Assembly (NCBI RefSeq): GCF_000147355.1
Contig: NC_014506.1
Location: 1,736,001-1,800,000 of the forward strand
Direction: 5' to 3'
Length of the DNA: 64,000 nucleotides
Source of the DNA: Sulfurimonas autotrophica DSM 16294
Lineage (GTDB): Bacteria > Campylobacterota > Campylobacteria > Campylobacterales > Sulfurimonadaceae
Made by a program: the position numbers and the translations under genes. The notes beneath the pieces are model-generated. The model did not search any database and was not told where the DNA came from. It saw only the letters and a program-made list of their open reading frames with translations. Of this stretch, positions 1 through 64,000 are shown one piece after another; the stretch's first letter is position 1, and each line of letters begins with the position of its first letter.

Positions 1-2873
<2,873 letters not shown>

Positions 2874-3083
2874 TCTATGTTGCGTTCACTACCTTATTTA
2901 ATGTATCTCTACAGAAAATAAGATGAATGATCTGTTATTGTAGTTATTTAGTTTATAATAAATTTCTTTATTATAGTTGTTGACTTTAACAATTGTAATT
3001 TAATGATCGTTTGGTCTTAATAATAAAACCAAATATAAACTTTCCGACTTGAAAGCTTATATTTGAATTTAATAAAAAACTCG

Positions 3084-3166
3084 TTTTTGTGCTAGTTGTG
3101 TTTGAAAAGCTTGCGAAGCGTACTGAAGTACGTGAGTAAGTTTTTCAAGCGCAAATAGTGCAAAAA
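3084..3166. repeat. 83-nt near-perfect hairpin in the 16S-23S spacer
   Basis: The arms 3084-3123 and 3128-3166 are complementary over about 36 pairs around a TGAA loop (3124-3127), with one small internal loop and one mismatch. The outer edge abuts the CCA end of tRNA-Ala. The seven arm differences that are not plain mismatches are G-T wobbles when read on the plus strand and A-C mismatches when read as the rRNA transcript. It could be an RNase III processing structure, an inserted palindromic (REP/MITE-like) element, or an antisense RNA. No second copy was seen in the window. Confidence 0.75.
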
Positions 3167-3242
3167 TGGTGGAGAATAGCGGGATCGAACCGCTGACCTC
3201 CTGCGTGCAAGGCAGGCGCTCTCCCAGCTGAGCTAATTCCCC
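3167..3242 (-). tRNA. tRNA-Ala(TGC)
   Basis: This 76-nt tRNA on the minus strand has acceptor ends GGGGAAT and ATTCTCC followed by an encoded CCA. The anticodon loop CTTGCAC gives anticodon TGC. The T arm GGTTCGATCC is canonical. It lies in the spacer between 16S and 23S, as is common for rRNA operons, but no tRNA-Ile accompanies it here, although many Campylobacterota spacers carry both. Confidence 0.97.
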
Positions 3243-3269
3243 ATTTGTATCTAAAAATTAATGATCTCA

Positions 3270-3296
3270 GATCACTGAAAACTAAGCAAGTAAGAT
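3270..3296 (-). other. 3' arm of the pre-16S processing stem
   Basis: These 27 nt are complementary to 5124-5150 upstream of 16S. All 27 positions can pair in the transcript, one of them as a G-U wobble. The pair encloses the whole 16S gene, as expected for the long stem cut by RNase III during pre-16S maturation. Confidence 0.8.
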
Positions 3297-3375
3297 TAGA
3301 AAGTAACTAAATAAACGATCTCTTGTGAGATTTTCTTTTTGTATGTCAATTCAAACGAATGATTGACTTTACTCT

Positions 3376-4896
<1,521 letters not shown>

Positions 4897-5231
4897 TGAA
4901 TTATGTAAAGAACACATTACTGTGCATTACTGATCTTTGCCCAAGATTTAAAAATCATTGGCTTTGTTAAGACATCAAGAGTGCTTAAGCTCTTAATGAA
5001 TATAGTTATCTATTACTATAGGGAAACTAACTATAAATAGTTAGATTTCAAAATAGAATAGACGGTTGTTGTTTTATTAGTTATTTCTAAGTAATAGTAA
5101 CTAGTTGTTATTACATCCAGCTCTCTTACTTGCTTAGTTTTCAATGATCTCAAACTGATTCAAGTGGCTTCAACACGAAGTCTCTCTAGGCCTTTTAAAC
5201 AAGGTCTCTCTGTTTGTGGATGGGAATTATA
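4897..5231 (-). promoter_or_regulatory. rRNA operon promoter and leader
   Basis: This gene-free stretch upstream of 16S holds the operon leader. Reading the minus strand, a TATAAT box lies at 5231-5226, placing the start near 5219, so the leader is about 320 nt. I see no convincing -35 box, which is usual for the phylum. The leader contains the 5' arm of the 16S processing stem (5124-5150). A sequence near 4965-4985 loosely resembles a boxA antitermination site but is too weak to call. Confidence 0.6.
5124..5150 (-). other. 5' arm of the pre-16S processing stem
   Basis: This segment pairs with 3270-3296 downstream of 16S across 27 consecutive positions, one of them a G-U wobble. It lies about 230 nt before the mature 16S 5' end. 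Confidence 0.8.
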
Positions 5232-5311
5232 GGGGAGTGTTGCTTAGAATTCGCTTAATGCTTGAAAGGATTTATGAGAAGTTTTTGAAGTTTTTTATTT
5301 GTTACTTTTTA

Positions 5312-5338
5312 TAGAACTTTGTTTCTAACAAAGTTCTA
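5312..5338. other. Hairpin overlapping the stop codon of the M14 gene
   Basis: A perfect 10-bp inverted repeat (TAGAACTTTG and its complement) around a 7-nt loop ends on the TAG stop of the carboxypeptidase gene. In that gene's direction it is followed by TAAAAAG rather than a T-run, so it is a poor intrinsic terminator. It may instead protect the 3' end of the mRNA or be part of a factor-dependent stop ahead of the rRNA promoter. Confidence 0.5.
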
Positions 5339-7924
5339 ATTATTTACTTCAATATATACAGGTTCAGAAAAATTTGGAACATCATCATATGAAAATACTG
5401 CGTAGTATTTATGTATATCAAGATCACCAAAATTATCATAAGTATAATTATCACTTCCTCCATATAACTTTTGACCATCATATGGGGAGCATGGAACCTT
5501 AAATCTATTTTTTACGACTATTGCACCTTTATATCCATCATCATCTGGAATATCCCATTGCAATTTAATTATTCCATTTTCCATACTCGTTCGTAAATTT
5601 TGTATTTGCTTAGGTGGGTTTTTTCTTTTACGAATATAATCCAATGTTAAAATCGGTTTATTTATTTTTTTATTATCTATCCAGTTAACATCAACACTCT
5701 TGGACGTTTCACTTTCAGACGAAGCGGAGATTACAAAAAGAGCTTTCTTATTTTCTTTTGCCAAGTCAAGCATTTCACTAATTGCATAAGTATCAAAAAC
5801 AAATCTCTGTTTTGAAGACCTTTTAATATCTGTAATACTAACATCATATCCAATTCTTTCAATGATATTTCTATTTTTTATCTTCTCATATGTAATCTCA
5901 CCTTCAATCGATTCCACTAGCTCTATATGAAAACGCAAATTATTTTCTTTTGCATTTACTTGATATGCCTGCATATCTATATATGCATCAGATACCACTG
6001 TATTTTCCATGTCCGGCAAATTCAATAGATCAAATTCGATACACGCATATTTCAAATTTCCATTTGCATCATATCCAGATTTAAGTGCAGTATCTTTAAT
6101 ATTATCACTATTAACCGTAAACTCATAAGAAGATTGAATGTCTAATTTTGCTTCATTTATAGTATATGAAATATCGAGTTTTGGTCTATATGTCAGACCA
6201 CCGCTGAACTTTCCATATCCTATATCCCACTGCATAAGCTGAGAAGCTCTGTCAAGTGGTAAAGAAGTTGGTCCCTGCATTCTAAAATAGGCTTCTCTTC
6301 TTTTTAAAGCTTTTTCAAGAACTTGTACTTCTTGTTCTGCAAATTTATATTCTCTCCATACACCTTGAGCAAGTTGATATGATGAAGTTGGTCTATCTAT
6401 ATAAGAAAGCATTTTTGCATTTTTTATTTCATCAAAACTATCTATATTATCTATTGTTCTCTCATCCATCTGTCCGACTCGCCATTCCCCATATCTCTCA
6501 ACCTGAACTGCAACTCTGTTCATTGGATAAAAAGATATTTTAGCTTCGGTAATAATTGCATTCTGAGGAATCGTTGATAAAGAAAATCCACATACTCCGT
6601 AACATTCCCCTTTTTGCTCTGAAATACCGACAAAAAGAGAATTGTTTCCAAAATGATCTCTGTTTTTTTGAGTTTTTTCCCCGACATAGCCTATTTTACT
6701 TGCTATAGGATATAAAATTTTTGAAAACATATTCTCAGCAGGTTTTGTTCTTATAGCGACTAGTTGAGCATATGGTGATTTAATAGACTTGTCTTTACAA
6801 ACTGCACGTATAAAATAATAGTAATTTGTCGAACTTTTTAAATTAGAATCTATAAATGTTTTCAGCCTAGTCATTACAATTCTATTTGAAGCTTGAGCAA
6901 ACCCCTTTAATTTGTTTGAACGATAAATTTCAAAATAAATTGTTTCATCATCTATATAATCCCATGAAAGTTCTACTTCTTTTGCACCTATACATGTTGC
7001 TACAAAGTTATCAACACGTTGTAAATTATCTTCTTTTTTATAATTGTTTACTTCTAAGAGTGCCATAATTAAAGCCGGAATATTTTCTTTAATATGTTCA
7101 CTCATATGCTCAATATAATCACTGATATTTCTTGTGCCTACTTCAGCAACTAAAGAGAGCATGCCTTGAGAATAATAAAATTCTCGACCACTTCCTGAAA
7201 TTAAATGTACTGGCGGTTTTCCCATGTGAATGCCATACTCACGGGAGGACTCTTTTCTTATTTCCTCTGCCATATTTCCGGCTAAGAGATTTAAATCAAT
7301 AGCATCCTCAGCATCTTCATGTATAAAATTATGTGCAGGAAAAAAAACATTTCCTTGGGAATGGTAGTCCAATGTGATTGTTATATTTTTATGTGTAAGT
7401 ACAAAATCACGAAGTGCTGCAGTTTCCGGTTCACTAAATGGTTGAGGGCCAGAGTATACGTTAGAAGTATAATTTTTATTTGGTGTAAAGCCTACACTAA
7501 AGTTTCTGTTTAAGTCGACTCCATAACTTCCATCAGGATTTTTTCTACGGTTTTTTCTCCAAAAAGCGAAATGATTTCTAGAGTATTCAAAACCGTCTGG
7601 GTTTGCACAAGGAACCATATAAAGTGTTGTTTTATCAAGTATTTGATTGAGTTGTGGGTCGTAATCTATATGTTCTAATATATATTTTGCAAATGATAGA
7701 GAAAGTTCTATGCCTATCCATTCTCTTGCATGAATTGTTCCCGTATAAAAAAGTGCCGGCTTATTTACATGTAAGTCTATATTTTTTGTAATAGAGACAG
7801 CAATGATATCTCGCTCTTCCCATGTTTTACCTATAGTTTCTACTTTAACAAGATTAGGATTTTCTTTTTGTGCAGTGTGAAAAAAATCTACACATTCATC
7901 ATACGAACTATATTGTTGTCTCAA
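5336..7924 (-). CDS. M14 zinc carboxypeptidase with Fn3 and DNRLRE-like modules
   Basis: A protein of 862 residues. Residues 1-295 form an M14 metallocarboxypeptidase domain with the expected catalytic set: zinc ligands H65 and E68 in GTIHAREW, the substrate-binding NR pair at 139-140 in GVDLNRNF, the third zinc ligand H188 in DYHSQG, and the catalytic glutamate E261 in LVAEVGT. A fibronectin-III-like domain follows (about 305-395), then two beta-rich segments resembling DNRLRE modules (about 400-600 and 605-770) and a second Fn3-like domain at the C-terminus. No signal peptide is visible. The start is TTG, with AAGG nine bases upstream; an in-frame stop just before it leaves no earlier choice. 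It is the last gene of an operon with an M20 peptidase and a RimK-like ligase. Substrate unknown; removal of C-terminal amino acids such as glutamate is an inference. Confidence 0.85.
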   Translation of the reverse strand: MRQQYSSYDECVDFFHTAQKENPNLVKVETIGKTWEERDIIAVSITKNIDLHVNKPALFYTGTIHAREWIGIELSLSFAKYILEHIDYDPQLNQILDKTTLYMVPCANPDGFEYSRNHFAFWRKNRRKNPDGSYGVDLNRNFSVGFTPNKNYTSNVYSGPQPFSEPETAALRDFVLTHKNITITLDYHSQGNVFFPAHNFIHEDAEDAIDLNLLAGNMAEEIRKESSREYGIHMGKPPVHLISGSGREFYYSQGMLSLVAEVGTRNISDYIEHMSEHIKENIPALIMALLEVNNYKKEDNLQRVDNFVATCIGAKEVELSWDYIDDETIYFEIYRSNKLKGFAQASNRIVMTRLKTFIDSNLKSSTNYYYFIRAVCKDKSIKSPYAQLVAIRTKPAENMFSKILYPIASKIGYVGEKTQKNRDHFGNNSLFVGISEQKGECYGVCGFSLSTIPQNAIITEAKISFYPMNRVAVQVERYGEWRVGQMDERTIDNIDSFDEIKNAKMLSYIDRPTSSYQLAQGVWREYKFAEQEVQVLEKALKRREAYFRMQGPTSLPLDRASQLMQWDIGYGKFSGGLTYRPKLDISYTINEAKLDIQSSYEFTVNSDNIKDTALKSGYDANGNLKYACIEFDLLNLPDMENTVVSDAYIDMQAYQVNAKENNLRFHIELVESIEGEITYEKIKNRNIIERIGYDVSITDIKRSSKQRFVFDTYAISEMLDLAKENKKALFVISASSESETSKSVDVNWIDNKKINKPILTLDYIRKRKNPPKQIQNLRTSMENGIIKLQWDIPDDDGYKGAIVVKNRFKVPCSPYDGQKLYGGSDNYTYDNFGDLDIHKYYAVFSYDDVPNFSEPVYIEVNN

Positions 7925-7956
7925 GTCATTACCTTAATTTTTTCGAAATCATACTC

Positions 7957-8871
7957 TTACTTCGTTTTTCTGTCAATTAAATCTACAATTAAATCAATTT
8001 TTTTATTATTAAAGTTTAATCCCATTTTTTCTTGTTCTGGAGTGGCAAAAGCAGGGATTCCATTCACTTCTAAAACTATGTATTCTTCTGTATCTCTATC
8101 ATAAATAATATCTACACCGCCAATATCTACACCTGTAGCTTTGCAGGCTTTTTTAGCAATATTTACAACTTCATCATTTGCTTCACGAATAAACACACTG
8201 CCACCGCTTGTTACATTTGTCCGCCAATCAGTTCCACTCGCTTTGCGCCCATAACAAGCAACAAACTTTCCATCTACAATATCGACTCTAAAGTCAGTAT
8301 TGTCATAATTTATAAATTTTTCTACATAAAAATAACGTAAATCCATTTGATTTAAAAATGGCATTAACATATCGAGGTTTGCTTCGCTTTCTATCTTCGT
8401 AAGCCCGACACCGCCCCATCCATCTGTCGGTTTATAAACCATTTTATCCCATTTTTTTATGATTTTTTTGAGTTCATGTCCATCATCCCTGTGACATAAT
8501 TTATAATCAGCAGTTTTAATCCCGTTGTTTCTCAAGACAAATGAAGTATGAAATTTATCTTCTGTCAGGGCAAAAGAATCATAAGTATTAATCATAGGAA
8601 TTATACGGTTCAATGCCTGATACAAATACATTTGATACAGAGTTTGTTCTCCAGCATTATAAGAGAAGAACAGGTCTAATTTATCCAACTTTTCTCCACG
8701 ATGCTCTTCACCGTGATAAATTATATGTGCATTTTTTGCAATCGCATGGCGTAAATTTATATCATCCAAGACATCAATGTCTCGTTCTTTCAACTTTTTT
8801 ATGATTTTCTTTCCAATTTTATCACCGCCGCCATTTTTATACAGCCACATTCCTATTTTTCTATTACTCAT
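7957..8871 (-). CDS. RimK-like ATP-grasp ligase
   Basis: This 304-residue protein has the fold signatures of the RimK/YheC-type ATP-grasp family, which joins amino acids, often glutamate, to a peptide or cofactor carboxylate through an acyl-phosphate. ATP-binding segments are visible around KPTDGWGGVGLTKI (about 148-161) and VEKFI, with metal-binding and catalytic residues in DFRVDIVDG, RTNVTSGG and the C-terminal VLEVNGIPAF, where the Glu and Asn are the classic Mg ligands. The N-terminal 90 residues are less conserved. It sits between an M20 peptidase (15 nt gap) and an M14 carboxypeptidase (32 nt gap), all co-directional. True RimK modifies ribosomal protein S6; the neighbours here suggest a different target with built-in trimming enzymes. 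Acceptor and donor are unknown. Confidence 0.85.
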   Translation of the reverse strand: MSNRKIGMWLYKNGGGDKIGKKIIKKLKERDIDVLDDINLRHAIAKNAHIIYHGEEHRGEKLDKLDLFFSYNAGEQTLYQMYLYQALNRIIPMINTYDSFALTEDKFHTSFVLRNNGIKTADYKLCHRDDGHELKKIIKKWDKMVYKPTDGWGGVGLTKIESEANLDMLMPFLNQMDLRYFYVEKFINYDNTDFRVDIVDGKFVACYGRKASGTDWRTNVTSGGSVFIREANDEVVNIAKKACKATGVDIGGVDIIYDRDTEEYIVLEVNGIPAFATPEQEKMGLNFNNKKIDLIVDLIDRKTK

Positions 8872-8886
8872 TTATACCCTCTCCCT

Positions 8887-9990
8887 TCAAAAACTTAAAT
8901 TTTTTATAAAATATTCAAATAAATCACTACTCATCTCAATTCTGCTTGTAAAACTGCTTTTTAGTGCTCTTTCCTTGAGAGTATGATCTCCATCTCCGTA
9001 GGGTCCAAAACCATCAAGCGTTACAACACCGCATGAACTTACAATGTTGGCATCACTAACACCGCCTCTCTCTTCATAAGCGATTGATTGTTTTGTAATA
9101 CTTTCAATTTGTTTGAGCAACTCCAAAGATGAGTCGGATGTTTGCATTACATCTCTTTGTATTCCACCGCTGAGAGTAGAGGTAATGCCATCAACAAAAG
9201 ATTTTTGGACAATTTGTTCAATCTCTTTTAAAACCCTATCTCTTTCTTTTGAAATTTTATATCTTAATTCAAAAATCATTTTTGCATGAGGAGAAATTGT
9301 ATTTGCGCCGATACCGCCTTCAATTTTACCGACATTAACAGTAGTTCCTTTTTCTAAGTCTGTTAATGCTACTAGTGATTGAAGTTTGTAAGAGAGCTCA
9401 AGATTTGCATCATGCCCGTCACTGTAATGATTTCCTGCATGTGCTGCCTTTCCCTCTATATCAATAAAAAATGTTCCAACACCTTTTCTTCCGGTTACTA
9501 GTTCCAAATTTTTGCCTGCTGCCTCATACACAAAGCAGTAGTCATATTCACGTGCTAATTCTGCTGTAAGATATTTTGAATCATCACTGCCTGTTTCTTC
9601 ATCACTGACAAAAAGAATATCTATATTTTGAATTTTCAAGCCTTTACATGTAAGCTGACGCAGTGCTTCAAGTAAAACGATGTTACCGCCTTTCATATCA
9701 CAGACTCCGGGTCCGTATACCCATTGTTCATCTTCAGTAAAATATTCAAATTTTCCTGAAGGAAAGACCGTGTCAATATGTCCTAATAAAAGAAGTTTTG
9801 GGGAATTTTCTACATGTAAAGATTTATAATGTCGATGGTTGCCTATACTGGTGCGGTTATAAATGGTCGTTTCAAAACCTAATGATTCAAACCACTCATC
9901 AAATATTTCACCGACGAGATCAACTCCCTCTTTATTTTTTGTATAGGAGTTTATTTCTACGACCTTTTTCAAGTCTTGTAAATAGTGCAT
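8887..9990 (-). CDS. M20 family metallopeptidase, carboxypeptidase G2 type
   Basis: This 367-residue protein carries the full M20 metal-binding and catalytic pattern: H71 and D73 in GHIDTV, the bridging D98 in GVCDMKGG, E131 and E132 in SDEETGS, and the late GDGDHT histidine motif. An insert resembling the M20 dimerisation domain carries GKAAHAGNH. The family removes C-terminal amino acids, typically glutamate in the CPG2 branch, or acyl groups. It is the first gene of a three-gene operon with a RimK-like ligase and an M14 carboxypeptidase. A TATAAT box at 10025-10020 gives the operon its own promoter after the rplS terminator. The absence of a signal peptide places it in the cytoplasm. Confidence 0.88.
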   Translation of the reverse strand: MHYLQDLKKVVEINSYTKNKEGVDLVGEIFDEWFESLGFETTIYNRTSIGNHRHYKSLHVENSPKLLLLGHIDTVFPSGKFEYFTEDEQWVYGPGVCDMKGGNIVLLEALRQLTCKGLKIQNIDILFVSDEETGSDDSKYLTAELAREYDYCFVYEAAGKNLELVTGRKGVGTFFIDIEGKAAHAGNHYSDGHDANLELSYKLQSLVALTDLEKGTTVNVGKIEGGIGANTISPHAKMIFELRYKISKERDRVLKEIEQIVQKSFVDGITSTLSGGIQRDVMQTSDSSLELLKQIESITKQSIAYEERGGVSDANIVSSCGVVTLDGFGPYGDGDHTLKERALKSSFTSRIEMSSDLFEYFIKNLSF

Positions 9991-10019
9991 TTTTATCCAA
10001 AGAATATCTAATTTATTTG

Positions 10020-10025
10020 ATTATA
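10020..10025 (-). promoter_or_regulatory. -10 box of the M20/ATP-grasp/M14 operon
   Basis: TATAAT on the minus strand, predicting a start near 10013 and a 5' UTR of about 23 nt before the ATG at 9990. It separates this operon from the upstream ribosomal-protein operon. Confidence 0.6.
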
Positions 10026-10115
10026 CTATGAATATGTTGATTGTGTTAAAAAGTTTGCTTTATTTTTCTGCAGTTGTATAAATATGTGTAGTGTGGGAAT
10101 ATAGTTAAAAGAGAT

Positions 10116-10131
10116 TGAGCTAAAGAGCTCA
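10116..10131 (-). terminator. Probable terminator of the ffh-rplS operon
   Basis: A 6-bp stem TGAGCT/AGCTCA with a CTTT loop lies just past the rplS stop. On the minus strand it is followed by ATCTCTTTT, a short imperfect T-rich tail. It is plausible but weak as an intrinsic terminator. Confidence 0.45.
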
Positions 10132-10137
10132 GAAGAA

Positions 10138-10497
10138 TTATTTTCTTCTAAGTTCTTTAATACGAGCTTTTTTACCAGCAAGTGCACGAAGATAAAATAG
10201 TTTCGCACGACGAACACGACCGCGACGAATCACTTTAATTTCTTCTATTGAGTCAGAGTAAATTGGAAAAATTCTTTCAATACCAACACCGTTAGCACCG
10301 ATTTTACGTACTGTAATAGTTTGTCCAGTACCTTGACCGCGTTTAGCTATACAAACACCCTCGTAATTTTGTACACGAGTTTTGTCACCTTCTTTAATTG
10401 TTACTGCTAAGTTTACAGTATCACCAGCACGAAAATCTGGAATATTTTTTTCTGCAGTTTGTGCTTTTTCAAAGTTTTCTATGTACTTATTTCTCAT
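10138..10497 (-). CDS. rplS: 50S ribosomal protein L19
   Basis: This 119-residue protein matches L19 over its full length: the N-terminal RAGDTVNL segment, the central [10 protein letters not shown] loop and the basic C-terminus ending in [11 protein letters not shown]19 sits at the 30S-50S interface. It closes the conserved operon ffh-rpsP-khpA-rimM-trmD-rplS, 9 nt after trmD. The ATG start is supported by the usual family N-terminus. A small hairpin after the stop probably ends the transcript. Confidence 0.97.
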
Positions 10498-10506
10498 AAG
10501 TTGTCC

Positions 10507-11214
10507 TTAATTTTTTTTCATTGCTCCGACGCAATGATATTTTATCAGCTGTTCAGGTCTAAAGAATTTGGTCTTTGCTTCAGACAAGGCTAATTTCAGT
10601 GAGCGAATTTTACTATGATTTCCCTTTAAGTATTCTGATGGAACACTTAAACCCTCATATGTTTTTGGTTTTGAAAATGATGGTGCTTCTAAAAGTGGCG
10701 TTTCAAAACTTTCAATCTCTAAAGACTCAGAATTTCCAAGCACACCTTCTCTATTTCTACTTACTGCGTCACAAATAACCAAAGAAGCTAATTCTCCTCC
10801 GGTTAGAATGTAATCACCTATAGAAAACACTTCATCCGCATATTTTTCAATAACTCTCTCATCTATACCCTCATACCTTCCACTCACAAAAGCTACATGG
10901 TTTTTCTTTGCCAAACGTTTTGCATCATTTTGTACAAAAGGTTTAGCAACGGGAGTTACAAAAATAATATGAACATTTTCATCTTTTTTTTTCAAATCAT
11001 CCAATGCATCAAAAAGCGATTGTGCGTTCATTACCATACCTGCACCACCGCCGACTGCCGTATCATCAACTTTAAAATGTTTGTTTTTCGAGTAACCTCT
11101 CGGATCAAGATAGTTAATCCTTAAAAGATCTTTCTCAATCGCTCTTTTTAAAATTGAATCTTTAAAATAACCCTCGATCAGGTTAGAAAAAAGAGTAACA
11201 AAAGTAAAAGTCAT
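10507..11214 (-). CDS. trmD: tRNA (guanine-37-N1)-methyltransferase TrmD
   Basis: This 235-residue SPOUT methyltransferase places m1G at position 37 of tRNAs that read CNN codons and so prevents +1 frameshifting. Visible family motifs are VGGGAGMVM (about 54-62), SGRYEGIDERV and IGDYILTGGELA, which build the trefoil-knot SAM site. It starts directly after the rimM stop with no spacing, so the two are probably translationally coupled. Full length for the family. Confidence 0.97.
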   Translation of the reverse strand: MTFTFVTLFSNLIEGYFKDSILKRAIEKDLLRINYLDPRGYSKNKHFKVDDTAVGGGAGMVMNAQSLFDALDDLKKKDENVHIIFVTPVAKPFVQNDAKRLAKKNHVAFVSGRYEGIDERVIEKYADEVFSIGDYILTGGELASLVICDAVSRNREGVLGNSESLEIESFETPLLEAPSFSKPKTYEGLSVPSEYLKGNHSKIRSLKLALSEAKTKFFRPEQLIKYHCVGAMKKN

Positions 11215-11760
11215 TTATGACGCTTCCAAAATATCCATAGCACCACTTAAAGTGATACGCTTTTTGTCTACATCAACAGCAACTTTAAACGGTTCAATAA
11301 AAGGAACCAAAAAGCTCTTTGGCAAACCGTTTTGGACTAAACTTTCATATGTTACAATACTTAAATAATTCGTACTATTTAGTCTCTCTATTTCTTTGAC
11401 TACACCAAGACATTTACTGTCTTCATAAACTTCACAATCTTCTAAATCAAACCAAAAGTATTCACCTTCTTCTAAGTGACAGTTTTTTCTTGTATCTTCA
11501 TAAGTTGTAAAAAGTTTTGCATTTGTAAACTTTTTAGCATCTTCTAGGTTGGTAATATTATTAATACGTACCAAACCACGATCAAGATCAACTTCACTTA
11601 GCATGATGCTCTCTTTTTTATTAATTAAAAAAGTTGATCCCTTTACAAATTGCTCAGGAAAATCACATTTTATATGAAACTTCATATCACCTTTAATACC
11701 GACAGTTTTGCCAATAGTTGCTATATGTAACAGCTTATTGTTGCTAGATTGCTTCGACAT
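11215..11760 (-). CDS. rimM: 16S rRNA processing protein RimM
   Basis: A 181-residue ribosome maturation factor that assists assembly of the 30S head around S19. The N-terminal RimM domain carries IGKTVGIKGDMKF, and the C-terminal PRC-barrel part contains EGEYFWFDLEDCEVY. It overlaps the start of its own operon neighbour khpA by 17 nt and abuts trmD. Divergent in sequence, as RimM usually is, but the position between khpA and trmD makes the call firm. Confidence 0.94.
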   Translation of the reverse strand: MSKQSSNNKLLHIATIGKTVGIKGDMKFHIKCDFPEQFVKGSTFLINKKESIMLSEVDLDRGLVRINNITNLEDAKKFTNAKLFTTYEDTRKNCHLEEGEYFWFDLEDCEVYEDSKCLGVVKEIERLNSTNYLSIVTYESLVQNGLPKSFLVPFIEPFKVAVDVDKKRITLSGAMDILEAS

Positions 11761-11980
11761 TGATACGGTAACTCACGCCATCTTTAGCTTTACAACCAGA
11801 GATGACAGTTTTAATAGCACCAATCATCTTACCACTCTTTCCAATCAGCTTACCTATATCTTCTTGGTTTGCATAGAGAACTATTTGTGTCATTTCATCG
11901 CCCTCTTGAACTTCAACTCTTATATCATCAGGATGTGATGCTATCAGTCTTGCAAATTGTGCGACAAAATCAGCAATCAT
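11744..11980 (-). CDS. khpA: KH-domain RNA-binding protein KhpA
   Basis: A 78-residue single KH domain with the RNA-binding GxxG loop in IGKLIGKSGKMIGA (about residues 41-54). KhpA-type proteins bind many RNAs and often partner with KhpB/Jag. It lies in its usual place between rpsP and rimM and overlaps rimM by 17 nt. The assignment rests on the motif, the size and the operon position. Confidence 0.9.
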   Translation of the reverse strand: MIADFVAQFARLIASHPDDIRVEVQEGDEMTQIVLYANQEDIGKLIGKSGKMIGAIKTVISGCKAKDGVSYRINVEAI

Positions 11981-11982
11981 AA

Positions 11983-12204
11983 TTAACGGCCAGTGATCTT
12001 TTTAACACGATCACTCAGTTGAGCACCAACGCCAACCCAGTAATCAACTCTTTCATTGTCAACTTGAAGTTCTTTAGTCATTGGGTTGTAATAACCTATA
12101 AGCTCAATCCAACCACCATCTCTACGTTTACGGCTATCTGTTACCGCGATACGATAAAATGGTCTTTTCTTTCTTCCCATACGAGTAAGTCTAATTACTG
12201 TCAT
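11983..12204 (-). CDS. rpsP: 30S ribosomal protein S16
   Basis: This 73-residue protein shows the S16 hallmark N-terminus ([18 protein letters not shown]) and the GYYNPMT segment. It is slightly short for the family, lacking part of the C-terminal tail, which is common in the phylum. A Shine-Dalgarno AGGAA lies 6-7 nt before the ATG. The 260 nt upstream, between it and ffh, contain a strongly folded element that could be its leader. Confidence 0.96.
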
Positions 12205-12229
12205 TTTGTTTCCTGTTTTTTTTAATTTA

Positions 12230-12378
12230 CCTATTACTGGTTAAGTCTGCACAGTGTTATATAAAAATGTAAGTTTGAGGGGAAGTTATAAATGGTGATA
12301 GGTCAAAGACTCTAAAATAATTTTGCTTCCCTCTTACCATCTCTATAGTTGGATGTACACATGTAACCAGTAATTAGG
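12230..12378. ncRNA. Folded element of about 150 nt between ffh and rpsP (strand unclear)
   Basis: The ends pair as CCTATTACTGGTTA (12230-12243) with its complement at 12364-12378, 14 bp with one bulged base. Inside, GTAAG...GAGGGGAAG (12269-12285) pairs with CTTCCCTCTTAC (12326-12337). Read on the minus strand it would be the leader of rpsP, ending 26 nt before the start codon and served by a TATAAT at 12438-12433. Read on the plus strand it would be an RNA ending at the hairpin plus T-run at 12426-12449. I found no SRP RNA signature in it and do not recognise the family. Confidence 0.5.
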
Positions 12379-12381
12379 CTA

Positions 12382-12421
12382 CAAATCTTTTTATCACAGA
12401 GGTATTGTTTAAAAAGATTTT
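12382..12421. other. Additional hairpin next to the folded element
   Basis: AAATCTTTTT and its complement AAAAAGATTT face each other across about 20 nt. It is AT-only in the stem and weak, but lies in line with the neighbouring structured segments and may belong to the same transcript. Confidence 0.35.
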
Positions 12422-12425
12422 ATTG

Positions 12426-12449
12426 AAGTGGAATTATATCCACTTTTTT
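12426..12449 (+). terminator. Hairpin with T-run, plus strand; contains a minus-strand TATAAT
   Basis: AAGTGGA and TCCACTT enclose a 6-nt loop and are followed by TTTT on the plus strand, the form of an intrinsic terminator for a plus-strand transcript. No plus-strand coding gene precedes it. The loop reads TATAAT on the minus strand, so the same bases could be the -10 box of an rpsP promoter. It lies 15 nt past the ffh stop. Confidence 0.45.
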
Positions 12450-12464
12450 CTTAAATTACAATGT

Positions 12465-13820
12465 CTATCTTGGTAAGCCGCCCATTCCTCCCGGTCCTCC
12501 AGCTTGCCCCATCATTGATTGGAGTTGCTTCATACCATTTTTACCGGAGAATTTTTTCGCCATTTTACCTGCATTTTTAAATTGTTTTATCATTCTGTTT
12601 ATTTCTACAAGGTCCATACCACAACCTTTTGCAATTCTTTGCTTTCTTGAGTTGTTAAGCAAATCAGGATCTTCTCTCTCTTTTTTTGTCATAGATGAAA
12701 CCATCGCTTTTATATTTTTAAGTTCACCCGAGTTTTCAAAATCAAAATCTTTAATCGCTTTTGACATATTTCCCATTCCCGGAATCATTCCCATGATAGA
12801 ACTCATACTGCCCATTTTTTTCATAGACTCCATCTGCTCTAAAAAGTCATTGAAATTGAACTTTCCTTTTTGAATCTTTTTGGTTAATTTCTTCGCCTGT
12901 TTTTCGTCTATAACATTGGCAGTCTTTTCAGCAAGCCCTTCAATATCTCCAAATCCCATAAGACGGTTCACAATACGCTCAGGTAAGAAAACTTCCAAGT
13001 CTTCCATCTTTTCACCCATACCAATAAAGCGAAGCGGTACCTGCACCTGTGAAGAAAGGCCCAAAGCAACACCGCCTTTTGCATCACCGTCATATTTTGA
13101 AAGAATTACTCCGTCTATACCGATTTTTTCTTTAAAAGTAGTTGCAGTTCTTACCGCATCCTGACCTGTCAAAGAGTCAGCTACATAAAAAATCTCATCA
13201 GGTTTAGCTGCATCTTTAACGGCTTTTAATTCATCCATCAATTCATCATCAATAGCCAAACGACCTGCCGTATCTATAAGTACAACATCAAATATTTTAG
13301 AGTCTGCATATTTAAGTGCTGCCTTTACCACTTCTACCGGATTTTTAGTCGCTTCATCCTCATAAAGCTCAACTTCAATTGCAGATGTAATCTGACGGAG
13401 TTGTTCAACGGCAGCAAGACGCTGCAGATCGGCTGCAACAATCAGTACTTTTTTACCCTTATTTTTCAAATAAGTTGCAAGTTTCCCTGTAGTCGTTGTT
13501 TTACCCGAACCCTGCAGACCTGTCATTAAAATAACAGTAGGAGGGTTTGGGGCGAAAACAAAACCTTTGTTACCACCTACCTCTAAAAGTTCATTGAGTG
13601 TTTCACGTAAAGCTTCAAGAAATTGATCCTTTCCGATACCTTTTTCTTTTGTACGTATTTGCACTTTTTGAATCAGTTCTTTGACAACTTTATGATTAAC
13701 GTCAGCTTTTAAAAGATTCTTTTTTAATTCATTTAGTGCTTTTGAAAGTGCCTTGTCATCATCATGAAAACGAATCTTCTTTATTGCATTTGTAAACGAA
13801 TCCGTTAAAGTACCAAACAT
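12465..13820 (-). CDS. ffh: Signal recognition particle protein Ffh
   Basis: This 451-residue SRP54-type GTPase binds signal peptides of nascent inner-membrane proteins and docks with FtsY. The N and G domains show the P-loop GLQGSGKTTTTGKLA, DTAGRLA and SKYDGDAKGG. The M domain (from about 320) is rich in methionine, including MESMKKMGSMSSIMGM, and ends in a Gly/Met-rich tail. The ATG is preceded by AGAGGTG. It leads the rpsP-rplS gene cluster but is separated from rpsP by 260 nt with strong secondary structure. Confidence 0.97.
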   Translation of the reverse strand: MFGTLTDSFTNAIKKIRFHDDDKALSKALNELKKNLLKADVNHKVVKELIQKVQIRTKEKGIGKDQFLEALRETLNELLEVGGNKGFVFAPNPPTVILMTGLQGSGKTTTTGKLATYLKNKGKKVLIVAADLQRLAAVEQLRQITSAIEVELYEDEATKNPVEVVKAALKYADSKIFDVVLIDTAGRLAIDDELMDELKAVKDAAKPDEIFYVADSLTGQDAVRTATTFKEKIGIDGVILSKYDGDAKGGVALGLSSQVQVPLRFIGMGEKMEDLEVFLPERIVNRLMGFGDIEGLAEKTANVIDEKQAKKLTKKIQKGKFNFNDFLEQMESMKKMGSMSSIMGMIPGMGNMSKAIKDFDFENSGELKNIKAMVSSMTKKEREDPDLLNNSRKQRIAKGCGMDLVEINRMIKQFKNAGKMAKKFSGKNGMKQLQSMMGQAGGPGGMGGLPR

Positions 13821-13881
13821 AAAAACACCTCTTTTATTCTATATATAAATTTTTTTGAAATTGTAACTAAGTTTTTCTTAA

Positions 13882-14616
13882 TTATTCAAATGTAGTAAAG
13901 CTCTTAGGCTCTTTTGCTACAAACTCCATGCCAAGGAGACGTACTTTATGCGCATGCAGCATTACACGCTTAGCGCGACGTCCGCCGTACTGTTCATCAC
14001 CGACTATCGGATGGTCAATGTAGCGTGCATGTACTCTTATCTGGTGTGTGCGTCCGTTATGAATAATACATTTGACTTTTGTTTTTTTTGCACTGACAAT
14101 ATCAGGAAAAAATTCAGTTCTCGCCGGTTTACCTTTTGGTGAAACATTTGAGTATGCCTTATTGTTTTTTTTCTGCGTTGTGATTGCTTTATCTACTTCA
14201 ATAGGCTCTGTCATTATACCCTCAACCCATGCGATATACTCTTTATAGACTTTATCATCACGAAACTCTTTAATAGCACGCTGGCGAAAATCTTCATTTT
14301 TTACAAGCATTAAAACACCACTTGTTTCACGGTCAAGTCTATGCAGTAAAACCGCCGGTTTAAACTGGCGTTCAATCTCATCAGAGTTTACATGTGCCGG
14401 TTTGTCTACGACTATAATATCATCGTTTTCAAAGATAGGCTTGACCTTTTCGACTTTTTGTATGCGAAAAACAGTTCTCTCATCTATCTCTCCGCGTGCT
14501 ATCATTACTTTTTTGTTTCCGACATACACAAGTCCACGGTCTATCATAGACTTTGCGTTTGAGTTGGAAATTCCTTCTTGTTGTGCCAATAATTTATATG
14601 CTTTTTCTGTAGCCAC
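13882..14616 (-). CDS. RluA-family pseudouridine synthase
   Basis: A 244-residue rRNA or tRNA pseudouridine synthase. An S4-like segment lies at the N-terminus. The catalytic aspartate is in LLHRLDRETSGVLML (about 90-104), and the conserved NGRTHQIRVH motif follows. Which uridine it modifies cannot be read from the sequence. The start is GTG, backed by GGAG 8 nt upstream. It is followed by ffh after 61 nt, and its start lies 11 nt after the waaA stop, so co-transcription with waaA is likely. Confidence 0.9.
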   Translation of the reverse strand: MATEKAYKLLAQQEGISNSNAKSMIDRGLVYVGNKKVMIARGEIDERTVFRIQKVEKVKPIFENDDIIVVDKPAHVNSDEIERQFKPAVLLHRLDRETSGVLMLVKNEDFRQRAIKEFRDDKVYKEYIAWVEGIMTEPIEVDKAITTQKKNNKAYSNVSPKGKPARTEFFPDIVSAKKTKVKCIIHNGRTHQIRVHARYIDHPIVGDEQYGGRRAKRVMLHAHKVRLLGMEFVAKEPKSFTTFE

Positions 14617-14627
14617 TTTGGACTCCT

Positions 14628-15794
14628 TTAATCTTCTAAAATTTTGTTTATAACCGGTTTGAGATTTATTTCTTCTTCTACCATTGAAGGTGGAAGTTCT
14701 TTTGCACTTTGCAGTGCCTTTGCTATTTCATCATTCTCTACATATTGCACATGATGCACATATTTAAAGAGTTCTTTTTGATGAAAAAAATGTTTTCCCG
14801 TAATTATTTTACAGCCAAAGTATGCAGGTTCCAGTGGATTATGCCCACCGACATCAGCTTTGAATGCGCCTCCGAGTATTGCAATGTCACTAATTGCATA
14901 CATGTTATTGAGTTCACCCATCATATCAACTAAAATCAAATCACTCTCAAAGTTTTTAGCTTGAGAAAAACGTGAAAGTGTGGCATTATGCTCTTTGGCA
15001 TACATCTCCATCAAATTATAAACTTCATCAAAACGCTCAGGATGACGAGGAACTACAATGAGTTTTGCATCATTATTTCTTTTGTATTCAAAAAAAGCGT
15101 CAAAAATACTTTTTTCTTCTGTGGGGTGTGTACTTCCCGCTACAATAACTTCACACTCGGGTTTTACATATTCTTTTGTTTTTTCTATCTTTGCAGCCAA
15201 TTTAATATTGCCGACAACTTCTATATTTTTCGCACCTAAGGCTAAAAATCTATTCTTATCAACTTCACTCTGTGCATAAATAATATCTACCTTTTGTAAA
15301 AGTCTTTTATAAAACCACGCAAATTTCATATATTTGTTTACACTTTTATCTGAAATTCTAGCATTGAGTAAAATTATTTCTGCACCGCGTGCACGTGCGA
15401 CGCTAAAAAGCATATACCAAAATTCTGCCTCTAGCACTATCAGTTTTTTTTGCGGTTTTATCCAAAAAGGCAGATACATTTCATATGGTAGATAACGAAC
15501 CTCTGCATCATATTTTCTTGCTTCATTATGTCCTGTCTGCGTAATTGTGCTAATCAACACCTTTTCATTTTTCAATACATCCAAAATCGGCTTTAAAGCT
15601 CTTGCTTCACCCAGCGAGCAAACATGAAACCAAATTGCATTTGTAGCGTTAAATTTAGGATTTTTAAAAAGAAAAAAACGGGCAGGAATCGATTCTTTGT
15701 ATTTTTGCTTAAAAGAGAGTACTATTAAAAGTGGCAGTGCTACTATAAATAGCACGACACTTACAAAGTAGTAAAGAAGGGAAAACGGCTTCAA
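14628..15794 (-). CDS. waaA: 3-deoxy-D-manno-octulosonic acid transferase
   Basis: A 388-residue glycosyltransferase that adds Kdo to lipid A precursor on the inner face of the inner membrane. The N-terminal hydrophobic anchor (about 5-27) is followed by the family pattern: WFHVCSLGEARAL, STITQTGHNEAR, VLEAEFWYM, VAGSTHPTEEK and LGGAFKADVGGHNPLEPAYF. The start is TTG, because no later methionine leaves the anchor intact. It begins 2 nt after the upstream zinc-ribbon gene stop. Confidence 0.93.
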   Translation of the reverse strand: MKPFSLLYYFVSVVLFIVALPLLIVLSFKQKYKESIPARFFLFKNPKFNATNAIWFHVCSLGEARALKPILDVLKNEKVLISTITQTGHNEARKYDAEVRYLPYEMYLPFWIKPQKKLIVLEAEFWYMLFSVARARGAEIILLNARISDKSVNKYMKFAWFYKRLLQKVDIIYAQSEVDKNRFLALGAKNIEVVGNIKLAAKIEKTKEYVKPECEVIVAGSTHPTEEKSIFDAFFEYKRNNDAKLIVVPRHPERFDEVYNLMEMYAKEHNATLSRFSQAKNFESDLILVDMMGELNNMYAISDIAILGGAFKADVGGHNPLEPAYFGCKIITGKHFFHQKELFKYVHHVQYVENDEIAKALQSAKELPPSMVEEEINLKPVINKILED

Positions 15795-15796
15795 GC

Positions 15797-16510
15797 CTAC
15801 TCTTCGTTAACTTTCACATAAAGAATACGTCCACAGTGAGGACATGTTGTGATATCTTCACCCTTAATGACATCGGCATATACTTTATCGCCAATCACCA
15901 TATGACATCCCATACAAGCTTGGTCTTCAACAGGTACTACTGTTGTGTTTTTAGCCCAGCGACGAATTTTTTGATAAAATGCAAGACCTTTTTGATTAAT
16001 ATCAGATAAAAGACTCTCTTTACGTTTGAAAACTTCTTGTCTTTCTTTATTTATTTTTTCTAATTTTGTATCAACATCAGCTTTTACGCTTTCTAAGCTT
16101 GCAGTTAATTCTTCTAAAACTTTTTTTGCTGCTTCTATTTGCTCTTTTTTTGCTTCAATAATTTTTTCAAGTCTTTGAATTTCTTCATTTGCAAATGTTA
16201 CTTGTTCTTTGGCAATTTCTTCTTCAAGTTGAAGAGATTTCATTTCGCGTTCAGTTTTTACTTCTGAGCTTTTTTTTGCATTTTCTTCAAGTTTTTGTGA
16301 AAGTTCTGAAAGGTGAAGTTCATTTTTTGCTTTTTTTACTTCTTCTTCTTTAATTTCGTTACTTAAATTCTCAATATCTGACTCAATACTCTTCGTTTTT
16401 GCAAGAGCTGCTTCATAATTTGCGTTCGCTTCTTCTATTTGAGGTTCAAATGCATCTATCTCTTTATCTATGATTGAAAGGTCGATTAATTGCTTTAAGT
16501 GCTTGTTCAT
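15797..16510 (-). CDS. Coiled-coil protein with C4 zinc ribbon
   Basis: A 237-residue protein built as a long helical hairpin (about 15-175, heptad-like, rich in E and K) followed by a C-terminal zinc ribbon with CMGCH and CPHCGR (four cysteines). This architecture is the C4-type zinc-ribbon family common in Campylobacterota and usually placed next to the Nif3-like gene, as here. A role in nucleic-acid binding is inferred; no function is established from the sequence. It lies 49 nt after nif3 and 2 nt before waaA. Confidence 0.85.
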   Translation of the reverse strand: MNKHLKQLIDLSIIDKEIDAFEPQIEEANANYEAALAKTKSIESDIENLSNEIKEEEVKKAKNELHLSELSQKLEENAKKSSEVKTEREMKSLQLEEEIAKEQVTFANEEIQRLEKIIEAKKEQIEAAKKVLEELTASLESVKADVDTKLEKINKERQEVFKRKESLLSDINQKGLAFYQKIRRWAKNTTVVPVEDQACMGCHMVIGDKVYADVIKGEDITTCPHCGRILYVKVNEE

Positions 16511-16559
16511 TGGGATCCTTTAGGGGTTTTACTTTGTACCATTACTCTTATTAAAAGAC

Positions 16560-17282
16560 TTAAATATATGTAAATGGGTTTTCTGATGATGCAATTATAA
16601 CTTCTAAACCTAAAATTTTCAAATGCTTTTGCATAATTTGTGCAAAAAAGTACTCACTTTCATAGTGTCCTATGTCAATTAAAGACAATTTTATACTCTT
16701 TGCTTCCATTGCATCATGATATTTTACATCGCCTGTCAAAAAACAATCAGCATCCAAACTTCTCATCAATGAACATCCTGAACCGGTTGTAAGAGCCACT
16801 TTTTTCACTCTTTGTGCACACTTTACCGTTCTTGCACATTTTAGACCGAAAGCCTTTGAAACCTTTTGCGCAAAAACATCAAAATCTTCATCTACTTCCA
16901 AATAAGCAACAAAACCGTCTTTTCTGCAAATTTCATACCCAAGCACCTCTGTTGCTACATATTCGTTTAAATGTGTCTGGTCAAAATTTGTATGCATAGC
17001 GATATTTGAAATATTTTTTTTAATCATTTTTTGAATTAAGTTTGCCGGATACTTTGAAAATTCAAGCTGTTTGAGTCCGCCGAAAATAATCGGATGATGA
17101 GTTATTAAAAGCGTATTTTCATCCAAAGAATCAATCAATTTTTCATCCACATCAATACTCAGTGCAATTTTTGATATATCAGCTTTAAAGTCTCCAATCA
17201 AAAGACCGGAGTTGTCCCATGATTCTTGAATTTCAAACGGGGAGAGTTCATTGAGGTATTCATATATTTCGAGTATTTTCAT
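16560..17282 (-). CDS. Nif3-like dinuclear metal-centre protein
   Basis: This 240-residue protein matches the Nif3/YbgI family, a hexameric toroid with two metals per subunit. Metal-ligand motifs are visible: LLITHHPIIFGG (about 80-91), AMHTNFDQ and the late LIDIGHYESE. ESWDNSGLLIG near the N-terminus is typical. The biochemical role remains open in the family; GTP cyclohydrolase-like and detoxifying activities have been proposed. Its start overlaps the TPR gene stop by 4 nt (ATGA). Confidence 0.9.
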   Translation of the reverse strand: MKILEIYEYLNELSPFEIQESWDNSGLLIGDFKADISKIALSIDVDEKLIDSLDENTLLITHHPIIFGGLKQLEFSKYPANLIQKMIKKNISNIAMHTNFDQTHLNEYVATEVLGYEICRKDGFVAYLEVDEDFDVFAQKVSKAFGLKCARTVKCAQRVKKVALTTGSGCSLMRSLDADCFLTGDVKYHDAMEAKSIKLSLIDIGHYESEYFFAQIMQKHLKILGLEVIIASSENPFTYI

Positions 17283-17887
17283 ATTATTTCTCCGCTCCCG
17301 ATTTTTTCTAATTCTTCTTTTGCTTCTTCAAAATCAGGATTGAGCTTTATTGCTTTTTCATACATTGCTTTTGCTTCATCAAAATGTTTCATATCAACAA
17401 GTAGATTCCCATAATTATAATAGGTAATAGGGTTTGTGGCATCAATTTCAAGTGACTTGTTGAGATGATTTCTTGCACTCGCATATTCACCCATTTTTCT
17501 ATAGAGTGATGCCATAGCTTGATGAATATAGGTATTGTTTGGATCTAATTCAAGTGCCTCTTTATAATATTCCAGTGCTTCATCATCTCTATTTTGCTGT
17601 GCGAGGGTGTAGCCCATTTTAAAAAGTGTTTCCGAATTTTTTGGCTCTTTTATATTTGCTTCGCTGTATATTGCAAGTGCTTTTTGCAAATCCCCTTTAT
17701 CCATAGCTTCGTCCGCTTTTTCAACCAAAGATGAAGCATCAAAAGGCGAAAATGCTTCAGCATTTCGTTCATCTTGGGCACCTAAATGTCCATTATCTTG
17801 CGGGTCCTTGAGTGTTTGTATATGTTCGTATATTTTATAAGCAAAAAAAGCAGATGCCCCAAGCATTATTAATTGAAAAAGTGTCAT
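17279..17887 (-). CDS. Membrane-anchored TPR protein
   Basis: A 202-residue protein with one N-terminal membrane segment (about 4-20), a short linker, and about four tetratricopeptide repeats from residue 50 onward (recognisable as ALEYYKEALELDPNN and AMYEKAIKLNPD). TPRs mediate protein-protein contacts; no partner can be named. It lies between an M23 peptidase gene (2 nt) and nif3 (4 nt overlap) in one operon. Confidence 0.85.
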   Translation of the reverse strand: MTLFQLIMLGASAFFAYKIYEHIQTLKDPQDNGHLGAQDERNAEAFSPFDASSLVEKADEAMDKGDLQKALAIYSEANIKEPKNSETLFKMGYTLAQQNRDDEALEYYKEALELDPNNTYIHQAMASLYRKMGEYASARNHLNKSLEIDATNPITYYNYGNLLVDMKHFDEAKAMYEKAIKLNPDFEEAKEELEKIGSGEII

Positions 17888-17889
17888 AA

Positions 17890-18765
17890 TTATTTCCTCT
17901 GTTTGTTAAAAATTAAATTATTGTTTAGTAATGTTATAAGTTGAAGCGGATCAACTTGTACTCCGTCAATTCTAGCTGAAAAATGCAAATGAGGACCTGT
18001 AACCCTGCCGCTTTTTCCAGATAAGCCTAAAAGTTCGCCTTTTTTAACAAATTGATTTTTTTTGACATTAAATTTGCTCATATGAAAGTAACAGGTATAA
18101 ATACCTTCGCCATGGTCTATAACAACTGTTCCGCCTGAATAAAATCTTTTTTTAACCAAAACCACTCTACCATCATTACTGGCTATTATCGTTGTGCCTA
18201 TTTTAGCCCGAAAGTCTGTACCGCTGTGATAGCCTTTAAGTGAGCCGTTATAAACTCTTGCCGTGCCAAAAGCACTTGTAATCTTACTTTGCATAGGAAA
18301 AATAAAATCTGAATGCAAATAGCTCTTGTTTGTCACAGTATGATAAATTTTCATAGCTTCATTATACTCTTTTGCTATTCTTTTTTTTACTTTAGGCAGT
18401 TTTGGATTTACTTTGGAAGAGCTTACATGTATAGTCTCTTTTTTATATTTTGCATCTTTGATTTTCAGCACAACATCTTTATATTTTTTTTTGCCATTTT
18501 TAAAATATAAAATTTTCATAGTTTTTTGACTCGGTCTGTCATAATAAGAGATAGGAATCAAAGCATAATATTCATTCTTATTAAAGGGATTCGAAAAAAT
18601 TGCGATTTTTTTCTTTTCAAATTCTATTGTTTTATACGCAATATCCTTTTCTTTTGAAAATTTAATGAGTGCTGTTTTTCCATTTCCTACCTCATCATTA
18701 ACAATCTTCATATTCAAAGCAAAAAGAGAAAAGGAAAAAAGGAAAAAAACAAAGAAAAATTTCAT
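17890..18765 (-). CDS. M23 family peptidoglycan endopeptidase
   Basis: This 291-residue protein has an N-terminal signal segment ([16 protein letters not shown]) and a C-terminal LytM/M23 domain. Zinc ligands show in YHSGTDFR (H and D) and GPHLHFS (HxH). Such enzymes cut peptidoglycan cross-links and, in helical Campylobacterota relatives, shape the cell. The ATG used here at 18765 overlaps the smpB stop as TGATG; the TTG one codon earlier is less likely. Whether this is a Csd or Pgp orthologue is not clear from reading. Confidence 0.9.
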   Translation of the reverse strand: MKFFFVFFLFSFSLFALNMKIVNDEVGNGKTALIKFSKEKDIAYKTIEFEKKKIAIFSNPFNKNEYYALIPISYYDRPSQKTMKILYFKNGKKKYKDVVLKIKDAKYKKETIHVSSSKVNPKLPKVKKRIAKEYNEAMKIYHTVTNKSYLHSDFIFPMQSKITSAFGTARVYNGSLKGYHSGTDFRAKIGTTIIASNDGRVVLVKKRFYSGGTVVIDHGEGIYTCYFHMSKFNVKKNQFVKKGELLGLSGKSGRVTGPHLHFSARIDGVQVDPLQLITLLNNNLIFNKQRK

Positions 18766-19217
18766 CAATAATCCTTCATAGCTCTTTGAATATCTCTTTT
18801 TTGGTCTTTTTCTTTCAAATCATTTCTTTTGTCATGCAGAAGTTTTCCTTTTGCAATAGCAATTTGCAGTTTTGCAATATTTCTTTTATTAAAATAAAGC
18901 TGCAGAGGCACTATTGTATATCCATCACGTGTTACAGCCTTTTGCATCTTTTGTAACTCTTTTTTATGTAAAAGCAATTTTCTAGAGCCTCTCTCTTCAT
19001 GCCCATAGTAATGATGTGTCGTTTCAAGTCTGCCAATATGTGCATTAAATAAAAAAGCTTCTCCGTTTACAAAGCGGATAAAGCTGTCTTTTAGATTTAC
19101 ACGATGTGCGCGAATTCCTTTGACTTCACTCCCGCTGAGCACTAAACCTGCTTCAAACTTCTCTTCTATAAAATAATCATGATATGCTTTTTTATTTTTT
19201 GCTATTGTTTCGCCCAT
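18765..19217 (-). CDS. smpB: tmRNA-binding protein SmpB
   Basis: A 150-residue OB-fold protein that brings tmRNA to stalled ribosomes. Family features include [17 protein letters not shown] near the N-terminus, [19 protein letters not shown], and the basic tail [18 protein letters not shown], which enters the ribosomal decoding site. It starts 1 nt after the ispE stop and overlaps the M23 gene by one base. The tmRNA gene itself was not found in the window. Confidence 0.97.
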
Positions 19218-19218
19218 T

Positions 19219-20010
19219 TTATTTCTCTTCTTTTACTTTAAAAAAACTGCTTCCGCTTCCGCTGAAATAGTATCCGTCTTGATAATGTTGTTCTAAATCT
19301 GAATACTCCTGCAATGCAGGGTTAAACAAATCGTTTGCTTCTTTGGCATCTAACTCATTTAAAATATCTAATGAGGACTTTTTTTTCAATTCATCTGCAG
19401 CAAATCCGTCTATTGGTGCATAAAAACTTTCTCTGTATGCTTTATAAACTTGAGGTGTACTTATTTGTACCTCAGGTGTATATATATCAAATGCAAGCAA
19501 CTCTTCATCAAAAGCTTCTACCACTTCACCTATCCCACTTACATTAGCACTCTCATATCCATAAATAAAAAACGGTACATCAGCACCTACATGTAACCCT
19601 ATTTGTGCAAGTTCATTCAAGCTCAAACCTAAATGCAGTACTTCATTACACATTTTTAAATACGTCGCTGCATCACTACTTCCTCCACCAAGGCCGGCGA
19701 AAGCAGGGATATGTTTTTCAACTGCAATGGCGTAGGTTCTCATGAGTTTTTCAAGAGCCTGACTTGATGTAGCCTCTTTGAGTGCTACATAGGCTTTGTA
19801 AATAGTATTTTGTTTCGTCGTACAGTCAAAATCACCAATAATTTTAAATTCATTAGCTTTTGCTTGGACATTTTTTTTCGAAACAAACGAAAGTGCATCA
19901 TACAAGTCATTAACTCTCATAAATCGTGAAACTATTTCATGGTATTCATTTCTTCTGCCTGTTATTTTTAAAAAGATATTTACTTTGGCATAAGCCTTAT
20001 ACTTTTTCAT
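19219..20010 (-). CDS. ispE: 4-diphosphocytidyl-2-C-methylerythritol kinase
   Basis: A 263-residue GHMP kinase of the MEP isoprenoid pathway, phosphorylating CDP-ME. It shows [13 protein letters not shown] at the N-terminus, the ATP loop [11 protein letters not shown] (about 107-117) and the C-terminal SGSGSSFF motif. Slightly short but complete. It is part of the truB-csrA-ispE-smpB operon, 7 nt after csrA. Confidence 0.95.
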
Positions 20011-20017
20011 CAGCTTT

Positions 20018-20251
20018 TTACTTTCCCAGTATTTTGTTCAAAGAAGCAATGTCATTTTCACTTATTTCTTCTAAAGAAGCAGCTTTATTACTCTCTTTGA
20101 CCTCTTCTATAAGCTCATTTCTTATAATAGAAACCTCTTTTGGTGCATCTATGCCGAGTTTTACAACGCCGTTTTCTACGGAGATAATTTTTACAACAAT
20201 ATTTTCACCGATTACTATAGATTCATCTGTTTTTCTTGCAAGTACTAACAT
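20018..20251 (-). CDS. csrA: Carbon storage regulator CsrA
   Basis: This 77-residue RNA-binding translational regulator begins MLVLARKTDESIVIG and contains VKLGIDAPKEVSIIR, the beta strands that contact GGA motifs in target mRNA leaders. In relatives it controls flagellin and central metabolism and is itself held by FliW. It has a C-terminal extension of about 15 residues. Its start overlaps the truB stop by 7 nt. Confidence 0.96.
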   Translation of the reverse strand: MLVLARKTDESIVIGENIVVKIISVENGVVKLGIDAPKEVSIIRNELIEEVKESNKAASLEEISENDIASLNKILGK

Positions 20252-21066
20252 TCTATCCTGCCTAATTCATATTTTACTTTGCCCTCTTGCACTGTAATAA
20301 TGGAGATACTCTCGCCATTATCCAGCCAATACGTACCATCATCTTGCAATTGTAAATCTTTTAAAGCAAGAACTCTTCCATACTTTACATTTTCACTATC
20401 ACCCAAATAATAATTTTGCGCAATATTTAAAGATTCTTTGATATTCAAGGCTTTTTCGCCTTCGTAAGTAAACTGCCCTTCATTGAGTCTCTCAAGCATA
20501 CTTAAACTTCCATGCTCTACACCAAGTTTATGAGCAATCATTCTCCCAAGCGACCTGATGTAAGTTCCTTCACTGACTGTCGCTTCAAAAGTAACAAAGG
20601 GATGTGAATAATTTATTAGTTTTATATTATATACGGTTGAATTAATTTTATTAAGTACAACCTCTTTTCCAGCACGTGCTAAATCATAGGCACGCCGACC
20701 GTTTATACGCTTTGCACTAAAAATTGGCGGTTCGTATTCCAAATCACCCTGCAGTGAACTTACAGCTTTTTCAATAACTTGAGTAGAAAACTCATTAAAA
20801 GTAGCAACTTCTTCAATCATTTCCGTATCAAGTGTATCACTTTTCGCACCCAGCCACAGTGTCGCTTTGTATCTCTTTGGCGTTTTATTGAGAAATCTAA
20901 AGAGTTTTGTATGCGAGCCGAAACCTACAAGAAGAACTCCTTTTGCAAAAGGGTCAAGTGTTCCTGCAAAACCGGCTTTTTTATTTTTATACTTATTCTT
21001 TAATGTATAAAGATACTTGTTTGAACCAATTCCGGAAGGTTTGTAAGCAACAAACAGGCGATTCAT
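20245..21066 (-). CDS. truB: tRNA pseudouridine-55 synthase TruB
   Basis: A 273-residue enzyme that converts U55 of the tRNA T loop to pseudouridine. The catalytic aspartate lies in GTLDPFAKGVL (about 36-46), and RINGRRAYDLAR and SEGTYIRSL are conserved substrate-binding segments. It overlaps the upstream helicase gene by 4 nt and csrA by 7 nt, consistent with translational coupling. Confidence 0.95.
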   Translation of the reverse strand: MNRLFVAYKPSGIGSNKYLYTLKNKYKNKKAGFAGTLDPFAKGVLLVGFGSHTKLFRFLNKTPKRYKATLWLGAKSDTLDTEMIEEVATFNEFSTQVIEKAVSSLQGDLEYEPPIFSAKRINGRRAYDLARAGKEVVLNKINSTVYNIKLINYSHPFVTFEATVSEGTYIRSLGRMIAHKLGVEHGSLSMLERLNEGQFTYEGEKALNIKESLNIAQNYYLGDSENVKYGRVLALKDLQLQDDGTYWLDNGESISIITVQEGKVKYELGRIEC

Positions 21067-23111
21067 AATCTCTCTACAAATGACGCAAGAATATCACGTT
21101 TTGTTCCTGCAAAATTAATATTGAGTTTAAATTCTCGTCCTGACTTACTCACGCCGATAATACGCCCTGTTCCAAAGATTTTATGACGTACCAAATCACC
21201 TTTTTTAAAAGCTGTGTTTTTTTCACATTTTAAAGAACCCTTACACAGGCCTGCTTCATTAAAAAAACGGCTTTTTTCCAAGTCACTTCTGCGCCCCTTA
21301 TAAAATCTACTGCCGGCATGACATAAGGTTAAAGTCTCTTTTGCTCGCGTAAAAGCAACATAACCAAGTCGTCTTTCTTCTTCTAGGTCACTTCCATCAC
21401 CCACAAGAGGTAAAAAACCTTCTTCCATTCCTATCACAAACACATGCTCAAATTCCAAACCTTTTGAAGCATGAATACTCATCATATAAATACTCTCTCC
21501 TTCAACCTGGTCCTGTTCGCTTTGCAAAGTAAGTTCATTTAAAAATTCATCTAAAGAGCTTTGCTGTGATTTTTTTACAAAATCTCTAAAAAGTCCATAA
21601 AATTCGTCCATATTTAGAATTCTTTCCTCACCGTCCTGCATATTTTTATAAATATCTTTAAGAGAAAAGGTATCATCAAGTACATCTATAAACTCATATG
21701 TAGCCTCTTTTGCAACTTTGGCAATCTCTTCAATATTTTTCACAAACTCTTTGAGTGTTGCGGCATTTTTCTTTCTTACCAGTCCTTCAAGTTCTTTCAT
21801 AGCGGCATTTTTAATATATTCATAAAGAGATGTACCTCTTTCATGCGCTGCAAGTTCAATCTTATCAAGACTTGCTTTTCCCAATCCACGTTTTGGCTTG
21901 TTTACAATTCGTTTGAGCGAAAAATCATCATGGTGGTTTGTAATAACCCGTATATAAGAGATAAGATCTTTAATTTCAGCACGGTCATAAAAACGAAGCC
22001 CGCCAACAAGCTTATAATTAATACCCGAACGGTTTAAACCCTCTTCAATAGAACGCGAAAGCACATTTACACGATACAGAATAGCTATTTCTTTTGCACG
22101 CACACCATTGTCGAGCAGCTTTTGTACCTTCATCGCTACTTTTCTTGCCTCTTCATTTTCATCATTTGAATTGAGTGTAGCCACATCATCACCATTGCCC
22201 CGTGTTGCTATTAAGTTTTTCCCCAAGCGGGATCTGTTATGTTCGATGAGAGCATTGGCAACTTTCAAAATTGGTGCACGTGAACGATAATTTTCTTCAA
22301 GTTTAAATACATTTGTACCTGAAAAATCCTGATCAAATTCCATAATATTACGAATATGTGCACCGCGCCAGCCGTATATACTTTGGTCATCATCCCCTAC
22401 AACACATAAATTATTGTGAGCTGTACAGAGTTTTTGTAACAATTTTAACTGTAATTCATTTGTATCTTGATACTCATCAATCATAATATATTGATACTTC
22501 TGCGATGTAGCCTTTGCTAACTCTGGATTTTCATCTAATAGCTTATATGTAAGGGCAATCAAATCATCAAAATCAACTAAATTATTTTCCAGTAAATATT
22601 TTTCATATTCTGCAAAAACTTCAGCAATTTGCTTATAACTAAAAAGCTCAGCCTGCTTATAAGCATCATCAGGAGACATTAAAGAGTTTTTATACCTGGA
22701 AATTTCACTCGCTATTAAAGGTGTCGGCAGTTCGGAGTTTATCTTTTTTATGATTCTTTTTTTATCGTCCGTGTCTATTACAACAAAGTTATTGGCTCTG
22801 CCCAACAGATGTATGTTAAACTTTAAAAAGAGAAGACCAAATTTGTGAAATGTACAAAGAAGCGGAGGATAAGCAACATTTTCTATCATTGAGAGAGAAC
22901 GCTCTTTCATCTCTTTTGCAGCTTTGTTCGTAAATGTCAATGTAAGGGTATTTGAAGCCGGAATGCCTACTCCCTCTATTAGGTATGCTAAACGCGAGAC
23001 TATCGTTGTAGTCTTACCGCTTCCCGCACCTGCAAGGATCAATACAGGTCCTTCTGTTTGTTTCACTGCTGCTGATTGAGACTCGTTTAATTTATTAAAT
23101 ATCTTTTCCAT
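21063..23111 (-). CDS. UvrD/PcrA/Rep-type ATP-dependent DNA helicase
   Basis: A 682-residue superfamily 1A helicase. It carries Walker A in LAGAGSGKTTTI, Walker B in IMIDEYQDTNE, motif III in DDQSIYGWRGA, and motifs V-VI in MSIHASKGLEFEHVF and RLGYVAFTRAKETL. A tudor-like C-terminal segment (GDLVRHKIFGTGRI) resembles the PcrA/UvrD RNA-polymerase-contact domain. It acts in nucleotide excision repair and replication-fork repair. It starts the operon running into truB and is divergent from the LysR gene. Confidence 0.93.
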   Translation of the reverse strand: MEKIFNKLNESQSAAVKQTEGPVLILAGAGSGKTTTIVSRLAYLIEGVGIPASNTLTLTFTNKAAKEMKERSLSMIENVAYPPLLCTFHKFGLLFLKFNIHLLGRANNFVVIDTDDKKRIIKKINSELPTPLIASEISRYKNSLMSPDDAYKQAELFSYKQIAEVFAEYEKYLLENNLVDFDDLIALTYKLLDENPELAKATSQKYQYIMIDEYQDTNELQLKLLQKLCTAHNNLCVVGDDDQSIYGWRGAHIRNIMEFDQDFSGTNVFKLEENYRSRAPILKVANALIEHNRSRLGKNLIATRGNGDDVATLNSNDENEEARKVAMKVQKLLDNGVRAKEIAILYRVNVLSRSIEEGLNRSGINYKLVGGLRFYDRAEIKDLISYIRVITNHHDDFSLKRIVNKPKRGLGKASLDKIELAAHERGTSLYEYIKNAAMKELEGLVRKKNAATLKEFVKNIEEIAKVAKEATYEFIDVLDDTFSLKDIYKNMQDGEERILNMDEFYGLFRDFVKKSQQSSLDEFLNELTLQSEQDQVEGESIYMMSIHASKGLEFEHVFVIGMEEGFLPLVGDGSDLEEERRLGYVAFTRAKETLTLCHAGSRFYKGRRSDLEKSRFFNEAGLCKGSLKCEKNTAFKKGDLVRHKIFGTGRIIGVSKSGREFKLNINFAGTKRDILASFVERL

Positions 23112-23247
23112 ATATGTTCACTACTATTAGTTGTATTTCTTAATTACATTTATTATAGCTAAAATGTCATAAATTATTACAAAACTATTGCAATAATTAT
23201 AATTATGAGTTATAATTTTACTATTATTAATACTTATAGGAATTATT

Positions 23248-24150
23248 ATGTTAAAAGATTTTGCCAAATTACATACTTTTTTGATGGTTATAAAAGAGAA
23301 AAGTTTCTCTAAAGCATCAGCAAAACTTGGAATTTCACAGCCTGCTGTCACACAGCAAATCAAGTTTATCGAAGATTATCTTGATACGAAAATAGTAGAT
23401 AGAAAGAAAAATGGAATTATACTTACAAAAGAAGGTGAAGACCTTTATAGAATTGCTCAAAGACTTGAAAAAGCTATACAAAATAGTGAAAAAGATTTAT
23501 TGAAAATAATCAATAAAGAGTTTACTTTTGTTATGGGTTCTTCTTTTGCAATCGGTAATTATGTTTTACCAAATTACCTTGGTGAAATTAAAAAACGTAT
23601 CAATAATGAAGTTTTTATGAATGTGGATCTCTCTTCCAAAATTATAGATCAGCTTGAAGATAAAAAAATAGATGTAGCCTTGATAGAATCACCTGTTTTT
23701 AGAGACGGTATTATTTACAGAGAATGGGTAGAAGATGAGCTTGTCGTTTTTTCAAATCAACCGATTAAAAAACACCTCAGTCCTGATGATTTACTTGATT
23801 TTGACTGGATTTGCCGTGATGAAGAGTCACACACAAGAAAATTAACCGCAGAAGTTTTTGAAGAGATTGGCGTACAGTGTAACAATTTTAATGTTATTGG
23901 CGTTCTGACAAGCCCTACTTCTATTAAAGAGTCTATTCTTCACGCGGATAAAAATGCAGAAAGACCACTTGTTTCCATTATGTCTCGTCATGTAATCAAA
24001 TCAGAGATTGAAGACGGCAAACTCTATGAAGCAAGACTCAAAAATCATAAAATTACAAGAAACTTTTATATAGCTTATTTAAAAGAGCGAAAACATGACG
24101 CATTTGTAGATAATGTAGTGAACTACCTACTCTCTTTGAACAGGGTGTAG
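23248..24150 (+). CDS. LysR family transcriptional regulator
   Basis: A 300-residue regulator with an N-terminal winged helix-turn-helix (about 3-62, including SFSKASAKLGISQPAVTQQI) and a C-terminal effector-binding domain. AGGA lies a few bases before the ATG. It is divergent from the helicase gene across 136 nt of very AT-rich DNA that probably holds both promoters, and convergent with the genes that follow. LysR proteins often regulate a divergent neighbour, but a DNA repair helicase is an unlikely target, so the regulon and ligand are unknown. Confidence 0.92.
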   Translation: MLKDFAKLHTFLMVIKEKSFSKASAKLGISQPAVTQQIKFIEDYLDTKIVDRKKNGIILTKEGEDLYRIAQRLEKAIQNSEKDLLKIINKEFTFVMGSSFAIGNYVLPNYLGEIKKRINNEVFMNVDLSSKIIDQLEDKKIDVALIESPVFRDGIIYREWVEDELVVFSNQPIKKHLSPDDLLDFDWICRDEESHTRKLTAEVFEEIGVQCNNFNVIGVLTSPTSIKESILHADKNAERPLVSIMSRHVIKSEIEDGKLYEARLKNHKITRNFYIAYLKERKHDAFVDNVVNYLLSLNRV

Positions 24151-24157
24151 GCAGGTA

Positions 24158-24616
24158 CTATTTAAGGAATTTAGAGTTCTCTGGGTTTGAAAGAAAAGAT
24201 GCCATAGAATTTTCAACTCCGCTCTCATCAACATTATCCTTCTCTTTTGATTCTTCTTCTTTATATGCAGATATATTGATTAAAACAGGTGTTTCATCTA
24301 TAATAATCTGTAAAATACTCAATAGTGGTACACTCACTATACTGCCAAAATTATCACTTCCAAAACCAGCTTCAAAAATAAGTAGATTATTTTCAATTCT
24401 AGCAGTTTCAAATGTGTACCCTGCTAAGAAAAAAAGTGTGAGCGGACGAAACTCAGTATTTATACTCTCTGGTAGTTCAGGTTCAAAACTTACATCTTCT
24501 ATTTTGCATAAAATGCCAAAATTTTGCTCTTTTTGAAAGAATAAAGTTATTAGCTCCTGAATATTTTTTTTCATCAATAGCGCAAAATCTCTATCTTGTA
24601 TTATGTTTTCTAACAA
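24158..24616 (-). CDS. Possible SspB-like ClpXP adaptor (conserved hypothetical)
   Basis: A 152-residue protein with no family I recognise by name. Its layout resembles the ClpXP adaptor SspB: an N-terminal helix, a beta-rich middle containing IFEAGFGSDNFGSIVSVPLL (about 79-98; compare FNARFGG...VSVPLAAVLAI in E. coli SspB), then an acidic, serine-rich linker (about 116-140) and a short hydrophobic-basic C-terminus NSKFLK where SspB has its ClpX-binding tail. The similarity is by eye and weak. It overlaps the upstream aminotransferase gene by 7 nt. Confidence 0.45.
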   Translation of the reverse strand: MLENIIQDRDFALLMKKNIQELITLFFQKEQNFGILCKIEDVSFEPELPESINTEFRPLTLFFLAGYTFETARIENNLLIFEAGFGSDNFGSIVSVPLLSILQIIIDETPVLINISAYKEEESKEKDNVDESGVENSMASFLSNPENSKFLK

Positions 24617-25191
24617 ATTATTTCCCTTATATTTTCATTTTGTATTATATCAAAATCTATCATCGCATTCATTAATGCCACCTGAGTAAAATTTTCTAAA
24701 TCTTTTATAGATATATCTTCTTCTAAAATCTTATGACTCTCTAATAATCTCGCTCTAGTTGTGCCATCCAGCAAAGGCTTTTTTGGTGTTATCCAATTAT
24801 TTTTATATTTAAAGGCTATATTTGCGATGGAAGTATCTGTAACAAGCCCGTTTTTGACTATAAGTATGTCATCACAAGAATATTTTTGTCTTACCAGTGC
24901 ATCAATACTGTTTCTCTCGTAATATTTTTTTGAGTAGCTTATATCATCATCAAAAACAAGTTTTAAAGTTTTGATATTCTTTTTTTTATACGGATGATAT
25001 GTCACTTCATAATTTCTACCGTCATAAATAACTCTGCATCGAAACAGACCAGCTAACGGAGGAGTTAAAACATCCTTTAGTATAATATTGGAATTTTTGA
25101 CTGTCTCATCAAGGCGTCTTTGATGATATTTAAGATTGTAAAGCTCTCCATCAAATGCTTTGATAGTTTCTAAATATTGAATACTACTCAC
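24610..25191 (-). CDS. Class IV PLP aminotransferase, small PabC-like
   Basis: This 193-residue protein shows class IV aminotransferase features: LETIKAFDGELYNLKYHQ at the N-terminus, a lysine-rich segment (YSKKYYER) that likely holds the PLP lysine, DDILIVKNGLVTDTSIANI, and TTRARLL near the end. It is much shorter than a typical PabC (about 270). The start is GTG, overlapping the cysteine synthase stop. Folate precursor (4-aminobenzoate) synthesis is the usual role of such short forms, but this is inference. Confidence 0.75.
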   Translation of the reverse strand: MSSIQYLETIKAFDGELYNLKYHQRRLDETVKNSNIILKDVLTPPLAGLFRCRVIYDGRNYEVTYHPYKKKNIKTLKLVFDDDISYSKKYYERNSIDALVRQKYSCDDILIVKNGLVTDTSIANIAFKYKNNWITPKKPLLDGTTRARLLESHKILEEDISIKDLENFTQVALMNAMIDFDIIQNENIREIIC

Positions 25192-26107
25192 TAAAAAGTT
25201 CTGTGCTTAAATATCTCTCTCCGGTGTCGCATAAAATTGTCACAATGGTTTTGCCTTTAAATTCTTCGCGCATACCTACCTCCATTGCAGCATAAACATT
25301 TGCACCGGAAGATATACCAACTAGCAGACCCTCTCGTTTTGCCAGCATTCTTGCCGTTGCAATAGCATCATCATTACTGACCTTTATTACTTCACTGTAA
25401 CAAGAAGTATCCAAAATAGCCGGAACAAAACCTGCTCCGATACCTTGAATTTTATGCGGAGCCGGAGTACCGCAGGAGAGGATTGCCGAAGCCTCAGGCT
25501 CTACCGCAAAAACAGCAACATCTGCAATATGTTTTTTTAATACCTTCGAAGTTCCGGTTAAAGTTCCTCCGGTACCCACAGCTGCCACAAAGGCATCTAT
25601 GTTTTCATCTGTATCACGCAATATTTCTTGTGCCGTCGTAATTTCATGAATTTCAGGATTTGCCGGATTTTCAAACTGTTGTAAAATAATTGAATCAGGT
25701 GTAGTTTCTTGAATTTCTATTGCTTTTTGAATTGCCCCGTTCATTCCTTTTGCAGCAGGTGTTAAAACCAACTCCGCACCGAGTGCTTTGAGCAGGTTGC
25801 GTCGTTCAATACTCATAGATTCCGGCATAGTTAATATAAGTTTTAAGTTTTGAGCAGCACAATTGGCAGCTAAAGCGATTCCTGTATTCCCGCTTGTAGG
25901 TTCAATAATAGTTGTATGGGCTTTTATACGTCCTGATTCTATTCCTCTGCGTATCATATTGAACCCTATTCTGTCTTTGACAGAGCTTGTAGGATTCATA
26001 AACTCACATTTTCCAAGTATTGTAGCCCCTGTAAGTTTTGATGCTTCATTCAAGCGTATTAAAGGTGTATTACCTACTAATTCTGTTATATTTTTTGCAA
26101 TTTTCAT
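25184..26107 (-). CDS. cysK: Cysteine synthase (O-acetylserine sulfhydrylase)
   Basis: A 307-residue PLP enzyme making cysteine from O-acetylserine and sulfide. The PLP lysine is in NPTSSVKDRIGF (about 38-49), the substrate loop is PTSGNTGIALA, and the phosphate-binding loop is GTGGTLTG. It cannot be split cleanly between CysK and CysM by eye. It overlaps the phosphatase gene before it (4 nt) and the aminotransferase gene after it (8 nt). Confidence 0.92.
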   Translation of the reverse strand: MKIAKNITELVGNTPLIRLNEASKLTGATILGKCEFMNPTSSVKDRIGFNMIRRGIESGRIKAHTTIIEPTSGNTGIALAANCAAQNLKLILTMPESMSIERRNLLKALGAELVLTPAAKGMNGAIQKAIEIQETTPDSIILQQFENPANPEIHEITTAQEILRDTDENIDAFVAAVGTGGTLTGTSKVLKKHIADVAVFAVEPEASAILSCGTPAPHKIQGIGAGFVPAILDTSCYSEVIKVSNDDAIATARMLAKREGLLVGISSGANVYAAMEVGMREEFKGKTIVTILCDTGERYLSTELFSE

Positions 26108-26562
26108 AATTTTTCCTCGTTCAGTAATTTTACACTAAAAAAATTATTTACACAAATTTCTATCATTTTATATACTTCCAAAAAGCCGTCAAAACCGTTA
26201 AAAAAATATGGATCAGGAACATCTTGACAATCATAGGCAAAGCAACCCAGTTTTTTTATATTTTTAGCACCCATTTCTTTTACATGTAACATATTTTTTT
26301 CATCAAATACCACAATCAAATCAAATATATTCACATCTTCTTTAGTGAATTGCCTTGCCCTTAGATGGCTAATATCAATACCGTGCATCTGCGCTACCCT
26401 AAGAGAACCTTCACAAGGTGCTTCTCCAATATGCCAGTCTCCAGTACCTGCTGAATCAATATTGATATCTATATTATGCTCTTTGGCTATTTTTTTAGCA
26501 ATGCCCTCCGCCAAAGGAGAACGGCATATATTGCCAAGACAAACAAATATAACAGATTTCAT
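26104..26562 (-). CDS. Low-molecular-weight protein tyrosine phosphatase
   Basis: A 152-residue phosphatase with the P-loop CLGNICRSPLAE at residues 8-19 (catalytic Cys and Arg) and the general-acid DP in VPDPYFFNGFDGF. The target is unknown; the family often counteracts bacterial tyrosine kinases. It is the first gene of an operon with cysteine synthase and the aminotransferase, behind a TATAAT at 26603-26598. Confidence 0.93.
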   Translation of the reverse strand: MKSVIFVCLGNICRSPLAEGIAKKIAKEHNIDINIDSAGTGDWHIGEAPCEGSLRVAQMHGIDISHLRARQFTKEDVNIFDLIVVFDEKNMLHVKEMGAKNIKKLGCFAYDCQDVPDPYFFNGFDGFLEVYKMIEICVNNFFSVKLLNEEKL

Positions 26563-26581
26563 ATATTTCCTATTCTTTGAG

Positions 26582-26603
26582 TATAATAAGCACAGATATT
26601 ATA
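26582..26603. promoter_or_regulatory. Divergent -10 boxes
   Basis: TATAAT on the plus strand at 26582-26587 (start near 26594) serves the 85-residue protein gene. TATAAT on the minus strand at 26603-26598 (start near 26591) serves the phosphatase operon. The two transcripts would start a few bases apart. Confidence 0.5.
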
Positions 26604-26622
26604 CTAAAAAACAGAGGCAATA

Positions 26623-26880
26623 ATGGCGATTTATACTAGTGACGGCAAAAAGTTGATAAATGTCGAGTTTGATGTAACTCCTCAGGTTGGAGACATTGTT
26701 GACAGTATGCGTGTTCTGTCCGTTAACAAAAAAAACAATGATGAATATGCAGTATTTTTACTTGAACCAAATACAAGAGTCACCTGCTATATATTTGATG
26801 AAGTATTTATAATCGGAAAAGAGAGTGGATTTGAGAGCCTAAATGATGCAGTTGCCGCCTGGAAAAATGATGAAATATAA
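26623..26880 (+). CDS. Conserved hypothetical protein, 85 residues
   Basis: A small soluble protein that I do not recognise. It begins MAIYTSDGKKLINVEFDV and appears beta-rich (VGDIVDSMRVLSVN, DEYAVFLLEPNTRVTCYIF) with a helical end (SLNDAVAAWKN). A TATAAT 36 nt before the start supports expression. It sits alone on the plus strand between the phosphatase operon and the DUF188 gene, converging with the latter 6 nt away. Confidence 0.75.
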   Translation: MAIYTSDGKKLINVEFDVTPQVGDIVDSMRVLSVNKKNNDEYAVFLLEPNTRVTCYIFDEVFIIGKESGFESLNDAVAAWKNDEI

Positions 26881-26886
26881 AAAATG

Positions 26887-27342
26887 CTACTTTAACACCC
26901 ATTTTTGCAAAAACATATTTAACTGATTTGCAAAAAGTTCGGCATCTTTTTGTCCAAAAGGTTTTGGTCCTTTGGTTACCTCTCCCATTTCTCTGATGCT
27001 CTCCATTAGATTACGCATTGCTAGGTATTGTTTAATATTATCTTTACTGTAAAGCTCGCCTCTATGGTCTATTGCATGCGCATTTTTATCTATTACTCTG
27101 TCTGCCAACGGGATATCAGCAGTAATGACCAAATCACCCTCTTGCAACATCTCTACAATTTTATTGTCAGCTTCATCAGCTCCAGCATCAACGATCATAT
27201 AATGTATATTTTTTGATTTCCCGATATTTATCTTTTTATTTGCAAGCACGTATGTTTTTATACCATACTTTTCAATCTGGCGCAGTATAATAGGTTTTAA
27301 AAGATTGGGAAAGGCATCACCGTCTATATATATTTCTAACAC
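26887..27342 (-). CDS. YaiI/YqxD family protein (DUF188)
   Basis: A 151-residue PIN-like protein with acidic residues in YIDGDAFPN near the N-terminus and a central DLVITADIPLADRVI motif, characteristic of DUF188. Nuclease activity is suggested by the fold, not proven. The start is GTG. It lies downstream of tRNA-Leu. Confidence 0.88.
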   Translation of the reverse strand: MLEIYIDGDAFPNLLKPIILRQIEKYGIKTYVLANKKINIGKSKNIHYMIVDAGADEADNKIVEMLQEGDLVITADIPLADRVIDKNAHAIDHRGELYSKDNIKQYLAMRNLMESIREMGEVTKGPKPFGQKDAELFANQLNMFLQKWVLK

Positions 27343-27380
27343 AGGTTTGTTCTCTTTTTGAAGTTTATAGTTTGAGAGTA

Positions 27381-27465
27381 TGGTGCGCAGAGGGGGATTT
27401 GAACCCCCACACCCGAAGGCACAACGACCTCAACGTTGCGTGTCTACCGTTCCACCACCTGCGCA
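27381..27465 (-). tRNA. tRNA-Leu(GAG)
   Basis: This 85-nt class II tRNA with a long variable arm has acceptor TGCGCAG pairing with CTGCGCA and an encoded CCA. The anticodon loop TTGAGGT gives GAG. The T arm GGTTCAAATCC is canonical. It lies between atpE and the DUF188 gene, 38 nt before the latter. Confidence 0.96.
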
Positions 27466-27536
27466 TATTAAGTGGTATAAAAGCGACCCAACTCTAAAAG
27501 AGTTAAGTCTGAAGTATATTTAGTAATCTTGAAAGA

Positions 27537-27851
27537 TTAACCTAAATATGGGTTAGCATAAAGTGCGATTAACGCAATTACTAGTGCATAAATAACTTGT
27601 GCTTCGATCATTGCAAGAGCGATGAACATTGTAGTCATAAGTTTAGCACCAAGACCTGGGTTACGTGCAGTACCAGCAATAGTAGCAGCAGCAGTACTAC
27701 CCATACCGATAGCTCCACCTAATGCAGCAAGACCAAGACCAAGACCAGCAGCGATCATTGAGTATGCTTTAAGAGTTTGGTTTGCAACCTCACCGTCATT
27801 AGCGAATGCAGCAGCTGAAAGAGCTACTAAAAGAAAAAGAATTTTTTTCAT
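27537..27851 (-). CDS. atpE: F0F1 ATP synthase subunit c
   Basis: A 104-residue proteolipid forming the rotor ring. An N-terminal signal-like segment (MKKILFLLVALSAAAFA) precedes two transmembrane helices; the ion-binding glutamate is in ALAMIEAQVIYALV. The glycine-rich first helix (GLGLGLAALGGAIGMG) is typical. The signal-like extension and the location away from other atp genes are usual in Campylobacterota. A promoter lies about 100 nt upstream of the start. Confidence 0.96.
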   Translation of the reverse strand: MKKILFLLVALSAAAFANDGEVANQTLKAYSMIAAGLGLGLAALGGAIGMGSTAAATIAGTARNPGLGAKLMTTMFIALAMIEAQVIYALVIALIALYANPYLG

Positions 27852-27960
27852 AATATGTTCCTTAAAATAATTACAATTCGTTCGGATAGCGTAACCTCAT
27901 CTTGCAATGAAGCAACCTAAACATAAATGCCCAGATTTCCCTACTAGAAATGATAAGCGC

Positions 27961-27966
27961 ATTATA
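27961..27966 (-). promoter_or_regulatory. -10 box of atpE
   Basis: TATAAT on the minus strand within TATATAATGCGC, predicting a start near 27954 and a leader of about 100 nt. No strong fold is evident in that leader by eye. Confidence 0.6.
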
Positions 27967-27989
27967 TAGAAGCTTTGCTAAATGTTCTC

Positions 27990-30170
27990 TTATGCAAGCC
28001 CTAAAGAAATTTTATTTCCCTTAAATTCTAAAATTTCCACAGTTACTTTCTCACCCTCTTTAAGGACATCATGCACATTTTCAACCCTTTTGTCTTTAGA
28101 GAGTTTAGATATATGAAGTAAACCGTCTGTTCCGTCAGGAAGTTCTACAAATGCACCAAAGTCAACTATTTTTTTGACAGTGCCTTCGTATTTCTCACCT
28201 ACTTCATATTTTATTTTTTCCTTTTTGGGAGCATTTACTATTTTTTGAATATGCTCTTTTGCACCCTGAACACCCTCTTTATTTTTACCTGTAATTTTAA
28301 CTTTACCCTCTTTTTTGTCTATATCTATGGCAACTTCAAATTTTTCAATCATTTCACGAATGGTTTTTCCGGCTTGTCCTATAATTTCACCGATAAATCC
28401 CGGATCAATATGGAAAAATTCTGTTGATGGAAGAACACCGTCATTAAATTCTATTTTAGATTCGGCATCAAGCATAATGTCGATAATATGTGCACGCCCT
28501 TCTTTTGCCTGATACAATGCTTCTTTTAAAATATTAAGACTGATACCGCCGAGTTTTATATCCATCTGCATAGCAGTAATGCCCTCTTTTGAGCCCGTTA
28601 CTTTAAAGTCCATATCTCCATCATGGTCTTCAAGTCCCATAATATCAGAAAGAATTGCATAACGCTCACCATCACTCACCATTCCCATAGCAATTCCGGC
28701 AACCGTATCACTCGTTTCAATATCTGCTGCTCTTAATGCCATATATCCGCCGCAGACTGTAGCCATTGAAGAAGAACCGTTTGACTCTAATATTTCAGAT
28801 ACTAAGCGAACTGTCTGTCCATCAAGATCAATTATAGGTTCAAGCGCACGCTTTGCTAAATTTCCATGTCCAAGTTCACGTCTTTTTGTTCCCATTACCG
28901 GAGAAGCTTCTCCTACTGAAAATCCCGGAAAATTATAATGCACCATAAAGTTTTCATTTTGAGTACCCTCATCGGTTAAACCCTCAAACATTTGTGCATC
29001 TTTTGGTCCGCCCATTGTTAAAACAACAAGTGCCTGTGTTTGTCCGCGTGTAAAGAGACATGAAGAGTGTGCAGCAGGCAATACATTTGTATCAATAGTT
29101 ATAGGACGTATTTCTGTCAATTTACGACCATCGGCTCTGACTTTTTCATTGAGTATTTGTGAGCGTACCTGCTCTTTTTTCACTGCTTCTATTGCAGCTT
29201 TGAGTTCTAACTCATCCCATTCTATATTATTTGTCAGAATTCTTTTTCTTAAGTTTCTAAGAGCTGTTGAGCGTTCAGATTTTGCCATTTGATTCATTGC
29301 ATCCGCAATATCTTTCATATGACGCTCTTTGACAAAGGCAACCATCTCTTCATTTAAACTATCTAATTTCAAATCCAACGGTTTAATATCTTTTTGATAA
29401 GGACCAAAAGCAACTTCATACTCAACATTTGATGCAAAAAGAAGTTTTTCAGTTTTATCAAGGACTTCAATCAGTTCATCTTCAGGCATTGCATTAGATA
29501 CATGAGTATCTACAACTATTGTACCCAGGCTAGGGTCCATCATCGGATCAAGCATAGGCTCATAAGTGTCTTCAACTTCAACTTTTTCACTTCCGATTGA
29601 ACGCATCTCAATCATTAATAAATCATCTTTAGTTCCTGAAAGATATAAATCTAAGCTAGAATTTTTTAATTGTGTAAGTGTCGGATTTAAAATAAGTTCG
29701 CCATCAACCTTAGCTGCGCGTACTGCACAAACACTGCTGTTTACATCTATATCTGAAGTAAAAAGTGCTGCTGAAGCTGCATTGAGTGCAAGAACCTGCA
29801 TATCAGACTCTGAATCCGCAGAAAACACCATAATAGTAATTTGTGTAGGATGCCCAAATCCTTTTGGAAATAAAGGACGCAGACTTCTGTCAACTATACG
29901 CGATGTCAGCGTTTCAAAATCACTTGGCTTTGTTTCACGTTTAAAAAACCCACCCGGAATCTTTCCTGCCGCGTATGTTTTTTCTATATACTGAACAGTC
30001 AAAGGCAAAAAATCATCTTTTACAATTTCAGTCTCATCAATTACAACTGTTGCCAAAATAACAGTTTTTCCTGATTTAATCCATGCTGAACCATTTGCCT
30101 GTTTTGCAACGTCTCCAAATGAGTACTCTTCAACTCTATTTTCTAACTCTAATTTCACATCATATGTCAT
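27990..30170 (-). CDS. pnp: Polyribonucleotide nucleotidyltransferase
   Basis: This 726-residue exoribonuclease degrades RNA 3' to 5' using phosphate. It has two RNase PH domains (about 1-220 and 310-545), a KH domain (GFIGEIIGQAGKTIREM) and a C-terminal S1 domain (GTVKKIVDFGAFVELPDG). Catalytic-core motifs such as FMVHYNFPGFSVGE and GTKRRELGHGNLAKRAL are intact. It overlaps the phosphoribosyltransferase gene by 4 nt. Confidence 0.97.
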   Translation of the reverse strand: MTYDVKLELENRVEEYSFGDVAKQANGSAWIKSGKTVILATVVIDETEIVKDDFLPLTVQYIEKTYAAGKIPGGFFKRETKPSDFETLTSRIVDRSLRPLFPKGFGHPTQITIMVFSADSESDMQVLALNAASAALFTSDIDVNSSVCAVRAAKVDGELILNPTLTQLKNSSLDLYLSGTKDDLLMIEMRSIGSEKVEVEDTYEPMLDPMMDPSLGTIVVDTHVSNAMPEDELIEVLDKTEKLLFASNVEYEVAFGPYQKDIKPLDLKLDSLNEEMVAFVKERHMKDIADAMNQMAKSERSTALRNLRKRILTNNIEWDELELKAAIEAVKKEQVRSQILNEKVRADGRKLTEIRPITIDTNVLPAAHSSCLFTRGQTQALVVLTMGGPKDAQMFEGLTDEGTQNENFMVHYNFPGFSVGEASPVMGTKRRELGHGNLAKRALEPIIDLDGQTVRLVSEILESNGSSSMATVCGGYMALRAADIETSDTVAGIAMGMVSDGERYAILSDIMGLEDHDGDMDFKVTGSKEGITAMQMDIKLGGISLNILKEALYQAKEGRAHIIDIMLDAESKIEFNDGVLPSTEFFHIDPGFIGEIIGQAGKTIREMIEKFEVAIDIDKKEGKVKITGKNKEGVQGAKEHIQKIVNAPKKEKIKYEVGEKYEGTVKKIVDFGAFVELPDGTDGLLHISKLSKDKRVENVHDVLKEGEKVTVEILEFKGNKISLGLA

Positions 30171-30835
30171 CTATTATCCTTTAAGTCTTTACTTAGTATT
30201 TCTTCGATTTTTTCATCATCCATCGTTTCTAAATTCTCATAATACAATGCTGTTTCCACATAATCATCTATATCATAAAGAAAAAATATATCATCAACAA
30301 AAGTTTCTAACAACTCCAAAACATCGCTTGGCAGCACAGGCGTAGCAATATAAACCGCTTTTGGTTTTTGAGCCAAAATAGTCTTTAGAGCTGTCATAAA
30401 CTTACTGCCTGTCTCACTTCCTTCATCTACAAGCAAAACTACCTCGTTTTGCATAAATGGAAAAGGTTTTCCTTTACGATACTTATATATATAGCTAAGT
30501 ATATCTTCTTCATGCTTTCTATGAGCTTCTCCGTAGATATAATCATACTGTATCTCAAAAGCATTAATCAACTCTTCATTGAGTACAATCTCTTCTGTTT
30601 CACTTACTCTGGCAACTTCACACTCAGCATTATTTGGTGCCACAATAGCTTCTAAAAAAAGAATTTGCAAATTGTTTTTCAGCTTTCCTTTGATAAATGA
30701 TGCCAATTCCAAGCCGCCTTTTGAAACGGCAACAATATTCCATGCTTCTTCTTTTAGTTTTTGCATAGGAATCACATCACGCAGTTTTTGTGCTGCATCT
30801 TCTCTGTCTAACAGAATATGTTTATATTTTTGCAT
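30167..30835 (-). CDS. Phosphoribosyltransferase-like protein
   Basis: A 222-residue protein with the PRPP-binding loop VVLLVDEGSETGSKFMTAL (about 130-148) and an N-terminal IVAVSKGGLELASF loop, as in type I phosphoribosyltransferases. The substrate base is unknown. It sits between lptD (11 nt) and pnp (4 nt overlap). The acidic, helix-rich C-terminus is unusual for the fold. Confidence 0.8.
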   Translation of the reverse strand: MQKYKHILLDREDAAQKLRDVIPMQKLKEEAWNIVAVSKGGLELASFIKGKLKNNLQILFLEAIVAPNNAECEVARVSETEEIVLNEELINAFEIQYDYIYGEAHRKHEEDILSYIYKYRKGKPFPFMQNEVVLLVDEGSETGSKFMTALKTILAQKPKAVYIATPVLPSDVLELLETFVDDIFFLYDIDDYVETALYYENLETMDDEKIEEILSKDLKDNR

Positions 30836-30846
30836 ATCTTTGTATC

Positions 30847-33039
30847 CTACTTTGCATCATTTGGCAGCTTGTATGAAAGAAATGGGCTCCCTGTGTTTGC
30901 TTTCATTAATGGCTTCAATACTATAGTCAAATATATATACCTGTCATATACCGATGAGTTGGCTGCACCAATCGTAGTTAAAACAGGTCTGTTGTTCTCT
31001 GTATATTGTATGCCAAAGTCCCAACATCTTTTTGTATACACAAATCCTAAAGACATACTTTTTCTCTCTTTGGATTCTATATCATAATTATAACTTGCAT
31101 TATAAGAATAATGTCTATTGTATGTGTACTTTACACTAGAAGTAAAATAACTCGTATAGGGTGTATACGTTGTTGTTTTTGGTAAGAATGTATCTTTATA
31201 CAGATGCGAAAGTGCAATGTTAAGTCCATATTTATTAAAAGAGATTTGATTAAAGACTTTTGAAAATTTATTCTCTTTATAATTATAGAACATATTATTA
31301 TAATAAGATAAAAAACTTGCTATTTTGTAATCAAGCTCATTTTCCAAATCTCCATATCTCTCTTTTGTATTTTCATAAGAGATATTTTGAGAGATTCTAT
31401 GATAAAGAATTTCTTGTGCAGATGTATCATAGAAATATTGTTTAAAATCTACTTGTGTATCATTTTGTATTGCAGCAATATTATAAAATTCACACCTTTG
31501 GGCATAATTTGGATCTGTCTTATTTGTAAAATCTGAACAATACTCTAAATTATCTTCATAAAAACCATCTTTTTTACTCCAGCCTTTTCTGTTATAGCGA
31601 ACTTCTACACCCATAACATGGCTAAAATTTTCATAAGCTTTTGTAAGTTGCGTAGACACTGCAATAGTGTGATAGTTTCTTGCATAAAAACCATCATGAT
31701 ATTCAAAACCAGTAATTGGATTCTGCTCATGACCACTGAATTGAGAGTGTTGCAGATACATGTTGGCTTTGTAAGAAAGGTTTATATACTCCTCAAATAA
31801 TGACGTTTGCAAAGTAACCGGCAAATTAACATCAGTTTGTATAACTTTTTTATTGATAATTCTCTGAATATTATTACTTTGCACATCAAATGAATATAAC
31901 AAATGATCTTTTAAAAATGTGTCTACATAATGGTGATATTGAATCGTTGGCAGTTTTTGCAAGGTATTGTCATTTGTTTGCAGTGTTAAATCTTCATAAT
32001 ATTTAAAATATGTACCGATATAGTTATCATTCGTATTGTAAAAAATATTTACCCTTGAGAGAACCTGCGTAGCAGTTGATTGATTCTCTCCATTTGTATT
32101 TGAGGCAAGATTTATATAATCTACATCATTCATATGATTAATATCTGCATATATCCCAGACTGTCCAGACAAGTTTAAGCCAAGCCATTGATTTAAAGGA
32201 TTTATATTATTGTACCTAAAATTAAATCCGTAATGCGACTGATTTTCTAGATTGTTTTTTAAAAAGTAATCTTCTTTTTCTTTAAAGTAACCTGCTTTAA
32301 ATTCTCCACTAGAAACCGGTGAATCGACGAATCTAAAAGTAGCATAAACACCTTCTCCTCTGCTTGTTCGTATCTGCGGATTTATCTCTAAATCCCACCA
32401 ATTTTGTTCTGCAATGTAAATCGGCTGTTCATAAAAAAAGCCTTCCGTTGAAGAGATACCAAATGATGGTTTCAAAAGCCCTGTTCTTCGCGTTGTATCA
32501 AAAGAATAGCCAAAATATGGTGTATAAAATACAGGTATATCATAGATATAAAGTCTTGTATTATATAAATTGAGCCATTTTGAGTCTGTATTATAATCAG
32601 ATGAAGAGAATTCCATTGTCCAGAGAGGGTTGATTGGATCACATCCACTTACTGAGCCTGAAGTGATATCTAACATCTCAGCTTTTGCTTCACCCTCATT
32701 TGCACTTATCCAGACATCAGATTTAGTATCCAGAAGATAAAGCGGTTTAAAATATCGCTCTTTTTTTGCCAGGTTCAGTTTTGCATATTTTCCCAGTATT
32801 TTATAGTTTTTATTATGATTGAGCCTAACATGTCCAAAAAGTTCCAAGTCTTGCGTATCTCTGTCATATACTGCCCTGTCTGCGGTTAAAAAATAATCTT
32901 GGTAGACAACAGTTACGCCACCGCTGGCGTTGACAATATTATCTTTGGATTTTACAGACGATGAATATATTTCAACTTTATCATCTGCATTCAAAATGCT
33001 CATAAAAACTATAAGTAAAAGAAGACAATATTTAAGCAT
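30847..33039 (-). CDS. lptD: LPS-assembly protein LptD
   Basis: A 730-residue outer-membrane protein that, with LptE, inserts LPS into the outer leaflet. A signal peptide (MLKYCLLLLIVFMSILNA) is followed by an OstA-like periplasmic domain (about 25-120, VEIYSSSVKSKDN) and a long beta-barrel rich in aromatic residues. Conserved IYDIPVFYTPYFGY lies at the start of the barrel. It overlaps the RDD gene by 8 nt. Confidence 0.93.
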   Translation of the reverse strand: MLKYCLLLLIVFMSILNADDKVEIYSSSVKSKDNIVNASGGVTVVYQDYFLTADRAVYDRDTQDLELFGHVRLNHNKNYKILGKYAKLNLAKKERYFKPLYLLDTKSDVWISANEGEAKAEMLDITSGSVSGCDPINPLWTMEFSSSDYNTDSKWLNLYNTRLYIYDIPVFYTPYFGYSFDTTRRTGLLKPSFGISSTEGFFYEQPIYIAEQNWWDLEINPQIRTSRGEGVYATFRFVDSPVSSGEFKAGYFKEKEDYFLKNNLENQSHYGFNFRYNNINPLNQWLGLNLSGQSGIYADINHMNDVDYINLASNTNGENQSTATQVLSRVNIFYNTNDNYIGTYFKYYEDLTLQTNDNTLQKLPTIQYHHYVDTFLKDHLLYSFDVQSNNIQRIINKKVIQTDVNLPVTLQTSLFEEYINLSYKANMYLQHSQFSGHEQNPITGFEYHDGFYARNYHTIAVSTQLTKAYENFSHVMGVEVRYNRKGWSKKDGFYEDNLEYCSDFTNKTDPNYAQRCEFYNIAAIQNDTQVDFKQYFYDTSAQEILYHRISQNISYENTKERYGDLENELDYKIASFLSYYNNMFYNYKENKFSKVFNQISFNKYGLNIALSHLYKDTFLPKTTTYTPYTSYFTSSVKYTYNRHYSYNASYNYDIESKERKSMSLGFVYTKRCWDFGIQYTENNRPVLTTIGAANSSVYDRYIYLTIVLKPLMKANTGSPFLSYKLPNDAK

Positions 33040-33481
33040 CTATAACCAAAGTCTTTGCAGTTTTATCGTGCCATGTCTGACGTTGAGGATCAAACATTCC
33101 CCATAAAAAGCCAAGATAAAAAATCATCTCGCTAATGATTCTAAAAACTGCCCGGTTGAGTGAAATGGCAAAATTTGGATTATCTAACGTTCTAATATCT
33201 ATCACTCTTATTTTCATAGCGAGTTTTCCAAGTGTAGCACCGTATTGCATGACAAAAAAAGTTTGATAAACTATTTTCATTATAATATACTGCATGACAT
33301 AAGTATTTGTAAGTATTATAATATCTTCAACAGTTTGTGCCTTTGAAAATGAGTCAGACATAGCTATAATAAGTAAAAAAGAAAGCAGCATTTCATCTAT
33401 AAAAAATGCCACTGCTCTTTTTTTAATGGATGCAAGTTGTAAATGTTCGCGGTTGAGTAGCTTCTCTATCTCTTCATTCAA
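33032..33481 (-). CDS. RDD family membrane protein
   Basis: A 149-residue protein with about three transmembrane helices and the RDD signature: KRAVAFFIDEMLLS near the N-terminus, GATLGKLAMKIRVID in the middle and WHDKTAKTLVI at the end. The function is unknown; some members act as ion exchangers. The start is TTG with AGGA upstream. It lies between purD and lptD in a continuous transcript. Confidence 0.88.
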   Translation of the reverse strand: MNEEIEKLLNREHLQLASIKKRAVAFFIDEMLLSFLLIIAMSDSFSKAQTVEDIIILTNTYVMQYIIMKIVYQTFFVMQYGATLGKLAMKIRVIDIRTLDNPNFAISLNRAVFRIISEMIFYLGFLWGMFDPQRQTWHDKTAKTLVIDA

Positions 33482-33492
33482 AGTTCAAATTC

Positions 33493-34758
33493 CTAAAGAG
33501 CTTGGTACGCGATATCTGTACGAAGTTTTTTCCCTGCAAAATGAACTTGCCCACATCTCAAATATGCTCTGTCTCGTGCCTCTTTTATACTATCACCCAA
33601 ACCGACACATACTAAAACACGTCCGCCGGTCGCATACAATTTTCCATCTTCCATCTCTACTCCGGCAAAAGATATATGTGTATTTTCTGCTATCTCTTTA
33701 TGCTTTACATCATCTAAAATAATTTCAGCCGGCGTCGATGCGCTGTATGGATAGTTTTCACTTGCCATAACAACACCTACAGCATACTGGTCTGAAAATT
33801 CTACTTTTATATCACTTAAACGATTTGTAGCCGCTTTATAAAACATATCTGACACACTTGATGTCATCAAAGGCATAAGAATTTCACACTCAGGATCTCC
33901 AAAACGAACATTGAATTCCAAAGTAACCGGTTCGCCATTGACTACCATGATGCCAATAAATAAAACACCTTCAAATGGAGCACCCTCTTTTTGCATGCCG
34001 TCTAATGTCGGGCGGATAATTCTCTCTCTTACTTTTTGGTAAAGTTCTTCATCTACAAGCGGTGTCGGAGCATAAGCACCCATACCACCTGTATTTGGTC
34101 CTTCATCACCGTCAAGTAAACGTTTGTGATCCTGTGCAGCCGGCAATAATATATAATCTTTTCCGTCACATACGGCAAACATTGAAAGCTCATAACCGTC
34201 TAAAAACTCTTCAACTATTACTTTTTTTCCGGCATCACCAAAACTCTTTCCGCTAAGCATTTCAGAAATCGCTTTTTTTGCTTCATCATGAGACTGTGCA
34301 ATAATTACACCTTTGCCGCCGCATAACCCGTCAGCTTTTACAACAATAGGTGTTTGCAATGAGTTTGTAAATTGAAATAAATCTTCAATCGAATCACTCT
34401 CTATATACCTTGCAGTAGGAATATTATACTTTGCTAAAAAGTTTTTCATATACACTTTTGAACCCTCAAGCTGTGCTGCTTCTTTACTCGGTCCGAAAAT
34501 TGTTAAACCCTCTTTTTTAAATATATCTACAACACCATCAACTAAAGGTGCTTCAGGACCTACAATTGTAAGGTTAATATCATTTTCTTTTGCAAATGCT
34601 GCCAAATCATTATAATCTTTGATATTAAGATTGGTGCCTAAATTGTTTGTTGCACCATTTCCCGGCTGAAAAAAAAGCTCATGCTCTTCGTCTTCATTTT
34701 TTATAGCACGCGCAATAGAGTATTCTCGTCCACCGCTACCCAAGATTAATATTTTCAT
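33493..34758 (-). CDS. purD: Phosphoribosylamine-glycine ligase
   Basis: This ATP-grasp enzyme carries out the second step of purine synthesis (GAR synthetase), 421 residues from the chosen start. It shows [52 protein letters not shown] and [12 protein letters not shown]. The ATG at 34758 is preferred over the one four codons earlier because GGAG precedes it and the family starts there. It lies just downstream of the candidate 6S RNA. Confidence 0.96.
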
Positions 34759-34817
34759 TTGTATCTCCATAAATTATTAAAAAATTTACTTATCCCACTG
34801 CAATGAAATCAATAAAT

Positions 34818-35025
34818 TCTTTGTCAATCCGAGTAGCCGTCACACTATTGGCTTGGTTCTAAAAAGCCGAATTTGGGTGAAGAGAGGATTGCCTAACGGC
34901 GACAGTTTCATCGGCAGAGTTAACATACCTCAAACGAAATCATCGACACACGACAATTCTACTAGTTCACAATTTGAATATGTAGAACCCTCATATGCGT
35001 GCTGACACGAACTACTCAGATTAAC
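34818..35025 (-). ncRNA. ssrS: Candidate 6S RNA
   Basis: About 208 nt with no coding potential between hemD and purD. The first 14 nt after the predicted start (GTTAATCTGAGTAG, 35025-35012) pair fully with GTC...-side bases 34836-34823, two pairs being G-U. An inner stem pairs 34989-34983 with 34861-34855 (GGTTCTA/TAGAACC). A TATAAT sits so that transcription begins at the first base of the closing stem. A long closed hairpin of this size fits 6S RNA, which binds the sigma-70 holoenzyme. From memory, 6S lies near purD in other Campylobacterota; this needs checking. Confidence 0.6.
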
Positions 35026-35031
35026 AATACT

Positions 35032-35037
35032 ATTATA
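35032..35037 (-). promoter_or_regulatory. -10 box of the candidate 6S RNA
   Basis: TATAAT on the minus strand, 19 nt past the hemD stop. It predicts +1 at 35025, the first base of the RNA's closing stem. Confidence 0.65.
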
Positions 35038-35055
35038 CAAAAAAAATGCTTGTTT

Positions 35056-35718
35056 TTATTTTAGAGAATGTGCGATTTGCATACAACTCTCTATTGTCGT
35101 CTCATCTGAGAGAATATATGAACAATTTTTCGGTATTGCTTTTGCAGTTGTTTTACCGATAACTATAATTTTATGTGTATGCAACAAACTGTGATTTTTT
35201 AAAAAACATTTCACGCTTGAAGGCGATGTAAAGATTAAAACAGCATCATCTTGTACTGTTACATTATCAATTGCCCCAGAACAGTCACTTTCATAAACAA
35301 CTTTTTCACCAATTACGTAACCATCTTCTTTACATGTAAAGACAAAATCAGATGCAACGATTTTTGCACGCAGATATAGCCACTTCTTTTCTTTCGGAAA
35401 AGACTTGATTTGTTCTATAAGATTATCGCCGTAACCTCCTCCCACAGCTAACACCTGACCGCCTAAATCTTCAAAGCTTTTTGCACTCTGCTTTGAGATA
35501 CAAAGGGCGGGCTTGTTTATATACTCTTTTTTATTGTACTCTTGCAGCGCTTTTGATGCCTGTTTTGAGGTGATAATCAAATAATCATATTTTGAAAAAT
35601 CAATTTCAGGCTGTAAAAAAGTAATGTCAAGTGAATTAATGCTTATAGCATCAGGATGAGAAGAGATAGAAAAAAGGTAAATTGGACGCATAGGATATAA
35701 GCTCTCGCTTATTCCCAT
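35056..35718 (-). CDS. hemD: Uroporphyrinogen-III synthase
   Basis: A 220-residue protein with the low-conservation HemD pattern: [14 protein letters not shown] (about 40-53), a central [16 protein letters not shown], and [16 protein letters not shown] with [14 protein letters not shown] near the end. It closes the tetrapyrrole ring with inversion of ring D. The ATG at 35718 overlaps the guaA stop; a second in-frame ATG nine codons later (MRPIYLFSI) is also possible. Confidence 0.87.
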
Positions 35719-37259
35719 TCTATGGTAGCTGGTGGTTTAGATGATATATCATAAACTACGCGGTTTATTCCGTCGACTTCATTGATGATTCTTCTTGAAA
35801 TTCGCTCTAAAAGATCATGCGGCAAATGTGCAAATGTTGCCGTCATACCATCAACTGCTTCTACAACTCTTACACATACAGTGTTATCATACGTACGGTT
35901 ATCACCCATAACACCTACTGATTTTACATTTAAAAGTACTGCAAATGCCTGCCATGTTTTTGCGTAATATCCACTTGCTTTTAACTCATCAAGTAAAATA
36001 ACATCTGCCTCACGAAGTAAATCTAAATCAGGAACATTCACATCACCCATAATTCTGATTGCAAGACCTGGTCCAGGGAATGGATGACGATTAATCATTC
36101 CTTCCGGCAGACCAAGTTCAAATCCTATTTTACGTACTTCGTCTTTAAAGAGTTCACGTAGAGGTTCAATAAGCTCAAAATCCATCCAATCAGGGAGCCC
36201 ACCGACATTATGATGAGACTTAATCACTTCTGATGGTCCATTTACAGATATAGACTCAATAACATCAGGATAGAGTGTTCCTTGTGCAAGAAATTTAATT
36301 CCATCATGTTTTTTTGCTTCTTTTTCAAACTCTTCAATAAAAGTGTGCCCGATAATCTTGCGTTTTTGTTCAGGATCACTTACACCTGCAAGTTTACCTA
36401 AAAAGTTGTCTACCGCATCAACAGTAATAAGCGGTGCTTTAAGATTAATTTTGAATACTTCTTCAACCTGTTCACGCTCACCTTTACGAAGAAGTCCATT
36501 GTCTACAAATACAGGAATAAGCTGATCGCCGATTGCTTCATACAGCATTGCTGCAACAACAGAACTGTCAACCCCTCCGCTTAAACCACAGAGAACTTTT
36601 GCGTCACCTACACGCTCACGAATTGATTCAATTTGCTGCTTTAAGAAATGCTCCATTTTCCATTTTTCAGTCACGCCGCAAATATTCTTTGCAAAGTTAC
36701 GAAGCATCAAGTAGCCCTCTTCTGAGTGTTGTACTTCTGGGTGAAATTGTAGTGCATATACACGTTTTTCATCATTTGCTATGGCTGCATAAGGAGAATT
36801 TTCAGATGTTGCAATAACCTTAAAACCATCAGGCAGTGTTTCGACTCTGTCTGAGTGACTCATCCAAACTATTCTGTGATTATCACAATCTTTAAACAAT
36901 GCTGAAATATTATCAGGGTAACCGACAATATCAAGTTCTGCTTTTCCATATTCGTGATGGTCAGAACGTATAACAGAACCGCCAAAATCTACTGCAATTC
37001 TCTGCATTCCATAACAAATTCCAAGAACAGGAATTCCCATTTTGTATACGTCTTTGTCAACTTCATACGCATCTTCATTATATACAGAAGACGGTCCGCC
37101 GCTGAGTATAATACCTTTAGGGTTTTTTGCCTGAATATCTTCTACTTTTGTATGATAAGGAAGAATTTCACAGTATATTTTATCTTCACGAAGACGACGC
37201 GCTATAAGCTGTGTGTATTGAGAGCCAAAGTCTAGAACTATAATGCTAACATTTGTCAT
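35709..37259 (-). CDS. guaA: GMP synthase (glutamine-hydrolysing)
   Basis: This 516-residue enzyme converts XMP to GMP. The N-terminal glutamine amidotransferase has the nucleophilic cysteine in GICYGMQ and the histidine in [12 protein letters not shown]. The ATP pyrophosphatase loop is [14 protein letters not shown] (about 226-239), and the C-terminal dimerisation domain ends in PPATIEWE. Complete. It overlaps hemD by 10 nt. Confidence 0.97.
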
Positions 37260-37333
37260 TTGAAATGCCTTTTTACTTTTATAAATAATTAATTATGAAA
37301 GAATACAATAAATAAGATTAATGTTTGATTTGT

Positions 37334-37357
37334 TACATGTAACAAGCGTTACATGTA
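37334..37357. repeat. Tandem pair of the TTACATGTAA palindrome
   Basis: Two copies of GTTACATGTAAC separated by four bases lie in the 126-nt gap between nhaD and guaA. Each is a perfect palindrome, and together they form a larger inverted repeat. They belong to a motif repeated through the window. Confidence 0.7.
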
Positions 37358-37385
37358 ACCTTTATGTTAGAAGAAAGAGACAGGC

Positions 37386-38693
37386 TTAATAAAGACCCAT
37401 GATTTCAAATTGAACGTACCAGATTATAATAGAGATAATATAACCTACTAAAATTGTCCATGAATGTTTCATGTGTGCACCAAAAGTATAAATACCTCTT
37501 AGTTTTCCCATAACACCGACACCTGCAGCAGAACCAAAAGAGATTAAACTACCACCTATACCCGCTGTCATTGTAACGAGCATCCATTGTGCTATGTCCA
37601 TTTGAGGAGATGCTTTTAAAATTGCACTCATAACCGGTACATTATCCACAATTGCTGAGAGAAATCCAACACCTACATTTGATGCGGTTGGTCCGACTAA
37701 ATCATAGAGGTGATGGATGTATTCCAAGAAACCCAAGAAGTGCAGTGCACCGACTGCTGAAAGAATACCAAAGAAGAAAAGAAGTGTATCGTTTTCCACT
37801 TTTTCCATATTGACATAAATATTAAAGCTGTTTTTCCCCGATCTTTTAAGCTGGAATGAATAAAGTTTCAAAATTGCCAGACCGAACATCATGCCCCACA
37901 TTGCAGGGAAATGAAAAAATGTATGTCCAAGCACAGCAATTACAATAGTAAGAATACCTAAATAAACAACTGCCATTCCACCGTCAAGTACAATAGGCTT
38001 TTTCTCTGTTGCTCCGTCAAATGGCGGTTCGCCTGCTGGGACAGATAAAGAGAGTAAAAATGCCGTAACAACCCAGCCAACAACAGAAGCGGGAAAAAGA
38101 AAAAGAAAATCTACAAATTCACCCTTGCCCGCTGTCCAAGACATCAACGTAGTAATGTCACCAAACGGTGACCATGCACCACCTGCATTTGCAGCTACGA
38201 CGATATTGATAGCACCCGGTACTAAAAAGGCAAGATTTTTCTTGTCAATCGTAAAAAGTACCGTTGAGAGGATCAATGCTGTTGTCAGGTTGTCTGCAAC
38301 CGGAGAGATAAAAAATGCTAAAAAACCGGTCAGCCAAAAAAGCTTTTTATAGGTATATCCTTTTGAAACAAGTTTATATTTCATTAAATCAAAAACACCG
38401 CGTTCTAAAAGTGTTTCGATAAATGTCATTGCTACAAGCAAGAAAAAGAAAATTTCTGATATTTCAAGAATCAAATGTTCTAATTCATCATGCACTGCTT
38501 CAGGATTTAAGCCGTTTATTGCATAATAAATACCAATAAGCATAAACATAAATGTACCGGCAAAAAGTGCAGGCTTTGATTTGTTTATCTCATATTTTTC
38601 CTCTGTAGCGATAAAATAATACGCTATAACAAAGACAGCTAAGCTGGCCCATCCTACCCACGTTGTCGCAAGATTTATTGCTTCGTGTTCCAT
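37386..38693 (-). CDS. nhaD: NhaD-type sodium:proton antiporter
   Basis: A 435-residue inner-membrane protein with about 11-12 transmembrane helices in the ArsB/NhaD ion transporter superfamily. Conserved segments include FISPVADNLTTALILSTVLF, NAGGAWSPFGDITTLM and AIVDNVPVMSAIL. It exports Na+ in exchange for protons, common in marine members of the phylum. It overlaps nadB by one base (the ATG and the preceding stop). Confidence 0.92.
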   Translation of the reverse strand: MEHEAINLATTWVGWASLAVFVIAYYFIATEEKYEINKSKPALFAGTFMFMLIGIYYAINGLNPEAVHDELEHLILEISEIFFFLLVAMTFIETLLERGVFDLMKYKLVSKGYTYKKLFWLTGFLAFFISPVADNLTTALILSTVLFTIDKKNLAFLVPGAINIVVAANAGGAWSPFGDITTLMSWTAGKGEFVDFLFLFPASVVGWVVTAFLLSLSVPAGEPPFDGATEKKPIVLDGGMAVVYLGILTIVIAVLGHTFFHFPAMWGMMFGLAILKLYSFQLKRSGKNSFNIYVNMEKVENDTLLFFFGILSAVGALHFLGFLEYIHHLYDLVGPTASNVGVGFLSAIVDNVPVMSAILKASPQMDIAQWMLVTMTAGIGGSLISFGSAAGVGVMGKLRGIYTFGAHMKHSWTILVGYIISIIIWYVQFEIMGLY

Positions 38694-40144
38694 TAATTCT
38701 CCTCTTGTATTGTGTGAACCCCTATAGATTCACTCCTGTTTAATGCAGATATTACTATCTCTTTTGCCGTCAGTAAACGAAATTTCAGTAGTTTACCAAT
38801 ATTTTCATTTAAAAGTGCATTAATTGTCGACAAAGCATCATTTAATCCGCTTTTTGTTCGGATAATGGAAACATTTTCCCACATGATTCGTCTTAGTTGA
38901 TCTTTTTTCACTTTATCATCTTTTAAGCTCATCACTTCATCTTTGAGCGTAAACTCTTTAAAGCATTTAATTTCATCTATATTTTTCAATATATCATCAG
39001 CTGCTCTTTTAGCAAACACCAAACCTTCAAGGAGTGAATTTGACGCTAGTCTGTTTGCACCATGTACTCTTGTTGAAGCAACTTCGCCGACGGCATACAA
39101 ATTTTTCACATTGGGTACTCTTGCATTCAAATCTGTTCGAATGCCTCCTATAGCATAATGAAAAGCCGGTGAAATCGGCACTCTTTGAGTCGGGACATTA
39201 AATCCGAGTTCTTTTAAATTTTTATATATGTTTGGAAACCTGTGTTTAAAATACTCTTCTTCAAAATTTTCACAATTAAGATACACATGCATTCCCGTTT
39301 TTTTCTTGTATTTATATATTGCCTTGCTGACAATATCACGCGAAGCAAGTTCTCCGCGTTCATCATAATCAAAAAGAAATCTTCGACCCGCTTCATCTTC
39401 AATAGTAGCACCCTCACCGCGCAGAGCTTCTGTTAAAAGCATTTTTTGCGCATTGTTTGAATTTACAAACACAGTAGGATGAAACTGCAGCATTTCCATT
39501 CTGTCAAGTTCTATGCCTTTCATCACACAAAGTCCCTGCATATCGGCACTAATACACGGCGCATTTGTATGGTACTCATAAAGCGAGCCGACCCCTCCAC
39601 TTGCAATAATGACATTTTTGGCATAAATATTTCTGCGTTTTCTATGATCAAGCACCGTCACACCGAAGCACTCACCGCCCTCTATAAGCAAATCAACTAC
39701 CCTGGCATCACTGAGCATCGCATGAGAGTTCTGTTCTAGTAAGAAGTGATGCAGGTATCTTCCTGTTGCATCGCCTCCTGCATGTAAAATCCGTTCACAT
39801 GAGTGTGCTGCCTCTTTTGTATAAAGCAGTTCTCCTGCTTCATTAGTGTCAAAATGAAAGCCGTGGCGTATTAAATCATCAATCGCTTTACGGGAATTTT
39901 TGCTCAAGACATCAACAGCTTTTTCATCACATAGTCCGTCACCTGCAGCAAGTGTGTCTTTTATATGTGCAGGTATGTCGTTCTTATTCCTAGCAAGTGC
40001 CACGCCGCCCTGTGCATAAAATGTGTTGCATTTAAAAGTTTCACGTTTATTGATTATAAGCACTTTTTTATCAGCAGGAATATTCATGCTTGCATAAAGT
40101 CCCCCAACACCTGCTCCTATTATAATTACATCATATTCTATCAT
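38693..40144 (-). CDS. nadB: L-aspartate oxidase
   Basis: A 483-residue flavoprotein that makes iminoaspartate for NAD synthesis. It shows the FAD-binding VIIIGAGVGGLYAS, FYAQGGVALARN, the active-site region HFHFDTNEAGELL/HAGGDATGRYL, and RVHGANRLASNSLLEGLVF. It has a shorter C-terminal helical domain than the E. coli enzyme. It begins immediately after the small lipoprotein stop. Confidence 0.93.
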   Translation of the reverse strand: MIEYDVIIIGAGVGGLYASMNIPADKKVLIINKRETFKCNTFYAQGGVALARNKNDIPAHIKDTLAAGDGLCDEKAVDVLSKNSRKAIDDLIRHGFHFDTNEAGELLYTKEAAHSCERILHAGGDATGRYLHHFLLEQNSHAMLSDARVVDLLIEGGECFGVTVLDHRKRRNIYAKNVIIASGGVGSLYEYHTNAPCISADMQGLCVMKGIELDRMEMLQFHPTVFVNSNNAQKMLLTEALRGEGATIEDEAGRRFLFDYDERGELASRDIVSKAIYKYKKKTGMHVYLNCENFEEEYFKHRFPNIYKNLKELGFNVPTQRVPISPAFHYAIGGIRTDLNARVPNVKNLYAVGEVASTRVHGANRLASNSLLEGLVFAKRAADDILKNIDEIKCFKEFTLKDEVMSLKDDKVKKDQLRRIMWENVSIIRTKSGLNDALSTINALLNENIGKLLKFRLLTAKEIVISALNRSESIGVHTIQEEN

Positions 40145-40350
40145 TACGGTGTACAGCTTGCATTATTATCATTGTTAAATTCTTTCTTTTTAATAATAAA
40201 TTTAACATTTTTATCACCCTTTGGTGCCTCTTTTTCATAGTATGGCGGTGCTTTGTAGCCGCATGCGCTTACACTTAATAAAAAGCTTGCTATAATTAGC
40301 ATATGAAAAACAGCAGTGACATTCTTAATTCTCTTCAAAATAAACCTCAA
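40144..40350 (-). CDS. Small lipoprotein, LptM-like
   Basis: A short protein with a lipobox (LLSVSAC) followed by GYKAPPYY, the pattern of LptM/YifL lipoproteins, which help mature LptD. Two starts are possible. TTG at 40350 gives 68 residues with a basic n-region (KRIK) suited to a signal peptide. ATG at 40302 gives 52 residues without it. The longer form overlaps the divergent DUF721 gene. The relation to lptD, 7 kb away, is by analogy only. Confidence 0.6.
   Translation of the reverse strand: MRFILKRIKNVTAVFHMLIIASFLLSVSACGYKAPPYYEKEAPKGDKNVKFIIKKKEFNNDNNASCTP
40291..40296 (+). promoter_or_regulatory. -10 box directly before the DUF721 gene
   Basis: TATAAT placed so that the predicted transcription start (40303) is the A of the ATG. 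This would give a leaderless mRNA. Confidence 0.45.
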
Positions 40351-40758
40351 TTTTCTAAATTATCTCACTATAAATGTATACATAAAATACAATCAGTATT
40401 TAGCCCCCCTTTACAAAAAATGATTAAGTTTGCATATATAAAAAACAATACACTTTTTTTTGTCCTTAATCATCCCGGTGCCAAACAAGAGTTTGATAAT
40501 AATATACAAAGCATTAAAAGTGCTTTAAAGTTTCATACTCCCGCGGAATGTAGCGATGAAACTATAACGGATATAAAAGCTTTTGTAACACATACACCCT
40601 CTTTACATGTAAGTACCCCGGCAGATACAGAGCCAAAAAAAGTTCTCTCCTATAAAGAAAGATCTACCGGAAATTTTGAAATTCCTGTCCATGATGAAAA
40701 ACTCAAAGAGCTTATCCGCTCTATTCAAAACATCATAAAAGAAAAAAATGACACTTAA
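40303..40758 (+). CDS. DUF721-like protein
   Basis: A 151-residue protein whose N-terminal half (about 10-85) fits the DUF721/DciA-like pattern: a helix, then [24 protein letters not shown] and further helices. DciA proteins load replicative helicase in bacteria lacking DnaC/DnaI; whether this protein does so is unknown. The C-terminal half is polar and probably flexible. It overlaps uvrC by 11 nt, and no Shine-Dalgarno is visible before its ATG. Confidence 0.7.
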
Positions 40759-42550
40759 AGAAAAAATCCAGCAACTCCCAGACAAACCGGGCATCTATCA
40801 GTATTTTGACAAAAACGGGCATCTTCTCTATGTGGGAAAAGCCAAAAACCTTGCCAACAGAGTCAAAAGCTACTGGCAGTTTACACCTGAGCTTTGTGCA
40901 AGTTCGCAGCTCTCCCTGCGTATAAAAAAGATGATAAATCAAACAGTCTCTATGAATTACATCATCGTAAATTCCGAGCATGATGCTTTAATACTTGAAA
41001 ATTCCCTTATCAAGCAGCTGGGTCCAAAATATAATATTTTGCTCAGAGATGATAAAACCTACCCTTATATATATATTGACAACTCTCAAGATTACCCTCG
41101 TTTTGACATCACAAGAAAAATCATCAGAAGTAAAGATATTACCTATTATGGTCCATATTCCGTCGGTGCAAGAGATATTCTTAGCTCTATTTATGACATT
41201 TGCAAGCTTGTACAAAAAAAAGCCTGTCTCAAATCAAAAAAACTCTGTTTGTACTATCAAATAGATAAATGTCTCGGTCCCTGCGAACTGCCAGTCAGCA
41301 AAGAGCGCTACGCTCAAGAAGTGAATTTGGCAACGAGTCTTATAAAAAATAAAAAACTTCTTCTAAGCAAACTGCAGGAAAAAATGGAGTTTTATGCCGA
41401 GGAACTGCGATTTGAAGAGGCAGCCCAGCTACGTGACACGATGGAGAGGATTGAGCGTTCCCACATTAAAAGTGAAATTGATTTTGCTACAAATGAAAAT
41501 TATGATATTTTTGCCATTGAAAGTTCCCAAACAAGAGCTGTCGTTGTCAAAATATTTATGCGCCACGGAAAAATTATATCTTCAACGCATGAGTATATAA
41601 ACCTTAATGAGGGGCTTGATACAAATGAACTCTATTCCAGAGCATTACTTGGTTTTTATAAAGACGAAAAACCTCCTATTGTTGTTCCCCTGCTCATTGG
41701 AGAGGATTTTGAAGATAAAGAGCTGATACAAAACTATCTTACAAATATATTTGAACAAAAAGCACAAATCATAATCCCTCAAAGAGGAAAAAAGAAAGAT
41801 TTAATTGCTTTGGCAAAATTAAATGCAACTGAACTCTTAAAAAGAGACAAAGAGACTCTCAACACCAAAATATTACAAGAAGTACAAGAGCTGTGCCAAC
41901 TGCAAAAACTTCCAAACAGAGTAGAAGTTTTTGACAACTCTCATATGTCCGGTGTTGCTACAGTCGGCGCTATGATAGTATATGAAAATGGAAAATTTGA
42001 TAAAAAATCTTATAGAACCTATCACCTTGATGCAAGAGACGAGTATGGACAGATGCGTGAAACATTAACGAAAAGGGTAGAAAGTTTTAGCAAAAGTTCA
42101 CCGCCTGATTTATGGATACTAGACGGGGGAGCAACACTCCTTAAACTTGCAGTCGATATTCTCCAATCCAATGGCATTAACCTCGATGTTATAGCAATAT
42201 CAAAAGAGAAGGTAGATGCAAAAGCCCACCGTGCCAAAGGAAAAGCACAAGACATTATATACACAAGAGATGAAGTTTTCAGGCTAAAAACAAGTGACAA
42301 ACGTCTGCAGTGGATTCAAAATTTACGGGATGAAGCGCACCGAGCGGCTATTACTTTTCATAAAAAAACAAAACTAAAATTAGACCAGGAGAGCAAACTT
42401 TTAAGTTTACATGGCATATCACCTGCAAAAATACAAAAACTTCTCAATCATTATGGAACTTTTGAAGCACTCAAAAATGTAACATTTGATGATATTAGTT
42501 CACTTTTAAATACAAAAGATGCAAAAACTATCAAAAATTTTTATAAATAA
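40748..42550 (+). CDS. uvrC: Excinuclease ABC subunit C
   Basis: This 600-residue nucleotide excision repair nuclease cuts on both sides of a lesion in the UvrB-DNA complex. The N-terminal GIY-YIG domain reads [20 protein letters not shown], the UvrB-binding coiled coil lies around 205-235 ([13 protein letters not shown]), the RNase H-like domain has [10 protein letters not shown], and the C-terminal helix-hairpin-helix has [17 protein letters not shown]. Complete. It follows DUF721 with overlap and ends the pair. Confidence 0.96.
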
Positions 42551-42620
42551 GTTTTTTTTTTATTCCTTTATGATATATTTGTGATAATTCAAACAAGTAA
42601 TTTAATTATAAGGTTTTTTA

Positions 42621-43031
42621 ATGAGCAAAATTATCCCTATAGACGAAGAATATTTTTTTGACGGAAACGTCATAATCTCTCAAACAGATTTAAAAGGTGT
42701 TATAACCTACGCAAACAAACTTTTTTGCAGTGTTTCTGGATATAAAGCCCAAGAACTTATAGGACAACCTCACAATATACTCAGACATCCGGATATGCCC
42801 CGTGCTGTATTTGCGAAAATGTGGGAAACTATTCAGGGTGGACAAGCATGGAATGGTCTTGTCAAAAACCTGAGAAAAGATGGTCTTTACTACTGGGTAG
42901 ATACTGAAATTTTGCCGATTAGAGATGAAGATGAAAATATAACGGGATATATTGCCGCTAGAAAAGCAGCATCTCGTAAAGATATTCAAGAGACGGAAGA
43001 AACATACAAAAAAATGCTTGAAACAGAGTAA
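42621..43031 (+). CDS. PAS-domain sensor protein, Aer/CetB-like
   Basis: A 136-residue single PAS domain (about 10-115) of the aerotaxis type, with NILRHPDMPRAVFAKMWETI and GYIAARKAASRKDI, as in the FAD-binding PAS of Aer and CetB. It has no output domain of its own. It is the first of four co-directional signalling genes, so it may sense redox state for the kinase downstream. A GATAAT about 35 nt before the start could be its -10. Confidence 0.85.
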   Translation: MSKIIPIDEEYFFDGNVIISQTDLKGVITYANKLFCSVSGYKAQELIGQPHNILRHPDMPRAVFAKMWETIQGGQAWNGLVKNLRKDGLYYWVDTEILPIRDEDENITGYIAARKAASRKDIQETEETYKKMLETE

Positions 43032-43043
43032 AAAGGGATAGAT

Positions 43044-44600
43044 ATGCTGATTTATAATTTTCAAAAAGAATTTTTAGGTATTGATGAAAAAGATTTACAT
43101 ACCTTAGGTTATAAAGATTTGGCCGAGCTGCGGACAGAAGTTACTGATTTTGCCGACTTATTTGTTAAAACACCGGGTTACATACATAATTTTCAACATG
43201 TACATTGGATTGATTTTATTACATGTGCAGAATCCAATGAAGAGTCTAAAGTCATTATTAATGCAAATTCAAAAAGCTACAGAGCTATTATTACCATTAC
43301 AAATGCTTACCTTGTGGATAATCCTAGTCAAAAAGCCTATTTGGTTCATCTTAACAATTTACGAGCATTAACGATCCAAGAGTATGATAATATTTCAGGT
43401 GATATTATACAAAAACCAATTCCTGAAGTAGCTCCTAAAACAGTACAAACTATTACACCGAAAAAAGAAGAAAATATAGTTATACAAGATGAGTATGACA
43501 TTCCATTGAGCGTAGAAGAAGACCTTGATCAAATGCTTGATATCGGTGACTTAAGCATGGAAACACAAGTACCAGAAAAACCTGTAGAAAAAGTAAAAGA
43601 ACCGGTCCTGGAGACAGAACCTCAATTACATGTAACACCCCAAAAAGAATACGTTGCTCCAAAACAAGCACTTGAGGAACAACCAAAGAGTACATATGTC
43701 TTTGATCCGCACATCGCATCCAAAGAACTTGGTTTACCACTTGATTTAATCGAAGAGTTTATACAAGATTTTATTGACCAGGCAAATGATTTTAAAAATG
43801 GGCTTTATACAGCACTTGATGAGGGAGATATAAACAATGTTAAAATCCTCTCACACAAATTAAAAGGAGTGGCTGCAAACCTACGTATAGAAGACGCTTA
43901 TGAAGTACTCTCAATTGTCAATGCCGCTTCCGATGCAGATGTTATAAAAACAAATTTGGATAACTTTTACAATATCATAGCAAGACTCTCAGGCGAAGAG
44001 ACAGCCATACCAATTAAAGATGAAGAAGTACCTCAAAAGATTGAAATACCTGAACTTTCAGATGATGAATTCATAGCTCCCGATGATGAAAAGCTTGAAA
44101 TTATGCCAGAAGAGCCGGAAGAACTTTTGGAATTCAAAGAAGAAGAAATAGCAGAAGAAACTCCACTGGAGATTCAAGAAAAAGAAGCTGAGCCTACTTT
44201 AGAATTTAAAGAAGAACCGGAGATTGAAGCTAAACTGGAGATCGAAGCTGAACCGGAGCCAGCACTGGAAATTGAAACTCAAAGTGAAGAAAAATATTCT
44301 AAAGAAAAAATTGCCAATGAAATAGGCTTGGATTTAGAAAGTTTTAATGAACTCTTTGAAGACTTTGTTAAAGAAGCACATACTATATTTACAAAAATCA
44401 ATGAGGCTGTTTCTACCAATGATTATGAAACATCAAAGCGACAGGCTTTAAAACTAAAAGGTATGAGTGACAACATGAGAATGCATGCCTTTACCAATGA
44501 GCTTGAAACACTTATACATTCTACAGACAAAGATGCTATTGCGCAAGCTGTCACACAGATAGACAATGTACTTACAACAATTTCAAAAGAAGAGGATTAA
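43044..44600 (+). CDS. Hpt-domain phosphotransfer protein with a second, His-less Hpt
   Basis: A 518-residue protein. The N-terminal about 115 residues look PAS-like. A low-complexity, acid- and proline-rich stretch follows, then an Hpt domain (about 225-325) with H271 in LSHKLKGVAANLR, then a second acidic linker (about 335-430) and a second Hpt-like bundle (about 430-515). There the matching motif reads ALKLKGMSDNMR, with Leu469 in place of His. It lies 12 nt after the PAS gene and 3 nt before the hybrid kinase, so it is the likely phosphotransfer partner. Confidence 0.8.
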   Translation: MLIYNFQKEFLGIDEKDLHTLGYKDLAELRTEVTDFADLFVKTPGYIHNFQHVHWIDFITCAESNEESKVIINANSKSYRAIITITNAYLVDNPSQKAYLVHLNNLRALTIQEYDNISGDIIQKPIPEVAPKTVQTITPKKEENIVIQDEYDIPLSVEEDLDQMLDIGDLSMETQVPEKPVEKVKEPVLETEPQLHVTPQKEYVAPKQALEEQPKSTYVFDPHIASKELGLPLDLIEEFIQDFIDQANDFKNGLYTALDEGDINNVKILSHKLKGVAANLRIEDAYEVLSIVNAASDADVIKTNLDNFYNIIARLSGEETAIPIKDEEVPQKIEIPELSDDEFIAPDDEKLEIMPEEPEELLEFKEEEIAEETPLEIQEKEAEPTLEFKEEPEIEAKLEIEAEPEPALEIETQSEEKYSKEKIANEIGLDLESFNELFEDFVKEAHTIFTKINEAVSTNDYETSKRQALKLKGMSDNMRMHAFTNELETLIHSTDKDAIAQAVTQIDNVLTTISKEED

Positions 44601-44603
44601 TCG

Positions 44604-47600
44604 ATGCAGATAGGCTTAAAAAATAGACTTCGACTTATTAGTTTATTACCAATTATTATTTTAATTTCCATTACGAGTTATTTTGTTTATGACTCATATG
44701 AAAATTATAAAGCAGCTCAACTTCTTCAAGATAAACTCTCAACAAACAGGGAACTCAACAACCTCCTAAGAAATGTATCTCGAGAAAGAGGTATGACGGT
44801 AATGTACCTTGGTAACTCATCACCAAACACATTAAAATCTCTTTTAAAACAGAGAAAAATAGTTGACCAACAAGAAGCACTCTATTTTCAGCGCTTAAAA
44901 GCACAAGCTGAAAAAGACGTCATATTGGCACAGGCGATGCAAAGTATAAAACACTCTAGAACATTAGTTGACACCCATCAAGCTGATTTTGAGGATATAT
45001 ACAGCAAAATATATGGCAAAACAGAGCAATTAATCATTAAAAAACTTGAAACTGTTACATCAAATCAGCTTGACAGTAAAATCAACACTTATGCCTCCGT
45101 CTATATCTCATTAGTCCATGCAAATGCATATACTGCAGATGAACGTGATTTCATCTCTTACACTCTTGCGCGTTCAACAGAAATGGATGAAGAAGAAATC
45201 AATAAATGGCTCTCTCTAATAGCAAAAGCTGATGCTATTAATTATTATAATATTAAACACAAGACACTTGAAACAAAACTCAATGAATTGTTTAAAAATG
45301 ATGATGCTCTTGAGCTCTTTGATGATCTAAATACCGAACGTGCTGCTATCTTAATTACAGCTTCTAGTGGAGAGTATGAAACAAATCCAGGTGTGTGGTT
45401 TGCTATGCTCTCTGAAAAAAGTAATCTCATTTCAGAAGGAGAAAATGCAGTTTTAAGTACTATGGACAAGAGAGCAGTTCAAGTAAAAACTGAAGCTTTA
45501 CAATTTTTGACTATTACATTAACTATTTGGCTGGTCTCAATCATATTGGCAATTTTAGGTTTTCTACTTTCAAATGAAATTGCCAAAAATATCCAAAATC
45601 TTGAAAATGTTCTTAAAAGAGTTGCCGAAGATACTAATGAAAGTGACAAAGCTATTGATATTAACCTTCATACTGCAAAAGGAACTGAAGAAGCCTACAG
45701 TCTTCTTGAGAAAATCATTGAACAGACAAAACAGGATAAAGAAGCTGCACAAGAGGCAAGTGAAGCAAAATCAATGTTCTTGGCAAATATGTCACACGAA
45801 ATCCGAACACCGCTCAACGGAATTGTTGGATTTACAGAATTACTTAAAGATACAGGGCTTAAAGAAGAGCAACAAGAATTTGTTGAAATTATTGAAAAAT
45901 CTTCAGAGAATCTACTTGAAATTATAAATAATATTCTTGACCTTTCAAAAATTGAGAGTAATAAACTTGAAATTGAAGATGTTATATTTAATCCGATTGA
46001 AGAGTTTGAAAGTGCTGTTGATGTTTATGCCGTTCGTGCAAGTGAAAAGCACATTGATTTGGGATGTTTTATTGACCCTGAACTTGAACAACCTCTCAAA
46101 GGTGATCCAACGAAAATTAAAGAAGTTGTCATCAACCTGCTCTCAAATGCTGTTAAGTTTACTAGTAGTTCTGGTGCTATCAACGTTGATATTAGAAAAC
46201 TGCAATCACCGCAAGAAGGTACAACTCGTGTAAAATTTGAAGTACAAGACAGCGGTATTGGCGTTACCAGTGAACAAAAATCTAGAATTTTTGAAGCTTT
46301 TTCACAAGCAGATACATCAATTACGCGTAAATACGGTGGTACAGGTCTTGGACTTACTATTTCTGCACGTTTTATTGAACTTATGGGTGGACAACTTGAC
46401 CTTCACAGTGAACCGGGAGAAGGAACAACTTTCTTCTTTACACTTGATTTTGAAGAGATAGAAACTGTTAGTGAAACTTCAAAAGGAAGCTATTCGGGAA
46501 TCAATGCCCTAATCTTAGAATCTACACATAAAACAAAAAGACAAGATATTTACCTCAAAGAGTATCTTGATTTTTATGGTGTAAGTTATACGACTTTCAA
46601 AGACACCAATGAACTTGAAACGTTGCAAAGACAGATAAGCTATGACCTGCTGTTTATTGATTATGAGTACGCAAATGAAGAAGAGCTAAAAGCATACAGC
46701 AGTTTAGGGCAAAAAATGATTTTACTCACAAAATCTTACTTTATGCGAAAAATTGATGCTATGGGTATTGAAATATTCAAAACCATATACGAACCATTAA
46801 ATAACACTAAATTAAAAGTAGCACTTGAAAATTATCAGAGTGAAAATTTTACCGCACCAAAAATAAAAACAACTTCACATAAAGTTTTTACAGCAGGTTC
46901 CTCTAAATTTGCTGCAAAAGTACTTGTTGCAGAAGATAATATCATTAACCAAAAACTTATCAAACGTACACTTGAAGATTTAGGTTTAAGCGTTGACATA
47001 GCCTCAAATGGGCTTGAAGCTTTTCAAAAACGAAAAGACCATAATTATGATTTAATTTTTATGGATATTCAAATGCCATTCCTCGACGGGACAGAAGCTA
47101 CCCAAGAAATTCTTGAATATGAGGAAGTATACAACCAGCCTCATGTTCCTATTATTGCACTTACAGCCAATGCACTCAAGGGTGATCGTGAAAGATTTTT
47201 AAGAGCAGGACTTGATGAGTATACAACCAAACCGCTTGTACGTGAAGAAATTATAACACTGCTTAATCATTTTCTCGCAGATCACATCGTAGATGTAAAG
47301 GAGCAAGAAGAAGCTGTACAACAAGTACCTACAGCAGCCGAGGTTCCAGAGATCCAGCCAATTCAAGAGCAAGAACAAACAGTAGAAGAAAATCCGGCAG
47401 AATATAAAGCCGATATTTTACTGGCTAAGAAAAGTCCTTTTGAAACAAAACTCTTTACAAGAATTCTTGATTCATTGGGCTATAGCTATGAAGTTACAAA
47501 CAATATAAATGACTTACAAAAGAAAATTGAAGATGAGAGTTATAAGCTTATACTGTTTGATAAAGAGTGTGAAACACTTGATTTAGAAGATTTTGCACAG

Positions 47601-47765
47601 TTGGTTAAATCAAGTAGTGACAAAAGAAAACTTCCTACTCATTTAGTATTAATTATTGACCCAGCGATGCCTGAGAATGAAAATGATGTGCAACATGTGG
47701 ATGAGACTATTAAAAATGTCATAAACAAAGACTTGCTTAGACTTGTTATAGAAAAATTTATTTAA
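44604..47765 (+). CDS. Hybrid sensor histidine kinase with NIT sensor domain
   Basis: A 1053-residue membrane kinase. It has a transmembrane segment (about 11-30), a periplasmic helical NIT-like domain (about 40-295, with RNVSRERGMTVMYLG) associated with nitrate/nitrite sensing, and a second transmembrane segment (about 298-325). A HAMP-like linker leads to a HisKA domain with H398 in MSHEIRTPLNG, an HATPase (GTGLGLTISARF), a degenerate receiver (about 630-755), a true receiver with D821 in FMDIQMP, and a final receiver-like domain (about 930-1050) lacking a clear acceptor. The ligand is inferred from the domain only. Confidence 0.9.
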   Translation: MQIGLKNRLRLISLLPIIILISITSYFVYDSYENYKAAQLLQDKLSTNRELNNLLRNVSRERGMTVMYLGNSSPNTLKSLLKQRKIVDQQEALYFQRLKAQAEKDVILAQAMQSIKHSRTLVDTHQADFEDIYSKIYGKTEQLIIKKLETVTSNQLDSKINTYASVYISLVHANAYTADERDFISYTLARSTEMDEEEINKWLSLIAKADAINYYNIKHKTLETKLNELFKNDDALELFDDLNTERAAILITASSGEYETNPGVWFAMLSEKSNLISEGENAVLSTMDKRAVQVKTEALQFLTITLTIWLVSIILAILGFLLSNEIAKNIQNLENVLKRVAEDTNESDKAIDINLHTAKGTEEAYSLLEKIIEQTKQDKEAAQEASEAKSMFLANMSHEIRTPLNGIVGFTELLKDTGLKEEQQEFVEIIEKSSENLLEIINNILDLSKIESNKLEIEDVIFNPIEEFESAVDVYAVRASEKHIDLGCFIDPELEQPLKGDPTKIKEVVINLLSNAVKFTSSSGAINVDIRKLQSPQEGTTRVKFEVQDSGIGVTSEQKSRIFEAFSQADTSITRKYGGTGLGLTISARFIELMGGQLDLHSEPGEGTTFFFTLDFEEIETVSETSKGSYSGINALILESTHKTKRQDIYLKEYLDFYGVSYTTFKDTNELETLQRQISYDLLFIDYEYANEEELKAYSSLGQKMILLTKSYFMRKIDAMGIEIFKTIYEPLNNTKLKVALENYQSENFTAPKIKTTSHKVFTAGSSKFAAKVLVAEDNIINQKLIKRTLEDLGLSVDIASNGLEAFQKRKDHNYDLIFMDIQMPFLDGTEATQEILEYEEVYNQPHVPIIALTANALKGDRERFLRAGLDEYTTKPLVREEIITLLNHFLADHIVDVKEQEEAVQQVPTAAEVPEIQPIQEQEQTVEENPAEYKADILLAKKSPFETKLFTRILDSLGYSYEVTNNINDLQKKIEDESYKLILFDKECETLDLEDFAQLVKSSSDKRKLPTHLVLIIDPAMPENENDVQHVDETIKNVINKDLLRLVIEKFI

Positions 47766-47775
47766 GGAGATATAT

Positions 47776-48153
47776 ATGAAAAGAACTGATTTAGTTGTAT
47801 TAGCCGTTGATGATGACCTCATAAACTTAAAGCTATTAAAATCTATGCTCATGAAGAATGGAAATGTAAAAGAAGTTGTAGAAGCAAAGAACGGTTCGGA
47901 TGCCATAGGTGTTCTTAAAAGCCGTAATGATATTGATCTGATACTACTAGATATAATTATGCCGATTATGGGTGGAATAGATATGCTTAAAGTGGTACGC
48001 GCAGATGATAATTTACGTCAATTACCTATTATAGTCCTTACAACAGATGAAACTAAGAAGGCTGAAGCACTCGAATGTGGAGCAAACGGATTTTTAATGA
48101 AACCTATACGTAACGACGACCTGATTGCAAAAATAAAAACGGTCATCGTTTAA
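47776..48153 (+). CDS. CheY-like response regulator
   Basis: A 125-residue stand-alone receiver with acidic pocket DDD near the N-terminus, phosphoacceptor D59 in LILLDIIMP, TTD after strand 4 and the conserved lysine in FLMKPIR. No output domain, so it acts by protein contact, as CheY does. A strong AAGGAGA precedes the start by 5 nt. It is the last gene of the phosphorelay cassette and probably receives phosphate from the hybrid kinase via the Hpt protein. Confidence 0.92.
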   Translation: MKRTDLVVLAVDDDLINLKLLKSMLMKNGNVKEVVEAKNGSDAIGVLKSRNDIDLILLDIIMPIMGGIDMLKVVRADDNLRQLPIIVLTTDETKKAEALECGANGFLMKPIRNDDLIAKIKTVIV

Positions 48154-48171
48154 AAAGGTAAAAAACAGGTT

Positions 48172-50589
48172 CTACACAAGAACTTGTTTTAACACTTCTT
48201 CCACTCTTTTAACTGGAACAATTTCAAGAGCTTCTTTTACCTCTTTTGGAATATCATCCAAATCTCTTTCATAATTTTTTGCAGGTATTAAAGCTTTTGT
48301 CATGTCTGCTTTATATGCAGCTATGAGCTTCTCTTTGAGTCCACCTATTGGTAACACATCTCCAGTGAGTGAAACTTCTCCCGTCATAGCAATATCTGAG
48401 CGAACCTTATAAGAGCCAAGTATAGAAGATATTACCGTTACCATCGCTATACCGGCACTTGGTCCGTCTTTTGGTGTTGCACCGTCTGGCACGTGTACAT
48501 GTAAGTCATAACGCTTGTAAATTTCACTCGGATCTACTTCTATAATCTCTTCTTTTTCTTTAAATGTAAGAGGGATGTTGTCTTGCGAAATTTTTAGTTT
48601 CCGCTTGTCTACAAGTGTTTTAACAACGCTCATGGCAATACGTGCCGACTCTTTCATCACATCGCCAAGACTTCCGGTAAGCTGTAAGTTCCCCTTGCCT
48701 TTAATGCGGATACTTTCAATTTTTAAAACATCTCCGCCCACAGCAGTCCACGCAAGCCCATTTACTACCCCGACAACAGGAACCTTGTCTGTTTTTTCAA
48801 TTTCAAATACGCTTTTATCAAAAAAGCTTTTAATGTTTTTAAGTGTCACAGAAACTTTACTGATATCACTGTGTTTAAGAATTTCCATGGCTGCTTTTCT
48901 TGCCATTTCAGCTATACGACGACGCAAGTTTCTTACACCCGCTTCACGCGTATAACTGTGAATCAACTCTTTTAATGCCGATTTTGAAATAGTAAGTTCA
49001 GACTTTTTCAATCCGTGCTTTTTCAGCTCCTGCGGTAATAAATAACGGCGTGCTATTTCAAATTTTTCCTGCGGTGTATATGAGCTTAATGTAATAAACT
49101 CCATTCTATCACGCAAAGGAGCAGGAATACGTCCAACATCATTTGCCGTTGCTATGAAAATAACATTACCCAAATCCAAATCAAAATTCAAATAATAATC
49201 ACGAAATTCACTGTTTTGTTCAGGGTCTAAAATCTCCAAAAGTGCAGCAGTTGGATCACCTCTTTGAGAACGCGTCACCTTATCAATCTCATCAAGAACT
49301 ATTACCGGGTTCATCTTTTTGGCATCAATCAACCCTTGTGTAATACGTCCAGGCATAGCCCCTACATATGTACGACGATGTCCGCGAAGCTCATTAACAT
49401 CTTCAAGCCCGCCAAGAGCTATACGTATTAAAGGGCGCTTAAGCGCTGTGGCTATTGAATTTGCAAGAGAAGTTTTACCCACACCCGGAGGGCCTGAAAA
49501 ACATAAAATGGCTCCGGCACTTTTTTTAGCCGAAACACCGCGAAGCTCAAGCAGTTCTTTAACTGCAAAGTACTCAACAATTCTCTCTTTTGGTTTTTTC
49601 AGTGAAAAGTGGTCTTTGTTGAGTTGTTCTTCAACAGTTTCTATACGCAGAGGTTTTTTAGACAACGCACCAAAAGGAAGGTCCAAAGCCCAGTCAAGAT
49701 ATGTCTGTGTCATAGAAGCATCAGAAGAGTCAGGATGCATACGAGAGAATCTCTCAAGCTGTTTACTTATCTCTTTATAAGCATCTTCACCCATTTTCTT
49801 TTTTTTGGCTTCCAGTTTCTTTCTGTATTCTTCTATCTCTTCTTCACGGGATGTATCTGTACCCAATTCTTTTTGAATCTGCTTTAACTGCTCTTTTAAA
49901 AAGTACTCTTTATTTACTTTTTCTATATGTGTATGCACTTTGGAACGGATTTCACGTTGAAGTTTATTTGCTTCGATTTCATCAATCAACAAATCAATTA
50001 AATCTAAAAATCTTTTTTCGGTATCGGTTTCTATAAAAAGTTTATATGCCTGCTCTTTTTTAAGCTTTATAGTTGAACATATCAGATCGATTATACGGTT
50101 ATGATCATGGTTTTCTTCTATAGTTCGCAGTAGGTCAGGCGGAAAGTAGTTACTCACAGCAGCCAAAGCTCTTACCTTTTCACGTACAACTTCGAGTATC
50201 GCATCAATTTTTAAGGAGTTAACTTCTGTTGCTTGTATAACATCCACATGTGCAATGGTTGGGTCATCAGAGACTTTATATAAAGATTTTGCACGTGCGA
50301 GTCCTTGAAAAAGTACTTTTACACGTCCGTCAGGAAGTGAAACTTTTCTCATAATAGAGCCGACCACACCTGCATCATAAAGTGCATCATAATCTCTTTC
50401 ACCTTCATGTGCAGGTTTTGTCGGGCAGATTATAACCAAAGAGTTGTCTTCTATTGCTTTTGTTGCCGCTTTAATGTTTACTTCATCACTTAAAAACAGC
50501 GGTGAAATCATAAACGGGTATAAAAAAAGTTCATCTTCTGCTATCACTGGAATATCAGCAGGAAATTCTCCATAATTGCTTAGTTTCAT
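48172..50589 (-). CDS. lon: ATP-dependent protease Lon
   Basis: An 805-residue AAA+ protease. It has the N-terminal substrate domain (1-200), Walker A FSGPPGVGKTSLA, Walker B VIVLDEIDKV, and a C-terminal serine-lysine protease domain with PDGATPKDGPSAGIAM, containing the catalytic serine. It degrades misfolded and regulatory proteins in the cytoplasm. It converges with the response-regulator gene and follows bamD by 19 nt. Confidence 0.97.
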   Translation of the reverse strand: MKLSNYGEFPADIPVIAEDELFLYPFMISPLFLSDEVNIKAATKAIEDNSLVIICPTKPAHEGERDYDALYDAGVVGSIMRKVSLPDGRVKVLFQGLARAKSLYKVSDDPTIAHVDVIQATEVNSLKIDAILEVVREKVRALAAVSNYFPPDLLRTIEENHDHNRIIDLICSTIKLKKEQAYKLFIETDTEKRFLDLIDLLIDEIEANKLQREIRSKVHTHIEKVNKEYFLKEQLKQIQKELGTDTSREEEIEEYRKKLEAKKKKMGEDAYKEISKQLERFSRMHPDSSDASMTQTYLDWALDLPFGALSKKPLRIETVEEQLNKDHFSLKKPKERIVEYFAVKELLELRGVSAKKSAGAILCFSGPPGVGKTSLANSIATALKRPLIRIALGGLEDVNELRGHRRTYVGAMPGRITQGLIDAKKMNPVIVLDEIDKVTRSQRGDPTAALLEILDPEQNSEFRDYYLNFDLDLGNVIFIATANDVGRIPAPLRDRMEFITLSSYTPQEKFEIARRYLLPQELKKHGLKKSELTISKSALKELIHSYTREAGVRNLRRRIAEMARKAAMEILKHSDISKVSVTLKNIKSFFDKSVFEIEKTDKVPVVGVVNGLAWTAVGGDVLKIESIRIKGKGNLQLTGSLGDVMKESARIAMSVVKTLVDKRKLKISQDNIPLTFKEKEEIIEVDPSEIYKRYDLHVHVPDGATPKDGPSAGIAMVTVISSILGSYKVRSDIAMTGEVSLTGDVLPIGGLKEKLIAAYKADMTKALIPAKNYERDLDDIPKEVKEALEIVPVKRVEEVLKQVLV

Positions 50590-50608
50590 AAAATAGTATC
50601 CTTATGTA

Positions 50609-51349
50609 TTATTTTGTTTTATTCTCATCAAATTTGACTGTGTTTCGAGAGACAACACTGTCTGTGTCTGGAACCATAAAGGCATACCAGCTTGATGTAC
50701 CGTCACCCTCAAATATTTCTCTATACCATGGTGTGTTTGCACGTTCTATTTCATTCCATTTTATCCACGGTTCCGGTCTGATGGCTCTATAATACGCTGC
50801 AGCTTTTGGCTTGTCCAGTCTGACATATAAATCTGCTATTGCCTCATTTAAAGATGCGTCCGCCAGATATAAATTTGTCAGCATTGTATCTACCAAAGAG
50901 TAGTACATAGAGTGCGGATAATTTTGTTTGAATGTTTTTGCATCTTTAATTGCCTCTTGTATAAGCACCTGATCACGTCTAGGGTTCGGAAGTGCTTTAT
51001 ACTTGGCTTTTATTTTTAAAAATTCTGCAAACTCTCTTTCATTTGCATTTGCATATCGTCTGACATATTCATTTAAAAAATGTTCTGTTAAAAGATACTC
51101 CTCATTATGCATATGTGCAATTGCGAGAATCATAGTCGCTTCGGGTAAAAGAGGTGAACCTATATGCTCACCCTGCAGTGAAGAGTAATAATCATCTGCC
51201 TTGTCAATACTACCCGCCGAAATAGACTCTACAATCTTCCCATACCAGTAAACTGCGGGCTTATTGTACTCGTCTACTTCTTTTGTACAGGCACTGAAAA
51301 GTAAACTAAATGTAAGTGCCATCAGTAAAATATATATCTGTTTTTTCAT
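50609..51349 (-). CDS. bamD: Outer-membrane assembly lipoprotein BamD
   Basis: A 246-residue lipoprotein with lipobox LLFSAC at residue 16-21 and TPR-like helices (about 35-215, e.g. AVYWYGKIVESISAGSIDKA). It is part of the BAM complex that inserts beta-barrel proteins. The bamD-lon order is typical of the phylum. The start is fixed by the signal peptide. Confidence 0.9.
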   Translation of the reverse strand: MKKQIYILLMALTFSLLFSACTKEVDEYNKPAVYWYGKIVESISAGSIDKADDYYSSLQGEHIGSPLLPEATMILAIAHMHNEEYLLTEHFLNEYVRRYANANEREFAEFLKIKAKYKALPNPRRDQVLIQEAIKDAKTFKQNYPHSMYYSLVDTMLTNLYLADASLNEAIADLYVRLDKPKAAAYYRAIRPEPWIKWNEIERANTPWYREIFEGDGTSSWYAFMVPDTDSVVSRNTVKFDENKTK

Positions 51350-51442
51350 AAATTTATTCCTACATGTAAATCTAGTGTTATTTTATCCAAAAGATATATA
51401 ATAGGCATTAAAGCAAATTAATTTTTATGCTCTAATCAGGCT

Positions 51443-51611
51443 ATGCTTATAGAAAAACTACAAAAACTATTATCAGAAATTGACGAATTTCAATTTACTT
51501 ATCTTTTTGGCTCTTATGCAAAGGGGAGACTAGAAAGAAATTTGTCATAAAACACTCGATAAGCTAGATGATATTACCAAATATGTAGAGTATGTTAAAA
51601 AAAGTTTATAG
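51443..51611 (+). pseudogene. Remnant of an MNT-type nucleotidyltransferase (MntA-like)
   Basis: The first 36 codons (51443-51550, including the stop) encode MLIEKLQKLLSEIDEFQFTY then LFGSYAKGRLERN, ending at a stop within the region that normally follows the GS-x-G nucleotidyltransferase motif. The following bases in another frame read TLDKLDDITKYVEYVKKSL and stop, resembling the tail of such a protein or of its HEPN partner. The middle, including the catalytic Asp residues, is missing. It is a likely leftover of an MntA/HepT toxin-antitoxin pair. Confidence 0.6.
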
Positions 51612-51648
51612 TTAACTTAGTCCATTCATTTAAGATTTCTTTTTCTAG

Positions 51649-51724
51649 TATAGTGGTACAATGAAGCAATGTCAAGTAAATATTTAGTGTTGAGCCCACT
51701 TTTTGGGTGCACTTTTTTTGCTTC
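51649..51724 (+). promoter_or_regulatory. Promoter and folded leader of the minor-pilin operon
   Basis: A TATAGT box at 51649-51654 predicts a start near 51661; TACAAT at 51657-51662 is an alternative. The RNA could fold with GAAGCAA (51663-51669) pairing with TTGCTTC (51718-51724) around an inner hairpin (AGTG...CCCA / TGGG...CACT, 51686-51713) followed by seven Ts. The inner hairpin plus T-run has the form of an attenuator. The Shine-Dalgarno GGGG follows directly. Confidence 0.45.
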
Positions 51725-51738
51725 AAAAGGGGTCTGTA

Positions 51739-54700
51739 ATGAAAAAAACTATCTTTATGTTACTCATAATTCCAGTATTAGTCTTTTCCAAAGATCATAG
51801 TACTGTGATTGAGAACCCATTCTCCATTGCGTATGGAGGGCAAGGTACAAATATTTATGGAGACTATACTTCAATTGCTTCATCTATTGAATGCATCAAA
51901 AATACAGATGGAAGTTGTAATAATGACTACAATGGCAATTTATATGATGCAACTACAAAATATCTTAATAGTGTAGCAACTACCGCAATCCCTTTAAATT
52001 CTTCTACAGAAACTTTATCTTTACCAAGTGATATTAATGGTACTGACATCGTATACGCTGGATTATTTTGGCAAGGACATATTGCTGGAACTGATGCTGG
52101 CGACTACAGCACTGGTATTGTAGGACGAAATGTTGTTACTATGCAAGATTCATCTGGAACATTACACACTTTAACGGCAGATAAAGTATGGTATCATGAT
52201 TTTTGGGGTGATGGAACCGGTTATGATGGTGGTTATCGTTCTTTTTATCAAGGCTATAAGGATGTAACAACTATTTTACAAACCTCCTATACAAAAAGCC
52301 AAACCAACAACTATACAGTTGGTAACATTAAGGCATCAGTAGGATTTGACAATTATCAATATTTTTGGACAACAGACTCCGAATATAATGGAATTAGAAT
52401 GGGTTTTTATGGAAACTGGAATTTAGTAGTAGTTTACCGACACCCAAATATAGCTATACTGTCTCCTAGACCAAAGGCTAAAAATATTACAATTTTCCAT
52501 GGTTTTGATGCTCTTGTACCTTTACCAACTACAACTGCGTCAAGAACAAAATCAATTAATTTAGATTTATCTGGTTTCTTAACTCCTGCATCCACACCTA
52601 TCTCAGCAAGACTTCTCTTTTATGGAAGTGGTGGTGAAAAATCCTTACATTATGATTCTCTTGAAATTCAAGATAAAAAAACAACTGGTTATATTGATTT
52701 ATCAAATACAGCCAATCCTGTTGATGATGCATTCAATGGTACTGTTTCAAATTTGGGTGTGCCTATCGATAGCAACATTACATACTATCCCGGATTAGAC
52801 AGTGACTCATTTGATGTCTCAAGTGCAATGGATACAAAACAAACAACAACAAGCCTGCGCTTAACTGCTCGCTTTATAAACAACAGCGGAGATCAGTTTT
52901 TTCCTGGTTTAATAGCATTCTCTACGGACTTATATGAACCTGAATTTTGTTATGATTATGCTTATAAGCAACAAGATAAATATTTTACAGAAGATAATAA
53001 TGGTACTCAAAACCCAAAAATTTATGGTACAGATATACAAATACACGAACCAATCGAAGTCACTATGTATATCAGAAATCTAGTTGAATCTGACATCGAT
53101 ATTACAAATATGTATGCTAGTGTGTCCGATATCAACACAAGTTTTGCAAGCTATATAAATGATTCAACCAAACTAGCAAAAATAGGAAATCTGACACCAG
53201 AACCCATCCCTGACTCAAGCTTCACCGTTGGTTCAGATGCAAATGGTGACTATATCAAAAATATATCAGTTGGAAACGTTAAAGCTAATGAGTATTTTTA
53301 TCTTTATTATAGTATAGACCCTCTTAAGCCAACTATAGACATGCCAATAAAAATGCAGGTAACTTATGATTTAACAACCGATGGCACAACAATTCCTTAC
53401 ACTTTGACTGTTGGTTCAAACCTAAAAATGTGTTCCACATCAAACTTTGAATACAGACCTGCTAAAGGTATTTTTAATATTGTTCACAATGATTACTATG
53501 ATTATGACATTGGTGGCAGTAAAAGATACTATAATTTACCAACTCAAGTTACCAAACGAGAGGGCAATTTTAAAGTTCTTTCAATGGATCCTGATAATTT
53601 AGATGACTTAAAAGGTGTCTCAACGACAGTTGCGGTTGAGATGATTGATGCCTCTGCTTTTCACGATACTAATGCTTCTTGTAGTGAGTTGAGCAGTTCT
53701 ATCAGTGAAAGAATATGGGTAGAATTTGATACAAATACATCTTCTACTTTATTTGATAAAGATGCAATCAATGCGGCAATTGGCTATAATAATACAATCA
53801 CTTCAGCAGCAGAATTTTATGCTAATGCCCGACAAAATGCTGCATTTAGAATCTCTTACCCTATCAGCAATGATGCTAACGGCTCACTTGTACAACTTAG
53901 TGATGCTGATGCTAATGGGTATAAAAAAATAGAAAATTATCCTGAAATTGTGCAGGTCGTTGGTGCTTGTTCTCATCCTGTTAAGTACCCGTTAGGGGTA
54001 AGTGGCAACATTGGGATAGCAACAACTGCGGCACAAGCATGTGGCAATTCAGGCACCTATATATCACCCCAACAAATTCAATCGTGTATGGAATGTATTT
54101 ATGGTTACAACACAAAACTGGTATGTTCTAGAGATAATTTTTCAATTAGACCAGAAGCACTTATGATCAAACTCGATGACCAAAATCAAACAAACCCAAC
54201 AGTTCAAACAAGAATAGATGATACTATTTCTGGACTTGCAATACCAATACCTAAAGTACTTCATCTCTCTTCAGGATATCAATACAACATTGAACTAAAT
54301 GCCACAAACCATATAAACAATGTTGCATCTGCAGGTTATACAAAAACGTACAACATCGACAACAGCAGCGTCGCTTCATATATATTTGAACCGAGAAGTA
54401 TTACAACTGCTAATGCAAACTTATTTTGTAATGACACTAATGATACAAATATTACTTTAAGATTTTTAAACGGTGTCGTTGACACAAATACATCTATGGA
54501 CCAGGTAGGGGAATACAGATTAAAGCTGCGTGACACTTCATGGACAACGGTAGATAGCGACACAGCAACAATGTCACATCACACTGTACCTTATTTTACT
54601 GCAAATGCAGACTGCTATAGTAATTCCAGCATTACCCAAAATGTTAATGCAGCTATGAATCCAAATGACATAACTACACTCAATGGTTGTAATATTAGTT

Positions 54701-55896
54701 CTAATCATATAAACAATGAAGCAAATTTAAAATATAATGACTACAATGTCACATTTCACCCATACAAATTTGACTTAAATGCCACGAATGGAGGGAATCC
54801 TATTACCCCGACAATCGGGCTTTTATTTACTCCTGTACCAAACACTACACCTTATATATACATCTCCGACATCAACACGTCACTTGATGAAAATATGTCA
54901 TATCATTTAAACGGAAGTATTAGTGCATTGGGTGAAAATAATGTCACACTTACAAACTTTGTCGACAAATGTTATGCGACACCTTTAGATATTAATATTT
55001 CAACCAGCGACAGAGACTTAAATGACTCAAACGGCAACCACGTTGATTACAGAGTGAGATTCCATGACATCAATTCAAGTAACAAAGTTATAACTGCTTT
55101 AGATATAAACGTAACTGATGACAATACGACTTCACATACAAATGACATCTTGATTCAAACTGTACAGACTTCTACAAAAGGCTATTTTCCTAAAAACCTC
55201 AACGGTACAATGCAGACACGTTTAAACATGAACTATGTCAGAGAAAAAGATACTACTATTAACCCTACAACCCTGACATTTATAAAATACCAAGTCAATT
55301 GTACAAATGCAGCAGCTGACTGTACTTTGAACGCTGATTTGATAAATAACAAAACAACAAAAGGTGCAAAAGATTTAAATGCAACGCTTCCTATCAGACA
55401 TTATTACGGGCGAACACATGCACCGAGACAGACTATATCGGGCTCAGACGGAAATATTTCTATGTACTATGAAGTTTTTTGCAGCGGGGCTACATGTAAC
55501 AAAGCTTTACTCCAAGACGGCATAGACTCCAATACAACGGATGATCCGCGATGGTTTATGAACACAAAGCACTCAAATGAGGCAGGAACAGCAGCACAAA
55601 CTACTACAAAACAAAAAAATGCTGCAAACGTAACTATTACAAGAGAAGCAAATGCAAATCATCCTGATTACATCGGGCTGCATTATAATGAGAACAGCGG
55701 TTATCCATACAAAGCAACAATGGAAAACAATGCTTCAGGCTGGCTGATATATAATAAATACAATGCCAATTCGATAACAAATGAATTTCAAGTAGAGTTC
55801 ATTAAACCGGGTGGTGACTGGGCAGGTGTGCATGAGACAAATGCCACAACAAACAAAAATGCATCTGAAAATACTAACAGGAGACTCATGTGGTAA
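51739..55896 (+). CDS. Giant secreted protein of a minor-pilin operon (MshQ/PilY1-like role)
   Basis: A 1385-residue protein with signal peptide MKKTIFMLLIIPVLVFS. The N-terminal about 400 residues contain GTDIVYAGLFWQG, a VGNIKASV strand and NLVVVYRHPNIAI then ITIFHGFDA, a pattern seen in large bacterial surface adhesins. The rest is Asn/Thr-rich, with paired cysteines, in beta-sandwich-like repeats. The C-terminal part (ARQ-like THAPRQTI, YYEVFCSGATCNK) loosely resembles the DUF6701 end of MshQ. The start has GGGG before it; an earlier in-frame codon at 51703 would spoil the signal peptide. It overlaps the first pilin gene by 7 nt. No PilY1 beta-propeller was recognised. Confidence 0.75.
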   Translation: MKKTIFMLLIIPVLVFSKDHSTVIENPFSIAYGGQGTNIYGDYTSIASSIECIKNTDGSCNNDYNGNLYDATTKYLNSVATTAIPLNSSTETLSLPSDINGTDIVYAGLFWQGHIAGTDAGDYSTGIVGRNVVTMQDSSGTLHTLTADKVWYHDFWGDGTGYDGGYRSFYQGYKDVTTILQTSYTKSQTNNYTVGNIKASVGFDNYQYFWTTDSEYNGIRMGFYGNWNLVVVYRHPNIAILSPRPKAKNITIFHGFDALVPLPTTTASRTKSINLDLSGFLTPASTPISARLLFYGSGGEKSLHYDSLEIQDKKTTGYIDLSNTANPVDDAFNGTVSNLGVPIDSNITYYPGLDSDSFDVSSAMDTKQTTTSLRLTARFINNSGDQFFPGLIAFSTDLYEPEFCYDYAYKQQDKYFTEDNNGTQNPKIYGTDIQIHEPIEVTMYIRNLVESDIDITNMYASVSDINTSFASYINDSTKLAKIGNLTPEPIPDSSFTVGSDANGDYIKNISVGNVKANEYFYLYYSIDPLKPTIDMPIKMQVTYDLTTDGTTIPYTLTVGSNLKMCSTSNFEYRPAKGIFNIVHNDYYDYDIGGSKRYYNLPTQVTKREGNFKVLSMDPDNLDDLKGVSTTVAVEMIDASAFHDTNASCSELSSSISERIWVEFDTNTSSTLFDKDAINAAIGYNNTITSAAEFYANARQNAAFRISYPISNDANGSLVQLSDADANGYKKIENYPEIVQVVGACSHPVKYPLGVSGNIGIATTAAQACGNSGTYISPQQIQSCMECIYGYNTKLVCSRDNFSIRPEALMIKLDDQNQTNPTVQTRIDDTISGLAIPIPKVLHLSSGYQYNIELNATNHINNVASAGYTKTYNIDNSSVASYIFEPRSITTANANLFCNDTNDTNITLRFLNGVVDTNTSMDQVGEYRLKLRDTSWTTVDSDTATMSHHTVPYFTANADCYSNSSITQNVNAAMNPNDITTLNGCNISSNHINNEANLKYNDYNVTFHPYKFDLNATNGGNPITPTIGLLFTPVPNTTPYIYISDINTSLDENMSYHLNGSISALGENNVTLTNFVDKCYATPLDINISTSDRDLNDSNGNHVDYRVRFHDINSSNKVITALDINVTDDNTTSHTNDILIQTVQTSTKGYFPKNLNGTMQTRLNMNYVREKDTTINPTTLTFIKYQVNCTNAAADCTLNADLINNKTTKGAKDLNATLPIRHYYGRTHAPRQTISGSDGNISMYYEVFCSGATCNKALLQDGIDSNTTDDPRWFMNTKHSNEAGTAAQTTTKQKNAANVTITREANANHPDYIGLHYNENSGYPYKATMENNASGWLIYNKYNANSITNEFQVEFIKPGGDWAGVHETNATTNKNASENTNRRLMW

Positions 55897-56516
55897 AAAA
55901 ATCGGCCTTTACGCTCATTGAGCTTATTTTTGCCATTGTTGTTATTGCTATTACCGTCATCTCTTTACCTATGATGAATCAGGCAATATCTAAAGGAATT
56001 GATTCAAATCTTCTGCAAGAAGCCATTTTTGCAGCAGAAACAAAACTCAACGAGGTAATGACAACACAATGGGATGAAGCTTCTATAGATGTGAATGCAA
56101 GCTCTGTTATAAGTCAGGTTATTAACCTTGATGGCACATGCGAGAACAACAACTCCAATGAACGCTATAGACTTAAAACAGGTCATATTCTACAGCCTCT
56201 GCACAGAAAATGTCTAAATGATTTAACCCAAGCAGAATTAGATTCCAATACAAGTGCCAATGTAGATGCAGTAGAAGATAAAGCCCATGGATATACAAAT
56301 ATATTTTTAAATTTAACGCCCGGTCAAGAGGGCTATAAACAAAACTTTACTTCTGCACTCAGTGTCAGCTATGACCCAGTATTTGATTCAGCAGTAAGAC
56401 CTAATATGAAAAAAATAACTATTACGGTGAAAGATGAAAATAACGATACGGTTACTTCCTTATTTACATATGTCGCAAACATCGGCGGTATTGACTACTA
56501 TAAAAGGACATATTAA
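55890..56516 (+). CDS. Type IV pilin-like protein 1
   Basis: A 208-residue prepilin with the leader MVKKSA then FTLIELIFAIVVIAI, giving a cleavage site with Ala rather than Gly at -1 and Glu at +5. A hydrophobic helix and a globular domain follow, as in minor pilins such as MshD or PilV. The start is GTG, with AGGAG 8 nt upstream, inside the end of the giant gene. It probably primes or caps a type IV pilus. Confidence 0.88.
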   Translation: MVKKSAFTLIELIFAIVVIAITVISLPMMNQAISKGIDSNLLQEAIFAAETKLNEVMTTQWDEASIDVNASSVISQVINLDGTCENNNSNERYRLKTGHILQPLHRKCLNDLTQAELDSNTSANVDAVEDKAHGYTNIFLNLTPGQEGYKQNFTSALSVSYDPVFDSAVRPNMKKITITVKDENNDTVTSLFTYVANIGGIDYYKRTY

Positions 56517-57439
56517 TGAAAAATCGTTTTGCTTTTACCATGATTGAGTTAATATTTGTCATAGTCATCATGGGGATTATCGGAAAATTCGGTGTAGAAT
56601 TTTTAGCACAGGCCTACAACAGCTTTATATTTTCAAAAATAAACCATGAACTCCAATCAAGTAGTGAAGCAACCGTCGAATTTATAGCAAAACGGCTCGA
56701 AGGCAGAATAAAAGACTCTGTTATTGCAAGGCTTGCGGACAACTCTTTTGATGCCATTGGCGATGTCAACAATTCAAAAAACTATGTTGTTTTAGAGTGG
56801 GTAGGAAGTGATACTGACGGATATCGCGGCATTTCAGATACCAATGCAACACATCTGCCTGATTGGAGCGGCATAATCGACCTTGATGCCGGTAATGCCG
56901 CGGCATTAGTCTCACCTGCTACAGATACCACCAAAATAAATAACCTCATTACAGTACTTTCAGATGGAACTGCCGGAGTGAATAACAGTGCCATCTTCTT
57001 TATAGGTGCAAACAGTGATGCACGAACCGGCTATGGATGGGATGGGAATGTAACAATGATTAATGCACAGCAAGGAGCTATGCACCCTGTGCAAAGTGTA
57101 GCAGGACAGCCAGATAGGTTTGTCTCATCAACCGGTACAAATTTTAGCGGTGTAGACATTTATGAGTATTACAAGCTCGCATGGACTGCGTATGCTGTTG
57201 CTATGGAAAACTACAATGCAGCAACGAACAAAGGTGATTTATATCTTTACCATAATTACCGACCATGGCTAGGTGAAAAGTTTGATGACAATAATGACAG
57301 TGCACATAAATCTTTAATTATGCAAAATGTCAGTACTTTTCGTTTTATGGCTATCGGTTCTATTATGAAGATTCAGGTATGCACAAAGACAGATTTAGTA
57401 GAGGAGTACTCTTTATGCAAAGAAAAAACAGTATTTTAA
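56516..57439 (+). CDS. Type IV pilin-like protein 2
   Basis: A 307-residue prepilin with the leader MKNRFA then FTMIELIFVIVIMG; Ala at -1 and Glu at +5 again. The large C-terminal domain recalls MshO or PilW. It overlaps the preceding pilin stop by one base (TAATG) and the next gene by 25 nt. Its tail is cysteine-containing (CTKTDLVEEYSLC). Confidence 0.87.
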   Translation: MKNRFAFTMIELIFVIVIMGIIGKFGVEFLAQAYNSFIFSKINHELQSSSEATVEFIAKRLEGRIKDSVIARLADNSFDAIGDVNNSKNYVVLEWVGSDTDGYRGISDTNATHLPDWSGIIDLDAGNAAALVSPATDTTKINNLITVLSDGTAGVNNSAIFFIGANSDARTGYGWDGNVTMINAQQGAMHPVQSVAGQPDRFVSSTGTNFSGVDIYEYYKLAWTAYAVAMENYNAATNKGDLYLYHNYRPWLGEKFDDNNDSAHKSLIMQNVSTFRFMAIGSIMKIQVCTKTDLVEEYSLCKEKTVF

Positions 57440-57879
57440 AAAGAGACCGTCACCGCTCAGGAATAGCTATGATTATGGCGATTGCCGTCATTGTTATCAT
57501 TGCAACTATTATGGCTTTAGCTATCAGCCTTACTTCTCAAACAACAAAGCGCACAACAGATGTTTATCTGTATGAGCAGTCCGCGCTGCTTGCACACGGT
57601 GCAGCCGAGTATGCGCTTCTACGAATCTCTCAAAATCCTCCCTGTACAGATTTAGATGAGACTTTCACACAAGGCACCCTCTACAATATAACAATTAATC
57701 TGCGTTATATTTATGATTCTAATACCTCATGTATTGCAAACGGCGGCACTTTATATACCACAGTCACAACACCTGAACAAAACGGTTCTGTGCTTATGGA
57801 CATAACTGTAGATGTAAATGATACAACAGTTGCCAGTGAACCTATAAGATATTTTAAAAGAACTCTTCAAAAATTGTAA
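57415..57879 (+). CDS. PilX/MshP-like minor pilin component
   Basis: A 154-residue protein with a basic N-terminus, then SGIAMIMAIAVIVIIATIMA, a single hydrophobic helix. Cleavage after SG would leave a pilin-like protein without the +5 glutamate, as in PilX, MshP and GspK, which sit at the pilus tip. The ATG at 57415 is preceded by GAGGAG and is preferred to one 12 codons earlier. It is the last gene of the operon. Confidence 0.8.
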   Translation: MQRKNSILKRDRHRSGIAMIMAIAVIVIIATIMALAISLTSQTTKRTTDVYLYEQSALLAHGAAEYALLRISQNPPCTDLDETFTQGTLYNITINLRYIYDSNTSCIANGGTLYTTVTTPEQNGSVLMDITVDVNDTTVASEPIRYFKRTLQKL

Positions 57880-57909
57880 ATTCATACTTTTTATTAAACT
57901 TTTAAATGT

Positions 57910-57915
57910 TATAAT
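57910..57915 (+). promoter_or_regulatory. -10 box of hpf
   Basis: TATAAT followed by a T-rich run, predicting a start near 57922 and a leader of about 26 nt with AGGA before the ATG. Confidence 0.6.
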
Positions 57916-57947
57916 TTTTTTATATTAGAACAAAAAAGGATTTAATC

Positions 57948-58481
57948 ATGAATATTAGCATGACAGGAAGAAATTTAGAACTTACTGATGCTCTTAAAGA
58001 GCATATCTCATCTTCTATTGAGACATTAAAAAAATTTAAGTTAGATATTATTGCAGTAAATGTTGTTGTATCTTCTCAGACAAAAAAAGGCAAAGAGCAT
58101 GCAATAGTTGAGTTTGTTATCAACTTGGCGCATAAAAACACTATAGTTATCAAACAAAACGATGAAGATGCATATGCTGCGATTGATCTTGCTACAAACA
58201 GAGCACAGAAATCACTGCGTCGTTTACACGATAAAGTAACAGACCATCAAAAAGTCGGTTTAAATGAAGTAAAGGCCGAAGAAGTTGATGTTAAAGTAGC
58301 TGCAGAAGAGATGGAAGACGAAATCATCCCTGTTGAGTTAGACCTTTACAAGCCTCGTGAAGTTGAAGATGTTTTAGCGGACTTAAAAACAAGCGGTAAA
58401 ATGTTTGAAATTTTCTTGGACAATGAGCATAAAACACGTGTTCTTTATAAAAGAAACGATGGTAAATTTGGGCTGTATTAA
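57948..58481 (+). CDS. hpf: Ribosome hibernation-promoting factor, long form
   Basis: A 177-residue protein with an N-terminal S30AE domain (1-100, MNISMTGRNLELTDALKEHI) that blocks the decoding centre and a C-terminal dimerisation domain (about 120-177, with YKPREVEDVLADL) that pairs two 70S ribosomes into 100S particles in resting cells. It is transcribed alone from its own promoter and converges with recG. Confidence 0.94.
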   Translation: MNISMTGRNLELTDALKEHISSSIETLKKFKLDIIAVNVVVSSQTKKGKEHAIVEFVINLAHKNTIVIKQNDEDAYAAIDLATNRAQKSLRRLHDKVTDHQKVGLNEVKAEEVDVKVAAEEMEDEIIPVELDLYKPREVEDVLADLKTSGKMFEIFLDNEHKTRVLYKRNDGKFGLY

Positions 58482-58486
58482 ACAGC

Positions 58487-60280
58487 TCAAAACCCCAAAT
58501 CCTTTTTTACCTCATTTACTATATTTTCATCATCTGTAAAATCAATCCATCGAAACTGACTCCCGCTTTGTGAAATTCCTTTAAGTAAATCTCCGCTTTT
58601 TCTAAACTTTAAATCCAAATTTGCTATGTCAAATCCACTTTTCGTATGAATAAATTCATCTAAGCGTTCAGACGCATTCTTGTTTGTATATAAAAAGCAG
58701 TAACCTTTTAAGCCGGTGCGGCTTACCCGCCCTCGGAGCTGATGAAGTGTTGAGAGCCCCAAGCGCTCTGCTCCTACTATAACAACAGTACTCAAACGCG
58801 GCAGAGATATACCTACTTCCACAACAGTTGTTGCTATCAAAATATCACCCTTTTCTCTAAAATCAAGAAGTACCTGCTCTTTTTCTTTATCTTTTCCGTG
58901 AGTGACATACACATTCTCAAAATTTTTCTCCCAGTAGCTTCTTGCTTCTTCAATACTCTGGTATTCCAGAACTTCACTCTGTTCTACCAATGGATAAACA
59001 AGTAATACCTGATTGTTTTTAGCAATTTCTGCTTTTACATGTAAGAGTAAATCTTTAAAGTCACTTTTATGTATCACTTTTGAATCTATATCTTTTGCAA
59101 AAGGTGTTGTTGTTATAAGGCTGACATCTATGTGCGCACTCTCTATCATTGCCTGTGTTCTTGGAATAGGCGTAGCAGAAAACTGAATAAAGTGCGGTTT
59201 TAGTTCCTGTACAGCTACCATTTTTTCAAGCATATTTCGCTGCGCTGTTCCAAAACGATGCTGTTCATCCACCATAATGAGTGAAGCCTGCGGCAATTTT
59301 CTATACAAAAGTGCATGTGTGCCTATGATAAAGTCATATTCACATAGATCTATTTTTTTTGTTTTATTTGTTACAAGTAGAACTTTTAGTTGAGGAAGAT
59401 ACTTTTGCGCTTCCTCAAAAAGCTGATTTGCCAAAATAGTTGTCGGAGCCATTAACACAGAATGATTGGGCATATTCATATATGCTGCTGCCAAAATTAC
59501 CATCGTTTTACCACTGCCGACATCACCTACGACCATACGTTTTGCTGCCACATCTTTTTGCATATCCTGACGTATATCTTCTATAGCATTTATCTGTTCG
59601 TTTGTTAGCGTAAAAGGCAGACTTTTGCTCCATGCTTTATAATCACCGGCTTTTGAAGAAAGTGCATTAAAATAACGTCTTTTGCCTGCTAACATCTGCA
59701 TATAAGAAAAAAGTTCTGCATACTTTAATGCCCAGAGCGTTTTTTCACTCATTTCTTTCAATTGCAAAAATTCATCACTTGGAAAATGCAATTTCAAAAG
59801 CTCTGCAACAACATCCTCTTTCAGCTTTACATGTAATAAGTTTTCACGCTTTACAAGACTCTTGACAAGGCGCTGCATAACATCACTGCGCAAGGCTGTT
59901 TTATATTTTGGTGTAATTTTTCCGACTTGTGTGATTTTTTTAGGCATACTCATAGAGCAGTGCCCCTGCTTACAGTCAACAATACCGTAATAATAATCAC
60001 GCGCACCCACTTGAAACTGATGCAGCATATAAGGTTTAGGACGAAAAAGCACTCCTTGAACACTATAACCTAAATTATGGGCAAAAAAAGTTATTTGAAT
60101 GGAGTTTGGGGCTTTATAAATTGACTCAACTGTTGCGTCAATGAGTTGTGCTTTTTGAGGCAGTAATACATCATGTAGCCTGTAATCCTCATAAGAGTGA
60201 GGAATAAGCAGACTTAATTCAATCAAAGAGTTTATACCAAGTTTATTAAACTTTGTTGCTGCATCCTTTGATAGGTCCAT
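58487..60280 (-). CDS. recG: ATP-dependent DNA helicase RecG
   Basis: A 597-residue SF2 helicase that rescues stalled replication forks. It has an N-terminal wedge (OB) domain, Walker A GDVGSGKTMVILAAAY, DEQHRFG, ATPIPRT and ATTVVEVGISLPR. It is shorter than the E. coli enzyme (693), mostly at the N-terminus, as is normal in the phylum. It lies 78 nt from glyQ. Confidence 0.94.
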   Translation of the reverse strand: MDLSKDAATKFNKLGINSLIELSLLIPHSYEDYRLHDVLLPQKAQLIDATVESIYKAPNSIQITFFAHNLGYSVQGVLFRPKPYMLHQFQVGARDYYYGIVDCKQGHCSMSMPKKITQVGKITPKYKTALRSDVMQRLVKSLVKRENLLHVKLKEDVVAELLKLHFPSDEFLQLKEMSEKTLWALKYAELFSYMQMLAGKRRYFNALSSKAGDYKAWSKSLPFTLTNEQINAIEDIRQDMQKDVAAKRMVVGDVGSGKTMVILAAAYMNMPNHSVLMAPTTILANQLFEEAQKYLPQLKVLLVTNKTKKIDLCEYDFIIGTHALLYRKLPQASLIMVDEQHRFGTAQRNMLEKMVAVQELKPHFIQFSATPIPRTQAMIESAHIDVSLITTTPFAKDIDSKVIHKSDFKDLLLHVKAEIAKNNQVLLVYPLVEQSEVLEYQSIEEARSYWEKNFENVYVTHGKDKEKEQVLLDFREKGDILIATTVVEVGISLPRLSTVVIVGAERLGLSTLHQLRGRVSRTGLKGYCFLYTNKNASERLDEFIHTKSGFDIANLDLKFRKSGDLLKGISQSGSQFRWIDFTDDENIVNEVKKDLGF

Positions 60281-60358
60281 AATTTTCCTTTTTTATAATG
60301 TTTCTATTATATAAAAAAATCATAGAACTTGTAAAAAATATGACAAATTGAAATAAAA

Positions 60359-61243
60359 CTAAGAATTTACTCTTTTATTACGCTCTTCTTCTTGTTCTTT
60401 GTACAACTCTGCACACCCTTTTGAGAGCTCGCGTATTTTTAAAATATAATTTTGTCTCTCAGTCTGTGAAATCGCTTTTCTTGCATCAAGAACATTAAAA
60501 GTATTTGAAGCCATCATACACAAATCATAAGCAGGTAAAGGAAGCCCTGCTTCAAGTGTTCTGAGACACTCTTTACTTTTTGCATTAAAGTCAGCAAAAA
60601 GCATCTCTGTATCTGCTACTTCAAAATTGTATTTTGAAAACTCGATTTCACTCTCTTTGTGTACATCTTTATAGAGTGTTTTGTTGCCCTCTTTGTCAAC
60701 ATTCCACACAATGTCAAATACAGTGTCAACGCCTTGAAGATACATCGCAAGACGCTCTGTTCCGTAGGTAATTTCAACAGCGACAGGGTCACATTCAATC
60801 CCACCGACTTGTTGAAAATAAGTAAACTGAGTCACTTCCATACCGTTGAGCCATACTTCCCATCCAAGACCCCATGCACCGAGTGTCGGAGATTCCCAGT
60901 TATCTTCTATAAAGCGGATATCATGTTTAGCTAAATCAAGTCCTAAATACTCTAATGATTGTAAATATAGTTCTTGAATATTATCCGGTGAGGGTTTTAT
61001 AAGTGCCTGAAACTGGTAGTAAGAACCAAGTCTGTTAGGATTTTCTCCATATCTTCCATCTGTAGGACGGCGAGACGGTGCAACATACGCTGTCGCCCAA
61101 GGTGTAGAATCAAGTGAGCGCAAAAATGTAGCAGGGTGAAAAGTCCCTGCTCCGGCAGGAATATCATAAGGCTGTACAATATTACACCCCTGCTTCATCC
61201 AAAATTCTTGTAATTTGAGTAACATTTCGCTAAAAGTAATCAT
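60359..61243 (-). CDS. glyQ: Glycyl-tRNA synthetase alpha subunit
   Basis: A 294-residue catalytic subunit of the alpha2-beta2 class II glycyl-tRNA synthetase. It shows [19 protein letters not shown] (motif 2 region), [20 protein letters not shown]-like [10 protein letters not shown] and [16 protein letters not shown]. The beta subunit (glyS) is not in the window; in relatives it is unlinked. Confidence 0.96.
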
Positions 61244-61289
61244 TTTTTGCCTTCATTTTATTTTCGGTATTATAGCCAAAGAGACTTTT

Positions 61290-62087
61290 TTAGTATTTAA
61301 AAATAATTCCAAATTTCAAGTATTCGTTATATGCCTTGCTTTGCGGCTCCAAATATCCTGTGCCGCCATTGTCATAAACAACGTCAGATTCTTTAATTTT
61401 TTGATACTGGTATATATAGGCACCATACAAAGAGAAGCTTTGACTCAGTGCGTATTCTACCGGCAGAGTAAATTCCATGATATTTGCCCCGCCGAGCTTA
61501 AATTCTTCATTAAAACCCGTAGCACTCATTCTCGGTCTTACACCGTACTGGTACTCAAACTCAGGAGTGATGCTCAAACCTTTATAATCATAAGAAAAGG
61601 CAACACTTGGGCGCAGAGAATACCATTTATAATCTTCAATCTGCTGTGCTGAGAGTTCTCTTCGCCAAAATCTATATCCAAGCCCTAAAGATATAATTAT
61701 CTTATAATTGGGTGTTTGCTGATACGTATGCGCAAAATCCAGGTCAAAATCATAAATTTTATTTGATGTTGTGCTCACTACACTGCCATAACCCAGACCT
61801 GACCCGATATAAGAGCCAAGATATTGCGTATCACCGCCAAGAGCCATAATACTCAGCGTAATATCATTAGAATCCAGTGAGCCTGCATCCTGCATCTTGT
61901 ATTTGTATTTAAATTCTGCACCTGTTAAGTCAGTATAATTAGAAGATTCACTGTCTAAGAGCACACCGTCTTTATACTCTTTATAATCCATACTCATACC
62001 GACAAAATTCACTGAATACTCCGTACTTACCTTTGCAAAAAGCAGTGAACTTGCAAATAATGCCCCTATTATTATTTTCTTTAACAT
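61290..62087 (-). CDS. Putative outer-membrane beta-barrel protein
   Basis: A 265-residue protein with signal peptide MLKKIIIGALFASSLLFA and alternating amphipathic strands (YSVNFVGMSMDYKEY, YKIIISLGLGYRFW, SFSLYGAYIYQYQ). It ends in an aromatic residue (FGIIFKY), as outer-membrane barrels do, with about 10-12 strands. I do not recognise a family. It sits between glyQ (46 nt) and DUF89 (9 nt). Confidence 0.75.
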   Translation of the reverse strand: MLKKIIIGALFASSLLFAKVSTEYSVNFVGMSMDYKEYKDGVLLDSESSNYTDLTGAEFKYKYKMQDAGSLDSNDITLSIMALGGDTQYLGSYIGSGLGYGSVVSTTSNKIYDFDLDFAHTYQQTPNYKIIISLGLGYRFWRRELSAQQIEDYKWYSLRPSVAFSYDYKGLSITPEFEYQYGVRPRMSATGFNEEFKLGGANIMEFTLPVEYALSQSFSLYGAYIYQYQKIKESDVVYDNGGTGYLEPQSKAYNEYLKFGIIFKY

Positions 62088-62096
62088 CTTTGTTCC

Positions 62097-62954
62097 TTAT
62101 ATGAGTTTACAAATAATATCGCCGACTTCTTTACTTAAAGAGTTAGCCACCACATTACATTTGACTTTGAGCAAAAAACAGATATTTTTTCTGTGGCTTG
62201 GACTGAGGCATTCATAATTTCCCATACCCTTGCTTATCACCAAATCTGCCTCATCAAAAAGTTTTTGCGCCTCTTTTGTCGCACGGCTGTATACAAATCC
62301 CGGCGTGTTCACACCGCTGTCAACAAGATTGCAAAGCTTCTCAAAACCTGCCTCTTTTGCCTCTTTACATGTAACATCATTTATGATTGGTGTGCCGCGT
62401 ACCATGTAGTTACATGTAAGCTTAGGGTAGAGTTCTTGCAAGGTTTGTATAAACAAATAGTCAAAAATGTGTTCTCCGACATTATCGCCCAGAATTACAA
62501 CACTTTTTGCCGATTCCAGCTCTGTTTGCAAATCTTCAAAATCATTATGTGAAAACTCAGTATGAAATACTTTGTCAAGTTCTTCATTCAAATCAAATTC
62601 AACCTGCGCTGCCAAATCTATAACATTACCGGCAACGGCAATTTTCGTAGCTGTCAGCAGTTTGTCTTTACATGTAAAGAGCTTTTCTTCTAAAGATGGT
62701 ACAAATGAGCGTGCTTTTTGTGTAGAGAGTGCTTTTACCTCATCATACAAATCTTGCTTTTCTGCAATTTGAGACATTTTTTCATATACGTCTGCGGCAA
62801 TTTCAGGAGGAGTTTTTGAAAAAGAAAAATTTTTACTCATATCTTCTACTGTAGATACAAGTGTTCTTTTCAAAGCTTCCTCTGCACCAATAGCATCAGC
62901 CACTTTTACACTTTGATTGATTATACAGCCGACACATTCATTATCAATCGTCAT
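62097..62954 (-). CDS. DUF89 (ARMT1-like) protein
   Basis: A 285-residue protein of the DUF89 family, metal-dependent phosphatases that remove phosphate from damaged sugar or coenzyme metabolites. It shows the N-terminal CVGCIINQ cysteine pair, SAKSVVILGDNVGEHIFDYL and ADLVISKGMGNYECL with the acidic metal site. The substrate is unknown. It overlaps the DUF3972 gene by 4 nt. Confidence 0.85.
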   Translation of the reverse strand: MTIDNECVGCIINQSVKVADAIGAEEALKRTLVSTVEDMSKNFSFSKTPPEIAADVYEKMSQIAEKQDLYDEVKALSTQKARSFVPSLEEKLFTCKDKLLTATKIAVAGNVIDLAAQVEFDLNEELDKVFHTEFSHNDFEDLQTELESAKSVVILGDNVGEHIFDYLFIQTLQELYPKLTCNYMVRGTPIINDVTCKEAKEAGFEKLCNLVDSGVNTPGFVYSRATKEAQKLFDEADLVISKGMGNYECLSPSHRKNICFLLKVKCNVVANSLSKEVGDIICKLI

Positions 62955-63430
62955 GATTTGTCTGTATGCTCATTTATAGCTTTGTTCCACATAAGCTTGT
63001 ATTTGCGACGCATAAATTCAACTTCCTGCTGTGAAAGTTGGAGTTGCTCTTGCAGTGTATGAATCGTTTTCCTGTCTTCATCATAAAGTTCTTGCAAAGA
63101 TGCAAGTGCTTCACGTAAAAACTCATTTTCCACACGTACGGCTTCAAGTGTTTCATCTTTTGCATCCAAAACTTTTTCATGTAAATTGATGATAGTTCCG
63201 ATTGTTTTTTCGACAAACTCAGGCTGTACAAGCATCTCTTGCGTGTTTTTTTGAGAGAGTTCTTGAAGTTTTGCCGGGACAACTGCTTCAATCGCACCTT
63301 TAGATGGGTCAATATAGCGAATGCCATCTTCAATTTTTACAGTCAGTTTGCCTCTTTGAATTAAATCTTCAATAGAGGAAATGTCTAATCCTGTGAGTTG
63401 GCTATATTCGTCATCACTCATCCACTTCAT
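62951..63430 (-). CDS. DUF3972-like protein with coiled coil
   Basis: A 159-residue protein starting at ATG 63430, with AGGGAG 9 nt upstream. The N-terminal part (MKWMSDDEYSQLTGLDISSI) looks like an excisionase/MerR-type DNA-binding fold. A long coiled coil follows (about 80-155, ENEFLREALASLQELYDEDR). The size and place next to purE match DUF3972 of Campylobacterota. The function is unknown. Confidence 0.75.
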   Translation of the reverse strand: MKWMSDDEYSQLTGLDISSIEDLIQRGKLTVKIEDGIRYIDPSKGAIEAVVPAKLQELSQKNTQEMLVQPEFVEKTIGTIINLHEKVLDAKDETLEAVRVENEFLREALASLQELYDEDRKTIHTLQEQLQLSQQEVEFMRRKYKLMWNKAINEHTDKS

Positions 63431-63455
63431 TGTCAAACTCCCTTGTCTTTTGTAA

Positions 63456-63953
63456 CTATTTTATAATAGTTTCTATCTCTAAAGAATCCATTTCAACTTT
63501 TTTTGCTTTTGCAATACGGTCTTCTTTTAGTTTTATGCTTAGTTCTTCATTATCAAGCGCTAATATTTGCATTGCAAGATATGCAGAGTTAATTGCTCCT
63601 GCTTTGCCTATGGCAACAGTTGCGACAGGCATGCCAGCAGGCATTTGAACAGTTGAAAGTAGTGCATCTATGCCACTAAGCGCAGATGCCGACATCGGTA
63701 CACCTATAATAGGTTTGATAGTTTTTGAACTTAAAACACCTGCTAAGTGTGCGGCCATTCCCGCAGCCCCAATAAATACTTGTGCTCCCTTTTTTTCAGC
63801 CTCTTCAATATACTCTTTTGTACGTTCAGGAGAACGGTGAGCAGATGATATAACCATTTCATAACTAACGCCAAACGACTCTAATGTGTCAGAGCATGAC
63901 TTCATTACCTCATAATCACTTTTAGAACCTATTACTATTGATACAAACTTCAT
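63456..63953 (-). CDS. purE: N5-carboxyaminoimidazole ribonucleotide mutase
   Basis: A 165-residue class I PurE of purine synthesis. It contains VSIVIGSKSDYEVMKSC, the catalytic histidine in SSAHRSPERT, and AGMAAHLAGV. Complete, with ATG at 63953. It is the upstream gene of the small operon purE-DUF3972-DUF89 and 47 nt of sequence remain beyond it. Confidence 0.97.
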   Translation of the reverse strand: MKFVSIVIGSKSDYEVMKSCSDTLESFGVSYEMVISSAHRSPERTKEYIEEAEKKGAQVFIGAAGMAAHLAGVLSSKTIKPIIGVPMSASALSGIDALLSTVQMPAGMPVATVAIGKAGAINSAYLAMQILALDNEELSIKLKEDRIAKAKKVEMDSLEIETIIK

Positions 63954-64000
63954 TTTACTTTACCCTTGTTTTTAGTTTTAAAATTATACATTATTTAGGA

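Follow-up and report, generated by a model that had tools for sequence, protein, structure and literature searches.

What is a RimK-like ATP-grasp ligase doing in one operon with two peptidases? In Sulfurimonas autotrophica, a deep-sea sulfur bacterium, genes for an M20 peptidase, such a ligase and an M14 carboxypeptidase lie one behind the other, in the same orientation, on the minus strand (positions 9990-5336) of the window, the whole stretch of 64,000 nucleotides that was analysed. The original prediction took these three genes to be a complete cytoplasmic system that writes and erases an amino-acid tail. The answer that we favour, and hold tentatively, is a four-gene cytoplasmic system in which an acidic amino acid, with glutamate the likeliest, would be attached reversibly to a macromolecule at its carboxyl end, the acceptor being encoded outside the operon.

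The local operon in S. autotrophica

The features of the locus, with coordinates in the window, are:

8887..9990, minus strand: M20 metallopeptidase, CPG2-like, 367 amino acids, first gene of the local operon
7957..8871, minus strand: ATP-grasp 1, RimK/MptN-like carboxylate-amine ligase, 304 amino acids
5336..7924, minus strand: M14 carboxypeptidase, 862 amino acids, TTG start
10020..10049, minus strand: candidate promoter of sigma-70 type for the local operon (TTAACA-18-TATAAT), agreeing with the consensus at 11 of 12 positions
10116..10131, minus strand: terminator-like hairpin from a pattern scan, 3' of rplS and ahead of the operon
7948..7976, minus strand: candidate second promoter, upstream of M14, TTGACA-17-TATGAT, 11 of 12 consensus positions
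5312..5338, plus strand: 12-pair inverted repeat at the M14 end from a pattern scan, with a T-rich tail on the plus strand

The three reading frames lie where they had been placed by the original prediction, and each has Pfam matches above the cut-offs. The intergenic gaps are 15 bp between M20 and ATP-grasp 1 and 32 bp between ATP-grasp 1 and M14, and the N-termini look hydrophilic by eye, in agreement with the predicted lack of signal peptides. The operon was also said to have its own TATAAT. A candidate promoter with this element is indeed found ~30 bp upstream of M20, yet the promoter scan gave 30 promoter-like matches against 25.7 in shuffles, a total that is not clearly above chance. The hairpin after rplS together with the candidate promoter before M20 would fit a separate transcription unit, and the inverted repeat is possibly the end of this unit. 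The operon comes after rplS in S. autotrophica, while elsewhere its neighbours differ (argG, for example). The block recurs in other genera, which argues that the arrangement is beyond chance.

The M14 reading frame has no ATG start: counting upstream from the TTG, the fourth codon is already a stop in frame (TAA). Among the 71 homologous M14 frames listed (same-genome repeats included) the first in-frame start is TTG in 47, ATG in 20 and GTG in 4, so the TTG start is no local error.

Conservation and linkage of four genes

The three genes do not make up the complete set, since a second ATP-grasp gene also belongs to it. The conserved unit consists of M20, ATP-grasp 1, ATP-grasp 2 and M14, and in S. 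autotrophica ATP-grasp 2 lies outside the local operon, adjoining efp. All four genes are present in 29 of the 298 genomes of the host's class and any of the four in 33; the M20 genes of G096 and G257, which have stops inside the match yet are whole reading frames of 365 and 359 amino acids, were kept in the count. On the same strand, gaps below 60 bp were found in 60 of 63 pairs for M20 and ATP-grasp 1, 71 of 77 for the two ATP-grasps, 58 of 77 for ATP-grasp 2 and M14 and 19 of 27 for ATP-grasp 1 and M14 (loci including repeats of the same genome), and the median gaps along the set are 9-10 bp. Distance correlations between members of the set are of moderate size (Pearson 0.49-0.82 over 40 loci) and do not count as proof here, being uncorrected for species relatedness, as are the P values of the co-occurrence. 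Linkage in relatives, proposed earlier as a check, is what is found, rather than genes occurring separately.

Rearranged copies of the set also exist, with M20 inverted, ATP-grasp 2 moved (S. autotrophica and G009) or M14 moved (G248). On the Photobacterium plasmid pDA100, M20 is divergent and ATP-grasp 1, ATP-grasp 2 and M14 overlap in this order. In genome G037 a decayed remnant of ATP-grasp 2 is seen at the efp-dnaE site, where the S. autotrophica copy is intact, and no match to ATP-grasp 1, M14 or M20 was found in this genome at the thresholds used.

One option is that the linkage is a frozen neighbourhood, the peptidases serving general peptide scavenging and the ATP-grasps some unrelated step. 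Scavenging enzymes occur in both the M20 and the M14 families, and 4 of the 298 genomes keep just one or two of the genes. Yet linkage or co-occurrence outlasts the M20 inversion, the relocation of ATP-grasp 2 and of M14 and the presence in Photobacterium, and we consider scavenging very unlikely. Another option is the maturation of a graspetide-like peptide, in which the ATP-grasps would cross-link a precursor and the peptidases would trim it; graspetide clusters do include paired RimK-like ATP-grasps. However, with such short median gaps a precursor could not fit between the genes in most loci, no small conserved neighbour appears among the 40 commonest ORF families (ORFs of at least 60 amino acids) and M14, M20 and carboxypeptidase go unmentioned in the main text of a survey of graspetides (PMC8939145), which makes this option very unlikely.

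Among the neighbour families of the loci no acceptor gene is recognisable beside the set. A gamma-carbonic-anhydrase-like gene lies directly behind M14 in 13 of 131 loci and is the sole extra gene that is often there. A role in anti-phage defence was considered and became less likely, with no family of the PADLOC-DB models matching the four S. autotrophica proteins.

The two ATP-grasp ligases

ATP-grasp 1 matches Pfam RimK above the cut-off (1.9e-18), and its nearest relatives are RimK-family glutamate ligases. It falls under every curated cut-off, with 138 bits against 350 for its nearest NCBIfam model, MptN (NF040720), 127.1 against 143.4 for rimK_fam and 54.6 against 331 for the RimK equivalog (NF007764), and the ligated amino acid is therefore not fixed. 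In a MAFFT alignment against an E. coli RimK, the N-terminal part of which was offset and left unused, the residues K141, R189, R203, N213, D248, E260 and N262 of RimK are kept in 27 of 27 rows, and the position of R211 holds Arg in 23 and Lys in 4. According to parts of PMC10092738, R189 and N262 touch the last glutamate, and further poly-Glu contacts (S7, R8, R64 and S68; section 3.3) belong to the N-terminal part of RimK.

These residues raise the question of whether the set is a RimK-type system for ribosomal protein S6, with M14 and M20 replacing RimB. The retained catalytic residues with R189 and N262 would agree with it, as would the position after rplS and the S6 tail of S. autotrophica, which is acidic and repetitive with Glu as the last residue. 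Yet of the 29 holders 6 were examined, and only one of these has an S6 ending in Glu or Asp, against 4 of 25 other genomes; the sample, made up of the 30 best-scoring S6 loci plus S. autotrophica, is not random. The operon neighbours found elsewhere also speak against S6, and PF05618, which we take to be the RimB family, has no match in S. autotrophica, 2 of 14 control genomes being positive. S6 as the conserved target is not supported, and we see little chance for such a system here.

The logic of writing and erasing is already known in bacteria, as parts of PMC11957791 describe RimK and the protease RimB writing and erasing glutamate on S6; the RimABK system of Pseudomonas fluorescens likewise pairs a glutamate ligase of the ATP-grasp type with a protease dedicated to removing polyglutamate. 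It differs from our set in its eraser, a retropepsin-like aspartic protease (PF05618), in having one ligase instead of two and in its target, S6. The earlier statement that no characterised bacterial system has this gene set holds insofar as the combination was not found in the titles and abstract beginnings of the PMC papers listed, whereas the logic itself has this precedent. A 2009 survey of amidoligase gene neighbourhoods, reportedly by Iyer and co-workers, is outside this scope and could list it. The words 'peptidase' and 'carboxypeptidase' are absent from the main text of PMC4431377, and the literature on LysX/LysK and on N-acetylglutaminylglutamine held no usable precedent among the matches listed.

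ATP-grasp 2 often has a helix-hairpin-helix (HhH) C-terminus, with Pfam matches among 29 members to HHH_5 (16), HHH (8) and HHH_3 (4) in rows that may overlap. It is without the Asn of the ExN motif, the usual metal ligand, and may be inactive or in another role. The segment after its conserved Glu is unlike that of ATP-grasp 1. Its profile best matches 3vpd (2.1e-12), named 'Ribosomal protein S6 modification protein' and presumably a Thermus LysX/ArgX-type enzyme, and 1uc9 (5.2e-11), named 'lysine biosynthesis enzyme', and a W-I/L-TNT--GG stretch is common to it and both chains.

This likeness leads to the LysX/LysK amino-group carrier pathway, which uses a RimK-like ligase and an M20 hydrolase with the carrier LysW. 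A comparable route would have the ligase charge a small carrier, at its terminal Glu, with an amino acid, before M20 frees the product; M20 weakly matches the [LysW]-lysine hydrolase model (50.8 bits against a cut-off of 363). However, the LysW family (TIGR01206) has no match in the S. autotrophica genome, with 4 of 14 control genomes positive, the set has an M14 and a ligase in excess of that pathway, and the region after the conserved Glu separates ATP-grasp 2 from ATP-grasp 1. We regard a carrier route as distinctly improbable.

A small peptide-like metabolite that is made and degraded, such as a glutamate-tailed cofactor, osmolyte or storage peptide, is a real possibility; the ATP-grasps would build it stepwise and the peptidases would break it down. 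The nearest NCBIfam model of ATP-grasp 1 is that of a cofactor ligase, the substrates of carboxypeptidase G2 (CPG2), a relative of M20, are small acyl-glutamates, and the genera carrying the set are, we presume, mainly marine, with marine sampling bias uncontrolled. Methylofuran, according to parts of PMC8141765, is made by MyfA and MyfB, a pair of predicted ATP-grasps such as our set also has; MyfB is MptN-like (33% identical to MptN) and makes polyglutamate, and 'peptidase' does not occur in the main text of that paper. Against a metabolite, ATP-grasp 1 passes no cofactor-ligase cut-off, being far under that of MptN, and FTR (PF01913), the one methanopterin-pathway family covered, has no match in S. 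autotrophica. Moreover, no biosynthetic gene recurring across lineages adjoins the set in the neighbour families, and an 862-amino-acid M14 with FN3/DNRLRE regions next to an HhH-tailed ligase would be odd for a metabolite. Should the acceptor turn out to be a small molecule instead, the set would be a sign of a glutamylated metabolite of Campylobacterota that has yet to be described.

The two peptidases and a proposed acidic tail

M20 matches Pfam Peptidase_M20 (7.1e-18) and M20_dimer (5.5e-17) above the cut-offs. Its best PDB match is CPG2 (1cg2, 6.8e-27, residues 4-353 of 367 aligned), as the original description of a CPG2-like enzyme suggested, and H71, D73, D98, E131, E132, E156 and H336, which we take to be the metal and catalytic residues as in CPG2, are invariant in 11 aligned rows. 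The glutamate carboxypeptidase model NF004788 (190.5 bits, cut-off 349) and the best NCBIfam model, NF005602 'hydrolase' (221.6, cut-off 357), were not passed. CPG2 itself is exported and folate-directed, whereas M20 has neither a signal-like N-terminus nor a known substrate.

M14 has a Peptidase_M14 domain at residues 13-266 (7.9e-59, above the cut-off). It belongs to this carboxypeptidase family, as predicted, but the prediction omitted the FN3-like and DNRLRE-type regions that come after this domain (DNRLRE_dom 36.4 bits, cut-off 34); in 31 M14 rows at E ≤0.01, M14 is matched in 31, DNRLRE in 31 and fn3 in 21. H65, E68, H188, R123, N139, R140 and E261, presumably the CPA-type Zn ligands, the carboxylate-binding Arg/Asn and the catalytic Glu, are present in 32 of 32 rows, so that the residue alignments show catalytic residues kept in all three proteins of the operon. 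At the Tyr248 position none of the 32 rows has Tyr (K 15, H 11, E 2, N 2, G 1 and Q 1), which speaks against the function that we favour. The CPA-255 specificity position, aligned to Ile of CPA4, holds 30 Arg and 2 Lys (R247 in S. autotrophica).

A basic residue at this position is shared with carboxypeptidase O (M14A, Arg255), a secreted/GPI-linked animal enzyme, unlike which the M14 described here has no signal-like N-terminus and no Tyr248 and carries FN3/DNRLRE regions. Parts of PMC9925722 attribute the acidic preference of carboxypeptidase O to Arg255 and state that M14 specificity is also shaped by other pocket positions. The basic residue in 32 of 32 rows, in sequence alignments with position 255 alone compared, predicts that M14 removes C-terminal acidic residues.

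An analogy to tubulin had been drawn, where TTLL ligases are ATP-grasp-like glutamate writers and the cytosolic carboxypeptidases (CCP/AGBL) are M14 erasers. The analogy is one of logic and not of enzymes: our ligase is RimK-type and our M14 matches CPA-type chains. By name, the 54 PDB sequences that M14 matches (E ≤0.001) are CPA, CPB, CPT, CPO, CPN, CPM and CPD-type chains, including 3mn8 'LP15968p', which we assume to be CPD-like, and none is named a cytosolic CCP.

Four things are directly established: the four-gene set, its linkage, its co-occurrence and its residue conservation. In the function that we propose, ATP-grasp 1 would join an ATP-activated carboxylate to an amino acid, as its kept catalytic residues suggest, and ATP-grasp 2 would be a second or regulatory ligase, maybe one that selects the acceptor. 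M14 would remove terminal acidic residues through its basic S1' pocket, and the target is perhaps held by its FN3/DNRLRE regions. M20, by likeness to CPG2, would remove or recycle either the final residue or an acyl-glutamate that has been released. Writing and erasing of an amino-acid tail, as first suggested, is consistent with the linkage and with the M14 specificity residue, though for a larger gene set than was suggested. A narrower version, rather unlikely in our judgement, is a glutamate-tail code on a nucleic-acid-associated protein, with the two ATP-grasps (one HhH-tailed) as writers and the Arg-pocket M14 and M20 as erasers, independent of tubulin polyglutamylation and of RimK/RimB; the HhH and FN3-like domains are no proof of a macromolecular acceptor.

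If the proposed function is true, bacteria would have a second, independent route for glutamate-like tails, in which M14 and M20 replace RimB, with sulfur-oxidising and other Campylobacterota as hosts. Two ATP-grasp families, so far uncharacterised, would gain a function, as would this unusual M14, whose N-terminus is not signal-like, and four genes with some cultured hosts would offer simple genetics for asking what the tails do.

EF-P was also considered as a possible target of the set. ATP-grasp 2 lies behind efp in S. autotrophica and in G009, the cases in the host genus sharing one site, and at another locus (L088) efp is found ~1.2 kb from M14.

Gene content and distribution of the set

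The original prediction placed three genes, encoding an M20 peptidase, an ATP-grasp ligase (ATP-grasp 1) and an M14 carboxypeptidase, in one operon. The ORFs confirm all three at their positions on the minus strand with short gaps between them, and the M20 gene is preceded by a plausible promoter. The ORFs upstream of the operon, named by eye, are rplS, trmD, rimM and ffh, and an rRNA operon lies downstream.

9990-8887, minus strand: M20 peptidase (ORF)
8871-7957, minus strand: ATP-grasp 1 (ORF)
7924-5336, minus strand: M14 carboxypeptidase (ORF)
4896-3378: 16S rRNA
3242-3170: tRNA
from 2872: 23S rRNA

The M14 start at window position 7924 is TTG, with no in-frame ATG; among 71 homologous M14 ORFs, from the locus classes listed, the first in-frame start is TTG in 47. 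Such a start perhaps keeps M14 expression low.

The linkage of the three genes holds in other genomes, yet the set first described was incomplete, as a second ATP-grasp gene (ATP-grasp 2) is a fourth conserved member. Similarity to ATP-grasp 1 gave 113 relatives, from which the loci of the best 80 were taken. All four genes share a strand in 24 of these loci, in the order M20, ATP-grasp 1, ATP-grasp 2, M14, and in seven more the order is the same with M20 inverted. Another 20 have M20, ATP-grasp 1 and M14 but no ATP-grasp 2 within the stretch covered, and the remaining 29 have other layouts or parts of the set, a number of them ending at contig ends. In the host, Sulfurimonas autotrophica, ATP-grasp 2 lies far from the operon (G000:C1:986633), 29 bp behind efp, with a similar gap in a second genome (G009).

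L150:6020-8040, host genome (2,153,198 bases) near 986,000-988,000: efp, ATP-grasp 2, dnaE (names by eye)

In an Arcobacteraceae locus (L088), efp (10645-11205, opposite strand) lies about 1.2 kb from M14. EF-P would be one candidate target.

Each protein was searched in one fixed set of 298 genomes of the host's class, with cuts of E <1e-100 for ATP-grasp 1 (our own cut on a list reaching to 1e-10), 1e-20 for ATP-grasp 2 and M14, and 1e-60 for M20. Each ATP-grasp gene was found in 30 genomes (ATP-grasp 2 also as one remnant) and each peptidase in 31. All four genes occur together in 29 of the 298, and the genes are linked in relatives. Four genomes have part of the set: G105 has M20 and ATP-grasp 1 on a 4.2-kb contig, G217 has ATP-grasp 2 with M14, G255 has M14 and G061 has M20. 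In G248, M14 and the rest of the set are on different contigs, and other genes flank M14 on either side. Weaker ATP-grasp 1 matches in 30 further genomes (E 1e-16 to 1e-10, 22-33% identical) were not counted as orthologues. Within the host's genus the set is present in 4 of 17 sampled genomes. One member of the genus without it (G037) has a decayed ATP-grasp 2 (residues 1-130, interrupted by three TGA and one TAA) between efp and dnaE, which is the site of the intact gene in the host and G009.

The two ligases and the two peptidases

The nearest relatives of ATP-grasp 1 are RimK-family glutamate ligases, and it clears no curated cut-off (MptN, 138 of 350 bits; rimK_fam, 127.1 of 143.4 bits). 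By alignment with E. coli RimK, K141, R189, R203, N213, D248, E260 and N262 are present in 27/27 rows. It was reported that R189 and N262 of Pseudomonas RimK, whose numbering we take as equal, contact the last glutamate (PMC10092738). ATP-grasp 2 is 440 to 518 residues long (116 ORFs, repeats included), with a RimK-like ATP-grasp domain in 29/29 rows, and among solved structures it is closest to LysX-type chains. It retains K141, R189, R203, N213 and D248, and has Leu or Ile at the R211 position in all 29 rows. In its metal-binding E-x-N the Asn is invariably missing (LEC--ATAFA versus LEVNGIPAFA). Its C-terminal part matches the helix-hairpin-helix (HhH) models HHH_5 in 16, HHH in 8 and HHH_3 in 4 of the 29 rows, which may overlap.

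M14 has all its metal- and carboxylate-binding residues and its catalytic Glu in 32/32 rows, but none of the 32 has Tyr at position 248. R247 aligns to the specificity-site Ile of CPA4, a position that is Arg in 30 rows and Lys in two. An M14 family study attributes the acidic specificity of carboxypeptidase O (CPO) to Arg255, and describes frog CPO with Arg255 as cutting a Glu-Glu substrate and not Phe-Ala or Phe-Phe, with further pocket positions contributing to specificity (PMC9925722). The catalytic domain is followed by an FN3-like part (fn3 in 21/31) and by DNRLRE-type parts (31/31). The nearest relative of M20 among solved structures is carboxypeptidase G2, and M20 scores below the cut-off of the glutamate carboxypeptidase model.

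A putative attach-and-remove system and its acceptor

The simplest account of the enlarged gene set is a system that attaches and removes a group, because ligases are paired with exopeptidases and the set occurs nearly whole. In this respect the write-and-erase reading is partly supported, with predicted activities and with four genes in place of three. Three hints point to acidic residues as the group, since the nearest relatives of the ligase, the M14 pocket and the M20 family all lie in that direction. Such logic already has a bacterial precedent, as RimK and RimB are described as writing and erasing glutamate (PMC11957791). Glutamate write-and-erase would, as we propose, be common to both systems; the one described here has two ligases and a predicted M14 eraser. 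Among the papers that literature searches listed, judged by title and abstract opening and with few subscription journals covered, we found no four-gene set, no Arg-pocket M14 eraser and no HhH-tailed ATP-grasp.

No acceptor gene is recognisable in the operon. The HhH tail together with the FN3-like and DNRLRE-type parts suggests a macromolecule, which we put forward tentatively as the acceptor. Another possibility, which we consider only somewhat less likely, is that the acceptor or product is a metabolite, as suggested by a resemblance to MptN and MyfB (PMC8141765).

S6 is not supported as a conserved target: in a sample made up of the host and the 30 S6 loci with the best scores, a C-terminal Glu or Asp was found in one of six four-gene genomes examined (of 29) versus 4 of 25 other genomes. 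The host S6 (L163:1495-1956) ends in a repeat tail of PKAEEA units with Glu as its last residue, and long, variable S6 tails are found in many genomes of the class.

Neighbouring genes, apparent transfer and additional copies

Around the system, 131 loci were counted, repeats included. The commonest neighbour is the rplS-trmD-rimM block (30-31 loci, named by eye), followed by argG (15, named by eye) and a gamma-carbonic-anhydrase-like hexapeptide protein (13). The hexapeptide gene lies behind M14 on the same strand and within 120 bp in all 13 of its loci; it overlaps M14 by 4 bp in L152, and in L153 it lies behind an M14 gene that has none of the other three genes in the stretch. Two members that were scanned score 193-200 bits against NF050158 (cut-off 250).

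L071:11037-11537, L152:4834-5358, L153:9736-10236, and ten more loci: hexapeptide protein

The block also occurs beyond Campylobacterota, as a Photobacterium plasmid carries all four genes, apparently gained by transfer between phyla. There ATP-grasp 1, ATP-grasp 2 and M14 overlap by 4 bp and M20 is divergent.

L149:10718-17098: four-gene set, plasmid pDA100 of Photobacterium sp. DA100

Among 72,556 plasmid records ATP-grasp 1 has 54 matches; of the 30 listed, that of pDA100 is at 54.6% and the next at 31.3% or less. The sole plasmid match of ATP-grasp 2 besides pDA100 is at 27.2%. Phage records gave 11 matches, partial and distant.

Some genomes have a second ATP-grasp 1 copy in or beside the operon, 56-59% identical to the window copy, and in L083 a separate 145-aa helix-hairpin-helix protein is encoded behind it.

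L047:6940-7836, L055:7105-8007, L060:6991-7887, L083:11207-12124: second ATP-grasp 1 copies

Phages and mobile elements often carry ORF6N-type domains. A 103-aa protein with such a domain (PF10543, 3.2e-28) is encoded between M20 and ATP-grasp 1 in the Arcobacteraceae locus (L088:5687-5998).
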